Source: Syncephalis plumigaleata
Taxonomy: Eukaryota > Zoopagomycota > Zoopagomycetes > Zoopagales > Piptocephalidaceae
Direction of reading: 5' to 3'
Length of the DNA stretch: 64,000 bases
Assembly (NCBI GenBank): GCA_025201365.1
Contig: JAIXMF010000002.1
Span: 124,001 to 188,000, forward strand
In this document: in pieces, positions 1 through 64,000 of the stretch
Position numbering within the stretch: position 1 is the first letter of the stretch
Layout: every line of letters starts with the position of its first letter
The notes under the pieces: model-generated
Told to the model about the DNA's origin: nothing
Databases searched by the model: none
Seen by the model: the letters and a program-made list of their open reading frames with translations, nothing else
Position numbers and translations under genes: made by a program

Positions 1-50
1 TCGACTTTATTTCGGGCTAATACGCAATCATCTAACGTCATTTTACTTAG

Positions 51-637
51 TCGTTCATTACTTTCGTAGTTATAAGAAAATCAACATGACAGGAGCAATG
101 AAACGAACTACCCTCAAGGTAAGTTGTAGCAACGTAGTTTAATAATATATATATTCAATACCCATACTAATTACACTGTTCGTTGTTGATTAGCTTTCAA
201 TCATCACCTTATTGATCATGATAACATGGCTAGCCGTGCATGTCACAACCTACTCGTACATTACACCGTTGGCGCACACGCCTGCTCATTCAATGGCTCT
301 TCAATTCGTGCGCGCTTGCTTTTTTACAACTCGACAGGCATTACTGCTAATGGGATTCTCCATTGACATTAACTGCAGCGGTAGTGCGAATAACACACAG
401 ACACAACGAGATGTTGCACGTCTTAATATTGCATCGTTGGACACGCATCGATTTGGCGATACGAGTGGACCGAATTCAGCCTCAACCGACGTCGTTACAC
501 CTGTCTCCCCCGTAGGCACATACTCCTCGCGATCAGCCCTTCGTAATTCTAGGAGGGGACGCGACAATGATATGATAGACATTTTGTACGATGACAAGTT
601 GGCCAATATTCCCGCCTTTATTTCAATGCGCAAGTAA
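51..637 (+). CDS. C-terminal part of a 7TM receptor-like protein (partial)
   Basis: Two exons, 51-118 and 194-637, are joined by an intron (119-193) with a GTAAGT donor. The upstream acceptor at 49-50 follows a CTAAC branch point at 33-37, so the gene enters from the left edge. The visible protein has a basic loop, one long hydrophobic helix (translation of about 194-260), a second helix (about 285-370) and a Ser/Thr/Arg-rich tail. This is the layout of TM6, TM7 and the cytosolic tail of a heptahelical receptor. The same loop-helix-helix pattern closes the convergent neighbour at 966-2949, so the two are probably diverged paralogues. A polyadenylation-like AATAAA overlaps the stop region. The receptor class and ligand cannot be told from the sequence. 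Confidence 0.55.
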
Positions 638-965
638 ATAAAATATCTAGTAAATTAGTGCTGTTTTTGTAATAGAAATTAAGGTTATTATTTGTTGACA
701 TCTAACAAACAAAGAAAAATGACGATGATGATGAGCATCAGAGAATTGCAAGTTGAATATTCAGACAAGCGCGAGAAAAAAGAATCGATGCCACTTGAGC
801 GTACTTTATCGTGAATACGCCCTTGTTAAAATGGTCGATTAGGATCCACAAGTAAACTAAGATTAACGTGATTTCCTTGCTGGCGATTTGCCCTTCCTAC
901 GATTGAACGACGTGATACCGCTACAACAGAGGGCCGACGTTCATCTCCATATGAAAATGGATGCT
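638..965. other. Convergent 3' intergenic region
   Basis: Lies between the stop codons of the two convergent 7TM genes. It is AT-rich with AATAAA-like motifs just after 637. No other coding or RNA feature is seen. Confidence 0.4.
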
Positions 966-2949
966 TTATACGTAGCGACTCCGTGGAGGCATTGTTCCTT
1001 TGATAGGGGGTGTGGCACTATCAAGGGCAAAATACCTTTCCATTTCCTCCTCGGTTACTCTTATGCGTAAGAAACCGATGATTGACACACTTCTTAATAT
1101 TAGGACAAGCTGGTAAAATATAATGATATAAAATAGGGATGTTGGACGTCTAGCTAATGGCTTGAAGGAGTACAGCGTGGTAAGCAGCAGCAATAACAGT
1201 TGTGTCAATGCTTGCGATACACTCAGCAGGATCAACTACGATAATAATGATAGCATTAGTAAATCAACAAAAGATGTTCAACTCGGCTAGTTTACCCTTC
1301 GTATTGCCCTACGCGTTTGTCCGCTAAGTGCATAGCTACACCATTTCCGATAGAATGCAACGCCTAACAATAATAATAGTTCAGCAGGTATGCTACTCTA
1401 TACTAATATCCATTCAATTAAATTACCGTAGGAACCAAAGAATACAATGTAAATCAATGAGGAAGCAGCGTTCGCACTCGATGTAATGATGGTTTCGAGC
1501 CATTGAAGATTAAATAAATTTGGTAGGTTCATCATGTTGATGATAGCAGTCATCATGATTAATACGCTAGCTATAGCTATCATGCAATAGCAACAGCGTC
1601 GCCATATTAGCGAAAAGTAGGGCAGTCGTATCAGCCTAGATCGAATGTTAGAACAATTAGATACGCATGATCTACTCACCATAACACCGCCAGTGTAATT
1701 AATCCAAGGTTGGCGGTTATCTCGCCTACAATGTAGAAAATACCGCGGGTTAATTCAAGCAGTTTCAATGGTGGATACACAATCTGGCCTAATAGTATAA
1801 TCCGTTAGTATTATTTTACTATGCAAAAGTGTTCTGCAAATACTTACATGCCGAAGAGATAATAACGAATGAGTAGGCCATATTTTTACAGTTGAAATGA
1901 AACTCTTTCCATAAGAATAGTTGAAATATTCGGAAAAATCCTATAAATAAAATGACGGCATTCTATCGTATTGCAGGAAGAATCAACATTTGCCCATTTT
2001 ATATATGTATATGTATACAAGTCTATTTGAGCTAGAATGACTTACCGCGCAAGATATCAGCCATGTTATGGCAGCATAATCACTGGTAGCAAAGTAAACA
2101 TTCCACGGGCCAGCATCTAAACAAAATGATTAGTACTATATTAGTTCATTCACTGGTATTTACCTTGATTTAGAATGCCAGTAACGGTGTTGCGTGCATT
2201 CGAGTGGATAGTATTCCATGCATGTCGTCCATCAGAGGTATTCAGTAAGGCTATTGTGACATTCCCATTCAAATTTGGTGGCTTATAGCATGGTATATCC
2301 TCCATTGTATCGGTGCGACAATAGGATGCAAACGGACCTTGTGCCTCTTCACTCTCCACAGTAATTAATACGGCTGCCAATGCTGGATAACCATTATCGA
2401 GTAGTTTCATTCTACTATTTAATACTGTATTGATTGTCTATTAATGATCATCATCATTGTTAGCACCATTATTGCATTACAATGAATTACAAGCTTAACT
2501 TGTTTGTAGGACCGGCATCCAGCAGTTAGCATCGCATCTGGATCTATGAGCACAAGCGTACGATTAGCCCCAACGATGCCATGAGCGATGGTGGCCGTCT
2601 CGTTTGTCGATAATACAGGCCATGGATTAATGGTGCAGTTGGAGCTGAAGGATGTCGATAGGATGATTCCTTTTATGCCTGCATTAGTACTATTATGCGA
2701 TAACTTTGTAGTATTACTAGGTGTATACTGGAAATAGTTGGATGTTGCGTAGATTTGCGATCCCGTCGATAATTGTAACCGAGCAGCTACTGGATGAATG
2801 TTTATGCCAACTATTACATGTAGCAAGATAATGATAATGCAGATTTGATTAAGGAAATGCACTAGACTCTTTCTCAGTCGCTTTCCCTGTAACCCTCTTG
2901 TTTTGTGGTACATCATTAAATGAAGCTGTGCATCCAGTGCCGCTATCAT
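966..2949 (-). CDS. 7TM receptor-like protein with PA-like ectodomain
   Basis: Eight exons restore one 521-aa frame: 2949-2500, 2437-2164, 2116-2046, 1962-1848, 1788-1680, 1635-1427, 1363-1296 and 1235-966. The start is the first ATG after an upstream stop. The protein has a basic N-terminus, a signal-anchor helix and an N-glycosylation-rich ectodomain of about 200 residues. A segment GCRSY...GYPALAAVLI resembles the protease-associated (PA) fold. Seven hydrophobic helices and a short tail follow. Charged loops between TM3/TM4 and TM5/TM6 fit a plasma-membrane receptor, but no known GPCR class signature is recognised. It faces a related partial gene at 51-637. The splice sites are my reading; the PA assignment is tentative. 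Confidence 0.6.
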
Positions 2950-3499
2950 TCCATAGAATCCACTATGTAGCTTGCTTAACAACGAACAATGTATTGATTA
3001 TAAATTAGTTTCACGAATAATTAGTATTACGATTAATGGCAATGATAATAGTTGAAGAAGTGGCGATGAAAGTATCTAGCCGGAGGTTGCTCCATTTGAA
3101 GCAGACAATTATTGCTTGGAAGTAAGGGCTCGAATGGAAATTATACATACTGCATGGTAACATTTGTAGCACTGATTATTGTGCCACCGCATGAAAGTAA
3201 AGCCTATTCAGGTATGAGTACCAATTTGGAAGGATCGACACCTGGCCTCGTCATTTGACATGCAGATGCACTGAATTCCCGTACATAATGTAAAATGTAT
3301 ATAATAAATTTATAGAATATTAAAGCGTAAATATATATATCGTATTAATCATATAGGTAATTATAATAATGATACTGCTACTACTAATACTAGCACAATA
3401 GAATAGAATAGATAAGATAAGATAGTAAGGAATAATCGACCACATCATTATAAACAACAACAACAATAACAACAACAGCAGCAGCAGCAACAATATGTC
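2950..3499. other. Intergenic region upstream of the 7TM gene
   Basis: AT-rich region between the 7TM gene's start (minus) and the 3' end of the arrestin gene (minus). It contains a CAA/CAG-rich simple repeat at about 3459-3492. No gene is seen. Confidence 0.4.
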
Positions 3500-6400
3500 T
3501 TAAGAAGTTATTATATCAGAGTTCATAGATGATAGTGATGGTCGTTCCTTTGCTGTTGGTTCATCTTGTTGATTTTGTCGTGCAATAATTGTATCTTGAT
3601 TGAATTCAGCTTCCGTGTTTAAAGATTGATCTGGATTAACAACATGAAGTGCACGAGGCAGTAAACCTCGACCAAAAGTGGATGCAGGTGTACCTGATGT
3701 ATCTCCAGTGGCAGTACCGCTACCAGTAGTGGCAGCTGCATTGGTTGTCCAAGGTTTCACCGGTAATCGTGTAAAAATGTCGTCATCAACATCAACATCA
3801 CCATTAGCGATCTCTGCTATATCATGATTGTTCGTAGTCCAACCGGTGATGCCTTGATTCAGAGAAGCAGATGTAGGACCTGTTTTAGAGCTACTTGATG
3901 TTGGATCAGATAATTGCGGTTCAAGCATGATTGCTTCTGAATCATCCTCGGTACTAGCCAACGATGTCACTTCTATACTTGAATCAATTAATGACTACTG
4001 TATAAAAGATGTGCACTAATGTAGAGATACTCACCTGATGTGACCGGTAATTCAACATTAGCATCCAATTCAATACCTAATGACATTGAACGAATAATGA
4101 ATGAATGAATGAGTGAAATAGGGTTATGCATGATGATTTCTTACCATGTGCGCCATAATAAGTTGAATACACTCTGTTAGCTGATCGTTCCACCTTTCGA
4201 GCATATTCTCTATTGGCTATATATACATATACATATACATATACATATATATATTGTTAATCATCAATTTGTATCAATTATTACTAAGACACTCACCGTC
4301 ATTATCAGTATCTTCATTGCCTTCGGGTGTAAGATCACTCCATGAGGCTGGATGAGTGACATAGATTGGTAATTCTACTGTTAGATCCTTACTATTAAAT
4401 AGAAATATGCTTAGTGCTCGTCGATGATATAAGTGTGGCATGATTAATGATAGATTACCTAAGATGCATATGTAGTGATACTTGTAGAATGTGACTAACA
4501 CGTAATAATGTCGTATTCCTCAATGATATACTATTATGCTATAGCGAGTAAATGAATGAGTACTATAGGATACAGATAATAGTATGATTGATGTACACTT
4601 ACAGGTATGGTAAGTGCTAGTGTTACTTCACGTTCTTCCTCTGGATCAAATTGCCAGTCATCTCCTCTGTATGTACGTTCCGCCACTAGACGACAATTAG
4701 AATCGAGTACCGATTGTGTTTGTTGTGATAGTTCGCCTTCAACGAATGCATCACGCTTTGTCGTGACACGATGCCATAATGCGAATCGAATCCTACTAAC
4801 CTGTATCATTTTTGTTCGTTTAATAAGAAGTATAGGCTACTACGCTTACGTATTCTTAATAGGTTGACAATAACTTACACGCTTCCTTGTGTGATTACGA
4901 ACACCTAGACGCACGTAAACAATCCCACCCGACGATACTAGACGACGTGTTGTCTCAGCAATACATGAGAGATGACCATCACCACCGAGGAATGCTCGTT
5001 TACGCGCTTCAGCACGTACTCGTTCGGCACGCGCTAGTTTGACCTCTTCCGCCGACCATCGCTCGTAAATGCAAACTGATCGTGTATGAGCAACCACTTC
5101 GGATCGATTACCCGAGGCACACACTTGAGCAACACTAGTTGATAAGTGAAATGACCAATATTAATATTCACTACCAGTGGTCATAATAATAAATTGTGAT
5201 GTCACATTACCAAGCAATCATATAGCGTATCGAGCCAACCTTTGATCGGAAACTACTGGGTAACTTATCGGATAGCGAGAATGCAAACTGTAGAGTAGTC
5301 GTCGTTTTACGTGCTTGCCAATAGCCATCTCGATCTAATAACATTATTGGTGAATAGATACTCAAGAAACTATTATTGCCATTTGATTACCTGGTGGTAG
5401 ACTGCGTACAGCAGCATCACAAGGAGTGTTAGCATCTTGTAGCAAAGTGCGTGCCCGATAGAATAAACAACGTCTTCCACCATTAAATTGACTATTAGTT
5501 GATGAATCCGATGTCACCTCTAATCAATACATAATGACAATCGTTTAATAATCACATTACTAGTTATTACATAGGATAAACACTTACCTTCGATGCCAAT
5601 CACCTCCACCGATACTTCACCGAGTCGAATAGATGATGACTGACATTGTATTTCAATTCTACCCGTAACTAGTCCACCCGCACAAAAGAATGCTCGATCG
5701 AAACGCATTGATATACCGAATTTACCATTTTTTGAGGTTGGTCGTGCAACAAGTAAAGTTGAAATAGCCGGTCCTTCATTATTATTACTGATACTATTAT
5801 TACTATTACTATTATTTGTAGGAGTTGATGATTTCGCGTCATTACTTGCAGTTTGACGTAGACCACCACCACCACCACCTACAACTGCATCGATATTCGT
5901 CTCTAGTGTTCGCTGACTGGGATCCGGTACAGGACTAGCGATGCTTGGTCTATCAGATCGACTGATCAATGGAAATGCCGGTGGCACATTGGAGGATGCT
6001 GCACCCGCTATCGATTGTACAAATAGTGTGGATGGCCGTGATGAAGCACTGGACGATGAGGATGCCGATGATGGATGTCGTGGTAAATGCTCGACATGAT
6101 TCACTGATGGCGTGGAATGACGCGTGGAATAAGCGGCGGATGATGACGTGGTCGCGGGACGTTCCGAACTTTGCGATGTACTATGCGATGTACTCTGTGA
6201 TCCATTTCGTAATAGATGATTATCAATGACATCGAGTGATATAGGCGAGAATGGACGATTTATCTCGCCTTGACTCATATGACGCGGTCTTGACGTGGTC
6301 GATGAAGCAATGGAGGATGATATCGATGCACTAATAGGCAGTTGATCTGATGATACAATTCTTCTATGATACGGCTGACGTTGATTATTATTATTATTGT

Positions 6401-7235
6401 TACTATTAGGGCTGTTGTTACTATATTGATTGGTAGGACGTGTGTAGCATGACTGATTATAGTCGGTAGATGTCGATACTTGATCAGTATCCGGTTGATT
6501 GTAATGGTAGTGTTGATTATTGGCAATAGGTTCCGCGTTCATCTCTGTAGGGCTATGAGTGTTGTAAACAGAGTAGGCATTAGATACTTGAGAGAAAGCC
6601 ACGGTAGATACAGGTGGTGACACGGTAGATTGTCGATTAATGTCAATAGCATTCCCATGAGCATCATGAAGTTGTTGCAATGATGCTACTGAGTAGCGTG
6701 AATTAAAACGATCTGGATAATGCGTTGACTCTCTGATAGGACGTCGATTTACACCAGGTGATGTATGAGGAAGTGGAGGAGCAGCAGCATCTGCAGCAAT
6801 ATTGGCATAGGCAGCTGAAGTTGATTGTATGGCATAATGGATTGAATAAGTGTCATTATCGGTATTTGCGACGGTGTTAGCATTGGTTGTCGTAGAAGTG
6901 TGTGGTGACCATGGTCTACCTTGTGCATGATTCGTATGGCTTAACGGAGATGAAGATGGATAAGGAGCAGCATTAGATGTTGATTGGTGATTACCTTGTG
7001 AATAGTTACTGTATTCATTATGAGCATTGTGATCACTATAAGCGACAGATTGTGTTGTATAATTTGATGTTTGCAGTCTCATTTGCTGTGAATGTTGTAC
7101 GTAGCGATCAGAATATGGATCAGTAATGGTAGGTCGCGGATAATCATTTACATCATAGCCTGATTGTCGATTACTTAATGGTGAGTTAGGGGAATAGTCT
7201 GCACTACCCTTTGCCATGCTTGCTTCATCCGGCAT
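3500..7235 (-). CDS. Alpha-arrestin (ART-like) adaptor protein
   Basis: Ten exons give one continuous frame of about 1,038 aa: 7235-5588, 5519-5391, 5334-5211, 5134-4879, 4800-4603, 4538-4459, 4391-4297, 4216-4145, 4076-4035 and 3972-3500. I chose ATG 7235 because the six in-frame codons before it open with TTG rather than ATG. Residues 1 to about 500 are Ser/Asn/Thr-rich and probably disordered. An arrestin N-domain follows (FFCAGG.VTGRIE, then a PSSFRS...IRYMI strand), then an arrestin C-domain ending with KDLTVELPIYVTHPASW. The family links Rsp5-type ubiquitin ligases to plasma-membrane transporters for endocytosis, or acts in Rim8-type pH signalling. Which branch this belongs to is not clear, and I saw no PPxY in the visible parts. 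The DIRS element ends about 590 bp upstream. Confidence 0.8.
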
Positions 7236-7823
7236 GATGAGTATGCTTGCCAAGAATGATAATAAATATTAAATATCAATGAACAACCTCGAGTCAATTA
7301 GACAATCGTATATATCGAGAGTACTAATCAACCTAATAGCAATAACAGTAGCATTCGTTACTAGTTGAATTACACACTGCCTACTGATACTATTATTATT
7401 ATTGTTGTTATTATTGTCACCAATAAACAAAGCTGCCCTATTAAACCAATAGCATATATGCACACACACATATATATATATATATAATTGGTTAGCATTT
7501 ACTATATGCGATACAGACCATGGTATATCATTAAAGCATAGCATATATAGAGTGTATATAGAGCATATAGAGAGCTGTAAACGAGTATTACATCTACTAA
7601 ACACATAAATCCTTACTTACCTAGTAATTACCGTTACGTTATCTACAAATAAATAGACAAAGGAACACTTGGCATAGACGTATGAACTATTGCAGCACGA
7701 AATGACAAGAGAACGCAGGAAGTAGGAAAGGAAATAGAGACAAAAAAGTGTAATGAACAATAAGAGGAAAGGGTAACATTTCGTATAGTGACGTTCGTTA
7801 TAATTGACGATCAACACCAATTG
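7236..7823. promoter_or_regulatory. Upstream region of the arrestin gene, bounded by a retroelement
   Basis: 588 bp between the arrestin start and the left edge of the DIRS element. It contains a TA-rich tract at about 7465-7487 and ATT/GTT repeats at 7388-7417. The promoter of the minus-strand arrestin gene must lie here or inside the element. No coding region is supported. Confidence 0.35.
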
Positions 7824-7952
7824 AATAGCGCTATTTTAATTTTAAATAGCGTTTTATTGATGAGAGGCCAAAAATCTTTATAAAGGAGCCGGTGAGTCCA
7901 GCTCACCGGCGACCACTACTTTTCTCCTTTATTCGTTTGTTGGCCATCTCTC
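7824..7952 (+). repeat. Left split direct repeat (A1) of the DIRS element
   Basis: 129 bp, identical to 12036-12164. It contains the palindrome AATAGCGCTATT, a TATA-like TTTATAAAG at about 7877-7885 and a perfect 9-bp-stem hairpin at 7888-7910 (GCCGGTGAG/CTCACCGGC, loop TCCAG). The TATA-like site suggests it carries the element's promoter. Confidence 0.9.
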
Positions 7953-8054
7953 TCGGCAAACAACTGAATAAAGCGTTCTAGCAAGTCAAAATTTTTTATT
8001 GAAGAATATTCTTACCTTTATCTATCTATATTTCCATATATTTTATTTTATAAC

Positions 8055-9080
8055 ATGTCGGACGGGTCAAGTCAACAGAATTTCGAAGACGAAGAGCCTG
8101 CTGCTGTGCGCATATGTCAGGAGGATATGGCCGCAATAGCAGATCTAGTGTCTGAAAGGATGTTACAGAACCCCCATCGCCCAACTGGAGCTTCGGATCG
8201 TGCAAACAATAATGATCTGCAGGCGAACGGTACGAGGGCAGGTGCTAGTCAGGAGGCCGAAGCACCCGGTCTAATACAGGAGGGTGTCCAAGATGTTGAA
8301 CGGGCACGACAGGTTGCACAGATTATGCAACGCGAGAGGGAACAGCGGGAGGCGAGCGAGAATCAGCTAGACCCTGATGAAGCGTCCGAGGACGAGGACC
8401 CTCGTGGGAATATAAAAATTACAAACGAAAAAGAAGCGGAAGTTCCAGTGGAGTTCGATCCAACATCGCCGCAATTTGTCGAATTTTTGCTTCGGATTAC
8501 GCATTTCTATGAATCGCCGTCGGAATATGCTCAGTCGCATGAATTATTGACTCCCTTCTTGGGTTTTATTCCCGTTGTTAATTATGTGGATCCACGGCCG
8601 CAAAATCTCTCAACCATTCACGATGAAATTTTCCCAAAGTTAACGGGAGAAGGACAGCGAGAGGGACGCGCGATGTTATCGCTGGTTTTGTACATCATCA
8701 GAACCATGCAGGCGTGGTCAGCTTGGAACGTTGAGTTGAAAAAAGGATCGCCTGGGTATTTGATAGTAGCCAGCATCCTACAGGTGATAGAGCGTACCGT
8801 ACTTACCCGCTATTCGATGGTGAGAGCTCGTTTGGATTTGAGCGACGACGCTATTCGACAGGTGGAGTCTAGATTGGATTCGGTCGGTATGATTCGATAC
8901 ACACACAATACCCAAGCTGAGATACTCCGTGCGCTGAGGAAGAAGGAAAGTATGCAGGCTCATCGAACTGCAAACCAATCGTCTAGCAGCAAATCAAAGG
9001 CTTCAACGGCTACCGACGCCAAGAAACCCGCCAATACAACTCGAAATGGCGGTCCGGCGGGCGGTGCCGGTCATGCCTGA
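8055..9080 (+). CDS. Gag-like protein of the DIRS element
   Basis: A 341-aa frame beginning with the first ATG after the left repeat. It is acidic, Glu/Gln-rich at the N-terminus, helical in the middle, and ends in a Ser/Lys/Thr-rich tail. No zinc knuckle is seen, as is common for DIRS gag. It overlaps the start of pol by 35 nt. Its role in particle formation is inferred from position only. Confidence 0.65.
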   Translation: MSDGSSQQNFEDEEPAAVRICQEDMAAIADLVSERMLQNPHRPTGASDRANNNDLQANGTRAGASQEAEAPGLIQEGVQDVERARQVAQIMQREREQREASENQLDPDEASEDEDPRGNIKITNEKEAEVPVEFDPTSPQFVEFLLRITHFYESPSEYAQSHELLTPFLGFIPVVNYVDPRPQNLSTIHDEIFPKLTGEGQREGRAMLSLVLYIIRTMQAWSAWNVELKKGSPGYLIVASILQVIERTVLTRYSMVRARLDLSDDAIRQVESRLDSVGMIRYTHNTQAEILRALRKKESMQAHRTANQSSSSKSKASTATDAKKPANTTRNGGPAGGAGHA

Positions 9081-11052
9081 TTCGAACTCGCCACCTCCAG
9101 GCGATCGGCCCCTGCACTTAAGTGTAAGATCGGCCTGGAAACGGTGGCATCATATAGGGGCGAACGGAAGAGTGTTGAAGTGGATCCGGCGTGGTGTGAC
9201 GGTACCTTGGGCAGCAGCAGGCGCGCCCTCACCTTTTCATCATCAATCCTACCAGGCCCGCGACCCAGCGGAAGTCCAGTTCCTCGAATTGGAAGTTCAA
9301 CGGTTGTTGCAAGCCGGTGCAATAATCGAAATCCCAGAGAGTCAAGCCAAATACGTCTCACCAACCTTCTTGATTCCTCGCAAACCGCAAGGCTATCGAC
9401 TGATAATCGACCTACGTTATTTGAATCAGCATTGTCAGGAAATGCCTATGCGATACGAAGACCTGCGCGTGTTAAAATATCTGGCACAACCCAACGACTC
9501 CGCTATCGCCTTCGATTTAAAGGACGGCTATCTAGCAGTAGGAATCAGGCCCAGTCAGCAACAGTACTTCCAAACGAAGATACTAGGAAAGTATTACCAG
9601 TATCAGACTCTACCGTTCGGTTGGAACCTGTCTCCTTATTTCTTCGTCAAGGTAATGCGACCCATGGTACAGTATTTGCGCGGGCTAGGTTTGCGATGTC
9701 TAGCTTACTTGGACGATTTTCTGATCCTACTCGACCAGCAGCAGAAGAAGGAAGGATGGCCACAAAAGGTACAGCTACTGTTGAGGAGCTTAGGTCTACG
9801 AGCGCATCCAACAAAATGTACTTGGACACCTACGCAAGTCATAGATCATCTCGGTTATCGGTTAGATTTTGCAAAGATGGAGTTTCAATTAACCGACGCG
9901 TATCGCGAAAAAATAAAGCTTACCTTATTACACGCCTTAAAAGAGTGTGCCAAGAAGACGCGAAAGCTCGACGCAAAGCAGTTAGCTCAGGTTACAGGCA
10001 TTGTCATAGCCGCACGACACGCGATTCCATACATCATGATACATCTCAGAGCGCTATACAACGATCTACGCGGAAAGGAAAGTTGGAAGGTCAAAGTCAA
10101 GGTCAGCAACGCCAGTATACGGGAGATGCGACGAATCTTACGAATCGTGAGCGATCAGCCAGCCGCACCGATAAAGCAACGTCCAGCACAGTTCACCATT
10201 ACTACCGACGCGTCAGACGAAGGGTGGGGAGCGACAATGGTGGAAGAAGGAGGACGGGAAAGATTAGCTTACGGTCAGTGGTCAGAGGAGGAGAAAGAGT
10301 TGCACATTGTCCATCGAGAGGCGTTGGGGCTTTTATACGGCGTAACGGCCTTCAAGACTTTCCTACACAATTCCACAGCACAGGCCCGAATGGACGCGCA
10401 GGCATCGATTGGCGCGCTAAATGCACACGCATCTTCCAGCGCTTCCTTGCACAGCATCGTGAGACGCGTATGGGAGCTATGTCAACGAAACAAGATACAG
10501 CTATTGGGGTTGATTCAATATTTGCCAGGAAGATACAACGTAGAAGCGGATTTCTTGTCGCGAATAATACAAAAATCAGATTGGCAACTACCCAAAGCAA
10601 TGTTTCAAGAGATAGAAGACGCATACGGACCTCACACAATCGATCGATTCGCAGCCGGGTGGAACGCACAGCTACCGCGCTACAACTCGCTCAACGTCAA
10701 CGATGGCTGCGAAGGAGTGGACGCTCTACAGTGGTCATGGAAAGGGGAGAACAACTTCATCAACCCTCCTTTCGGACTCATCGGGGTAATCCTCAACAAG
10801 CTGGTAAGAGATCAGGCGCAGGCTACCGTCATATTGCCCAGATGGACCAGTCAACCTTGGTGGCCGTTGGTGCTCAAGCTGATGGTTTCCACATTGGAGG
10901 TAGACTCACCTCGGGTATGGGCGAACATATTGTCCAACACCGACGTAATGCCGGAGCCTCTCGTCAATCCCGCTTGGAAGATATTGGTAGCCCGGTTGGA
11001 CGGAGCGAGACTTTGCGCGCCCAGATGGTGCGAAGTTGGATGCAACAACTGA
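9046..11052 (+). CDS. DIRS pol: reverse transcriptase, RNase H and methyltransferase-like
   Basis: A 668-aa frame. The RT palm motif YLDDF and fingers/palm blocks (FDLKDGYL, LPFGWNLSPYFF) identify a reverse transcriptase. An RNase H region follows (TITTDASDEGWGA, ending EADFLSR). A C-terminal stretch with FAAGWNAQLPRYNS and NFINPPFG matches the DNA-methyltransferase-like domain that separates DIRS/PAT from Ngaro elements. It belongs to the same mobile element as its neighbours. Confidence 0.88.
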   Translation: MAVRRAVPVMPDSNSPPPGDRPLHLSVRSAWKRWHHIGANGRVLKWIRRGVTVPWAAAGAPSPFHHQSYQARDPAEVQFLELEVQRLLQAGAIIEIPESQAKYVSPTFLIPRKPQGYRLIIDLRYLNQHCQEMPMRYEDLRVLKYLAQPNDSAIAFDLKDGYLAVGIRPSQQQYFQTKILGKYYQYQTLPFGWNLSPYFFVKVMRPMVQYLRGLGLRCLAYLDDFLILLDQQQKKEGWPQKVQLLLRSLGLRAHPTKCTWTPTQVIDHLGYRLDFAKMEFQLTDAYREKIKLTLLHALKECAKKTRKLDAKQLAQVTGIVIAARHAIPYIMIHLRALYNDLRGKESWKVKVKVSNASIREMRRILRIVSDQPAAPIKQRPAQFTITTDASDEGWGATMVEEGGRERLAYGQWSEEEKELHIVHREALGLLYGVTAFKTFLHNSTAQARMDAQASIGALNAHASSSASLHSIVRRVWELCQRNKIQLLGLIQYLPGRYNVEADFLSRIIQKSDWQLPKAMFQEIEDAYGPHTIDRFAAGWNAQLPRYNSLNVNDGCEGVDALQWSWKGENNFINPPFGLIGVILNKLVRDQAQATVILPRWTSQPWWPLVLKLMVSTLEVDSPRVWANILSNTDVMPEPLVNPAWKILVARLDGARLCAPRWCEVGCNN

Positions 11053-12014
11053 ATCTACCTGTCAACGTGAGCGATGAGCAGCGTGAGCGGCTTATGTTGT
11101 TATTCGAACGGCAGTATACAGCAGCATCGTGGAATACATACACTTCGCATGTGACTAATTATACGCGTTTTTGTGAGTTACATAACGAGCCGCCATTCCC
11201 TTTGCAGGTGGGTACATTAGCAGCTTACATCGCCACAGCCAGTCTGCGAGAACTGGCTCCATCCACAATTCAATCGCGCCTTTCGGCGCTACGGTCAATC
11301 AACGAGCATCTCGGCTTCCCGGAAATCGAGGGCTCGTTGGTTGCACAACTAACGAGAGGATACGCGTCGTGGTCGTACACTGAACGACCCACCGTATCCT
11401 CAAACCTAAACTTTTTCCTCCCCTCCTGGCTGGCCCCATTGGTGTCGGGGGATACGCAGTCTCCAAGCCAAAAGGAGCTGCGCGACCTGGTGGTGGTTTT
11501 AGTAGGTTTATTGTGTGGGTTGCGCGCGTCCTCTCTGATGAAACTTCAGAAGAGTGACGTGCAATTGGTAGGCCCTACCCTACGGGTAGTGGTTCATGGT
11601 TCTAAGCGTCATACGCATGAACCTGGACGGCCTGTCAACATCGACACCACTAAAACCATCGCCGCCCCCCTCATTCGCCGATACCTGGAGTCGGCATCAT
11701 ACATCAACAACACGGAACCAACGTTTTGGGTTCCCGTGTTCTCCTCCAAAGAGATATTTAGGAGCAGTATTACAGTTACGGGGATTCTAAGAGAGGTGTT
11801 AAAGCAAGCGGGCGTGCCAGCAGCCGTTGCTAATTCGATGATGTCCCATAGCATTCGACGTACATTCACTTCAGCTACACACAGTATTGGTGTAGACGCT
11901 TCGCGAATCATGCATTATGGTCTATGGGAGACCATAAGCTCGATGCAAAGGTACGCGCGGCCAGAATATGTCCCTCATCCATTTGACTATGCTTTTTATA
12001 ACTTCATGTTATAA
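11040..12014 (+). CDS. Tyrosine recombinase of the DIRS element
   Basis: 325 aa, starting at an ATG that overlaps the end of pol by 13 nt. It has an N-terminal SAM-like helical core-binding region and a catalytic region with a conserved Arg (GLRASSLMKL), SHSIRRT and a C-terminal Tyr (MQRYARPE). This is the recombinase that integrates circular DNA in DIRS-type elements instead of a DDE integrase. Confidence 0.85.
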   Translation: MQQLNLPVNVSDEQRERLMLLFERQYTAASWNTYTSHVTNYTRFCELHNEPPFPLQVGTLAAYIATASLRELAPSTIQSRLSALRSINEHLGFPEIEGSLVAQLTRGYASWSYTERPTVSSNLNFFLPSWLAPLVSGDTQSPSQKELRDLVVVLVGLLCGLRASSLMKLQKSDVQLVGPTLRVVVHGSKRHTHEPGRPVNIDTTKTIAAPLIRRYLESASYINNTEPTFWVPVFSSKEIFRSSITVTGILREVLKQAGVPAAVANSMMSHSIRRTFTSATHSIGVDASRIMHYGLWETISSMQRYARPEYVPHPFDYAFYNFML

Positions 12015-12035
12015 GACCTCCGGACAATAGGCAAT

Positions 12036-12164
12036 AATAGCGCTATTTTAATTTTAAATAGCGTTTTATTGATGAGAGGCCAAAAATCTTTATAAAGGAG
12101 CCGGTGAGTCCAGCTCACCGGCGACCACTACTTTTCTCCTTTATTCGTTTGTTGGCCATCTCTC
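12036..12164 (+). repeat. Internal split direct repeat (A2) of the DIRS element
   Basis: Identical over 129 bp to 7824-7952, including the hairpin and TATA-like motif. The junction AGGCAATAATAGCGC at its left edge is the sequence expected where the right and left ends of a circular copy meet. Confidence 0.9.
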
Positions 12165-12597
12165 CCACCCATCCACAGACCCTTATGCCTGGTGCGGAGA
12201 GTTAACTTTTCTCCTTTATTGTCGGTTTCCTCTTTGCTCACTAGCCTACTAATATTCCCTTTCACCCCCCATTAGCTCACATAGTTAACAAATTTTCAAT
12301 AAAGTTTTTGGCCCCAGGCAATAATACAAAATCCTACCTACTTCATTAATAACAATAACAATAATAACAGCAATATCACTATTTTTATTAACTATTTGCT
12401 TACTGATTGACTATGATGATGACTGAATGAGTGATGTGGTCTCGTGTTTTGTTGATTCTAAATATCAATAGGTCACGTGGAATGTATGTCTAAATGAGCT
12501 TTAAACTTCAAATGGAGATGGAAAAATGGAAAAATCGGTAGATTCTATAATTTACTTGCCGCCACTGTTTCGGAGTCACAACACACATTTTTTTATA

Positions 12598-12640
12598 CAG
12601 TGTTTTTCCATCCAATTTGCGCATTTATCCTTTAACATTT
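12598..12640 (+). repeat. Left terminal inverted repeat of copy D
   Basis: Begins with CAGTG after a TA. It shares TTTTTCCATCCAATTTGCGC (20 nt) with the reverse complement of the right end at 13630-13672. Confidence 0.75.
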
Positions 12641-12799
12641 GCTGTTTATTAATAAATAATATTACACAATTGTTAACACCATTATCGCACTACTATTATC
12701 ATTGAGTAGTTGTCATTGCCCTAACAGTTGAGGGAAATGTTAATGATCGCGATATCATATATTACAATTAGTGATAATAAATAATAGACACATTGATAG

Positions 12800-13050
12800 A
12801 ACTCACATATCTTGGATGCAAAGTGATAACAATCACGGATAAGTTGTTTTCTGTTGTTTGATCTTCATTGTTGCACTGATCCTTCATTTCTTTGAACATC
12901 TGAAGGTAACACCACTGATGAAATGTATCTATAAGTATACGTAATCCTTTCTGAAATGCGCTTCTTATTGCTCATTATTACCCCCAACCATTCCTGCATC
13001 ATGAGATTGGTGTCTATGTTGGTATTACAGCCATGTCCCTTCAACACTCA
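12800..13050 (-). pseudogene. Fanzor/TnpB-like C-terminal remnant, minus half of copy D
   Basis: Similar on the minus strand to the 3' parts of the remnants at 44080-44530 and 55165-55600: a GTGATAACAATCAC block, a TTGTTTTCTGTTG block and a CTTCATTTCTTTGAA block, in the same order. The reading frame is not continuous. Identity is by alignment to the other copies only. Confidence 0.4.
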
Positions 13051-13199
13051 CCATAGTTTCAATATCGAATATTGTTGCATTATCCACTATAAATATGGGT
13101 CCTATTTTGTACGAACTGAATAAACTTATCTTCACCTTCCAGTTCAATCGTCCCTATTACACTCTACTCACACTACCTTATTGTATATCGCCTACACAT

Positions 13200-13617
13200 T
13201 GTGCTTGAGCAAATCGAGCAACCATAGCTCCCACACTATCAATGAGAAAGTGTCCTACTACTTGTCATGATCCCTTACGGTAAGTATACCTCATTACACT
13301 TTGATATTTATTACAGTATACTAACTCATTATTCTATTAGATGCACACATCAAAAAATATAAAGAGGACATGCAAGTTAAAGGATTCGAGTATCGTTTGT
13401 GGAATCGGGGTTATGGTTGCTCGTCTGGATTTCATTCAAATCACCAACTGTCTTCGTAGTGGAACCGATGTTCCAACACACCCTCATCCAAGTGTCATTG
13501 CTTCCAATCATTCAAGATCAAGGAGGACAAGGACACCGAGGAACCAAACAACAAATAACAAATTAACCGCGGTGGTTATCGCCAATTATTCCGCTTAAAA
13601 ATACGTAAGTGTTAACT
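13200..13617 (+). pseudogene. Fanzor/TnpB-like C-terminal remnant, plus half of copy D
   Basis: Two exon-like blocks are joined by a well-formed intron (GTAAGT at 13280, TACTAAC branch, CTATTAG end at 13340). The first block has a CPTTCH motif and the second reads EYRLWNR, then in a shifted frame MVARLDFIQITNCLRSGTDV. This order (Cys motif, NRD-like motif, Ala/Asn helix, then a short polar tail) matches the zinc-ribbon and RuvC-III end of eukaryotic TnpB homologues (Fanzor). At least one frame break and one stop interrupt it. Only about the last 100 codons are present. Confidence 0.5.
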
Positions 13618-13629
13618 ATTATTTATTCA

Positions 13630-13672
13630 TAAAACAGAAGGCTAACTGCGCAAATTGGATGGAAAAAGCCTG
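13630..13672 (-). repeat. Right terminal inverted repeat of copy D
   Basis: Reverse complement begins CAGGCTTTTTCCATCC and continues AATTTGCGCAGTTAGCC, followed on the plus strand by TA at 13673-13674. Confidence 0.75.
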
Positions 13673-13674
13673 TA

Positions 13675-15369
13675 GCACAAGCATAAAATAAAATCTATTT
13701 TTTTTTTACCTTTTCCTCATTCCTTTGCTGTGTACGCGTGTAGATGTATGTGTGTAGATATATATATATAATTCAATAGTACACTATTTGATCGTAGATC
13801 ACCTATTGTTTACAGTTTCTATCCTCGATGATGTGCTATTTTGTTTGGTAACCTATCTCGAGTGTTCATTATACGGTCTCTTTGGTAAACTACAATTACA
13901 TAGCATAGCATAGCGTAGAATAACATAACAACATTACATCATCAATTGTAGTGGTAGTAGTTACGATTACAGTGACAAGTAAGTATCCTTTCTATTTGAC
14001 TATTCGCGTATTTATTATTGTATTTAGTATATGTATTTAGTATATGTATTATCGTGGTTTATGAGCATACTTTATTCTAATCATCAGTATGGATTAGTGT
14101 ATGCTTCAAAAATAGATTGTTAGATATTAGGGATGAACTATATTGATATGCTAGTAGGCTCTAACAAAGTGTTTCATCTTCAAACATCTACCTCTTACAA
14201 TGTCAGTAATACGTGTATGTACATACCTCGTAAAACATGTTATCTATCCTTTAACTACTAAATTGATCTGTTCGTTTGGTTCGGCAATTATGCTGAAACG
14301 TTTCCCTCCTCTTCAATGAGGATGCTATACTCGCTGATCATCGACATTGTATTAGCCGATGGTATTCCTATTAGAAGTATCATGCAGAAAGTATCGGATA
14401 AACGATGAATGGGAAATAGGATGCACGTGTGTTGCGAGCTATATTATCGGTATCATTCTGGATAGTGCTCACTGAAGAGTGACATCTCTCTCTCTCCTCT
14501 TCGCTATCCGTGTCCACGCCTTGCTCTCTTCTCGTTTCCTATGTAACTGGTAATCTGTGTCATTTGGCATACTTTTGGGTTTACCTCTTCTTACCTCTTT
14601 GTTTCCCTGACTCAAGTCCATACTTTTCTTTTCTGACGAGAGTGGCTTCTAAACGAGATCAGTTACTCATTTCTTTCTTTTGCAAGTCGTATTATCATTA
14701 TTGTTATTATTATTACTACTATTCTACTGCTATTGCTATTTCTTAATTCGTTCCAATTACCTGATTCTTGCCTCTGTGGTGAAGATTGCAGGCCCATTCT
14801 TCTCAGTACCACTACTAGCACTGCCACTACTGGCACTACCACTAACATTCTTGATATTTAACACGTTTTCCATCACACTCCGTGTCCGCATTATTGGACT
14901 TTTTCCGTTTCCTTCATTCTCGCTTTTTATTCATCGTATTTCTAAGCATCTTATTCACTTCTGATTGTATGTAGGAATTGTGCTTACATGTTTATAACTT
15001 ACTAACTATATTGACTATATTGTATACCTTGTTCCTATAGGACGCCTTTTCTGACCAGTTGTTATTCCTGTTATCATCCTGCATATCTAGGCGTAAACAC
15101 ACACACTTACAAACGCACAAACGCACACACAAACGCATATATATACACAACACCTTGGCCTAATCTCCTTGACATTTACAGATTTACATTTTGCATACAA
15201 AGCATCTATTCCGATAACTCGCATTGACTATATACGCTCGCTGCTATCTATCCATCTATCTATCTATCCATTTATCCATTATCGCATTTCATTTCCAACT
15301 TATCTACACGTTTCGCTTCTTTTTTTCTTCGTTTGGCCGTCGCAACTCACACTTATAAAGAATTAGAAA
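13675..15369. other. Long region upstream of the Flc/TRP-like gene
   Basis: About 1.7 kb with no supported coding sequence. It holds pyrimidine-rich tracts from about 14480 to 14960 and 15040 to 15350, CA/CGCA repeats near 15090-15140 and CTAT repeats near 15245-15275. A GTAAGT at 13982 and an acceptor-like CATTTACAG at about 15180 could bound 5'UTR introns, but I cannot show that. Open stretches here are low-complexity and not gene-like. Confidence 0.35.
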
Positions 15370-18300
15370 ATGCCAGATTCTACGTTTAAACTGGCCCATC
15401 CTTTGGCCAGAATGCTGGTGGGTTTCGTTGTCGTTGTCGTTGTCGTTCTATCCTCCATGGTTAACACGTCCGTTATGGTTCGTGCGGAAATCATCACCAA
15501 TTCGATATTTGTCCCCTGTGCCACCAATCCTCTCATGACTGTAACAAACTTCAACTACAACTATGACACGTCCGACAACACCATCAGTATCTCAGTGACT
15601 GGAACGGCAAATGATAACGTTCAGGGATTTAATGAAAAAGTTAACGCTCAAGTGCAATTGGTAATGCAATCATTTAGCAATGTCGAAGCAGTTAACAAGT
15701 TAGGCGAGGCTTGCGATCTATTTAGCGGGTGTCCCAATAATGAACCGGCTGTAAAAAAGGGGACATGGTCATTGGAGAAGGTATGTATACGTGTGTTTGC
15801 AGCAATACAATAGGGGAGGGGAGGGGGAGATCATTTTATAAATATCACTAGATTGATGACTAACTCGTTGTATGATGATTAGAAGGGTATCTCATTGTCT
15901 AAGCCCATTCCATGGATTGATTATAACATTACAGTGCGTATGCCGTTTGAATCGGGTCGAGGCAACTATTTCTGTGCGACAATTCCCATTACTCAGGCCC
16001 TTGAGAGTTATAATCCTTTGGCTGGTCAAATATCTGCCGTGCTACCACCATTGGCCCTAGTAGCTGGATTGCTGGACACGTATTTAAGTCAGGATTACAG
16101 TTTACTTACCTTTGTCATGGGCGATGGCTCATCTTTCCGACTACCGGGCTTCTTTGACTTGTGGGAACACGCGCAATGGATTGTCATGACAGGTATGCTA
16201 GGCACCTACTATACAAGACCGTATGAAGCATTTGTTAGTGGATTTGGATGGAGTTTCTTCAATTGGAATATCTCATTCATTGATGCAATGGCCGGCGAGT
16301 CGATGGCACAACCAGGCCATTTAGTACCATCATCACCCGTCATTGGTAGTGGTAGCGGTAGTGGTAAGATTGTCAATGCCCAGGATGCAGCGGCAACACA
16401 TCGACTAGTGGCACGACAACAATTGCCCGCATGCTCGCCTAATAATCCAGGACCTGCCGGTGCATGTAGTAATCCGAGTCATTGTTGTAGTGTTTCTGGC
16501 TATTGTGGTGAAGGTCCAACTTATTGCGGTGAAGGTAGTGGTCCTGCAGCTAATAGTAAATCACCTGCTACTGCACCTGCTCCATCTACTAGTACTACTC
16601 ATACTAATGGTAATAGCGGTACCGGTTCACCCGATCAAGCGACAACCACATCGGATGACAATGCCATATTCTATTCCAGTACACACTCGGGCATCACCGC
16701 TTATGCCAACTACGTGGGCGTGGCTACTGATCGTCTAGTACACGTCACATTCTACACTTTTATCTTTGCCATGTTGATCTACTTGGTGGTGGCAGCTATA
16801 GGAATCCTCGTCTATGGGCAAGTTCGTAATTATCGCGGTGTATACTCAAAGACATGGCCAAGTCTAACTATTATCACGGATGGTGCCATTGGCATTCTAT
16901 TACGATTGGCCATACTGGGCTTTCTCCCTTTATTGCTAACATCCATGCATCATTTGGCATTACCGTCAACTAGTCAATTTGGAGCGGGCGGTGTTGCTAT
17001 CGCTTCAATAACCATCATGATCCTATTGAGCGGTCCCGTTTACTTGCTCTTTCTCATCTTCACTCGTCACTCACCTACCGCGCTATTCGATTCATCGGTA
17101 TATCTACTTCGATTAGGTCCACTTTATAACACGTTTGTGGCAGGTCGAATTCGATATGCAGTAGTACCGATATTCCGCCGTGTTATCTACGCCGTTATCA
17201 TTGGCGCGGGACAAAAGAGTGGCGTGGCTCAGTTGGCATGCCTAATTGTGTTTGAAATTGGATTTGTCCTCCTAGAAATGTGGCTCGTACCACGATCGAT
17301 GGCATTCGGTAATCAATTAGCCGCGAGTACCGGTATGCTACGCACTATCGGCTGGCTATTCGTCATTCCACTGCTTAGAACACTATCATTAAGCGAGGGA
17401 AAACGTCAGATAGCAACATTCGCCTTTGTATTATTCCATCTATTGCTACTACTATTATGGCTGCTATTGATTATACGCTCCCTTGTGTGTATACTACTTC
17501 GTTACCGTGCTCAGTCACTATTTAACACACCAGGTGCTAGCAATGGTAGACAGCGTCCCGTAATTCGACACGCTATCCATCAGCAGAACGATAGCGGTGA
17601 GAATGGCACGGGTCAACCCACGCCAAATGGTACCGGTAATCTAGGCAGTCCAATGACCGTAGGCGATTTCGAGTTTATCGTACGTGATGGCGGTGACTCG
17701 TTCGATCGTTACCATCCACCTACCGGTCGATTTAGCGCTGTACCACGTGCCAGTGTCATATCAGGAGCGTATAGTGCTACCGGTTCGATTGAGCCATCAA
17801 GTAACAATAGTAATGGTAACAACGCCACCACCACCACCAACAATGGTAGTGGTAGTATGTTAGCAGGAGTAGCAGGACCAGGCACACCAACCTCTATTAA
17901 TAATGGTAGTCTACGATATACGCATAAACGTGAAGATAGTCAAACGATGTCCATTGACTCGACCCCCACTTCACGACCACGTCGACAAAGTGATGCCGAC
18001 TTTTTACGTTCTAGCACACCCACTACCACCGATGCACTGATTGCACCATCGCGTGGCTATATCACCGATGGTACTGGCAACTCGTCATTACGCTCTTATC
18101 CTGATACAGCCGACTATGCAGGTACACCAGCCGATGGTGCTTATCTCGATGATGATGCGCAATCACAAGGAGATGAACTATTCTATTATGGTGGTGGTGA
18201 GGTGCCTAGCACGACAGATGATGCAAGCGCTACCGGTGCAGCTAGTGCTAATCAACCACGCCTAATACCGGCATTCCTACGTCAACACGATGCTCAGGAT

Positions 18301-18387
18301 AGTTCAGGTGATGAGATGGGCATGCAGAATCAGACTACATTCCCTCGTTATATGAGACGAGCCGAGACACACAATCAGCGTGCATAG
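15370..18387 (+). CDS. Flc/Pkd2-like TRP-family membrane protein with chitin-binding insert
   Basis: Two exons (15370-15780, 15883-18387) give 971 aa. A signal peptide (about 1-40) is followed by an ML-like/TRP_N lipid-recognition domain (about 45-180) with paired Cys. A hydrophobic segment near 185-200 follows, then a Ser/Gly linker. A six-Cys chitin-binding type 1 (CBM18-like) module sits at about 320-356 (CSPNNPGPAGAC..HCCSVSGYC). A polytopic TRP-like region of roughly nine helices comes next, then a long Ser/Thr/Asn-rich cytosolic tail. Fungal Flc/Pkd2 proteins act in ER FAD transport, calcium signalling and cell-wall integrity. The chitin-binding module faces the lumen or exterior, so a wall-sensing role is a reasonable inference. 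The architecture is unusual. Confidence 0.82.
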
Positions 18388-19420
18388 TATCCAATGAATG
18401 AATGAATGAATGAATGAATGACTAATTAGTTGATGTGTGCGTGCGTGTGCGTATGTGTGTATGTGCGTTATACGCTATTATTGCTATTTGATCGTAGAAT
18501 AACAATGATAGTATATAATAGTCATAGCATTATTATTTTCAGCGATATCCATGATGCATATCATCATTTAATTGTTTTCCTGCCTTATTACACCCATTAT
18601 ATATTTATACGTTATTAGTATTTGCATAATAAAAATGCAGTAGTTTATTAAACCCATTATTCATCTACATGTGTGTGTGTGTGTGTGTGTGTGTACATGT
18701 GTATACATGTTATCTAGTGATGTATATATTGTTATAAATACTAGTAAGTACTAATAACAAAAATGGCGCAATACATGAGTGGATTCTTTCTCTTGTTTGC
18801 TGTTGATTGAGATTATTATAAAGTTACATAAATAGTTATTTGTAGCTTGTACTACTAAAATGGGAATAGACTATTAGGTAACATGGCAAAAATCACTCAT
18901 TACTTATTTAGATTGATGGCAAAAACCACTCAATACATTTAGATACTTTTATATATCGATAAACTAATCAAGTAATTCTCCACAATTAGTGTAGACTATA
19001 CTAGTACTGATGACGATGATGATAGTGATGAAATATATCTGTGATATTATACGCATTCCTTAGTAATACTATGGCCAATAGCAATAATTGCTCAATGATC
19101 TGATGGTAGTGATCACTTGCATATTCACTAGAATGATTCTAATAGTAATGAAGGGAAAAAACAAGAATAGCACCAAGATGATGTTAGTAGATGTTTCCTT
19201 CTTCCATGGCTTAGCAATCTATAAAAAGGCAGATGTTTATGTATATCAAAATGTAATATCGTTACTTTCATTTCTATCATTATCATCATCATCATCATTC
19301 ATACTTGTGATCTTTTACGGTTGATTAGCATTATAGCCATCTCTATTTGACATTAGTCATTGATTCAAATCATCATCTTTTTTGTTAGGAAACTAGCATT
19401 GTTTATTTATTCATTATTAC
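18388..19420. other. Intergenic region with microsatellites
   Basis: About 1 kb. It contains GAAT repeats right after the stop (about 18395-18420), a (GT)n tract at 18671-18692 and TCA repeats near 19281-19297. AATAAA-like sites at about 18628 may end the upstream transcript. No gene is supported. Confidence 0.4.
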
Positions 19421-22400
19421 ATGATGGAGAGTGTCAAGGGATCCATTGAGAAATCAACAGGTAAGTAAGGGAAAAGAGATATCGTCATACTAGAAATATA
19501 CTAATGAAATGGGAATGGCTGTATGAAATAATTAGCTATAACAATGGATGTATCCAATGAGAATGATAATGGTCATTCATATTCATGGGAGATTGATCCG
19601 CGTGTACGTACTGTAAGGCTACGTGTCTACGGTATGGTGTGTTCAAGTAAGTGGCACTTATGGTATACTCATATTATATTTACACTATTATTACTACTAT
19701 CATTCAGGTTGTGAGACATCATTAACCAGTGGACTAGAGGCGATATCCGGTGTACGTAAAGTATTCGCTAGTTCAATGTTACAACTGGCTGAAGTGCATT
19801 ACGTACCTGGATCCACGCTAAAGGATGATGATAGTATCGTGGAGCAGATTCAACTACTAGGCTATCAAGCAGAATTCAACGAAGATGACGAACCATCCAC
19901 GGTCACACTAATGGTGGTACATGAACCATCATCATCATCAGCATTGCCCATTGATAAGGTGGTCGATTTACTTACCATGCAACCGGGTGTCTATCAAGTT
20001 AGAATGCGTCGTAGTACATCAACATCGTCAGCATTATCTACTCAACATCATGGTTCCTCCATCTACACTCTGAATATCAATTATAATCTGGAAATGACCG
20101 GACCACGCACCCTTCTAAATGTCCTGTCCACTGCTGGTGTACAAGCATATTTACCTGAAAGGATAGCGATCAATGATAGAACACGCTATCATCAAAGACG
20201 TCGTCTATCACTATTGCTGATATGTGCACTCTTTGCCATCCCCACGATTGTCATTGAACTTGCCTTTCCGGATAGTCTACATGAACCCACCTATAAAGCG
20301 ATCATGCCACGCGATTGGCTAATGCTAGTGTTGGGCACTATTCTACAAGGATTCGTGTGGCCATTCTACGTGGCTACTTATCGTTCATTACGCTACGCTA
20401 AACAAGTGACCATGGATGCATTATTGGCATTATCCACGACGGTCGGCTATCTATTCTCGGTGGCTGGCATCATCATTACCGCTGCCACACTAGGAGATAT
20501 TCGTCTTGGTATGTTCTTCGATATGAACGCCATGCTCATTGTATTCTTCATGCTAGGACGCTACCTACACCAAATTGGCAAGCATAAGGCAGCCCGCGCT
20601 CTATCCGAATTGAAGGGACTACAAACGGATACAGCTCATCTTGTCATGATGAATGATCATCATCATACAATGAAATCGTCTAGATTCACTTCTAATGCTG
20701 ACACTTACAATGAGACAATGCCCAATACGGATTCAATAGTATTAATGACCGACCTGGTCGATTCATCCATTGCACGAATTTATACGGTGGACATTCGACT
20801 CGTGCAACGATACGATGAGCTAGTCGTATTCACCGGTGAGTCCATTCCCGTGGATGGATTTGTACTTGATGGATCGGGCGATGTGGACGAATCGCTTATT
20901 ACGGGTGAGGCCATACCGGTGAAGAAACAATCGGGTGCACGCGTCGTTGGTGGCGCGAAACTAGTTACGGGACAGTTGCGTATACGTGTGATGAAGACCT
21001 CCACCGAGGGAACGCTAGCGGATATCGGCAAATTGATAGAGTCAGCGCAAGCATCCAAGATATCCGTACAAAAGTTGGCAGATCGTATTGCATCGGTATT
21101 CTGTCCGGCTGCCATTATCCTCTCATTCGTCGTGCTATTCGTCTGGCTTGGTCTTACGTTAAGCGGTGCGGTAACCAACACGGAAGGCTATCCACCGGTC
21201 ATCTTCTCGTTGAACTTTTTCATCGCCATCCTAGTGGTGGCATGTCCCTGTGCTGTATCACTTGGTGAGTATTTCCTACTTATTTATTTATTAATTAATT
21301 GACTTGTATACTAATCAGTAATGAATTAGCGGTACCGACTGTACTGGCCGTAGCCACCGGTATAGCATCCAAGCTTGGTGTACTCGTTCGTGATGGCAAT
21401 GCCTTTGAACAGGGCGCCAAAGTCACAGCGGTGGTGTTTGACAAGACGGGCACGCTAACCGAGGGAGTGTTCAGCGTGATATCCTACACGGTATTGTCCA
21501 TGAAACAATCGAGCGATGATGCATCCGGTCATCATGATATGGTTGGAGCAGCATCGACTGCAAGTAAACATCCGGTATCTCGTGCTCTCGCTCGACATTG
21601 GGCCAAATACGATGATCCCGAACAGAATGGTGTCACTGATCTGGTGGATATACCGGGTGAAGGCTATACCTGCAAGATCGATCATCAGTTAGTAGCCATC
21701 GGTAAATCAACGTGGATTACGCGTCAATGGCTCAATGATGATATGTACAAGCAGACTAGGGATGATTTGAATCAATGGGTGCAAGCACAGGAAACACACG
21801 GATATACAGGTAAATAGCAGTGAAATGGCATACTCATGAATAATCGAATGAACTACTTAATAACAATTATACTAGTGGTAGTGGCAATGGTAAAGGATAT
21901 CGTGCATGCTTACGCACTTGAGGATAAACCGCGTGACAACGCCAAAGAAATAGTGAAATGGCTACAAGATGCTGGTAAAGAGGTGCACCTAGTAAGCGGG
22001 GATAATCAACGTGCCGTAGAACGATTAGCAAAGCAAATTGGTATTGCATTGGAGCATGCACAGGGCACCTGCCTACCCGAGGACAAGGTTACCGCTATTA
22101 AGCAGTTGCAAAACAATGGACATGTCGTGCTATTTGTAGGCGATGGCATTAATGATGCGCCCGTACTCGCTCAAAGTCATCTCGGTGTAGCATTGTGCTC
22201 CGGTGCCGATGTAAGTATGGAAGCAGCTCGTGCCGTACTAATGCGCAATGACCTCGCCGATATTGCCGTACTACTTGACTTGTGCCGTGCCGTACTTTGG
22301 CGTATTCATTTCAATTTCATATGGGCATTTGCCTATAACACGGCATTAATTCCATCAGCTGCCGGTGTATTCTACGCGTTGAATCATTTCCGTATTCCAC

Positions 22401-22504
22401 CTGTCATTGCCAGCGCAGGCTCGCTACTCTCCGTATTACCTGTGATTGCTGCATCACTCTTATTGCGTACATTCTATCGTCCACCGCAGATTAAGCATGT
22501 TTAA
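19421..22504 (+). CDS. Copper-transporting P1B-type ATPase
   Basis: Five exons (19421-19460, 19536-19646, 19708-21264, 21330-21809, 21876-22504) give an unbroken 938-aa frame. An N-terminal heavy-metal-associated domain has GMVCSSC near residue 46; a second domain-like region lacks the CxxC. The P-type core is complete: TGE in the actuator domain (about 458), the CPC metal-binding motif in TM6 (about 563), the phosphorylation site DKTGT (about 606), a class-specific SxHP (about 649) and the hinge GDGIND (about 817). CPC plus SxHP places it with Cu(I) exporters of the Ccc2/ATP7 type, which load copper into Golgi enzymes. One functional CxxC is fewer than in animal ATP7. Specificity for copper over silver is by family. 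Confidence 0.92.
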
Positions 22505-22670
22505 CAAAATATCACATAAGTATATCATTATTATTATTATTATTATCATTATTATCAGTTTAATAAATAAAGTAATCAGCTATGATCATGTGCACGATTT
22601 TCTTTATTATTATTATTTAAATGCTAATGTAGACTGATGAATTAAACTGCAGACACTGGATGACTACAGC

Positions 22671-23369
22671 TTATAACATGGCCACTAATACGAGGGATAG
22701 TAAGCAGAGAATGACTTCCATATATCTTGCAGTATATTGCGGCGAACCTGATCGTCGACTCGCACTATTACTACTATGCTTCCCTTGGCTGCTACTATTG
22801 GCGTTGGCAGCACGCGCTACACCCGTCGCATCCGGTGTGTTGGCATAAGTGGATGCCTCCGAGTTGCTGAACACGTAGTCCAAGTGTACGCTTACCGAAT
22901 GATTGCCTTTAGCATTGGCAACGACGATACAGAAGCCCGACTGGCCACCGCCCAAGTGATGGGCTTTTTTCTCGCCTATTATACACCGAGAGATCGAGTT
23001 TTCTTTCGTGAATATACACGAGCTATTGATATCGACACGCTTTCTAACCCGATTTGCAGTACGATTGGCGTTCTGATAACTTTTGATCCGATTCCAATCC
23101 GACATTGGTGTCACGAACACACTGCTTATTTTGTCGTCCTTGAGCACTGTTAAGTTGTAGGACACATACTTGACATAGCTGAAGGAACAAACGGCGCGAT
23201 ATCCTTCCACGTCAACGGTCAATAAGTTTCGTTCACCTTTCACCGTCTATAGTATGGATGGGGGTATTTAATAAGACTATTCACTGTTATATTGACTATG
23301 GCAACTCACTTTGATAAACACAAGCCACGTTAATAGCGTGACCGTAATCCAAGGAAATATCAGCACCAT
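22671..23369 (-). CDS. Secreted, probably GPI-anchored surface protein
   Basis: Two exons (23369-23310, 23246-22671) give 211 aa. The start codon opens a classical signal peptide (MVLIFPWITVTLLTWLVF). The body has several N-glycosylation sites and four Cys. It is followed by a Ser/Ala-rich stretch and a hydrophobic C-terminus (VILCLLSLVLVAML) with no positive tail, which fits a GPI-attachment signal. I do not recognise the ectodomain. It is convergent with the copper ATPase, whose stop lies 166 bp away. Confidence 0.65.
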
Positions 23370-24172
23370 TGATGTAGAGAACAATAAAAAACAGTTGAAT
23401 GCAGAAATGTTGGTATATATATACACACACACGTACACATACACAAAAGAATGCTTAATGCTGAAGAATGCAAGAGAAGATGAAGAAAAAGAAACGAATT
23501 ACTACAAAGGCTTTGGATGGCCACTCGCTGTACTCTTTAATGATAAATCAGCTACTCACAATTGCCCCATCACCGCCCATTCGTTTACCATCATATTGTG
23601 TAACTTTGACATTGATAAATGACGAGTTTCATTATAGCTGTATATATATTGTATATGGAGTCATCATAACCAATCAATACTATACGTCTAGCTAACGATC
23701 GAGTTATTTATCATTGAGTAACGATGATGTATCATGTCAAACAATATATTAATCTCTCTGCATGTTTATCATTTTATTGCAAAGCATCCTCATCTACCAT
23801 CACTGCAAGTTTGATAAATTACAGGATAAAGAAATGGTACCACGATAGTTTCTACGGTATGGGTTGTGTCTCTATTTTCCCCACCTCCTTCATTCCCTTC
23901 TAGTGTAGATCTATAATGGTCAAGAACATAGGATGTGAATAAGGCTAATAATGCAAAGGAACCAGTGTCAACTTGCTAGATCGTCTCTGGTATAAATGCC
24001 AGTGACGCAGACGACTCTTATCGTTGACCGTAATACACTTATTTTCTAACAGCATTTCCGTAACAAATATCTATTGTATCTAAACACTAACGAACGAAAG
24101 AACGAAAGAGCGTATATATAGCTATTGATAAATAGCACTTACTTTATATTCTTGTTGATTTATTCATCTTGT
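23370..24172. promoter_or_regulatory. Divergent intergenic region between surface protein and GATA factor
   Basis: Divergent promoter space. A TATA-like GGTATAAATG at about 23990 lies about 180 bp before the GATA-factor ATG. (CA)n runs occur at about 23424-23442. The open stretches at 23311-23695 show no coding character. Confidence 0.35.
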
Positions 24173-25285
24173 ATGTCGAACGAAATAGTCGCAAGTTCAA
24201 GTTCCTCGCTTGAACATGTTGTCCATTCGATGGAGTCACTCGATCTACCGCGATCACCGCAAGCGATCACTACACGTGTTACGCCAACTCCGTTACCTCT
24301 CGATAGCAACTATGATCTATCTCTCTTGCAACTATATGATGGTATACCAAGTATGATACCTGAAGATAATAGTAACAATAGCGAGAATTCATTATTATTC
24401 AATACATCGTTATCCATGGCACAACCACTTGTAAATAGTCATATAACATCCGATTCACCATGTCAAGCCACTGAAATAAACCATTCTCATCATTCAACGG
24501 ACACAAGCAGTACTTCGTTAGCCGAATCATCTTTACTGTTAAATCCTAGTATCCTGTCCACTTTTATGGATCCACGTTCACTTGCTATTACGAGCCCGTT
24601 AAGTGAAGATGGACTTGACACCATGAGTCGCCTACTTTTTGCGCAACATCTTGAATTGTATTCAGCACATGGTCAACTACTACCTATTTTGTCATCATCA
24701 TCATCAGCATCATCAGCACCATTTGGAGAGACGGCTTATGGTGCAGGTATCGTGCCACCAACCATAACGGCAGCAGCAGCACATGTTCCACCCTTGAACA
24801 TAGACACTTCGACCTCGTTGGCAGATGAGCTATCCAATTACACAGATACAATGCTACTCGTAAATCATCAACGACAATGCGCTAATTGTCAGTGTGTACA
24901 CACACCAAGCTGGCGTCGCAATGAATCAGGCACAGGTGTACTCTGCAATGCTTGTGGTCTCTAGTAAGTGATCAATTATAACGGAACATACTTCATCTTT
25001 ATCTAATTATTTCTTGTTCATTCACCGTCTAGTCAACGACTACACGGTCGTCCTCGTCCATGGTTCATTGATGTTGACGGTGTGGTAAAGGTGCGCCGTC
25101 CACGCCGTAGCAACAATCTTCGTCGTGTTGAGGCGATGTCTAAATCCGTAAAACTCGAGGGTAGTCCTCATCGTAAAAGAATGGAAAGCAAAAAGAACCG
25201 CACCGGTTCTAACAAGCGTGCTGTAAACGATACCAGGACAAATGAAGAAACATCGGTAATGGTATCATTACCATTTATAAGTTAG
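24173..25285 (+). CDS. GATA-type zinc finger transcription factor
   Basis: Two exons (24173-24963, 25033-25285) give 347 aa. I start at the ATG of MSNEIVAS because the frame further upstream opens only with TTG. The N-terminal 235 residues are Ser/Thr/Leu-rich and may be an activation region. A single class IV zinc finger follows (CANCQCVHTPSWRR..., then LCNACGL; about 236-260) and the intron splits it just after CNACGL. A basic tail (RPRRSNNLRR) adds DNA contacts. Fungal single-finger GATA factors control nitrogen, iron/siderophore or light responses. Which of these applies cannot be told here. Confidence 0.85.
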
Positions 25286-25606
25286 TCTCGTATGCGTATC
25301 ATTCATATTCCTGAATAAAATGAGTACCCTAATGGTCATAATGTCGAATTAGGTACTAAATAAAGAGTACCCTAAAGGGCGCGAGCAATGATTACGCCGT
25401 CACTCATAACCCATATTGTTCTTTTTCTTTTTCTCTACGAGAATGTAGTCGCTATCATTTGCATGCTAGCTATACATATAAATAATGCGACAATATGCTA
25501 TAGCTGATTACTAGTAACATTTAATGAGCTATCATTTACTCTTCTCTATTCTTTACGCTTGTTAACGATATTGATTTCTTTCTTTCTTTTCTTTTCTCTT
25601 TAAACA
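25286..25606. other. Short intergenic region
   Basis: 321 bp between the GATA gene and the His-rich protein. It holds TTTC-rich pyrimidine tracts just before the next ATG (about 25575-25600), typical of a fungal promoter. Nothing else is seen. Confidence 0.35.
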
Positions 25607-26544
25607 ATGCGTTTCTATTCATTACTCTCTTTATTGGTCGGTGTATCCGTCGTGTCCGGTGCGGTTATCTCCTCCAACTGTAACGACAAGACTGATGCCA
25701 AGTGTGCCGTAACTGCATCGTCGTCATCCACTAAAAGCACCAAGCTGGAACGTCGTGATCGACCACACGCCCACTCTGATGTCTTGCTCACTCGCGAGAA
25801 CGACATCACGCTTGTTATGCCATTGAAGCCTAATGCTACCAACTTTGATGGTGTCAAGAATATCACAGAGGTGGTGAACATCCATGCTAATGGCACGGAT
25901 TTCGTTGCCGTCACCAATAGTACGGATCCAAGTGCACGTCAAAAGATTACCGATTGGATTGCAAAGCACGTCAGCGGTAAAAAATTGAAGAACTACATTG
26001 CTGAGCATGCACCATTGGCGGGCGCGGTCGGCCTTGGCTCGATAGCCTCCTTGAAGTTGTCGGCATTCCTTGGTTCTGCTGCCGTTGGTATGCCAGCTAT
26101 GTTTGCCATTGGTGTTGCCACCGGTACTCCGTTATCATTGTAGATATTTTGAATCACACGGGTACCTCGGTGATTGATAAACTTCGTAAGAAGTACCGCA
26201 AGAACAAGAAGGGACACTCGCACGAAAAAGATGAGCATGGTCACGGACACACACACGGAGACGATGACGATGAACACGATGGCCACTCGCACGATGACGA
26301 TGCCAGCAAGGCTGGACTAAGTACCGCGGCTCTCGCTCAAACTGCCGGATGCTGCCCAGGCTGTGCATGCACCTCCATTATGCTCGCCGGTCGACGTGGT
26401 AGTACTCCATCAACACCGACACTTAGCAGACAGAACAGCATGGATTTCAGTGCTGCTTCTGCTTCTGCTTCTGCTGCCGCTCATGATCACGCACATCATC
26501 ATCACGGTCATGGTCATGATCACGCACACCACCATCATCATTAA
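25607..26544 (+). CDS. Secreted histidine-rich, probably metal-binding protein
   Basis: The first block (25607-26143, 178 aa) starts with a signal peptide (MRFYSLLSLLVGVSVVSG) and contains N-glycosylation sites and an Ala/Gly-rich hydrophobic helix. A 56-nt GTATGC...TTGTAG intron (26088-26143) would join it in frame to 26144-26544, giving 293 aa. The extension is basic at first, then rich in His/Asp (GHGHTHGDDDDEHDGHSH), carries a CCPGCAC cluster, and ends in His/Ala repeats. Such His and Cys runs bind Zn, Cu or Ni in metal-storage or chaperone proteins. If the intron is retained, a short form ends at 26143. The branch point is weak, so both forms are possible. No homologue is recognised. Confidence 0.6.
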
Positions 26545-26669
26545 TAATGATCATTAGTAATAATAATATTTATTTACAAACTTTTTATATTGTTATTATA
26601 ATAAAAATAGTTTATTTAATTTACAAAAATAATGACTAAAATGAAATGAATATTGGTTATTTCTCGTCT

Positions 26670-27742
26670 TCATGCCATTGACATCTCCAAAATACGTTGT
26701 CGCTTATTCTTCGTCAAACAGGAGACACAATACCAAGCACCCTTTGGCGGTTCAGTAAGACCGACACACTCGTAATGAAACCATTCGAATTCACACTATT
26801 ATCATCATTGTTATCATCATTGTTGTTATCATCATTGTTGTTAGTATGTCAGTATAATATTATAGGAATAGGCAAGCTTACATTATCATTATCGCATGCT
26901 ACCATATCACCGTAGGATACCTGACGACACATGCAATACAATGGCTCCTCGCCATTAGCATCGACCACCTCTTCAATGATCTGATTGTCATTAGTGATTG
27001 ATGTTTGAATCACCATTGGTGTACTACTGGTGCCGGTAGCTCGTTTCTTAGGAGTATTAAAGGAATTACTATTACTACTACTATTGCTATTATTACTATT
27101 ACTCGGACGACCACGCGGTCCATGTAGTATACGATTCCCTAGATGATTATGTTTAACTATTGATCCATGTATACATTATAATCTATCGACTTACTTGAAG
27201 GAGTCAACGATGCTTGCGATGTACCTAATCATCACGATAATGTGTTTAGCATATGTATCATGTAATAATAAAGGCAATGATCATGTCATACTATTACTTA
27301 CCCGCTTCGATGCTTGATTCCGTGAATACATCGCCATTCACACTAGCGGATGCTGCTAGTGCACCGACTCCATTGGCACGATTTCGTTGTTGTTGTCGTC
27401 GCAGATTAAGTAGGCCGGATGTCGATGAGTTTACTTCATCTTCAGGTAGGACGAGAGCCATATCCGCGTCCAAATGCTTGATATGTCGATTAATCTACAA
27501 GTAACTGGTTAGCACGACCAGCCATAGAGGAGTCAACCATTACACTAATGGCATATTAGCTTACCAAGTCAATGGCTCGTTTCGTGATCTCAATTTTCTC
27601 ATTGGCCAGAGCATGAGCCCGATCGAAATCAGCTCGAATATGAACGATCATATCCCGTTCTAATTGTCGTCGTCGTTCCAGTTGTTGCTCGGCACTTGAT
27701 GGCGTCACAGTGGATTTGCCTACTTCTTCGGTTCCTTTTACC

Positions 27743-27794
<52 letters not shown>

Positions 27795-28438
27795 ATGATG
27801 CAGTATCGGTAGATGTCATAGTATCCTTGCTTGTTTCTGATGATTCCCCGTTGGCACCTTCTTTCTGCGTTACATCTACTGTCTCGTCCTTCTTTTCATC
27901 ATTCGTCATGACGTTATTCGATTTCGTGCTAGTACGATCTGTTGTGGCATCATCCTGTATTTTCTTCTTCTCTTCATCCTTACTACTACTACTACTACTA
28001 CTATTATTATCTTCTGTCTTTGTCAAACCCATATTTGTCTCCTCATCGGATGTCAGTTTCAACCCAACGCTACACGGTGATTGCAGGGCATATCCATAGA
28101 CTTTGTAGTGTCGACTAAGATCCTGATCTCGTTTCTTAATTCGTCGTCTTACGTCTAATGTAAGCTTATTATTAAGGGAAAAGCGCCTCTATTTCATAAC
28201 TGCACTGTCATTACCTTGGAATTGTTCTTCTTTTTTGCGCAATTCCGCTAATAAATGAATAACCTCAGAGGGTAGATTATCCAAGCCTGAATATAGGACA
28301 ATTTGCGTCAAAACCAGTGTGTAATCAGCCAATTTCCCTTTTTTCTCCTTAATTACCTGCAACAAAATCTTGTAAGTAAAGACCGACATCCTCCAGAATA
28401 GTTAGTGATTGCTGTTCAAGCCCGTTCTCTAGTCGCAT
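26670..28438 (-). CDS. ING-family PHD-finger chromatin protein
   Basis: Seven exons (28438-28357, 28286-28215, 28151-27565, 27494-27302, 27224-27195, 27138-26882, 26795-26670) give 448 aa. The N-terminal ING helix has LDNLPSEV, where ING proteins have ENLPxE. The middle is Ser/Asp-rich with a poly-Thr run of about 17 residues, coded by a GTA/ACT microsatellite at about 27746-27793. A basic patch (PKKRAT) follows. The C-terminal PHD finger (about 387-432) shows the full C4HC3 ligand set: CMC, VACDNDNC, WFHYEC, WYCVSC. ING pro teins read H3K4me3 for histone acetyltransferase or deacetylase complexes such as NuA4, NuA3 or Rpd3L. The order of domains is standard; the length and Thr tract are unusual. 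Confidence 0.87.
27746..27793. repeat. GTA microsatellite inside ING coding sequence
   Basis: A run of GTA triplets followed by GTG triplets, read on the minus strand as Thr codons. Length variation would change the poly-Thr tract without shifting the frame. Confidence 0.8.
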
Positions 28439-29796
28439 GATTGATAGCTAATAATAATAATATAGATTATAGTGGGGGAGGAAAAGGGGAGGAAGAAATG
28501 ATGGTGGTGACAATGGTTGATGAGAACGACTAATATTAACGCATCTAAGTTGCTCACTTTCAACACCAACATAGATTTCACTTTGTGATGATATCGTAAT
28601 CAATGTACAACAGCACCATTAGTTTGATTGTACAATACACAAATACCTGTACTTACAACTGAGACATTCTAGCCAAGTATTTATATACTATTGTCTATAA
28701 TGATTATGCTAATAGTTGAATACGCTCTTAATTGTAATAATCATGATGTCTATTTAATTTCTTGTCCTGTCCAAGTCGTGTAGATTAAGACACATTAATT
28801 AGAAATGGTGTAATAGAGATACAGCATCGATCATAATTAGACCAGATCTAGTAGTACTAGTAATTAATAGAGAAATACTCTATAGGAGAGTGAGTAAATC
28901 ATCTATAGTGTGTCATTTCTTTCAAACTGGCTTCAAGGTGTGTGACGTCTCTTTATCCTGAAAGCAGACTTTGCAGCCATAGACCTTTACGCGAATTCAT
29001 TGGTGCAAACTCACCACGTGTATAGATTGAAGAGCTGCATTATATCATGCGTCCGATTCGCATGGCTTCTATTGTTCTTCAACATTCATAGGTTATTCGC
29101 CGGTACTACATCGCCAATGACCGTGAATGAATCAAGCCGGTTAGTACCTGACGAGAGACTACTTGTTTTTTTCTCGAGCGAGAATGCATAGCCACTAAGC
29201 TTGATTGCTCTTTCTTCTCTCTCTCTCTTTCTTTTCGCTTTTCGCGATACTCTTCCTCCTCTTCGCTATTATATATATTATTACATATTACTATTACTAT
29301 TACTATTATTACTATTATTAACTATCCCGTATATACAATTATAAATATTCAATTGGTGTTTCCTCTCGTTAGCTAGACAGTTAGCTGGCAATAATATAAT
29401 ACAAATATCTCGATTGTTTCTACCTTTAATACTTGCGTATATATACACATACACATACATATATATACGTAGAGTGGTTGTGATTATCCTACAATTACAA
29501 CCCGATCTTCTTTTGTTTATTATCCTATATTGTTTCATACATTTCATCACATATCGCCACTGTTATAGTTGTCTTTTTCGTATCTGCGCGCGCGCGTGTG
29601 TGTGTTATCATTGTGGAATTTACATCACATTGATTACATCACACGCGTTAATCATCAGTGAGGCGAACCAACTCTCCTCTCTCCTACTTCGTGTGCCCTG
29701 CCAATACACAACGTGCACGCCAGTCACTAAAGCAAAGTTGACGAGCAACAGAGGACCTCTCTCGTCTTCTGTCACGGTCAACGGTCAATCCTGGTC
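28439..29796. other. Divergent intergenic region, no gene seen
   Basis: About 1.36 kb between the ING gene (minus) and the next 7TM gene (plus). It holds pyrimidine tracts near 29205-29270, CA/TA repeats near 29440-29475 and a CGCG/GT tract at 29585-29603. No supported open reading frame. Confidence 0.35.
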
Positions 29797-31206
29797 ATGC
29801 CGCTGACACTAGGCGAATGGCTTCCCTTTGCTATTGGATCTGGTGTATTATGGGCCACCGATATTGGTGCGATAGTGGCCGCTTGGCTTAATTATCAATA
29901 TGCACCGCTCAAAGCAAAGAATATACCATCGATTACAATCACGGTAATCGGTAAGTAACACATTGTAAGCATGTCCACCAATACTAATCGTTTTATTTAG
30001 CATCATTCATGTATTGGATCGGTATGTCGGTAAGTTATTCATGCAAGAAATACGATCTTTTGACCATAGCTGATATTTTGAACAACAACAACAATGATAA
30101 TGATGATAATAATGCAGTATTCGTTGGGCTTTTTCGGTGACATGAGTTCCGAGTCACCACTTTGTTTATTCGTCGGTTGTAAGTCTACTAACCAACAATG
30201 ATAGCTCTGCATTATTGACAAATATCTTATCATAGTATGGTTGCAATATCCATTGGGATTACACGTCGTTCTTTGTGTGTTACTATATCGTTTCATGAAG
30301 CTTCATCGTGTTCTCGTTCAGCGAAAGGAGCTAGATGATCGCTGGCATCGTCGTGCCATTCTCGGTGGCTTACTCGTATTGTTGGCCATTTACAGCGTGG
30401 TCGGTAGTCTTTTCGCCACCGGCATAATAGAACGTCATCGCGTAGATGATTTCTCGGTGATCATTCCTAGTCGTGAGGTCGCATGTACCATTGGTATTAC
30501 TGAACTGACCATTTCCATGGGTATTGCAGGCCTATTACTTATCATCTTACTAGTAAGTATCATTCGATTTATGTGACAATAACAATAATAATAGTAGGTA
30601 ATTAGTCACACACGCATTGTCTAACTCGCATGTCTAGATATTTTTAATACGTCTTCGCGCATCAAGCAAACTGTTCAAAGAATACAACGAGACTTGTCAC
30701 GGTGTATATAGTCAGGCCTTTTCCTTTATCGTTACATCCGCTTTATTATTCACCGGACAAACTGAAAGCGTATTTGCTCGCTACGTCATGATCTTTGTAA
30801 ATATCGTTGCAACCGATTATTATGTTTGGCAAGTGCTTGGTTCCACATTACACGGTTGTTTATTCCGTCGCGAGGAAACACTACGTCGATACCACGAGGA
30901 TTTCGATGAACATGCCGACACTTTGGTGGCTACTCGTCGAATGCATCATCCCACGAAGCAGCGGTAGTCCACAATGATGGTGTTAACAGCAGTAGCAACA
31001 GTCATCGATTCCAGGCTGGTTTGAAACGACCATCTAACGCGGTGCCCGGTCGACGCTACTTGCGCGACAGCGTATCCACCATCGATAATCATCCACCAGT
31101 AATGACCGGCAGCGTTACCTTTCCAACTAACGCCGATATGGCTGGTGTGCGTGTCGGTGTCAATCCTCAATACGGGATATACGTAACATGCGTCCCACAC
31201 ACGTAG
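29797..31206 (+). CDS. Seven-transmembrane receptor-like protein
   Basis: Five exons (29797-29950, 30001-30029, 30118-30178, 30236-30552, 30638-30967) read as a membrane protein with seven hydrophobic helices, a basic loop between helices 4 and 5, and a cytosolic tail. The current frame stops at 30967. A different frame carries on with protein-like sequence (Ser/Asn-rich, then VPGRRYLRDS) to 31206. A single-base indel near 30940-30950 would explain this, so the true tail is probably about 80 residues longer. The topology resembles zygomycete 7TM proteins related to RGS-type GPCRs, but no RGS domain is visible and I cannot name a subfamily. Confidence 0.6.
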
Positions 31207-31572
31207 CTAATCGTAGTGCATCGGTTAAAGATGAGGAATTGGTGCAGCTTGCACTCTAGAAGAATCTCTATCATTCCAATTGGCAAAGTCACTTGCCGTA
31301 TAATTGTATCACTTTGCCATCGTTACCTTTTCGCGTCGTTCTATCTAGTATGCGTGCGTGCGCGCGCGTGTGTGTGTGCATGTACTCTCGTCGTATCAGC
31401 TCTAAAAGGGTGATACTCTTCCATCTCGATTAAATAAACAAGGTATCATCATTCTATCTAGTATACAATGGAAATAGTAGAGTTTTAAACTTTTTTACGC
31501 TTTATTCAATGGCTTATTTATAATTTGCATGTAGAAGATGAATAGCTGGATGCACGAGTGTGTAGCATCAAT
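31207..31572. other. Convergent 3' region
   Basis: 366 bp between convergent genes (7TM plus, sHSP minus). It contains an alternating GTGCGC/GTGT tract at about 31350-31380 and AATAAA-type motifs at about 31433. No gene. Confidence 0.35.
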
Positions 31573-32283
31573 TTACAATTTGCTTTTAATCTCGCCACCC
31601 TCATCATCATCTCTAATATTCACTCGGTAAGTGCTAGGCTGCTCCGGCACTTGTGGCTCTTTCTTGTTCATGGTCACACGTAGTAATCCGTTACGGAAAC
31701 TAGCCTGTACGGAATCGGGACTGACGGCAGCTGGTAGCTGGAATGCTCGACGGAAACTACCGTAGAATCGTTCTTGTGCCCAGTAAGTTTCCTTACTACC
31801 ATCGCTGGTATCTTTTGTGACTGCTGAAGAAGTATCCTCTGTCGATTTAGTAACAACATTGTTACCCTCGTTGTTTTTAGCCTCCTTCGCTACAGCTTCG
31901 TTGCTGCCCTCGGAAGTAGTAGCGGTAGTAGTAGGTGGTCGACCGAAGGAACGAGTCTGACGCACTTGTCCTGACAAGGTCACCACCTCGCCGCTATGAT
32001 CCAACTCGACGGAAACGTCGTCCTTGGCCACACCCGGTAACTCGGCCTCCAACACGTAACTATTGTTCACCTCGGATATATCGATGGCTGGCCATGATGA
32101 ATCCGCAGCAGCCGATGACAATGGACCATGCGCTCGATGCCAAATAGGAAACATCGATGACGATGCTGGTAGCGCACATCGACTAGATGGATTCGGCCAG
32201 AAACGATTCTGCACCTGTTTTACGTCGTTTTCCAACGCGTGCATTGCACGACTAAGCTCTGGAAATATCGATCGAAATGCCAT
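31573..32283 (-). CDS. Small heat-shock protein (Hsp20/alpha-crystallin)
   Basis: An intronless 236-aa frame. The N-terminus is short and aromatic. The alpha-crystallin domain starts at about residue 65 (PAIDISEV, then LEAELPGVAKDDVSVEL) and ends with FRNGLLRVTMNKKEP. A Ser/Thr/Glu-rich insert of about 55 residues splits the domain between its beta strands, as in filamentous-fungal Hsp30-type proteins. Family members are ATP-independent holdases for unfolding proteins in the cytosol. The C-terminal I-x-I/V-type tail (VNI) may aid oligomer assembly. Heat-shock elements and a TATA box lie upstream at about 32388-32466. The lack of introns suits fast induction. Confidence 0.9.
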   Translation of the reverse strand: MAFRSIFPELSRAMHALENDVKQVQNRFWPNPSSRCALPASSSMFPIWHRAHGPLSSAAADSSWPAIDISEVNNSYVLEAELPGVAKDDVSVELDHSGEVVTLSGQVRQTRSFGRPPTTTATTSEGSNEAVAKEAKNNEGNNVVTKSTEDTSSAVTKDTSDGSKETYWAQERFYGSFRRAFQLPAAVSPDSVQASFRNGLLRVTMNKKEPQVPEQPSTYRVNIRDDDEGGEIKSKL

Positions 32284-32387
32284 AATTCTTTAAACTAGAA
32301 GGTAAGAGAGCTAGGTAGAAAGAGAAAAGATAATCCGCAATGATAAAATGATATAAGCGCTTTACGTGTTCCTCTTATGTTGATGCT

Positions 32388-32466
32388 CCTTTTATATTAC
32401 AATACATGTTTGACGCTCTAGAATCCACTAGAAGTATTGCTTTCTATTAATTTACTAGAACTTTCT
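32388..32466 (-). promoter_or_regulatory. Heat-shock promoter of the sHSP gene
   Basis: On the minus strand a TATA box (TATAAAAG, about 32388-32395) lies about 105 bp before the start codon. Above it are an AGAACTTTCT inverted pair (32457-32466), a good nGAAnnTTCn heat-shock element, and further GAA/TTC units in CTAGAATCCACTAGAAG (32418-32434). The match is to the known HSF consensus; binding itself is inferred. Confidence 0.6.
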
Positions 32467-32816
32467 AAAACTTGTCAAACCATCCAATCAACTGTTGCAC
32501 CAAGAGTTGAAACAATAATAGTAAGCTTATTACCACATCACATCGTCAGCATTTAATTCCGAAATTCCCATTTACGTAAATGACTCATTCATTTACATAC
32601 ACAAGTATGCTGTTTGCTGACGGCATTTGCAATTGCATTTGTACTCGAGTAGCACTTGTATATTCTACTAGCAATGCTTAATCGTGTAACTTGATGTTTG
32701 CCATTTATATCTACTAATTGCTAAGTTGTAATTGGATATTGAAGTGGCATTATACATTTGCAGCAATGTTATTTATTTATTTTAGTATTTGACCTTCTCA
32801 AATGAAGAGAGAGGAG

Positions 32817-32880
32817 TACGATGACGTTATTTTAATCAAGAATACACAAATAAATCATACGCAAGTGTGGATAATAATAG
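32817..32880 (+). repeat. Stray copy of the F-box/Fanzor intergenic segment
   Basis: Nearly identical to 34797-34860 (TACGATGACGTTATTTTAATC, then ATAAATCATAC, then AAGTGTGGATAATAAT) and in the same orientation. It lies just beyond the 3' flank of the intact F-box gene, where that flank stops matching the copy at 46144-46262. It marks a junction with a second, mostly deleted unit. Confidence 0.7.
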
Positions 32881-32998
32881 AACAGTTGACTTACTCGATT
32901 AATCATCCAGTTTATAGAAAGTATTAGCATGTGTTATGGTTTAATGATGTATAAACACTACTCTTATTAACTAATGTAATATGATTTATTGATGTTTG

Positions 32999-34758
32999 CT
33001 ATAGTTCACCGTATTCTTCTATCACTAGCGCATATCTTTCATCAAAACTACATATCGTACCAACCATTGCATAATTATCCACTTGTTCGTCCTCGTTTAG
33101 TGCTTCCAATTCGCGTATTATTTTCTTTGTACTTATGTCTACAAGCAATTGTCTGTATCCACCATTACGATCTTCTATATCAAAAACATAAAGATCTCCA
33201 ATAACATTTCTGATAAAATCTGTACGCGGTATTTGTAATACTTGATCGTCATTGTAGGATAAATCTGTCCATACTTTTGCTGGTCTGGAGCTAAATAATA
33301 AATACTTGTATCCAGCCCCTAATAATGGAGTAGGCATATGTCGGTCAGTCATAGTATAGCAATTACGTGGAGTGTGGCTTTGACCACTGGATGCTACACT
33401 ATGTATTATGTATGGATGATAATCAGGATGACCACCAAATTGAAGCATTATATGCGAGTCGTATGAATTATAAGAAAATATTGACCTAGCCATTATTTCT
33501 TCAGGTAATTGGAACCAGCCATTTCGCAATCGTACAACAGGATTATTGCTCGAGAACTGGTGTAATGCCCATTCAATACGATTTGTATCATCGTCTTTGA
33601 CTAGTCTTGCTGTGTATACTATTGCTGTATTATTGGTTGTTTTATAGAAATGGACTGCATTCCATGTATCATCAATGCTTCCTGGACACATGGTATTATT
33701 ATCTATATCGAATACCATTATATTGGCTGAATGTATTATGATTAGTACTAGTTATATGGCATCATTATATAGGTATCATTCTTACAAATTGGTGAATACA
33801 GAAATGACTGTTGTGTTTCATGCGCTAATAATACCCATTTCCCCTCGATTGTATTCACATAATATCGTGCTGGAACATTGAATGTAGTGATAACACCACC
33901 ATGTTTGCGGGAAAGTATTTTTACATTAATGCTGGTATCGCTCTCAAACGCATAAGGAGATACGGCTATGTAATGATCACCCTTGACATGATGATACTGA
34001 GTTTCTTTACCACTATCCAGTGAAAGGACATTTGGCGATGCAGAGAATGTGCTGTTATGTACAATATTGTTGCTTGATCTCAGATTCGGATGTGGCAGAT
34101 ATTCTATAATATAACTATGATATGATGTCCTATTTAAGCGATTTTGTTGTTCGATAAATATACAATCATTAAAAGAATATGTGTTATAGCGTACTCCATC
34201 CCTGTCCTGTTTCCTATTGATCTGCGCGGTGTTGCATCGTCCACATCGCCAATTATTCTCGGTGCTCACACGTCGACGATATGTGTTGTACCAGTCCACA
34301 TTCTCTAGTAGATCGGCTCGTTTATCCGATGTACATGGATTGTTGACATCTGTGCGTACACACCATAATACGAAATCCATTTCTTTAGTATAATACACTC
34401 CCGATAGGAAATCCTTATGGTATCGTTCTTGCCATAATGCTCTATCATCTCGAATACTGCTTCTTAACGAGTGACAACATGCTGATAAACGCAATAGTTC
34501 GATATGACCAAGTTGGTTACGGAAAACACGCTGGTCATGAGGTGGAAGACTATTTAGACAATCAAGTAATCTACAAGACGAGCTGGAATTACTCAATATT
34601 TCAGTAGTTGTAGTAGTAGTCGTAGTTGTTGTAGTCCTAGTGGTTGCAGTAGTAGTAATACTAGTAATAGTAGTTGTCGTAGTATTGTCAGTGGTAGCAG
34701 TACTAATGGTTGTCGTAGTATTGCCAGTAGTAGCAGTAGTAGCAGCAGTAGTAGACAT
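32999..34758 (-). CDS. F-box protein (intact copy A)
   Basis: Two exons (34758-33786, 33726-32999) joined by a GTAAGA...TTCAG intron give an unbroken 566-aa frame. Residues 1 to about 52 are almost pure Thr/Ser/Ala, coded by triplet repeats. An F-box-like region follows (LPPHDQRVFRNQLGHIELLRLSACCHSL), then a long beta-rich part with no named repeat. F-box proteins recruit substrates to SCF ubiquitin ligases through Skp1; the target is unknown. Two close relatives at 44530-46144 and 55620-57235 are broken. All three sit head-to-head with a Fanzor-like remnant, so this gene belongs to a duplicated or mobilised unit. The F-box call rests on sequence pattern and is moderately sure. Confidence 0.7.
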
Positions 34759-34796
34759 GGTGGAATGGAATAAGAAAGGCGATATGGGGTAGAGAA

Positions 34797-35220
34797 ATAC
34801 GATGACGTTATTTTAATCGAGAACACAAAATAAATCATACACAAGTGTGGATAATAATGAAACATGGTGTTCAAGTATTTCTAATTGACGAGATATCCTA
34901 CTGTCACTTGTCATGCCTTCTTAATATGAGTACAATCTATAACAATATACTAATTCATTATTCTATTAGATGTACACATCAGAATTGTAAAGATGACATG
35001 AAAGGTAAAGGATTCGAGTATGTGTATGGAATCGGGATATGGCAGCATGTCTGAATGTTATTCAGATTATTCTGTCTTCGCAATGGAAATGGTGTTCTAG
35101 CACAACTACATCAAAGTGCCATTACTTCTAAACATTCAAGAAATGAAGACAACAAGAAACAACTTAACTGTGATGGTTATCGCTTTCACATCTTAATACG
35201 TAAGTTTTACTATGCCACTA
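34797..35220 (+). pseudogene. Fanzor/TnpB-like C-terminal remnant, copy A
   Basis: Starts 40 bp from the F-box ATG and points away from it. The first block reads NHTQVWIIMKHGV-like sequence in the other copies and IDE followed by a Cys/His cluster. A conserved intron-like stretch ends CTATTAG at about 34969. The second block has RCTHQNCKDD and GFEY. Frame breaks and stops are present, so it is not functional as read. The four related copies keep the same order, which argues for a common coding ancestor. A terminal inverted repeat is not recognisable beyond 35220. Confidence 0.5.
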
Positions 35221-35405
35221 TCCAATTGTAATTGTTACAGAAACATGAATTAACAAATGACACGTTTGCTATGCATCTATCAATCTCTCGTCAAATTGCG
35301 TGACGTGTCTATTTCATAGTGATTGTCATACTGTAATAAATATATACAACCACTATTATTGTACTCTTAGCACTAAAACAACCATCGATTTTATTTGATA
35401 TTATC

Positions 35406-36386
35406 ATGTCGGCCAACTATCATAGTAGTCAAGAGGCATCACCGCCACCTGCTTATGATTCCATAGTTAATCAAATACTCATTCAGCTATCGGTCCATCA
35501 AAAGAAATTACTACTAGTCATCATTTGATGGATAAATTCGAACTGACAATGATGCACTGAGTTTGATGCGAGAATGCGTCAAGGTAAGCGGAATCATTTT
35601 TATTAGCAAACATTGCTCTACTTGGTATCAACTAATAATGATAATTGCCCTGCTTTCTTTCGTCTCTTCGAATTAATGACGTAGCCTTTGTACGAAATGT
35701 CTATTCGATATTAGTATTACAGCTATTAGTGACCATCTTCATTATTGCTCTGTTCACACTTGTTAGACCTATAAAGAATTGGGTACGACATAGTCCTCGG
35801 ATGCTATTATGTAACTTCATTGGCTCGCTCATTGTTTTGCTCGTCCTTTTGTTTCACCGCAAATCATATCCTTTGAACATGTACTTACTTGGTTTATACA
35901 CTGTAATGGAAAGTTACGTTATTGGCACCATTGGTAGGTAGTGAGATAATAATATCAATACGAATATCGTGTAATGATTTAATTACATCTGTTTGCATGA
36001 TCATGCTACTAGTGAGCCGTTTCAATACAACCATCGTACTACAAGCATTATTAATTACTCTGGGCATCTTTATCAATTTGGCTATCTTTGCCATACAAAC
36101 AAAGTTCGATTTCTCTGGAATAGGAGTATATCTTTGTGCAAGTCTATGGATTCTCATCCTCGCCTGTCTCATCCAGATCATCGTACCATTCCGGAGATGG
36201 CTACACTTGGGCATTGCCATAACATCAGCCATTCTCTTTTCAACCTACATCATTTACGATACGCAACAAGCTGTACGACATTTAGCATATGACGAGTACA
36301 TCACGGCAGCTGTGGATTTATACTTGGATTTTATTAATCTATTTTTGAATATCATTGACATTCTACGCGATCTAAGCAATGATTAA
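35406..36386 (+). CDS. Bax inhibitor-1 (TMBIM/LFG) family protein
   Basis: Exons 35685-35933 and 36013-36386 are clear and carry seven hydrophobic helices. The signature RQAFVRNVYSILVLQLLVT opens the membrane domain, and the end (EYITAAVDLYLDFINLFLNII) is typical. The N-terminal exon starts at ATG 35406 (MSANYHSSQEASPPPAY, a Pro-rich cytosolic head) but does not stay in one frame to its donor at about 35581. Two single-base indels there would be needed, probably sequence errors. Family members are ER, Golgi or vacuolar membrane proteins that leak calcium and protect against stress-induced death. Confidence 0.82.
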
Positions 36387-36613
36387 CCAATGCTATTAAA
36401 CAGTAGGAGTGATGCTAATCTACACCCGTATAACTTGCTATCTACTCAAATAAAGGTTAAAGCATTCTTATTGCCTTGATGTTTATTTGATTTATTTATA
36501 CGTATATTGTACAATGTTCTTATATTAGGAAACATAAAGACTTATTCTATCTATCTTATATTAGGAAACCATAATAATAATAATAATAATAATAATCATT
36601 TACATCGTTGGTA

Positions 36614-39600
36614 TTAGGATGATTTACGATAACTAAGCGCGACAATAACAATAGGAGCTGTCCTATCATTATTTATACTTGATTGCATAGGTGCACTACT
36701 AGTGTTGGCATGCTGTTCCATTGTCGAATTGCCTGTCTCCCTTTCCGATGAACTAGCAAACATCGACATGACATTTGGTGTTGTTGCTGTTGCTGATTCC
36801 ATCGACAATGGCTCTGCTGATGGTAATGCCGGTACTGCAGGCTGCAGTTTATGATGACGCTCCTTCTTTAACTTTAACGCTACTCGTTCATCTCCACGAA
36901 CATCGAGAAACTCCAAGAACCGCAGATCAACCTCGCAATAGCCAAGACATGCTGTTTAACAAATATTACAGTATTAGCAAGCATCCTCCCGCAATAACAG
37001 TAATACCCCACACTTACTATCACGAGAGAATCGATCGTATGTATAGAGTGCAACACGTAGTGGATCATCGAGATCTGTAATAGTAAATAGGAACGCTTGC
37101 TCCCATCGTGCATGACTTCCACCGGATATACTCATGGTGGGACTAGTGCTTACCACGGCAGTACGATAGGTTTGACGTTGATTTAATGACACGGAACAAT
37201 AAATACTCGATGTAGATCGTTCGAATCTCGGTGTGGCAGTATCTAATACAAGTTGCTAATTGTTAGCAATAGTTATATCATACATGTATATATATATGCA
37301 GGATAACATTACTTGTGTTAATCCCGTCACTTCAACAATCATGACACGTATAGCCCATAGAACCTTTTTACTTAGTTCGCGTAAACTAGGCGCTATTACC
37401 GGATGATTTCAATTAGTATCAATAATAATAATAATACAAAGATTACGTGTTAATTATAACTTACCTTGAAGCCATCCATTCTCGTTATTACGCTCTGCTT
37501 CGTGACATCGACCGATGCATTCCTTGATCGTTTGTATCCATTTACGCTTTGTACTAGCATTTTCCGCTTTAACTGTAAGCGATCGCTTCTTGTGTACAAT
37601 CTGAAATGTACTATCCTCTACATATCTCGGTTAATGGTCATATAGGTCTAGTATGACTTGCCAATACCTACCTAATCGTAATAATGATCGTGTACCACTA
37701 GTCTCGCGTACTTCGAGTTCCGATAAGGGAATAGGCTGGAAGCAATACAAAAAGAGATGCATCAATAATGAAGCCCTATAATATGCTTATCAGATGACTA
37801 CACTTACCGCGAGATACGGCTTATACATGCCAGCCTGAGCCCGAGCCGGTTCACAAAGCAACAAAAGATCAGTGAATAGAAAAGCGGTAATACGACGTCC
37901 TTGTCGGCCCTTGATCCACACGCCCTCCATCACGAAACGACGCTGTCCCATATGACGAGTGCTTCCCGTTAGATCGAGCTGTTGCTCCTGACTATCCATA
38001 ATCAACGAGGTGGCAATCTCTTTTAGACGGGATAGATCCGCTCGATCTCGCGCTGCTTCATTGCTTCTCCTTAGTAGATCTTCGGCAAGATCAACCGCCT
38101 GTCGTATATCCTGATGATCGGCGTGTTTTGCCGGTGTAAAACTGGAAATCTATACAAATACATCAGTATCTAGTTAGAGCACTGCATTGCTCAATACTTT
38201 TCTCTTTTTTACCTGTCGTAATAGTAATGCATATCGAGTGACACGTTGCATCGGTTGCAGTAGGAAACTAGCTAGATTCAAATTTCGACATAATTGATCC
38301 GATTGTCGTCTCTATTCAAGAATCATCACCATCACCATCATTATCATAGTCAATGATCAATTGCCTTGTTATACATAGGTAACGCTACTATTATTCACCT
38401 GAAGCCAATGATTCAATCGAGGATCTGTTTGCAATAGTTGCTGCAACCTAGTCGTAGCCTCCATATGATTAGCGCAATAGGCGATATAGCACTCGAGTGA
38501 TGGTATCTACATAAGGTGGATTAATACTATATACATATATACATATATCACATCAAATGTACCTTTCAATGAATAAATCACCTATGGTTGCCACATGAAA
38601 TTGACCCTGCCATTGGCGTCTACGTAGTGCGTGCATCAATCGTTCGGTAGCCACACGAACCGCTTTCAAATTACCAAACACCGCCTCCATATCATTACGA
38701 CTTAGTAGTTTCTGCATTGGACGATAGAACAACTATATCATACAATGTTAACGAACAAATACATAATATAATGGCAACACCATACGACTTACCTCGTCGA
38801 CAATCTCCAAATCGGCCACATAGGCTTCTCAGTGGCAATCAATTCGTATATCGCTTCTTGACGACGTCGCTCCATATCGGATGCACGATCGAATATATCA
38901 CGATTCACCATCATCATCCAACTGCCACCTTTGGCCGGCTATCACATTCAATCACCATGAATACTATAAGCAATAATGCCATTGTTTAATCTGCAAACAC
39001 TTACCGTAAGTGGTGTGGCCGCAGTAGGTCGCATGGCCAACATTTGTAATGCCTGCAAATCATGCAGATCCTTCTTACTCTTCAGCATAGGACTCTTCAC
39101 CGGTGACAATTCGTATTGACTGCCGAGTGAGTCATTACTCGTAGCAGGACTATATTCATCCTGATGCGGTGTCGTCAACTTATGCCTACCAATATCATCT
39201 AATGGTGTCACGTCATCCGGTAGAACAATAGATGCCATTACCATAGCTAGGGCTTTTAGGACCTGACTTGTCATTCAAATCATCCCACGTCTGTATAGAC
39301 GACGATGATTGTGGCAGTATAGACGGGGATGCCACCGCCAATGTCAATTGTTCCTTGGCATACGTGGATAGTGTTGGACTGATCGTCTTGTATTCAACGT
39401 ATCATGATCGGATCCACTAAGTGTTGATGCCAAACTATTACGACGTGTCAATCTGGACGTCTTCCTTCCCATAATGCCAGCTTGCATTGGCCGATGAATG
39501 GATCGCGAGTGTGCCAATGGTGGTCGTAGTACTGTATCATCGCTTTCATAGCCATTGTGAATAATTGGATAATGTTCCATGTTGTCGCTTATCTGCACTG

Positions 39601-41557
39601 CATGTTGTTGCTGCTTATCATTTACTTCATTGTCGTGTTCATTATCTGTCTTCGCTGCAGAACGTGTCTGAATATCACTTGCACTGTTACGTCGTAATCC
39701 TTCGGCATCTCGCCCATTCCATTGAACATCCTCATTCATCATCCATGGCTTTGGTATATCATGCGAATCGATACTAGTAGGTGAACTGCAAGTGTTCCCA
39801 TTTGATACTAGTTCAACATCATGTCTTACTATTGATGACTGCAATGTATTAACATGTATTGGTTCTACTCGACGTAGTGTACGATACTCTTTCTTCTCCA
39901 TCGCATTGACGGGAGATGGATGAATAGATGGTGATCTCAAGGATGACTTGCTATTAGAGCTGTTCTTGAGAGATGGTTTTGTCGTATCCACCGGAATATG
40001 CAATCGAGATGGTCGTGGTGGCGGTGGCGGTGGTCTCTTCTTAGGCACTTTAGCTGTTACTGCTACTGATTCCATACTGTGTCCATCTGATGTTAACGAG
40101 TCATCATCATCATCATTTGGTGGCAATATTGTCGATTCTGCTACTGTTACCGTTTCTGTTGCTGTAACTAAATCTTTACTGGCATCATGTTATACCATCT
40201 TTTGGCGATGTCACATCTGTTGGTGTCAAATCAAGAAATACCGGTGATGATGAATTGACACGCGTTGTCTGTTGATGAGTAATCTGTCCAGTTGTAGTAT
40301 CATGAGGAATAGATACACCAGCAGTATCTATCCTAGTTGGCGAGTGCTTCTCTTGTTCATCAGATGATTTAGGCTTGGACAAAGGCAACCATGTAGCGGG
40401 CACTTGAATTACAGAGGATCCATTGATGTTATCCGTATCATTCTCGCGCTGAACCGTACGATTAGGCGTGTATATTTTACTTTTAGCCTCTGATTCAAAT
40501 GCCATCCATATCTCTCGCATTGCCGATACACTTGGTGACACCCTCAATGATGGTGTGGATACTAGTGAAGTGGCCGCAATGTCTATCGCTTCCGTGTCAT
40601 CGCCCATATCCAGAATGGCATCGATATCATGTAGATTGATACTCTCTCGATGATCGCGTGGTAATAAAGAGGCTAACGGATCACGCCGTGTTGTGTTATC
40701 TCGTTTTGTCGCAGTACCGTTGACTTGATTGACTACCGCTGTTGCTCCACGACTTAACCATTTCTTTACCGTGCCTTTCATCGTACTATTGTATATGAGG
40801 ATAATTGCGCTGTAGAAGGTTCAACCGAATTCGATGCTGTATTATTATTAGTAGTAGTTGCTGTATTGTCCACCAAATTATTTCTTGCTTTCTCACTGGA
40901 AGGTATTGCAGCATTGGATGTAGAGAAAATGCTAAACGATGAGGAATAGTACGTGGTGAAGATGGTGTGCCATTTGTCACTATTGTACTCGTATCCTGAG
41001 GTGGTCGACGATTAGCAGGTTTATGATTAGATACGACAGATCCTCCAAATAGTGCAGCACGTTCCATTACGCTAGGGCCAGTACGGATACTGCCTCTGTT
41101 GCTGTTGCTGTTATTGGTATAACGCTGATGTTCATATATATTCTGACTAACACGACGTAAGAACGATCTTCTGCATTGGTTGGCGCCATATTGCCAATAC
41201 GTTGTGTGTATTCACTAGGCACCACAGGCATACTTACGACACGGGATCGTACAGGACGTGAAGGGGTCGGCATGGGTGGTACATTATTTTCCGATACTGA
41301 ATACAAGATGTTTCTACTGCGGTTGATGTAGTTGTATTGGTCAAATGAACATCAGTTACTAATGGAGTAACAGTCACAGTATGTGCACCAACTGATGTAT
41401 GAAATCGAGGTGAGATTGGACTTGTAGCCGTAGCTGTTGTAGTTGTAGCCGTTGTTTGACGTGGATATGCATTGGATTCTTCGGATTGATTTGTTTGAAT
41501 TGAATGTGGTAATACAGTTGGCGGAGATTTTCGTGTGGCTGGTCGTCGATTCAACAT
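36614..41557 (-). CDS. Rho guanine-nucleotide exchange factor (DH-PH-C2)
   Basis: A minus-strand gene of about 4.9 kb. The C-terminal half, in many short exons, carries a DH domain (about 38720-38000; SFLLQPMQRVTRYALLL is the conserved helix), a PH domain (37980-37450; RFVMEGVWIKGR...ITAFLFTDLLLL) and a C2 domain (37240-36870; AYCSVSL-like, then DLDDPLRVALYTYDRFSRD). DH-PH proteins load GTP on Rho/Cdc42 GTPases at the cell cortex; C2 would add membrane binding. The N-terminal 1.5-2 kb is low-complexity Ser/Thr/Pro, with a PPPPPP run for SH3 or EVH1 partners. It is cut by about five frame changes between 41300 and 40130 that no intron explains. These may be assembly indels or decay. Confidence 0.72.
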
Positions 41558-42633
41558 GATAGTAGCGATATGCTAATAAGCCAATATAGTCGCTACAAAT
41601 AGACGCCTTAGTTGATATGGTAAATATAGTGAATAGTCAAGTGGATACTGCTGAATAACTGAACTATGAAGAATGAACAGGAATTTAGTGCTTGTTTGTT
41701 TTTACAAATAGTTAAATCTCGTTTAACTACGATGGAAAGAAAGACGTTACAAAGGTAAAGAAGAGTATTTCAAGCGACGGAATAACAGCAATGATAATAT
41801 CGTGAATAGGACTGACCAACTCTTAACCGCTAGAACTATAACGAAAACATAGCAAGAGTACGAGACTAGAAAAGTGTAAGGATACTGTTCGCCAAGGAGG
41901 AATGACAACAGTAAGCACAAACGTAATGGGTAACCACTAGCGTGCTAGCATGTAAATAACACAAATACAAGAGATACGCAAAAGAGAAAAGGGGAGAACT
42001 GCAGATAGACGACGAGTATATGGGTATTCCAATAGATACAACTGATAAATAGTGGAACAGAAGTCGCTGAAGAAGGATGTCACCTGTTGTTGTTGTTGTT
42101 AGAGAGAAAACGACCACATCTTTCATCAATGTCCACTTGATCACGTGAGTGATACCATTACAAACTATTCAAACCGTATTATATCGAATCTACTAGTCAT
42201 CCAGTAATGGTAGAATACCAATGCATCAGTTGGCAATGACGATGCTAGTTCATGTTAATGTTTATTTTATGATTGGTTATAATAGTAATATACAAAGAAT
42301 GAAATAATGTCACTGACACTGAAGTGAAATTAGAGATCCATGGAGATACGATATCTCTAAATGATAATTAACAGTGCACAGCATGAATATACTTGTTCTA
42401 TGCCACTGAGATCGCTGTGGTTGTCTAGGTTATTTGGTAAGGACAACAACAGTTGAAATGTGGAAATAAACAATTGATCTACACGTGGGTGAGATGCTCG
42501 TACAAACATTAATAGACGACTATGTCCTTGATCATTATTATGGGATCACATCCCTGAATGCGTTATTCAATAGGATGATGATCACTCCTATCTCCAATTA
42601 GTTTATTAATTGTTATTATTATAAGTCTAGCAA
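41558..42633. other. Intergenic region upstream of the RhoGEF
   Basis: About 1.08 kb. A purine-rich stretch lies at about 41725-42010 on the plus strand. It contains no supported gene and probably holds the RhoGEF promoter. Confidence 0.35.
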
Positions 42634-43752
42634 CTATGATGTGGAAAGTGAACCATACTTTGGAGGATGTCCCGTTTGACCTTCGGGTAATTCACTATAA
42701 AGAGGAGGTGGGTCCATGAATAGGTACGGTTGATTGTATAACGAAGCCTTTACTCGATCCAATATCTTTCTGTTCGTTGCAAGTGCTTCTTGTAATATTA
42801 TTGGCAGTTTAACAACGGATGCAAGAGGAACATCATCTACTTCCTTTAGTTTATCTGACATTTCAAGCTTGGTTAGAAAGACGTTGGAATCATCGTCGAC
42901 ACAAATATCTAATAATCGAATTGATTAATGATGGATGGAAAACTAAAGACAATGATCTATTTATCTATAATACTTACTTTCCATGTCGAAATTGTATATA
43001 TAACCGGTGTAAATCACATAATGTATGGCTTATTCAATTGTAGTATTAGTAAAATGTTATCGAATAAATACATCGAGTTCATCTACCTTGATGTATTCTA
43101 CGAAATACCATGATTGCATGCGCTTTCAAATCAGATTGCGGTAACGATGCAGCTCTAGCCAAATGTTTCTGCAAGGTTCTCCTACATTTGATCGGAATTA
43201 TGTAGCAATATCCGCCTCTTATGCCAAATTTGCGCAATGGCACTGGTACATAAATTCTGGCTCTACTAATTGGATTATACGATAATAGTTCCACTTGTTT
43301 AAGTTTCTACGATAGCCGGTTAGCATGATTTATCGTGTAACGACAATATCTATCCGTCATGACACATACCTTGTAAATGTCGAATAGCTTACTCTTTGTA
43401 TTTTTATTCGCGCATATCACATGCACATCCTCGAACTGTCCCTTATTTCTTATAAAGTATACTCCCGTGGCTTGATAGACATCTTCGTATAGTCGAAATG
43501 GCGCGGTGAGCATTAGTTTCTTTATATTCGGTAGGGGATATGTGTTTATTGGAAGCTTAAAACATCACCAATGCTTAACTCTGAATGATTTATGATACAT
43601 ATAGATTGTATAAATAAAATGCCATCGTTCAGTAAAAAAGGAATACACTTACTCTTCTTGAATGCATTATTAATTGCAACACTGATGTGTGCAAATAATG
43701 CAAGGTACAGCAGCAGTATTAGCGCAAAGTTCTTTACTTGATGTATAGCCAT
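42634..43752 (-). CDS. Uncharacterised membrane or secreted protein with PPxY tail
   Basis: Not recognised. The first exon encodes a signal-anchor-like N-terminus (ALILLLYLALFAHISVAI). Further exon blocks at 43554-43375, 43294-43089, about 43020-42981 and 42921-42634 are linked by GTAAGT-type donors. One junction (about 43655 to 43554) does not keep phase, which may be an indel. The body is basic with a few Cys. The C-terminus holds DPPPLYSELPE, whose PPLY is a PPxY motif for WW domains of Rsp5-type ubiquitin ligases. Some cytosolic exposure of the tail is implied, so a single-pass membrane protein is more likely than a secreted one. Confidence 0.45.
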
Positions 43753-44079
43753 TCTCACTAAAATACTATTATCTAGATATATAGAGCATAATTATGATAA
43801 TTAGAATAATGAATAACGAGAGATAATAAAGGGAACAAGTGGCGATTTCACTTTATAGTTCTCTTTTTCTTCTTTATTCAATTAGAATGATACCTTCTAA
43901 GAAATACAGCACATCCTATTTTGTTAATGTAGCACGATGTCATGATCAATTCGCGTAAAAATACACGCAAGTTTGTTCCAAAATGTTCATTAAAAAATGA
44001 TTCATACATTCATCTTTGTATATTGAGCCGATACAGATTTTCCATCGTTACGTGTAGCATTTTGTTTTCGAATAATGAT

Positions 44080-44530
44080 AGCTATGTGATAAGTATTTAG
44101 ATGTGAGTAGCGATAACCATCACGATAATTGTTTTGTTGTCTTGTCCTTCATTTCTTGAAGTTTAAAGTAATGACACTTTGATATAGTTGTATGAACACC
44201 ATTTCCATTGCGAAGACTGAGAATAATCTGAATAACATTCAGACATGCTGCCATATCCCGATTCCATAATAATACTCGAATCCTTTACCTTTCATGTCAT
44301 CTTTACAATTCTGATGTGTGCATCTAATAGAATAATGAATTAGTATATTGTTATAGATTATATTCAGCTTAAGAAGGCATGACAAGTGACAGTAGGATAT
44401 CTCGTCAATGAGAAATACTTGAACACCATGTTTCATTATTATCCACACTTGTGTATGATTTATTTGTGTATTCTTGATTAAAATAACACATCGTATTTCA
44501 CTACCCCTTATCGCTTTCTTATTCCATTCC
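44080..44530 (-). pseudogene. Fanzor/TnpB-like C-terminal remnant, copy B
   Basis: On the minus strand this reads SEIRCVILIKNTQINHTQV, then VQVFLIDE, a Cys/His cluster, a conserved intron-like segment with CTATTAG, then CTHQNCKDDMKGKGFEY. In a neighbouring frame the next bases encode WNRDMAACLNVIQIIL. Fanzor/TnpB proteins end with the same order: a DEY/NEF block, Cys ligands, a (W)NRDxNAAxN motif that holds the RuvC-III Asp, and a short tail. At least two frame breaks make it inactive as read. Upstream coding sequence is missing and the F-box gene takes its place. Confidence 0.5.
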
Positions 44531-46144
44531 ACTATGTACTACTACTACTACTACTGAAATATGAGTAATTCCAACTCGTCTTGTGATTACTAGTTTGTCT
44601 AAATAGTCTTCCATCTCATGATCAGCGTGTCTTCCGTAGTCACTTGGTCATATCGAATTAGTGCGTTTATCAGCATGTTGTCACTCGTTAAGAAGCAGTA
44701 TTCGAGATGATAGAGCATTATGGCAAGCACTATATCATAGAGATTTCCTATCGGATGTTATTATGTTAAAGAAATGGAATTCGTATTATGGTGTGTACGC
44801 ACGGATGTCAACAATCCATGTATATCGGATAAACGAGCTGATCTACTAGAGAATGTAGACTGGTACAACACATATCGTCGACGAGTAAGCACCGAGAATA
44901 ATTGGCGATATGGACGATGTAATACCACGCGTATCGATATGAAAGCTGACAAGGTGGATCATGTCATAGCACAGAAGCTGAGGATAATAGTTCAGATATC
45001 ATAGAAGAAAATTGCTCAGACGAAACACCAAATTATAGTTTAGAATATTTGCCACATTCAAATCTGAGATCAAACAATAATATTGTATAACAGCACATTC
45101 TCTACATCGCCAAATATTCTTCTGCTTGATGCTGGTAATGAAAATGACTATGCTAGTGTCGGGGGTGACCATTACATAGCCGTATTTCCTTATGCGTCTG
45201 AGAGCAATACCGACTCTAATGTAAAAATACTTTCTTGCAAACATGGTGGTGTTATCACTACATTTGATGTTCCAGCACAATATCAATTGGATACAATCGA
45301 GGGAAACTGGGTATTATTAGCGCATCAAATAGTAGGGTTATCCAGGGATTTGCGAGTTTGTAAGTGTGTTAATTGTACAATGATGCCATATAACTAGTAC
45401 TAATAATCAATGGATTCAGACGGTGTAATGGTATTCGATATAGATAATAGTATCATGTGCCCAGGAAGCATTGATGATACATGGAATGCAGTCCATTTCT
45501 ATAAAACAGCCAATAATACAGCAATAGTATACACGGCAAGACTAGTCAAAGACGATGATACAAATCGTATTGAATGGGCATTACACCAGTTCTCGAGCAA
45601 TAATCCTGCTGTACGATTGCGAAGTGGTTGGTTCCAATTACCTGAAGAAATAATGGCTAGGTCAATATTTTCTTATAATTCATACGACTCGCATATAATG
45701 CTTCAATTTGGTGGTCATCCTGATTATAATCCATACATAATACATAATATAGCATCCAGTGGTCAAAGTCATACTCCACGTAACTGCTATACTATATGAC
45801 AACATATGCCTACTCCATTACTAAGGGCTGGATGCAGATATTCAATGTTTGATTGCAAACCACCAAAAGTATGGACAGACTTATCATACAATGATGATCA
45901 AGTAATACAGATACCGGGTACAGATTTTATCAAACATATTATTGGAGATCTCTATGTATTTATTACAAAAGATCATAATGATATAGGAAGCCAATTACTT
46001 GTAGACATCAGTACAAAAGAAATAATACGCAAATTGGAAGTGCCAAACACGGGCTCGGACTTGCCTGATTATACAATGGCTGGTACGATATATGATCTCG
46101 ATGACAGCGATGTGCAAGTAATACAAGAATACGGCGAACTATAG
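44530..46144 (+). pseudogene. F-box pseudogene, copy B
   Basis: Closely similar along its whole length to the intact gene at 32999-34758, including the intron near 45360-45410 and the EYGEL C-terminus. The Thr-rich N-terminal tract is reduced to a few triplets. Several frame breaks and premature stops divide it (for example near 44560, 44840 and 45060, and a stop near 45799). Some could be assembly indels, but the number argues for real decay. It is the cargo of the TA-flanked element. Confidence 0.65.
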
Positions 46145-46475
46145 CAAATATCAATAAATTATACTATATTAGTTAATAAGAGTAGTGTTTATACATCGTT
46201 AAACCCTAACACATGCTAATACTTTCTATGAACTGAATGATTAATCGAATAAATCAACTATAGTAGCAATTGAGACATCAAGCTGTACAAACTGATGAAT
46301 GCTTCTCAATACATAGAGGATGTTACTCGATAGCACATGTATGCGTCATCATTCATTCTGCTTGATTGAGGGTTGCTATCTGAATTCTCTCGCATTCCAT
46401 TATAACAATGCATTGAATAAACAAGCATCCATATTGGTGTTAACAATTGTGCAAGTCTATTATTAACAAAGAGCA

Positions 46476-46518
46476 AAAGCTAAAGGCTAACAGCGCAAAT
46501 CAATTGAATAAAACACTG
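46476..46518 (-). repeat. Right terminal inverted repeat of copy B
   Basis: On the plus strand AAGGCTAACAGCGCAAATC followed by an end CACTG and TA. The reverse complement aligns with all other recognised ends of this family. Confidence 0.7.
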
Positions 46519-46568
46519 TAGCCAACAATTTCTTCGTGGAACACATTCTTTTTTATTATGATTCACAA

Positions 46569-47251
46569 CTACACCGTTTCGGTAATCTCCAATCGATAAA
46601 CGGTAATACGCCCGTAATGATCGCTACTCTGATCGAATATAATCTTCATACGTTGAATAGGCGCAGCTAATGCAGGTAATTTGAAACTGTTCATGGAAAG
46701 TTAAGAATCTATCTAATAGGATCAGTATACTGCAACATTATGCAATATTCAAAAAGGATATTTGTAGCGCGTTATTATCCTCTGGATAGAATGTGGCTAA
46801 TTCCGTGTACGGCTCTAGCTTGGTCGCGCCATCCATCGTGGTTATCGCTGCACCGAGCACACGTGTTATACTTCCAACGAATCCGCCCTGGAACATGAGT
46901 TGAAGTGTATCCGGTCTTACCGCTCTACCGAAATCAAGAGCGATATACTGGGGACTTTGCTAAAAGATAAAGACAAAAGAGACACTCATTATTCATGCTA
47001 CCTTGCAGTCAATACGCGAGTTATCTACCTGGTCTGAATTCCAGCATGTTTCCTCGCTACCATCAATTAAATGTTGTTTGCCATAGTTGGCGGTGTCACG
47101 ATTCAGCACTGAGCTCACCCTAATAAGTATGGCACGCGTTAATAATACGAATAACTCATTACTCGCTATAGTACAACTACTACTACAACAATATTTCGTA
47201 CTTGATACGTGTTTCAGGTGTAATGAGATTCACGCTATTAGCATTGCTCAT
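46569..47251 (-). CDS. NR2C2AP-like discoidin/galactose-binding-fold protein
   Basis: Four exons (47251-47202, 47119-47029, 46959-46762, 46688-46569) give a clean 152-aa frame. PETRIKVSSVLNRD, then DGSEETCWNSDQ, QFQGG-like (MFQGGFVGS), FYPEDNNALQ and a C-terminal DHYGRITVYRL match the animal protein NR2C2AP/TRA16 closely in order and spacing. The fold is a small jelly-roll like APC10 and discoidin. In animals it binds an orphan nuclear receptor; its role in fungi is not known. The last intron (46761-46689) begins ATATCCTTT and ends AC with a TTCTTAAC branch, a U12-type AT-AC intron. Without this splice the frame cannot be joined. Confidence 0.82.
46689..46761 (-). other. U12-type AT-AC intron
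   Basis: A 73-nt intron. The 5' site is ATATCCTTTTT, identical to the minor-spliceosome consensus over the first nine bases. The branch element TTCTTAAC lies with its A 12 nt from the 3' end, and the intron ends AC. Removing it joins codons CAA and AGT in frame (NNALQ to SFKLP), where human NR2C2AP reads NNSLQ and continues. No GT donor in this stretch gives a frame before an in-frame TAA. Confidence 0.85.
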
Positions 47252-47516
47252 CCTTACGCGGTGTATCGTGTACAAAAAGTGTCAAGTGTGTACAAAAAAG
47301 AAGAAAACTAGCCGAGTGCGTCAGTGGAACGTCAACACAATTTTCAAACGACTGATAGATACACCTCGTTGCATATAGATAGATAGCCGCTTTTCTTGTT
47401 CCTCCACTTTTCCTTCCTTCCTTCCTCTCTCTCTCTTTCTTTCCTACTCGCGCGCGCGCTACTTATACTATAGTCTATTATTGTTGTATTACGCTGTCTT
47501 TTGTCTAACTAGTAAC

Positions 47517-50500
47517 ATGGATTCCTCTGCTAGTCCTCGAGATCGACTACTATATGCCTTGGGGGAAATTACACTTCAAGACCCAACTCGTCTACAAGCA
47601 GCTGAGGAATTGTTACGAGAATGGACCACAGAAACAGGCTATTTCAGTACACTTCAGGTAGACAGGCTATACGCGAGACAGTACGCATACCAGTGGCTAA
47701 TCCTCTATATATAACATTATGCTATCTAGGATATATTCCTGAATAAAACACTGGACCAACAAATACGCTTGCAAGCCATTATCCAACTTAAGAATGGCAT
47801 AGGTCGTTACTGGCGTCGTTCCGCAAAAAGTAAGTAATAGAAACCATAGACTATTGCACACCAGCATCACTAAGTGCAATATACATGTATATATTATACA
47901 GTGCTCTGCAACGAGAGGAAAAGGCAATCATTCGAAATCGATTATTTGAGAATATGGACGAGGAAATATCACAGGTAACGTAGTAGATTGTCAAAACGAT
48001 ATCACTGATAAGCATCATCAAGCTTACTTATACGCATATACGCATATACGCATATATACACATATCTATTACAGTTAGCAATTCAGAATGCAGTGGTTGT
48101 TGCAAAGATTGCTCGTTGCGATTTCCCACTAGAATGGTATGCTATTAACTCAAGTATATTGTCATTTCAAATAGTATATATATGCACTAACACTTATCTC
48201 AACAAGGGAAAACCTACTACAAACACTATTGACAATGGTGCAATCAGCGTGTAACATTGCTGACCCATCACGTGCTCGACTAATCAAACAGCGTTCACTT
48301 TATACACTTCATCTAGTGGTAAAGTCATTATGCTCAAAGACATTGACAACAAGCAGAAAAGCATTTCAAGAGGTGAATGAGACACGCCATTGATTGTATA
48401 GGTTGTACAAACGAGAACTGACCTATTAGCATATTAGATATCACCCGAACTATTTTATCATGTTGGACAAGTCTATCATATGCATGTGGAACAATGGATG
48501 AATAGCTTCAAAGAGCAGCAACCATACCCGGAAATGATCGATGATATACAAGTGTCGCTTGTTGCTTTGAAATGTCTACGTCGATTGATGGCACATGGCT
48601 TTGAAGATTTCTCAAAATCTGAGGCACCATTGGTAAATGACAACAATTATTCATATATATATATTCATATAATAACCTATTATTCCACTACTGTTCTAGT
48701 CATTGTTTATGGGATTATGCGAGCATTTACAATACTTTTTAAATGCATGTAAGTAAACATCAAACACATTCACTTTGATTCTATCTCACTACTAATAATA
48801 TTATCATTGAGTAAAGATCAATTTATGGGGGATGTCGAGTCAATGGAAAAGAAACTCATTGGTAAACATATTACACTTGTTGGCAAACTATATCTTGATG
48901 TCCAGTATTACCGACCAATACCATTTGTACTGGCACCGAAATCTATGGAAATCATGCACATGTACTGGGGTGTTATCACGACACAAGCACAACAACACAC
49001 GATAGGTCAACCTACTGAATCATCAGCCATTGAACAGTGCTTGATTCAAGGTATATGTTTATTACGAGCACTCATTAAGAATACGCTATACATGCCGCAG
49101 AAAGGAGGTGAGCAGATAGAAAGAAATGATTACCTACATGGATTATAATAGTATTGACTTGTTATGTCATTCTTCTACTCAATTGATTAGCTAAAACATA
49201 TCAAGAAACAATGGATGCTCGTGCTATTCTTGATCAACAACTATTGACACCTGAATTCGCCACTACTTGTATCGAGACTGTTATAGGTCAATTTATGCCA
49301 TTATCATCTACTGATATTGAAGCATGGGAGAATGATCCAGAAAACTGGCTTATTGAAGAGGCAGCCGATGCGTATGAGTATAAATTACGTGTAAGTTACC
49401 CTTTGCACTGAACATGCAACTAAATACTAATGCTATATCATCATTGCTGTTATAGAAATGTGCTGAGAAACTTTTCATGGATATGATGTCGCAATTCCGT
49501 GAACAATTAGCGCCCGTTGTCATTGCTATGTTGAAAAAAGTATCAGGTAATATATATAGATATATATATACTATTATTACTTACTATGATCAATCGTGCA
49601 TCTAATAGATAGAACCGATACTCAAGGACTATTGCTTAAAGATGCCGTCTACTGCGCTATTGGACTGGGTGCACATGATCTATATGAAGTATTAGACTTT
49701 GATGACTGGCTACAACATCGTCTCTATTCCGAGTTGAACTTATTGACTCCCGGGTAATATAGAATATATATATATATATATTGAATAATGATAATTGTTC
49801 ATTACTAATAAGCGTGTAACCTATTCTGCAGTGACCATTATTACGTCGTCGTATTGCCTGGTTGATTGGTGACTGGGTGTCGGTTAAGGTGTCAAAGTCG
49901 GCCAGACCTGCCATCTATCGCGCTATCGTTGCATTGATGCGACCAGAAGAGGCCATTATCGTCAGATTGACTGCAGCCGAGAGTCTTCGTCAATATATCC
50001 TTTATACCAAGCACTATATAGATATATATATAGATATGAACAGTGGTTATAGCATTAACTGATTAATGATTACGCGTCGATGAATGGGAGTTTGAAGCGG
50101 TAGATTTCTCACCTTATTTAGAGGAAGCGGTCAATGCAGTGGCTCAAGTACTAAGTGATTCCGAGGAACCAGAAACTAGAATGCGTATTCTCAATTGTCT
50201 AGCAGTTATTGTTGAAAGAATGGAACATCAGGCAAGTCATCTATGATGCATGACAATCTTAGTTATAGATAGGCATCTAATTAATCAGTATTGTGTAGAT
50301 TGCTCCATTTGCTATACAAATTGCACATTTACTCCCACCACTCTGGGATGCCAATACTGAGGAGCACATGTTCCAAGCATCGATTCTAGTTACGGTGAAC
50401 AAGTTGATTGGCGTCAGTATCCTCCTAGATATCAAATAGTCGCGGTCATTATTGATCTATCTAACACTACTATCATCATTGAATAGGCATTGAAAGCTGA

Positions 50501-51863
50501 TTCATTCGCATTACACGGTCTAGTTGTTCCCTTAGTGGAGAAATGTGTCGATCCAAGCACGGCAAGTAGTATAGTATGATCATTCATAGAGGAGAGTATC
50601 ATAGCTAACTGTATTACTATAATAGCCACAATTTGTCTATCTAGGTGAAGAGGCACTCGATCTGTGGTGGGTGACCGTTCAGAATACACCGCAATTAACA
50701 CCCGAGATGGTCAAGTTACTACCACTGGCAGTGGCACTATTAGAGCATGGATCTGATAGTTTTGTCATATCACTTCGTATTATTGAGAGTTACCTATTGT
50801 TAGATGCCGAGTTTACATTAACGGTAAGTCATCATTTATACTAATGATTATAACTAATTGATTGTATTTACATATTGATGTATATAGCAATATGGTGAAC
50901 CATTACTTGGTACACTCACTACACTAATTGATGGTGGTAGAATACGAGCAGTACGAGGTATTCTACAATTGATAGAACGTGTCACGGAAAGAGCCCCGCT
51001 GCACTCTATGGACCCCTCATGATATCGACTGGCTACTACAAACGATGATCCAAGTGGTTATTAAGACGGAGGTATAGTAAAGTATATTATATGTTGACAT
51101 AATTTATTCATTCTATGTGTAGGAGCAATATAACGTTGTTGCCCATTATTTTGTCATATTGTCTCGTGTCATATTGGCAGATCGAGCAGCATTCCTTCAA
51201 ATACTTTATGATATGTCAGCTCATTGCATATGAGAGAACCGAGATATTTGGCGTATTCTTAAATACATGGTTTGAACGGGTATGTCATCGTCTTTCTTCT
51301 TTACTATTACTAACTTGCTTGCTAGTTTGACAACATTGGCCATCCAAAACAACGTAAACTATGTGCCATGGCATTAACTGAACTATTCGTATCAGGTGAT
51401 GCAGTCGTGTTAGACTATTTCATTCAATTCGTCATTGTATGGACGGAAGTACTCTACGAGATAAGATCAGAGAATGGTACAGAGTAAGTAGACACAATAA
51501 GTTAATAACATCTATCTAACTATTACTTAGTGATTTAATCCATGAGACTCATGAACCCATCATGGATGAAGATGTCTATCAAACACAATCACTAAGCACG
51601 GATACTGAAGAGGAGAAACGTCGTCGAACAGTAAGTGCTATATATTACAAGCATTGACTACATCATTATTAATAATCATTGCTGTTATTACTTGATAGCT
51701 ATTATCCACTGATCCAGTACATACAATGGATCTAAAGCAACAGGTACAGCATAGTCTATCCATATGCGATGATGTATTGGGCATGCCTGGTGCATTGCAA
51801 CGTGTTCAATCTGAATTGGACACTGATTTGGCTATTCAATTACGCGATCGATTAAGTCGATAA
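47517..51863 (+). CDS. Importin-beta family receptor, importin-11/Kap120-like
   Basis: About twenty exons, clear from 47517-47657, 47730-47829, 47902-47973, 48075-48136, 48207-48372, 48438-48632, 48700-48748 and onward to a TAA at 51861-51863. The N-terminus has the importin-beta repeat (TLDQQIRLQAIIQLKNGIGRYW) typical of importin-11, followed by HEAT repeats (DPENWLIEE.ADAYEYKLR, DAVYCAIGLGAHDL, RRRIAWLIGDW). These receptors bind RanGTP and carry ribosomal proteins and other cargo into the nucleus. Two to three junctions are out of phase by one base, for example at an A5 run (47825-47829) and a T5A3 run (about 48736-48743). One added base restores conserved residues at each, so I read them as homopolymer sequencing errors. 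Confidence 0.83.
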
Positions 51864-52035
51864 ACGTGTATCAATTACTCATTAGCAAGCAAGCAATTAA
51901 GCAATTAACAAATAAATAAATAAACTATCTCATATTCATTAACACAATAATAATTAATCCTTCCTTCATTCATTCATTCATGTATCAATGAGTGGAATGT
52001 ATACAACAGTTAGTTAATTAATTACTACGTTGTCA

Positions 52036-53266
52036 TTATTGCTGAATTACTTGATCTAGTGGTGTAGCATATTGAAATTCCTGACTAGTTTCATGTTCGT
52101 ATATATCCAATGCTACAATACAGCTCTCGCGTACTACTTGTTCGGGATCCTTTGCGAATTCACGTAATACCGGTAGACATTCGGGTGTAGCGATACTGCC
52201 TAATGCCTCGGCACATTCATGTCGTACCATGCCCATTTCATCGGATTTCGACAAGGAAGCAACGAGTGCGGGTACACTTGCTGGATGTTGCATCTGACCG
52301 AATACATAGGCTATTCATGATCAATATTAGTAGATGATTATGATGATATATCTATCTATTTATGTAAATTTACCAATTTCATGTCTAAATAAAGCACTAG
52401 TATCGTTGAATCCTTGGGCTAATGCTAGAACTGCTTCCTCTGTACCGATATTACGCAGGGCAAACATGGCACGATAACGTACGAATAATGGCAACGATGT
52501 ATCCATCAATTGCTTGCCTAGAGTAGCGATATCTTCCACACCACTTGTAGGTGGAGCTGGATCAATGGAAGTATAAGGGCTAGATACATCATTTAATAAA
52601 TGAATAAACAAATAAGAGGAAGCTATACTTGCCTATTTGAAGTTGTCTCTGATTGTTTATCCTTGCTATTCTCGTAGTTAATACGTGCAATGGCTAATTC
52701 GCATGTCTCAGCAATGACTGCAAGTGGATGTTGCACGAATTTATTCAATGTATCCAAAGATTCAGTTTGTCCAATGGCACCCATGGCTTCTGCAGCCTTA
52801 ATAACAATCATTAGTTTGTAAACAATTACATGTATCATTCACTACTCTTCTACTTACTTCATGACGAACCATAGGATCTTGTTGTTCATCTGAGAGTACT
52901 TCTGTAAGTACAGGCAAAGCATAGGCATTCTTCATCTGACCGAGTACATAGGCCAACTCATGTTTTAGTAGAGCAGATTCATCAGCAAATCCTATATTGA
53001 TAGAGTAGCTAGTCAATCATCTATTCTAATGAACATCACAATATGATATGCTTACCCTTAGCAATAGCATCAACTGATCGATCATCACCAATGCTTTTAA
53101 GCGTGAATAGAGCACGGAATCGCTCATGAAGTGGCACACTACCTGATGCATTGTTGAGTAGTGCATCAAGTTGTTGAACTATTTTGGGGTCATTACGAGC
53201 CCGCGTCAACAGGTCAGTATCATTGTCAAAGGACAACTGATGAGCAGCGTCTACTGATACCGTCAT
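52036..53266 (-). CDS. DOHH: Deoxyhypusine hydroxylase
   Basis: Five exons (53266-53056, 52991-52858, 52796-52633, 52579-52374, 52310-52036) give 329 aa without breaks. The protein is built from eight HEAT-like repeats in two halves. The four His-Glu iron ligands are present: LLKHE, MVRHE, LFRHE and MVRHE. It completes hypusine on eIF5A by hydroxylating deoxyhypusine with a di-iron centre. Length and order match the family (about 300-330 aa). Intron 3 has a GC donor (AG|GCAAGT), the usual variant for GC-AG introns, and the frame requires it. Confidence 0.95.
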
Positions 53267-53608
53267 AGTAATAACAAACTTGCTGGAATAAACTAAATGA
53301 ACTGGATAGAAAGCGATAAAAGAGCAAGATGATATAACGAATAAAAAAGAAATAAAAGATTTTTCATTATCAGATTTACAGTTTATGCGTGGATGGCAAT
53401 GAGCGGAAGCAATGATAAACTACACATCATCGGCTATAGTCGGCATAAATTGGTACGCTTTATGAAGAATGAATGTAGATTCCATTTGACTATCTCTCGT
53501 ACTACTTACTTGCTACACTTGAACACTTATAGCTTGTCACTAATTCATATTGCGATTGTGTGTTTGTACGTAACAAAGAAGTCGACTATCTACGCTTACT
53601 TAACGGTC

Positions 53609-54086
53609 ATGGCAGGACCACGTCTTGAGATATTCAAGGTGAATTCAATACTACTACTACTACTACAGCGATAATAAATAGACTGCTATAACGTCTTACT
53701 TTACTGTTTGTTTAATACGTAATATAGTTTGGCGTCTATGTCTTTTTTCCAATTATGTTTATGACTTGGATTGGTACACCTGAATGGTATGACCGTCATG
53801 TAGAACGTGTAGGTATATCATCATCATCATTATTGCCGCGTTTACTAAGCGATATGCATGTTAACACGATGCTTTATTAGTTGCGTACATCATTTAATCC
53901 ACCGGCTGAACTATGCAATGTAAGTCTACATCATAACAGATACAATTACGCATTCGATATTTACGCTTATTGCGTTGATAGAAACCGCCTACAACACGAG
54001 AAGGTGTACGTGAACAAGTAGAACGACTAAACGCCGAACGTCAAGCAAGACGCCAACAACGCCAGCAGCAAGAACAAGAACAATAA
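53609..54086 (+). CDS. PET100: Cytochrome c oxidase assembly protein Pet100
   Basis: Four exons (53609-53638, 53728-53808, 53881-53919, 53982-54086) encode 84 aa. LEIFKFGVYVFFPIMFMTWIGTPEWY is the conserved N-terminal transmembrane signature of Pet100, here kept in two exons. The rest is basic and Gln/Arg-rich. Pet100 sits in the mitochondrial inner membrane and is needed for assembly of complex IV. The NDUFS4 gene follows on the same strand. Confidence 0.88.
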
Positions 54087-54335
54087 TAAGAGGATGCTAT
54101 TCTCTAGTTCATCTTGAGATATACAATCGATATATATAACATCATAACAATCTTGTGTTATGCATTCTGAATAAATTGTATTCATGTTAAATCTTTTTTA
54201 GTCTCACCTTTATTGTAATAGTATAGTTAAAATACTGACACCATTATTGGATCAGTACTCCTCTCTCAATCTCACAACCAGATCGTATTCTCTTTTCTCT
54301 TTCCACTACTGATTCTTCATATTCATTCATTCATC

Positions 54336-55067
54336 ATGTTGTCCATGCAAGTGAATCTACTAAAAAGGACAACTATGCAACGCACTGTTGGTGTGCTTGC
54401 TAGTCTACGACAACAACAATGCTACTCGTCAAAAGCGGTTATTACTACACCGGCCACGGAGACTACACCATCTGTAACTGATGCTCCTGATGCAGAACGT
54501 ACATCGGGTGTACCAAGTAAGTAACAGCTAAAACAGAAGCTAGCTGTTGTTGTTGTTGTTGTTGTTAGCAGATGCATAGCTAATATGATAACAGTGGAGG
54601 TGGCCATGTCACGTTCGGTGCGTATCTTTTCACCTGCTAAGAATGCCATGCAATCGGGCGTCAATAATACACGTCAATGGAAGTTAGATTTCGATATTAT
54701 GCCGGAAGGTGCGCGCTGGGAGAACCCGCTCATGGGTTGGGCAAGCACGTAAGCATTACTGATGTTTATTAGTATTGATCGATATGTGAGACATTAACGA
54801 ATGGATAATATACATGTCATTAGTGCCGATGCTCTACAAGCAGTAGAGATGCAATTTGATACCAAGGAGGAGGCCATCTACTTTGCAGAGAAACAAGGTA
54901 AGATGCGAATATGAATGCAGCACTCATTCGTCATATCTAATCGTTATAAAATAAAAGGATGGACGTACTACATTCAAGAGCCTAAAGTGCGTAAATTCAA
55001 ACCACAAGTCTATGCGGATAACTTCCGATACAGTCCTGACAAGTTGCGAAACATTCATACTAAATAA
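54336..55067 (+). CDS. NDUFS4: NADH:ubiquinone oxidoreductase 18-kDa subunit
   Basis: Four exons (54336-54516, 54595-54748, 54824-54897, 54958-55067) give 172 aa in one frame. The first 60 residues are basic and Ser/Thr-rich, a mitochondrial presequence. The mature part has [30 protein letters not shown] and [14 protein letters not shown], diagnostic for NDUFS4, an accessory subunit that stabilises the N module of complex I in the matrix. Element copy C begins 44 bp after the stop, so the 3' end of the transcript may lie in element sequence. Confidence 0.95.
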
Positions 55068-55164
55068 GTGTTCATCTCTAATAAACTCCCTTTCTTCATT
55101 ACTGCTACTACAAGACTTTTCCTATGTTTAGCGCTGTGAGTCTTTTGTTTATGAATAAATGATA

Positions 55165-55600
55165 GCTATGATGATAAGTATTTAGATGTGAAAGTGATAA
55201 CCATCATGAATAAGTTTTTATTTGTTGTCCTTGTCCTTCATTTCTTGAACGTTTATAAGTAATGGCACTTGATGTAGTTGTATTGAACATCGTTTCCATT
55301 GCAAAGACTGAGAATAATCTGAATAACATTCAGACATGCTGCCATATCCCGATTCCATAAAATACTCGAATCCTTTACCATTCATGTCATCTTTACAATT
55401 CTGATGTGTGTATCTAATAGAATAATGAATTAGTATATTGTTATAGATTACACTATATTAAGAAGGCATGACAAGTGACAGTAGGATATCACGTCAATGA
55501 GAATACTTGAACACCATGTTCATTATTATCCACACTTGCGTATGATTTATTTGTGTTTCTTGATTAAAATAAACACATCGTATTTCACTACCCCTTATTG
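55165..55600 (-). pseudogene. Fanzor/TnpB-like C-terminal remnant, copy C
   Basis: Nearly the same as the remnant at 44080-44530, with scattered indels. On the minus strand it has IRCVYFNQETQINHTQVW-type coding, the intron-like block ending CTATTAG, then GFEYFMES in one frame with the WNRD-like motif recoverable only in the next. It is not open as read. Confidence 0.5.
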
Positions 55601-55619
55601 CTTTCTTATTCCAATCCAC

Positions 55620-57235
55620 TATGTCTACTACTACTACTACAGAGATATCGAGTAATTCCACTCGTCTTGTAGATTACTAGTTTGTTGAAGATATTCCATT
55701 TCATGACCAGCGTGTCTTCCGTAACCACTTGGTCATATCGAACTATTGCGTTTATCAGCATGTTGTCGCTCGTTAAGAAGCAGTATTCGAGATGATAGAG
55801 CATTATGGCAAGCACTATACCATAGGGATTTCCTATCGGATGTTATTATGTTAAAGAAATGGAATTCGTATTATGGTGTATACGCACGGATGTCAACAAC
55901 CCATGTACATCGATAAACGAGCCGATCTACTAGAGAATGTAGACTGGTACAACACATATCGTCGACGAGTGAGCACCGAGAATAATTGGCGATATGGACG
56001 ATGCAAGACCATGCGTATCGATATGGGACGGTACGAGGATGATGTACGCTATCACACCTCCGCTACATCTAATAATTTAGTGACCATAACACATAGTCAT
56101 TCAAACAAATCAGGATTGGAAAGTTATTATGCTTTAGAGCTTCTACCACATTCAAATCTTAGCTCAAGCAGTAATATTGAATGTGAAAGTACATTGTCCA
56201 CATCGCCAATGCTGTTTTGCTGGATAATGGCACCAATACTCGTTACACGTTTGTCTGGGTGATCATTACATAGCCGTATTTCCTGATAAATTCGAGTACG
56301 ATACCGACTATAATGTAGAATATTTACCCGTAAATATGATGACGTTTTAACTACATTCAATGTTCCAGCACGATATCGAGTGAAAAAAATCAAAGGGAAA
56401 TGGATATTGCTAGTGCGTCAATTAGAAGAGACAGTCGATGATATATTAATTTTTAAAGGTAGGCGTAGTAATTGTATAATGATACAATATATGTAGTACT
56501 AATAATCAATGAATTTAGACGAGATAATGGTATTCGATATAGAAAATAGTATTATGTGTCCAGGAAACATTGGTAATACGTGGAATGCAACTCGTTTCTA
56601 CAAAACAACAATAATGCAGCAATAGTATACACAGCAAAACTAGTCGATGATGATTATACAGATCGTATTGAGTGGGCATTATATCAATTCTCGAGCAATA
56701 ATCCTGTTGTACGATTGCGAAGTGGCTGGTTTGAATTACCTTATGAAATCCTGCCAGATCGTCTAGAATTCGCTTTTAATTCACCTGACTCACACATGAT
56801 ACTACAGCTAGTTAGAGACGAGGAAGACTATTCCTTTATAATTCATGATGCAGCATTAGGCGGCCAATGTAACACGCCAGAAAACCTTTATACTATATCT
56901 GATGATTGCTTACCAATCCCAGTGCTACAGCTGGATTTGAATGTGAAATTTACATATTGCTCCGAGGAAGTATGGACAGATATATCTTGTAGTGACGATC
57001 AAATATTACGGTTTCCAGGCGCGGAGTCATATCACCATATCATGGAAGCTTATACTTAATTACACCCCAGGATTCCAAAGATCCTAGGTTACTTGTGGAT
57101 ATCAATACAAAAGAAATAATACGCAAACCAAAGACTACAATTCCAGAGAAAAGATAAAGGTATATACAATGGTTGGTATACTATGTAGTGCAGATGCAAT
57201 CTACGAAAGTAATACATGAATACGGTGAACTATAA
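55620..57235 (+). pseudogene. F-box pseudogene, copy C
   Basis: Similar to the intact gene at 32999-34758 from the F-box region (RLSACCHSLRSSIRDDRALW at about 55750-55815, in shifted frames) to a C-terminal EYGEL at about 57220-57233. Many frame breaks divide it. Compared with copy B the middle part is more diverged, so copy C is an older duplicate or has decayed faster. Confidence 0.6.
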
Positions 57236-57392
57236 CTAGTATCAATAAATCATTATCATTCATCATATCTTATAACACATTGTTATTGATTACATTAGAA
57301 CGAGCAATATGTTTTTATCAATTAATAATAAATCGAGATGAAAAAACGTCATCATTTCCTTATTCTTCCCATTACGCTTTTCTGTTATAACA

Positions 57393-58967
57393 ATGACAAC
57401 GACTAATACAGAAGCGCTTTTAGTACTTCAAAAGGAGAACGGCACCTTCGAATGTACCAAGACTGACTGGACAACAAAGGCATTTCTACTCTCATTGCCG
57501 CGAGGTATGTTCATTATGTCAATTGAGAGCAAGAACAATATCGTAGCTAATGACAATTTACAGGTGCTTATACTGGTGCACGTACATTGGACCACGCTAC
57601 TCGAGTGGTCGACTTGGAAACACATATTATACGAATTGCCCACTCTTTCCAAAGTATCGATTTTGTCAATGATACGGCGACTCATGGAGGAAAGCGTCGA
57701 TCTATCAACTACAATCATGATTCGACTACTACTACTACTAATACTATTAATACTAGTGCAACACATGTCGAACGACCTGAATCACCATGGATGCACGCTA
57801 GTTTAGCATCATACCGTAATCCTAATGAATTGCGTAAACTTATAATGCCAGGTCTTGCTCTGGGACTTGATGAATTTCGACGTATCTTTCATTTGGATGA
57901 TCGTACATCGATGCTAGAGGCTAAAATCACCATACTCATACCTTATCCTGTAGAGGTAATAATTAATAATCATGTAAAACTATAAGCAAGCCATATATCT
58001 AATACGAATAATAATTGTAGAATGAGTTACCACGAATTCATATTCATTTGTGTCCACTTCATATGCCAAACGATATTCCATGTCGAGTATGTAATCGTAT
58101 TACAAAGTGGATATTACTAAGATACAAGACTAATTGATATGTGAATAGGTCAAGATATTTGGTGCACCTCGACATCATCCCTCCATTAAAGATTCATTAT
58201 GGGTGAGGCAAGTAGTACTGCTAGTTTACTCATGATTGGTGCTAATAATCAGTGTAATTAGAGAACGCGAACTACACGAGTCACTCAAGGGAAGTAACAC
58301 TAATGAAATAGTGTTATGCGACAATACACATCATACTATTTACGAAGGCACAAGTTCAAACTTCTTCGCTGTCATCTCTTCTACTTCTACTTCAACGAGT
58401 AACAACACTAATTTATCACTAGTAACTGCACCTCATGAACATGTACTACGTGGCACGATAATGCGCATGGTAGAGGAGATATGTAAGGAATTATCAATTC
58501 CTATTCAATATCGATTTGCCACGATAGATGAAGCTAGAACCGGTCAATGGCGTGGTGCATTCCTGACAAGTAATGAAATACGTGTATATATTTATATATT
58601 TACTAATCAAATTGATTACTAGGCACATCACGTCTTGTTCTACCAATACGATGGATTGATTTCTACGATGAAAGGTAATGTACGATTTATTATTATAATA
58701 ACTAAAGATAACCTAATTCTTATTTTGTAATCGCAAACAAAAACAAACAAACTGAAATCACTATTAACTACTTAAACATACATACATACATATGCATATT
58801 TGTTGTATTCAATGTCACATCGATGGTACACACACACACGCGTAACTACTACTACTACTACTACTAGTCCATCGGTCGAGTTGCCACATTGTACGTTAAT
58901 TGATGAATTACGCAGTAAAGTTGAAGAGAAAGTACGAGAAAAAGCGGAGAGAATCATAAATTCATAA
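57393..58967 (+). CDS. Class IV PLP-dependent aminotransferase-like protein
   Basis: Seven exon blocks: 57393-57504, 57564-57955, 58021-58086, 58149-58211, 58253-58569, 58623-58674 and 58868-58967. LPRGAYTGARTLDHATRVVDLETH opens the fold-type IV aminotransferase core. IYEGTSSNFF (with the residues that hold the cofactor phosphate), a TAPHEHVLRGTI block and AFLTSTSRLVLPI follow. This matches the D-amino-acid/branched-chain aminotransferase-like proteins of plants and fungi that have no assigned substrate. A Thr-rich insert occurs at about residue 100. The junction 58211 to 58253 is out by one base; family comparison (WVRQ, then RERE) suggests an indel. Catalytic Lys could not be placed with certainty, so activity is open. 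Confidence 0.75.
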
Positions 58968-58969
58968 TG

Positions 58970-58990
58970 ATGATGATGATGATGATGATG
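58970..58990. repeat. GAT microsatellite
   Basis: A run of ATG/GAT triplets just after the aminotransferase stop. Simple repeat in the 3' region. Confidence 0.6.
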
Positions 58991-59073
58991 GTGTGCGAGA
59001 TAAAGAGAGATAATAAACATATTACAGCATAGTATATCGTTTGTTTTCATGTTCCACATGATGATGAATCGCA

Positions 59074-61467
59074 TCAAGCCATTCGATCGGCCATATGAGC
59101 CACTTGTGGATCTACTACTATACCCTGCGCGGTGGATAGTCCACCTTGACCACGTAATCGTTGCAGTATATTAGACCATGCAGATGTAGATGTGGCCGCA
59201 TGACATAATTCACCAATCGAGTAGCGTAGTAATTTAGCGATTGATGAATTAGACCCACTGTACCATGCATTGTCGCACCACGATGCCAATAGATGTAGAT
59301 ACCGATAGCAGCAATGGCCACACTCACTGATAACCAGCGTAATGTCATCTATTATATATATATATTGTATAATTATATAATAAGTAAATCTATTACAGAT
59401 CAACGTTGAATGTTTATCAATGTCATCACTTACCGAATCAGGCCAGAAATAGCGTAGAAAACGACCGAGCATAGAATTCGTCGATCGTTGATGATTATGC
59501 GATGGTGAATCCGTATGACTACCATTAGTGCGGTGTTGCCCATTAGCTTGATGATTATTTGGTGCTGATCGTGCAGAACTAGCTGCTATGCAGATGATGT
59601 CGGTAAACTTCCTGTTCCATTGGCAGCAGTAATAGTACTTGTATCGGACAAGGATACAGCAGATAAGTCATACTTTGAGTGTCGTTTCGTTTCTGCATCG
59701 AATTCAGTTCGTAATCGACTCAACTCCTTGTTAAGTTCGGCAACACGATCTGCCACTAATTTACGACCGCGCTCTTCTTGTTCCATTTGTGTTTGAGCTT
59801 TCTGCAATTCTCGTTGTAATATTTGACATTTCAACTGTGTCTTTTCGTGTTGCTGATTCTGTTCATGGATTAATTTTCGTAAATTCAACAATTCCTCATC
59901 CTTTTCAAGATCAAGTTTACGCAATTGATGATTCTCCCGTTCCATTCTATTTACGTCTTCACGTAGTCGCTGCTCGGTCACCTTCAACTGTGTGTGTGCA
60001 ATGAGAGTCGATGCAATTTAGTACGTAAGGCATCTGTATCGCGTAAATGTTCTCGTCGTGCTTGTTGCAATGCTTGCTGGCAAGTTTGCAGTTGCGATTC
60101 TAGATTGTCCGCTTCATGTCGCGACTAAATAATAACAGATTATTACTATCATGATGCTATAAGCGTCGTTCACTCATTGTGTAATTACCGTTGCATCCGC
60201 TTTAATACGTGCTCCCATATATCCAACAGATTTCTGTAATGCTTCCAATTGAGTGTTTACTTCAATGCATCGTTTCAATTCGGTCTAGTATCATCGAAAG
60301 CAATATACAACAATGATAAATAACTACTATGCTTATTATTATTCTTCAATAACTTACCTGTAATCGTGATATGATAAATTCCTCAGAGCCTGCTCCGGAA
60401 GCAAACATGTCAATCTATAATCAACATTAATGTTACTATTTCTAATTCAACTATCACATAATCAAATGTCGCTTACATCAGGCACCTCCATTCCATTATT
60501 TTGATATACATGACCATTAGCACGTCTGTTAAATGACAATCTAGCATTAGCATTTGTTATATGTAGTGATAGCAATGTTGGCTTATCATATACGTACTCT
60601 GCCAAAGATCCATTCTGACTATACACTGTATGTGATAGTGGATCATCACTTCCGTGATTAGACTGCGTGTCACCATTTTGCAGAGAACCTGCGGCATTTA
60701 ATAATGTTGATATACTACTGGCATTTGACATGGACGACAGAGAAGAAATCGACGATGATCCTGACGATGAATTGTGCGATGATCTACTGCCATTGCTATG
60801 ACTGCTGCTCAATCCCAATGGCATACCAACATCATTGTCGATTATTTGTACTCGGGCAGCTACACGTTTATACATGACTGTTCCATAGATAGAGTCAGTA
60901 TTATGCGTACGTGTATACATGCATCGTTCGTTAGTATTACTCACCAACATTATTCTCGCCTAGGAAATCCACGCCAAATTCAATCTTATCACCGTCAACC
61001 ACCTCGAACACCGGACTCTCCATGTTCTCGCCACTTAAACGTTTACCATTGAGAAATGTACCATTACTAGACTTGACATCTTTAATAAGAATCTTAACCA
61101 ATGGATGTTAGTACACGTTTCAGGTGAGAGATGATCAATCGATGACATACCTTTCCACGTTCATACCATAGCTCGGCATGGTTACGTGATAGTACTTTGT
61201 TGCTAAAATAACCGTTGGTCTCTGTCGGTGCCGTGTCAGCCGATACTTGTCGTCCAATTCGTATGGGTCGCTGAAGATCAAGTAGTTTGTTTTGGAAAGA
61301 GTCGTTAATCGGCCGCAAAGAAATAAACGGTGCGGGTTTATGGTCAAAGCCTACATCGACTGTTATGTTAAATACTTGCATGCATATATGCTGGATCCAA
61401 GTAGTCATTACATACCTCGAGCATGACCGTTGCTCTCGTTCAGTGGAACACCCTCGAAAAAAGTCAT
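59074..61467 (-). CDS. FHA-domain, coiled-coil, tail-anchored protein (SLMAP/Far10-like)
   Basis: Starts at ATG 61467 (exon 61467-61416). The FHA domain spans the next two exons: IRIGRQV, SNKVLSRNHAELW and KDVKSSNGTFLNG are the phosphothreonine-binding loops. A Ser/Asn-rich linker, a long coiled coil (about 60120-59690; Leu/Glu/Lys heptads) and a single transmembrane helix near the C-terminus follow (TLRWLSVSVAIAAIGIYIYW). This is the layout of animal SLMAP and yeast Far9/Far10, which anchor the STRIPAK phosphatase complex to ER or nuclear membranes. Behind the helix two frames compete. The one ending at 59074 reads more like protein, implying a single-base indel near 59260; otherwise the stop is at 59118. 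Confidence 0.78.
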
Positions 61468-62086
61468 CTCGGGTTATTAGTTGGTTGGTTAGTGAGTTAA
61501 TCAGTGTGTTTGTTTGTCGGTAGAACCACGTGATGGATGTTAAAAGTACAACAAGGAGTGAAGGAAATAGACGTGAGTATATAACAGTAAGAAAGAAACT
61601 GGTCAATAAATATTAAAGCGAACGAGTTGAAAAAGATCACTCGACTAACCAAGATAGGTTAAGAGGCGTATTTGTATATGTGTATGTGTGCATGCGTGTG
61701 TTGATAATCCTTATGGGCCACACACACACACACGCCTATGTCTGCTCGCTAGTAACCGAAAAGAAAAGGTTTACAATAGTAGTAGTAGTAGTAGTAGTAA
61801 TCTACTATTACGCATTCGCTATATACTTCTACAAACAATAGACAAGAAGCGGCGAGTATACACCCTCAAAGTTGGCCAGTAGAAAGAGTGGGAGCGTTAA
61901 GCGAAAAGAGAAAGAGGCAAGTGACGCAATGAAGGCAAGTTTACTTGTTTTCATTCCATCCAAACAAGTTACACTCTTCTTATTTTTTGCGTCTATCATA
62001 TCTGTTTTGTTAGTCTATCAGATTATATTAACTATTTAATGTCAAACACAAAAGATAATAGCAACCATGCTTTGGCTATGTCCAGT
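61468..62086. promoter_or_regulatory. Divergent region between FHA protein and mannosidase
   Basis: 619 bp between two gene starts. It holds (AC)n at about 61720-61734 and a (GTA)n run at about 61779-61798. Promoters of both genes must lie here. No coding feature is supported. Confidence 0.35.
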
Positions 62087-64000
62087 CATGTAAGTATGAA
62101 TGCGTAGAATACAATAAGCCTGTTAGATATTAAGATGATACTAGAAACACAACGATGACAACAACAACAATAATAATACGTGGCTGCTCAACAAGTATCG
62201 CTGGGGATACTACTTGTTACTAAGTGCGCTTATTCTCCCGTTAGTTGGACGTGGCCTGCTACTTGGAAACTACTGCTACCACGTCGAATTCCATGGAGTG
62301 AAGCTGAACAACACGCTCGTCAGTCGCTACAACGAGACTCGCCCAATGGTGTCCATGTGGTATGGGGCCAGAATAGAACAACATCAGATGATGACACTAA
62401 TAATAGTAGTCATCAGCATCAGCATCATCATCCATGGCGTGAACGACAAATGCGTGTCGTTGAAGCTACACGTGCTTGTTGGGCTGCTTATCGTGAAGAT
62501 GCCTTCGGCAAAGACGAGTATCGTCCTATGACACGTGATGGTTACAATTTCGCTCAACAAGCCGGTATGGGCTACATGATCATCGATGCTCTCGATACGT
62601 TATACCTTATGCGACTGGAGACAGAGTATAACGAGGCACGCGAATGGCTTGCCAATAATCATACATTCGAGTTGGACGTGTCGGTTAGCGTGTTCGAAAC
62701 GACCATTCGCGTACTAGGTGGCCTACTCAGCGCTTATTATATGTCAAATGGCGATTCACTCTATTTGCCAAGGCATTGGATCTAGGTGAACGACTACTGC
62801 CTGCATTCAACACGTTTTCCGGTGTACCATATGCTAAAGTTCATCTAACGGGTAAACCAATAGCGGGACATCGCTATCAGCATGAACATGCATGTATTGC
62901 CGAGTCGGGCACATTGCAACTAGAGTTCCGCTACTTATCCCATCTTACGGGCGATATGCGTTTCTGGTATGCGGCAGAAGGAACCATGGCACATCTACTA
63001 CGTCTACCCACCTGTGATGGACTACTACCGATTACCATTAGGTAAGCGAGCGTCAATAGTAAATGGTGGAATACTTACTCCGTGTTATACAGTCCAAATG
63101 GCGGTGAGAGTGTGGGAGAAGAGCTTGCACTAGGTGCGCGTGGTGACAGCTATTACGGTAAGCCATCTCAATGATAGATAGTAGTTCGTAGGAGGCGACT
63201 CATCTTCAATCATTAGAATATTTGTTGAAGCAATGGTTGCAAACATCCAAGACGGAATCGCAATATCGTACTGCATATGATCAAAGTGTGCAAGGCATTA
63301 GAATGCATCTATGGAGACGAACGGGCGGCATGAATGATCGTGCTATTATCGGCGATAAGAATGAAGGAACATTTAGACCGCGTATGGAGCATCTCACCTG
63401 TTTTGCCGGTGGTATGCTAGCACTCGGGGCCACGAATGGTCGTCCCGTATCGGCATCTCGTATGAATTGTCACCTGAAGCGCAGGCCGATCTTAGAATGG
63501 CAGAAGACATCACTGAAACGTGTTGGCGAATGTACACAGATACGGAAAGTGGTATCGCGCCGGAAGCCGTCTACTACGAGATGATCAGTCGGGCGGATAC
63601 TGCCAAACAGCGTAAAAGCAATAGTTACGTAGTGAAAAACGAGGCAGTAAGCTATCTACGACCGGAAACCGTGGAGAGTCTCTTTATACTATGGCGTATT
63701 ACGGGAAATTCACGTTATCGGTAAGCGATACCTTTCATCAAACTTGATCATTTATTGTCATTGCTAATAATGAATGACTATATATATTATATATAGTGAA
63801 TGGGGATGGCAGATATTTGAAGCATTTCAACGACATGCCTCAGTGCCAAATGGACGTGGATTTGCCACTGTCCTTGATGTGCGTGTTGTACCCACGTAAA
63901 GAAAGATCACCTAGAGACATTCTTCATTGTAAGTAATCGATATTTATCAAATAACATATGACCCTATTTATTAATGATAATCATTCAATTGCACGGACTA
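62087..64000 (+). CDS. Class I alpha-1,2-mannosidase (GH47), partial
   Basis: A short first exon (ATG at about 62087) splices to a type II signal anchor (RWGYYLLLSALILPLVG) at about 62200. The GH47 catalytic domain follows: RDGYNFAQQAGMGYMIIDALDTLYLM, TTIRVLGGLLSAYY, GARGDSYYEYLLKQW, HLTCFAGGMLALGA and LRPETVESLFILWRITG are signature blocks. These enzymes trim Man9 N-glycans in the ER or Golgi and use calcium and two carboxylates. The gene leaves the window; its last visible exon ends in a KKDHLETFFI-like block. About four single-base frame shifts (near 62280, 62765, 63455 and 63895) separate blocks that are each well conserved. Sequence error is more likely than pseudogenisation. Confidence 0.82.

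Follow-up and report, generated by a model that had tools for sequence, protein, structure and literature searches.

A TA-flanked inverted-repeat element family of Syncephalis plumigaleata with an F-box gene and a Fanzor1 remnant as cargo

What disperses an F-box gene over the genome of the zoopagomycete fungus Syncephalis plumigaleata? A window of 64,000 nt (the whole stretch of DNA analysed, part of contig C112; positions without a contig name refer to it) contains a 2,485-bp unit with such a gene next to a Fanzor-like remnant. A preliminary description, made from the sequence alone, read the unit as a TA-flanked element that had lost its transposase and the front part of Fanzor, had captured the F-box gene in that place and had spread it. 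An ordinary segmental duplication is the alternative. The assembly searched is 32.6 Mb long and consists of 383 contigs, many of them short. In genome searches only the top-ranking candidates were scored; copy numbers are thus minimum values, and proportions of intact copies are biased upward. The features of the window are listed in Table 1.

Table 1. Features of the F-box element family in the window
Feature	Position	Strand	Remark
Non-autonomous element with terminal inverted repeats (TIRs); cargo F-box gene and Fanzor remnant	44034..46518		2,485 bp; best 40 of 712 DNA candidates scored
Target-site duplication TA, left	44032..44033		Overlap of joined flanks exactly TA
Target-site duplication TA, right	46519..46520		Overlap of joined flanks exactly TA
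Left TIR	44034..44075	+	Degenerate in this copy
Right TIR	46470..46518	-	CAGTGTTTTATTCAATTGATTTGCGCTGTTAGCC when read inward
Fanzor1 C-terminal remnant	44134..44487	-	Frameshifted, with stops in this copy; in the family, second zinc-finger half and NRD motif
F-box gene, exon 1	44534..45359	+	Frame broken in this copy
F-box gene, intron	45360..45419	+	60 nt; GTAAGT...CAG, TACTAAT inside
F-box gene, exon 2 (beta-propeller part)	45420..46144	+	Ends ...EYGEL; frame interrupted in this copy
Second copy, F-box gene, exon 2	32999..33726	-	Intact
Second copy, intron	33727..33785	-	59 nt
Second copy, F-box gene, exon 1	33786..34758	-	Intact; protein of 566 aa in total
Second copy, Fanzor remnant	34824..35159	+	Copy without recognisable TIRs
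Third copy	55110..57253	+	Left end approximate; left TIR is TA then CAAGACTTTTCC; F-box gene decayed
Third copy, Fanzor remnant	55353-55565	-	
Member of the end family that lacks the F-box gene	12598..13672		TIRs present; TA at 12596-12597 and 13673-13674
Fanzor remnant in the 12598..13672 element	13306-13531	+	

Limits, ends and distribution of the element

The limits first proposed for the element, with TA on both sides, are exact. Flanks from each side (110-111 bp for 44034-46518) were joined and searched against the genome, and the 2-nt TA overlap was exact at all three sites treated in this way (the 44034-46518 copy and two further copies). An uninterrupted (empty) site was found in the genome for none of the three. 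The left flank of copy L015 recurs at C81:18790 (98%) and C35:250421 (95%) up to the insertion point, and its right flank is absent there.

The TIRs begin with CAG, and the ends of the element family read CAGNNNTTTTCCAWYCRATTWRCGC. Blocks TTTGCGC and GTTAGCC, said to be shared by both ends, are present at the right end (minus strand, 46485-46499) but not at the left one, because the latter is degenerate in this copy (CAGATTTTCCATCGTTACGTGTAGC); in other copies the end motif is clear on both sides. TA followed by the end pattern, with at most two mismatches, matched the genome 553 and 551 times (1,104 matches), and the reversed control 0 and 0 times. Since the ends recur genome-wide, chance is excluded as their source. 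Both ends were recognised at up to 11 mismatches in 26 of the 51 F-box copies fetched, at least one end in 39 and none in 12; the best among 60 shuffled stretches had 13 mismatches. On these copies the element reading stood, as the ends recur and the F-box genes are not mostly outside them.

The identical end family also bounds shorter elements of about 240 bp (L061), 0.6 kb (L064 and L065) and 1.1-1.2 kb (window 12598-13672 and L062). The F-box gene matched at least 120 scored places (best of 309 candidates, with homologous contigs counted separately), in line with the claimed spread. Related copies had been reported at 33-35, 55-57 and 12.6-13.7 kb of the window, and all of them exist, but the first, which has an intact gene, is without recognisable ends. 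No right end was found for the copy at 55110..57253.

Recurrence of the ends, the TA overlap and the sharing of ends by elements of different sizes identify a mobile-element family, not a segmental duplication. An ordinary multigene family, multiplied by segmental duplication and ectopic recombination and with the TIRs as adjoining repeats, would fit the 12 of 51 copies without recognisable ends and one crosswise likeness of flanks (L020 with L028/L030). It would fit also L016, L026 and L031 (window 32817-32884), where a stretch of some 70 bp from the upstream region is repeated directly 3' of the F-box gene, perhaps as remains of a tandem copy or as another right end. Otherwise, however, flanks match past the element only in 13 same-site pairs among the 51 copies, and the homology break carries TA and TIR with the exact overlap at three of three sites. 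This explanation is already disfavoured and is given hardly any credence.

The TA duplication together with TIRs beginning CAG supports the assignment of 44034-46518 to TA-inserting, non-autonomous elements of Tc1/mariner type, as proposed earlier, and a Tc1/mariner transposase presumably mobilised it. In the 26 elements with both ends, every frame of at least 150 codons on either strand belongs to the F-box gene or to the Fanzor remnant, and none of 26 DDE_3 places comes closer than 4.4 kb to an F-box match. The elements are therefore without a transposase of the DDE_3 kind, which agrees with the supposed loss. A cognate transposase, which would have ends matching CAGNNNTTTTCCA, was not found: PF13358 (DDE_3) is represented by several families, of which the two with readable ends have other TIRs, PF03184 has no match in the genome, and PF01359 gave none either, in a search without positive control.

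Two Tc1-type elements, L064 and L067, were considered as transposase sources and rejected, as their ends are different. The element of L067 (22-1677; C1:572000-574300) has identical 213-bp inverted repeats, TA followed by CAGTGAGGGAAAG, and one open transposase frame with domains DDE_3 and HTH_Tnp_Tc3_2; judged by these features it looks recently active. The element of L064 (2717-4451), also of Tc1 type (DDE_3) but decayed, has 34-bp ends TTACCTTGCACT... and sits just within another TIR-like end of the F-box-element family. A 4.2-kb TIR pair on C1 (L066, C1:1009500-1013800), a further candidate for the transposase source, turned out to be a short TIR element with an inserted LINE-type frame of 1,163 codons (judged by eye). 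The window also contains a DIRS-type retroelement (7824-12179) with 144-bp direct repeats (95%) and overlapping frames for reverse transcriptase, RNase H, Dam methylase and tyrosine recombinase.

Fanzor remnant and F-box gene

The element has two internal genes pointing outward, as described before: the minus strand carries the C-terminal Fanzor remnant (44134-44487), and the plus strand the F-box gene (about 44534 onward). The leftward frame includes ...IRCTHQNCKDDMNGKGFEYRVWNRDMAACLN.... A profile of the remnant, built from eight exact translations, was compared with 177,635 PDB sequences. Fanzor1 of Spizellomyces (8gkh, E 0.019) and of Parasitella (9cf0, E 0.023) were the top two matches, both aligned at their C-termini, and the next match had E 0.15. 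The remnant has the RD motif, and its aligned part covers the second cysteine pair of the zinc finger only. Its NRD motif fits the Fanzor motif in the passages available from Bao and Jurka (PMC3627910). These alignments identify the leftward gene as a Fanzor1 remnant; although the E-values are modest, rank, register and NRD motif agree. A Pfam scan of the remnant gave nothing relevant.

No open frame longer than 185 codons, and thus no full-length Fanzor with the upstream RuvC aspartate, was found at the best 150 of 541 candidate matches, a search which would miss a Fanzor split into several exons or hidden among the candidates left unscored. The intact master copy with Fanzor plus F-box gene, considered possible earlier, was accordingly not found there. 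Stops interrupt the remnant in 8 of 26 copies (one per same-site pair, ungapped frame over codons 20-118), and its pN/pS of 0.63 compares with 0.77 and 0.74 for the shifted frames. It is not clearly constrained as a protein and is read as a relic, well conserved because the entire left part of the element is homogeneous. The consensus RNA fold at the remnant end is not convincing (alifold z -1.95, about half a kcal/mol; 25 copies with a left end of up to nine mismatches), and Rfam gave no match at this end. As neither an intact Fanzor nor a convincing RNA fold was found and the remnant is not clearly constrained, the suggested connection of an RNA-guided nuclease with a ubiquitin-ligase adaptor is unsupported.

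The same results bear on another explanation, a 'ghost' locus whose kept Fanzor 3' end is a source of guide RNA for a Fanzor made elsewhere, with the F-box gene as an accidental passenger. The Fanzor 3' end indeed adjoins one element end in the F-box copies as well as at 12.6 kb of the window and in L062, L064 and L065. A precedent is ghost Spu-1 of Spizellomyces punctatus (Saito et al. 2023, PMC10432273), with 134 loci which have Fanzor-transposon ends and no Fanzor frame. The ghost elements keep a guide-RNA-like region, however, and in the passages available no protein cargo is given for them, while the fold of the Syncephalis element is not convincing. The missing Rfam match, the lack of a Fanzor frame longer than 185 codons at the matches scored and an F-box gene kept too well for an accidental passenger also speak against a ghost locus, which we consider very improbable.

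The rightward gene is, on the predicted model, an F-box/beta-propeller gene with a short intron; deposited protein P0001 crosses the exon junction without intron-coded residues. It stands where the front of Fanzor would be, and only the C-terminal part of Fanzor is left, as expected if the gene was gained in that place. The cargo of the 44034-46518 copy was correctly recognised as an F-box gene, but the gene is broken there: no ATG-started F-box frame of 150 codons exists in this copy, and the open stretch across the intron has 223 codons only. The gene is intact in 30 of the 51 fetched copies, a proportion biased upward because the best matches were scored first. In 93 of 120 scored F-box matches the Fanzor remnant lies upstream, head to head, and any other arrangement was seen in none. 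Copies at C351:758472, C321:14880, C318:266673, C54:7325 and C157:26849 have the gene in one open frame (530-555 codons) and are possibly intronless or have an open intron.

The predicted model consists of F-box helices followed by a beta-propeller, and structure comparison gave FBXW8 and Fbw7 as the top folds; the first Foldseek match is a non-F-box protein, and in a second look other propellers tie with FBXW8 and Fbw7. PF12937 (F-box) scores below the Pfam cut-off in the element-borne proteins scanned and above it in their relatives P0006, P0007 and P0008. Fbw7, Cdc4 and FBXW8 (PDB 2ovq, 3v7d and 7z8b), receptors of SCF ubiquitin ligases, resemble the model in the order of F-box and beta-propeller but have no sequence match to the Syncephalis family, for which a PDB sequence search gave no meaningful match. 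The close members found in the protein database are P0001-P0004 only (60-68% identity). Fbw7, Cdc4 and FBXW8 are not known to be transposon-borne. As four close proteins stand against at least 120 genome places, the deposited annotation may lack a large share of the family, possibly as a result of repeat masking. The F-box frame appears to be maintained by selection in many copies, and the cargo would for this reason represent working SCF substrate receptors rather than passenger debris.

Constant and variable parts, and copies at the same site

An identity profile was computed from 18 of the 25 copies with both ends at up to 10 mismatches (one per same-site pair, except that L032 and L052 are both included). 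Element positions 112-891, with the Fanzor remnant, the upstream region and the F-box, are 89-98% identical between copies, and positions 892-2203, with the remaining coding region, 63-89%. The non-coding positions 2204-2443 are 92-94% identical (55 of 153 pairs, as many copies do not have this stretch), and identity is lower again in the outermost parts, including the TIRs (left 71-85%, right 74-90%). The variable coding DNA therefore diverges more than the adjoining non-coding DNA. The F-box part is constant, and the part modelled as a propeller, presumed to bind the substrate, is variable. This structure is an addition to the preliminary description.

Positive or diversifying selection was not demonstrated by pooled pN/pS of the 30 intact copies (of 51), which never exceeds 1 and is 0.56-0.78 in the variable windows; single pairs have dN/dS of 0.96 (L002/L010) and 1.16 (L027/L039). 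Synonymous and non-synonymous differences increase together across copies, a pattern that suggests lineages of the variable part which are old or have been exchanged, and not positive selection. When mosaic runs were tested by permutation, 93 of 427 non-allelic pairs exceeded all 200 permutations; the test ignores unevenly conserved blocks and is not taken as proof.

The F-box gene could also be a selfish gene of the transposon, with a receptor that directs a host factor of silencing or repair to degradation and a frame kept for the spread of the element and not for the fungus. This would agree with its position within recognisable ends in many copies and its intactness in many, and fungal DNA transposons are described with captured TET/JBP genes, likely of counter-silencing function, in the abstract and outline of PMC12730594. 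However, a strongly variable target-binding part would not obviously be needed for counter-silencing, short elements with the same ends (about 0.2-1.2 kb) multiplied without the F-box gene, and the divergent relatives P0005, P0008 and P0009 exist in the same genome without demonstrated element context. We regard a purely selfish role as unlikely.

The 13 pairs among the 51 copies that have common flanks, mostly on both sides, usually combine a long contig with a short one. Paired contigs probably represent two haplotypes of a heterozygous genome, and the paired copies would then be alleles. Genomes of higher than haploid state were reported in three of four Zoopagomycota studied, according to the passages available from Ahrendt et al. 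(PMC6784888). Ten pairs were compared (without L021/L023, L038/L042 and L053/L059; L018/L019 has no left flank). In six of them the element is 83-92% identical between its ends, in comparison with 92-99.6% in the flanks. Between the ends of the element the remaining four pairs are 96.8-98.1% identical; L006/L007 has a slight excess of divergence there (its flanks are 99.6-99.9% identical), and the other three have little or none.

Variable segments of L003/L014 and L028/L030 are 76.4% and 78.1% identical, respectively, and the mean of all pairs is 75.4%; the constant parts of L003/L014 reach 93.4%, where the mean of the family is 91.6%. Five of the seven pairs with a value have variable segments that are 93-99% identical and clearly closest to each other (both anchors of the segment are present in 37 of 51 copies, and six of the 13 same-site pairs have no value). 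In L002/L010 a change of identity near the element ends is seen for part of the element, with an identical run of 584 nt and 62-67% elsewhere. As diverged elements lie between flanks of high identity, the elements look replaced in place. The simplest reading is that an excision was repaired with another copy as template or that gene conversion took place; either may have been the route.

Chimeric joining of repeats in the assembly might produce the same excess divergence, as 2.5-kb repeats can be mis-joined and the assembly contains many short contigs. In L003/L014, L032/L052, L028/L030 and L035/L041, however, the shift of identity falls near the element ends and the flanks are of high identity; moreover, variable parts of about 75% identity are hard to confuse, and other pairs have little or no excess divergence of this kind. 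An artefact of this kind is quite improbable.

Proposed history of the family and its meaning

We propose a Fanzor-derived element mobilised in trans, with a captured, working F-box receptor gene and with replacement in place, and give this account as a whole a probability of about 0.7. An ancestor with a Fanzor1 gene would have kept only both ends and the tail of Fanzor. One lineage would then have gained a host-type F-box/beta-propeller gene with an intron, oriented head to head with the remnant, and a transposase acting in trans would have spread this element to at least 120 places. Replacement at the same site would use the common ends and the constant part as homology, and the diversity of the propeller part would spread by exchange between copies. 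Counted against the account are the missing cognate transposase, the missing empty site at three of three sites, the 12 of 51 copies without ends, the pooled pN/pS that never exceeds 1, the F-box scores below the Pfam cut-off, the structure matches tied with other propellers, the upward bias of intactness, the four of 10 same-site pairs alike inside, and the variable segments that are mutually closest in five of seven pairs.

The nearest known systems share parts of this arrangement. Bao and Jurka (2013, PMC3627910) described Mariner elements bearing Fanzor1, with TIRs and TA duplication, of which PUl-4 encodes no transposase and whose relatives carry nucleases and methyltransferases. In comparison with the elements in the passages available from that paper, the Syncephalis element has the C-terminal part of Fanzor only and an intron-bearing F-box gene as cargo, diverged at at least 120 places. 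The F-box A2 family of Caenorhabditis (Almeida et al. 2025, PMC12062965) is likewise a large F-box family linked with Tc1/mariner, through a helix-turn-helix (HTH) domain; as far as its passages available tell, the transposase domain is fused into the F-box genes there, whereas in Syncephalis the whole F-box gene is cargo of a TIR element. The fungal TET/JBP elements (Kojima 2025, PMC12730594) are also DNA transposons with a captured host-type gene, but the gene and the superfamilies are different, and a constant/variable structure is not mentioned in the abstract and outline. By title and abstract, no paper in the open-licence literature (a scope leaving aside subscription papers and bioRxiv) describes an element with F-box gene and Fanzor remnant, and none there concerns F-box genes of Syncephalis.

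Syncephalis is called mycoparasitic in titles of the literature. It is possible, though we put it forward tentatively and with more doubt than belief, that this mycoparasite holds a dispersed, transposon-borne repertoire of SCF receptors for recognition, with a constant F-box and a variable target part reshuffled in place. If true, the repertoire would serve self/non-self recognition or be matched to the fungal hosts, and its diversity would come from excision and repair off other copies. The family would then represent a DNA transposon that makes a host-type ubiquitin-ligase adaptor a dispersed, recombining gene family with constant and variable parts, in a mycoparasite lineage whose recognition genes are little known, and would provide a natural series for asking whether excision and repair swap gene cassettes at fixed sites.
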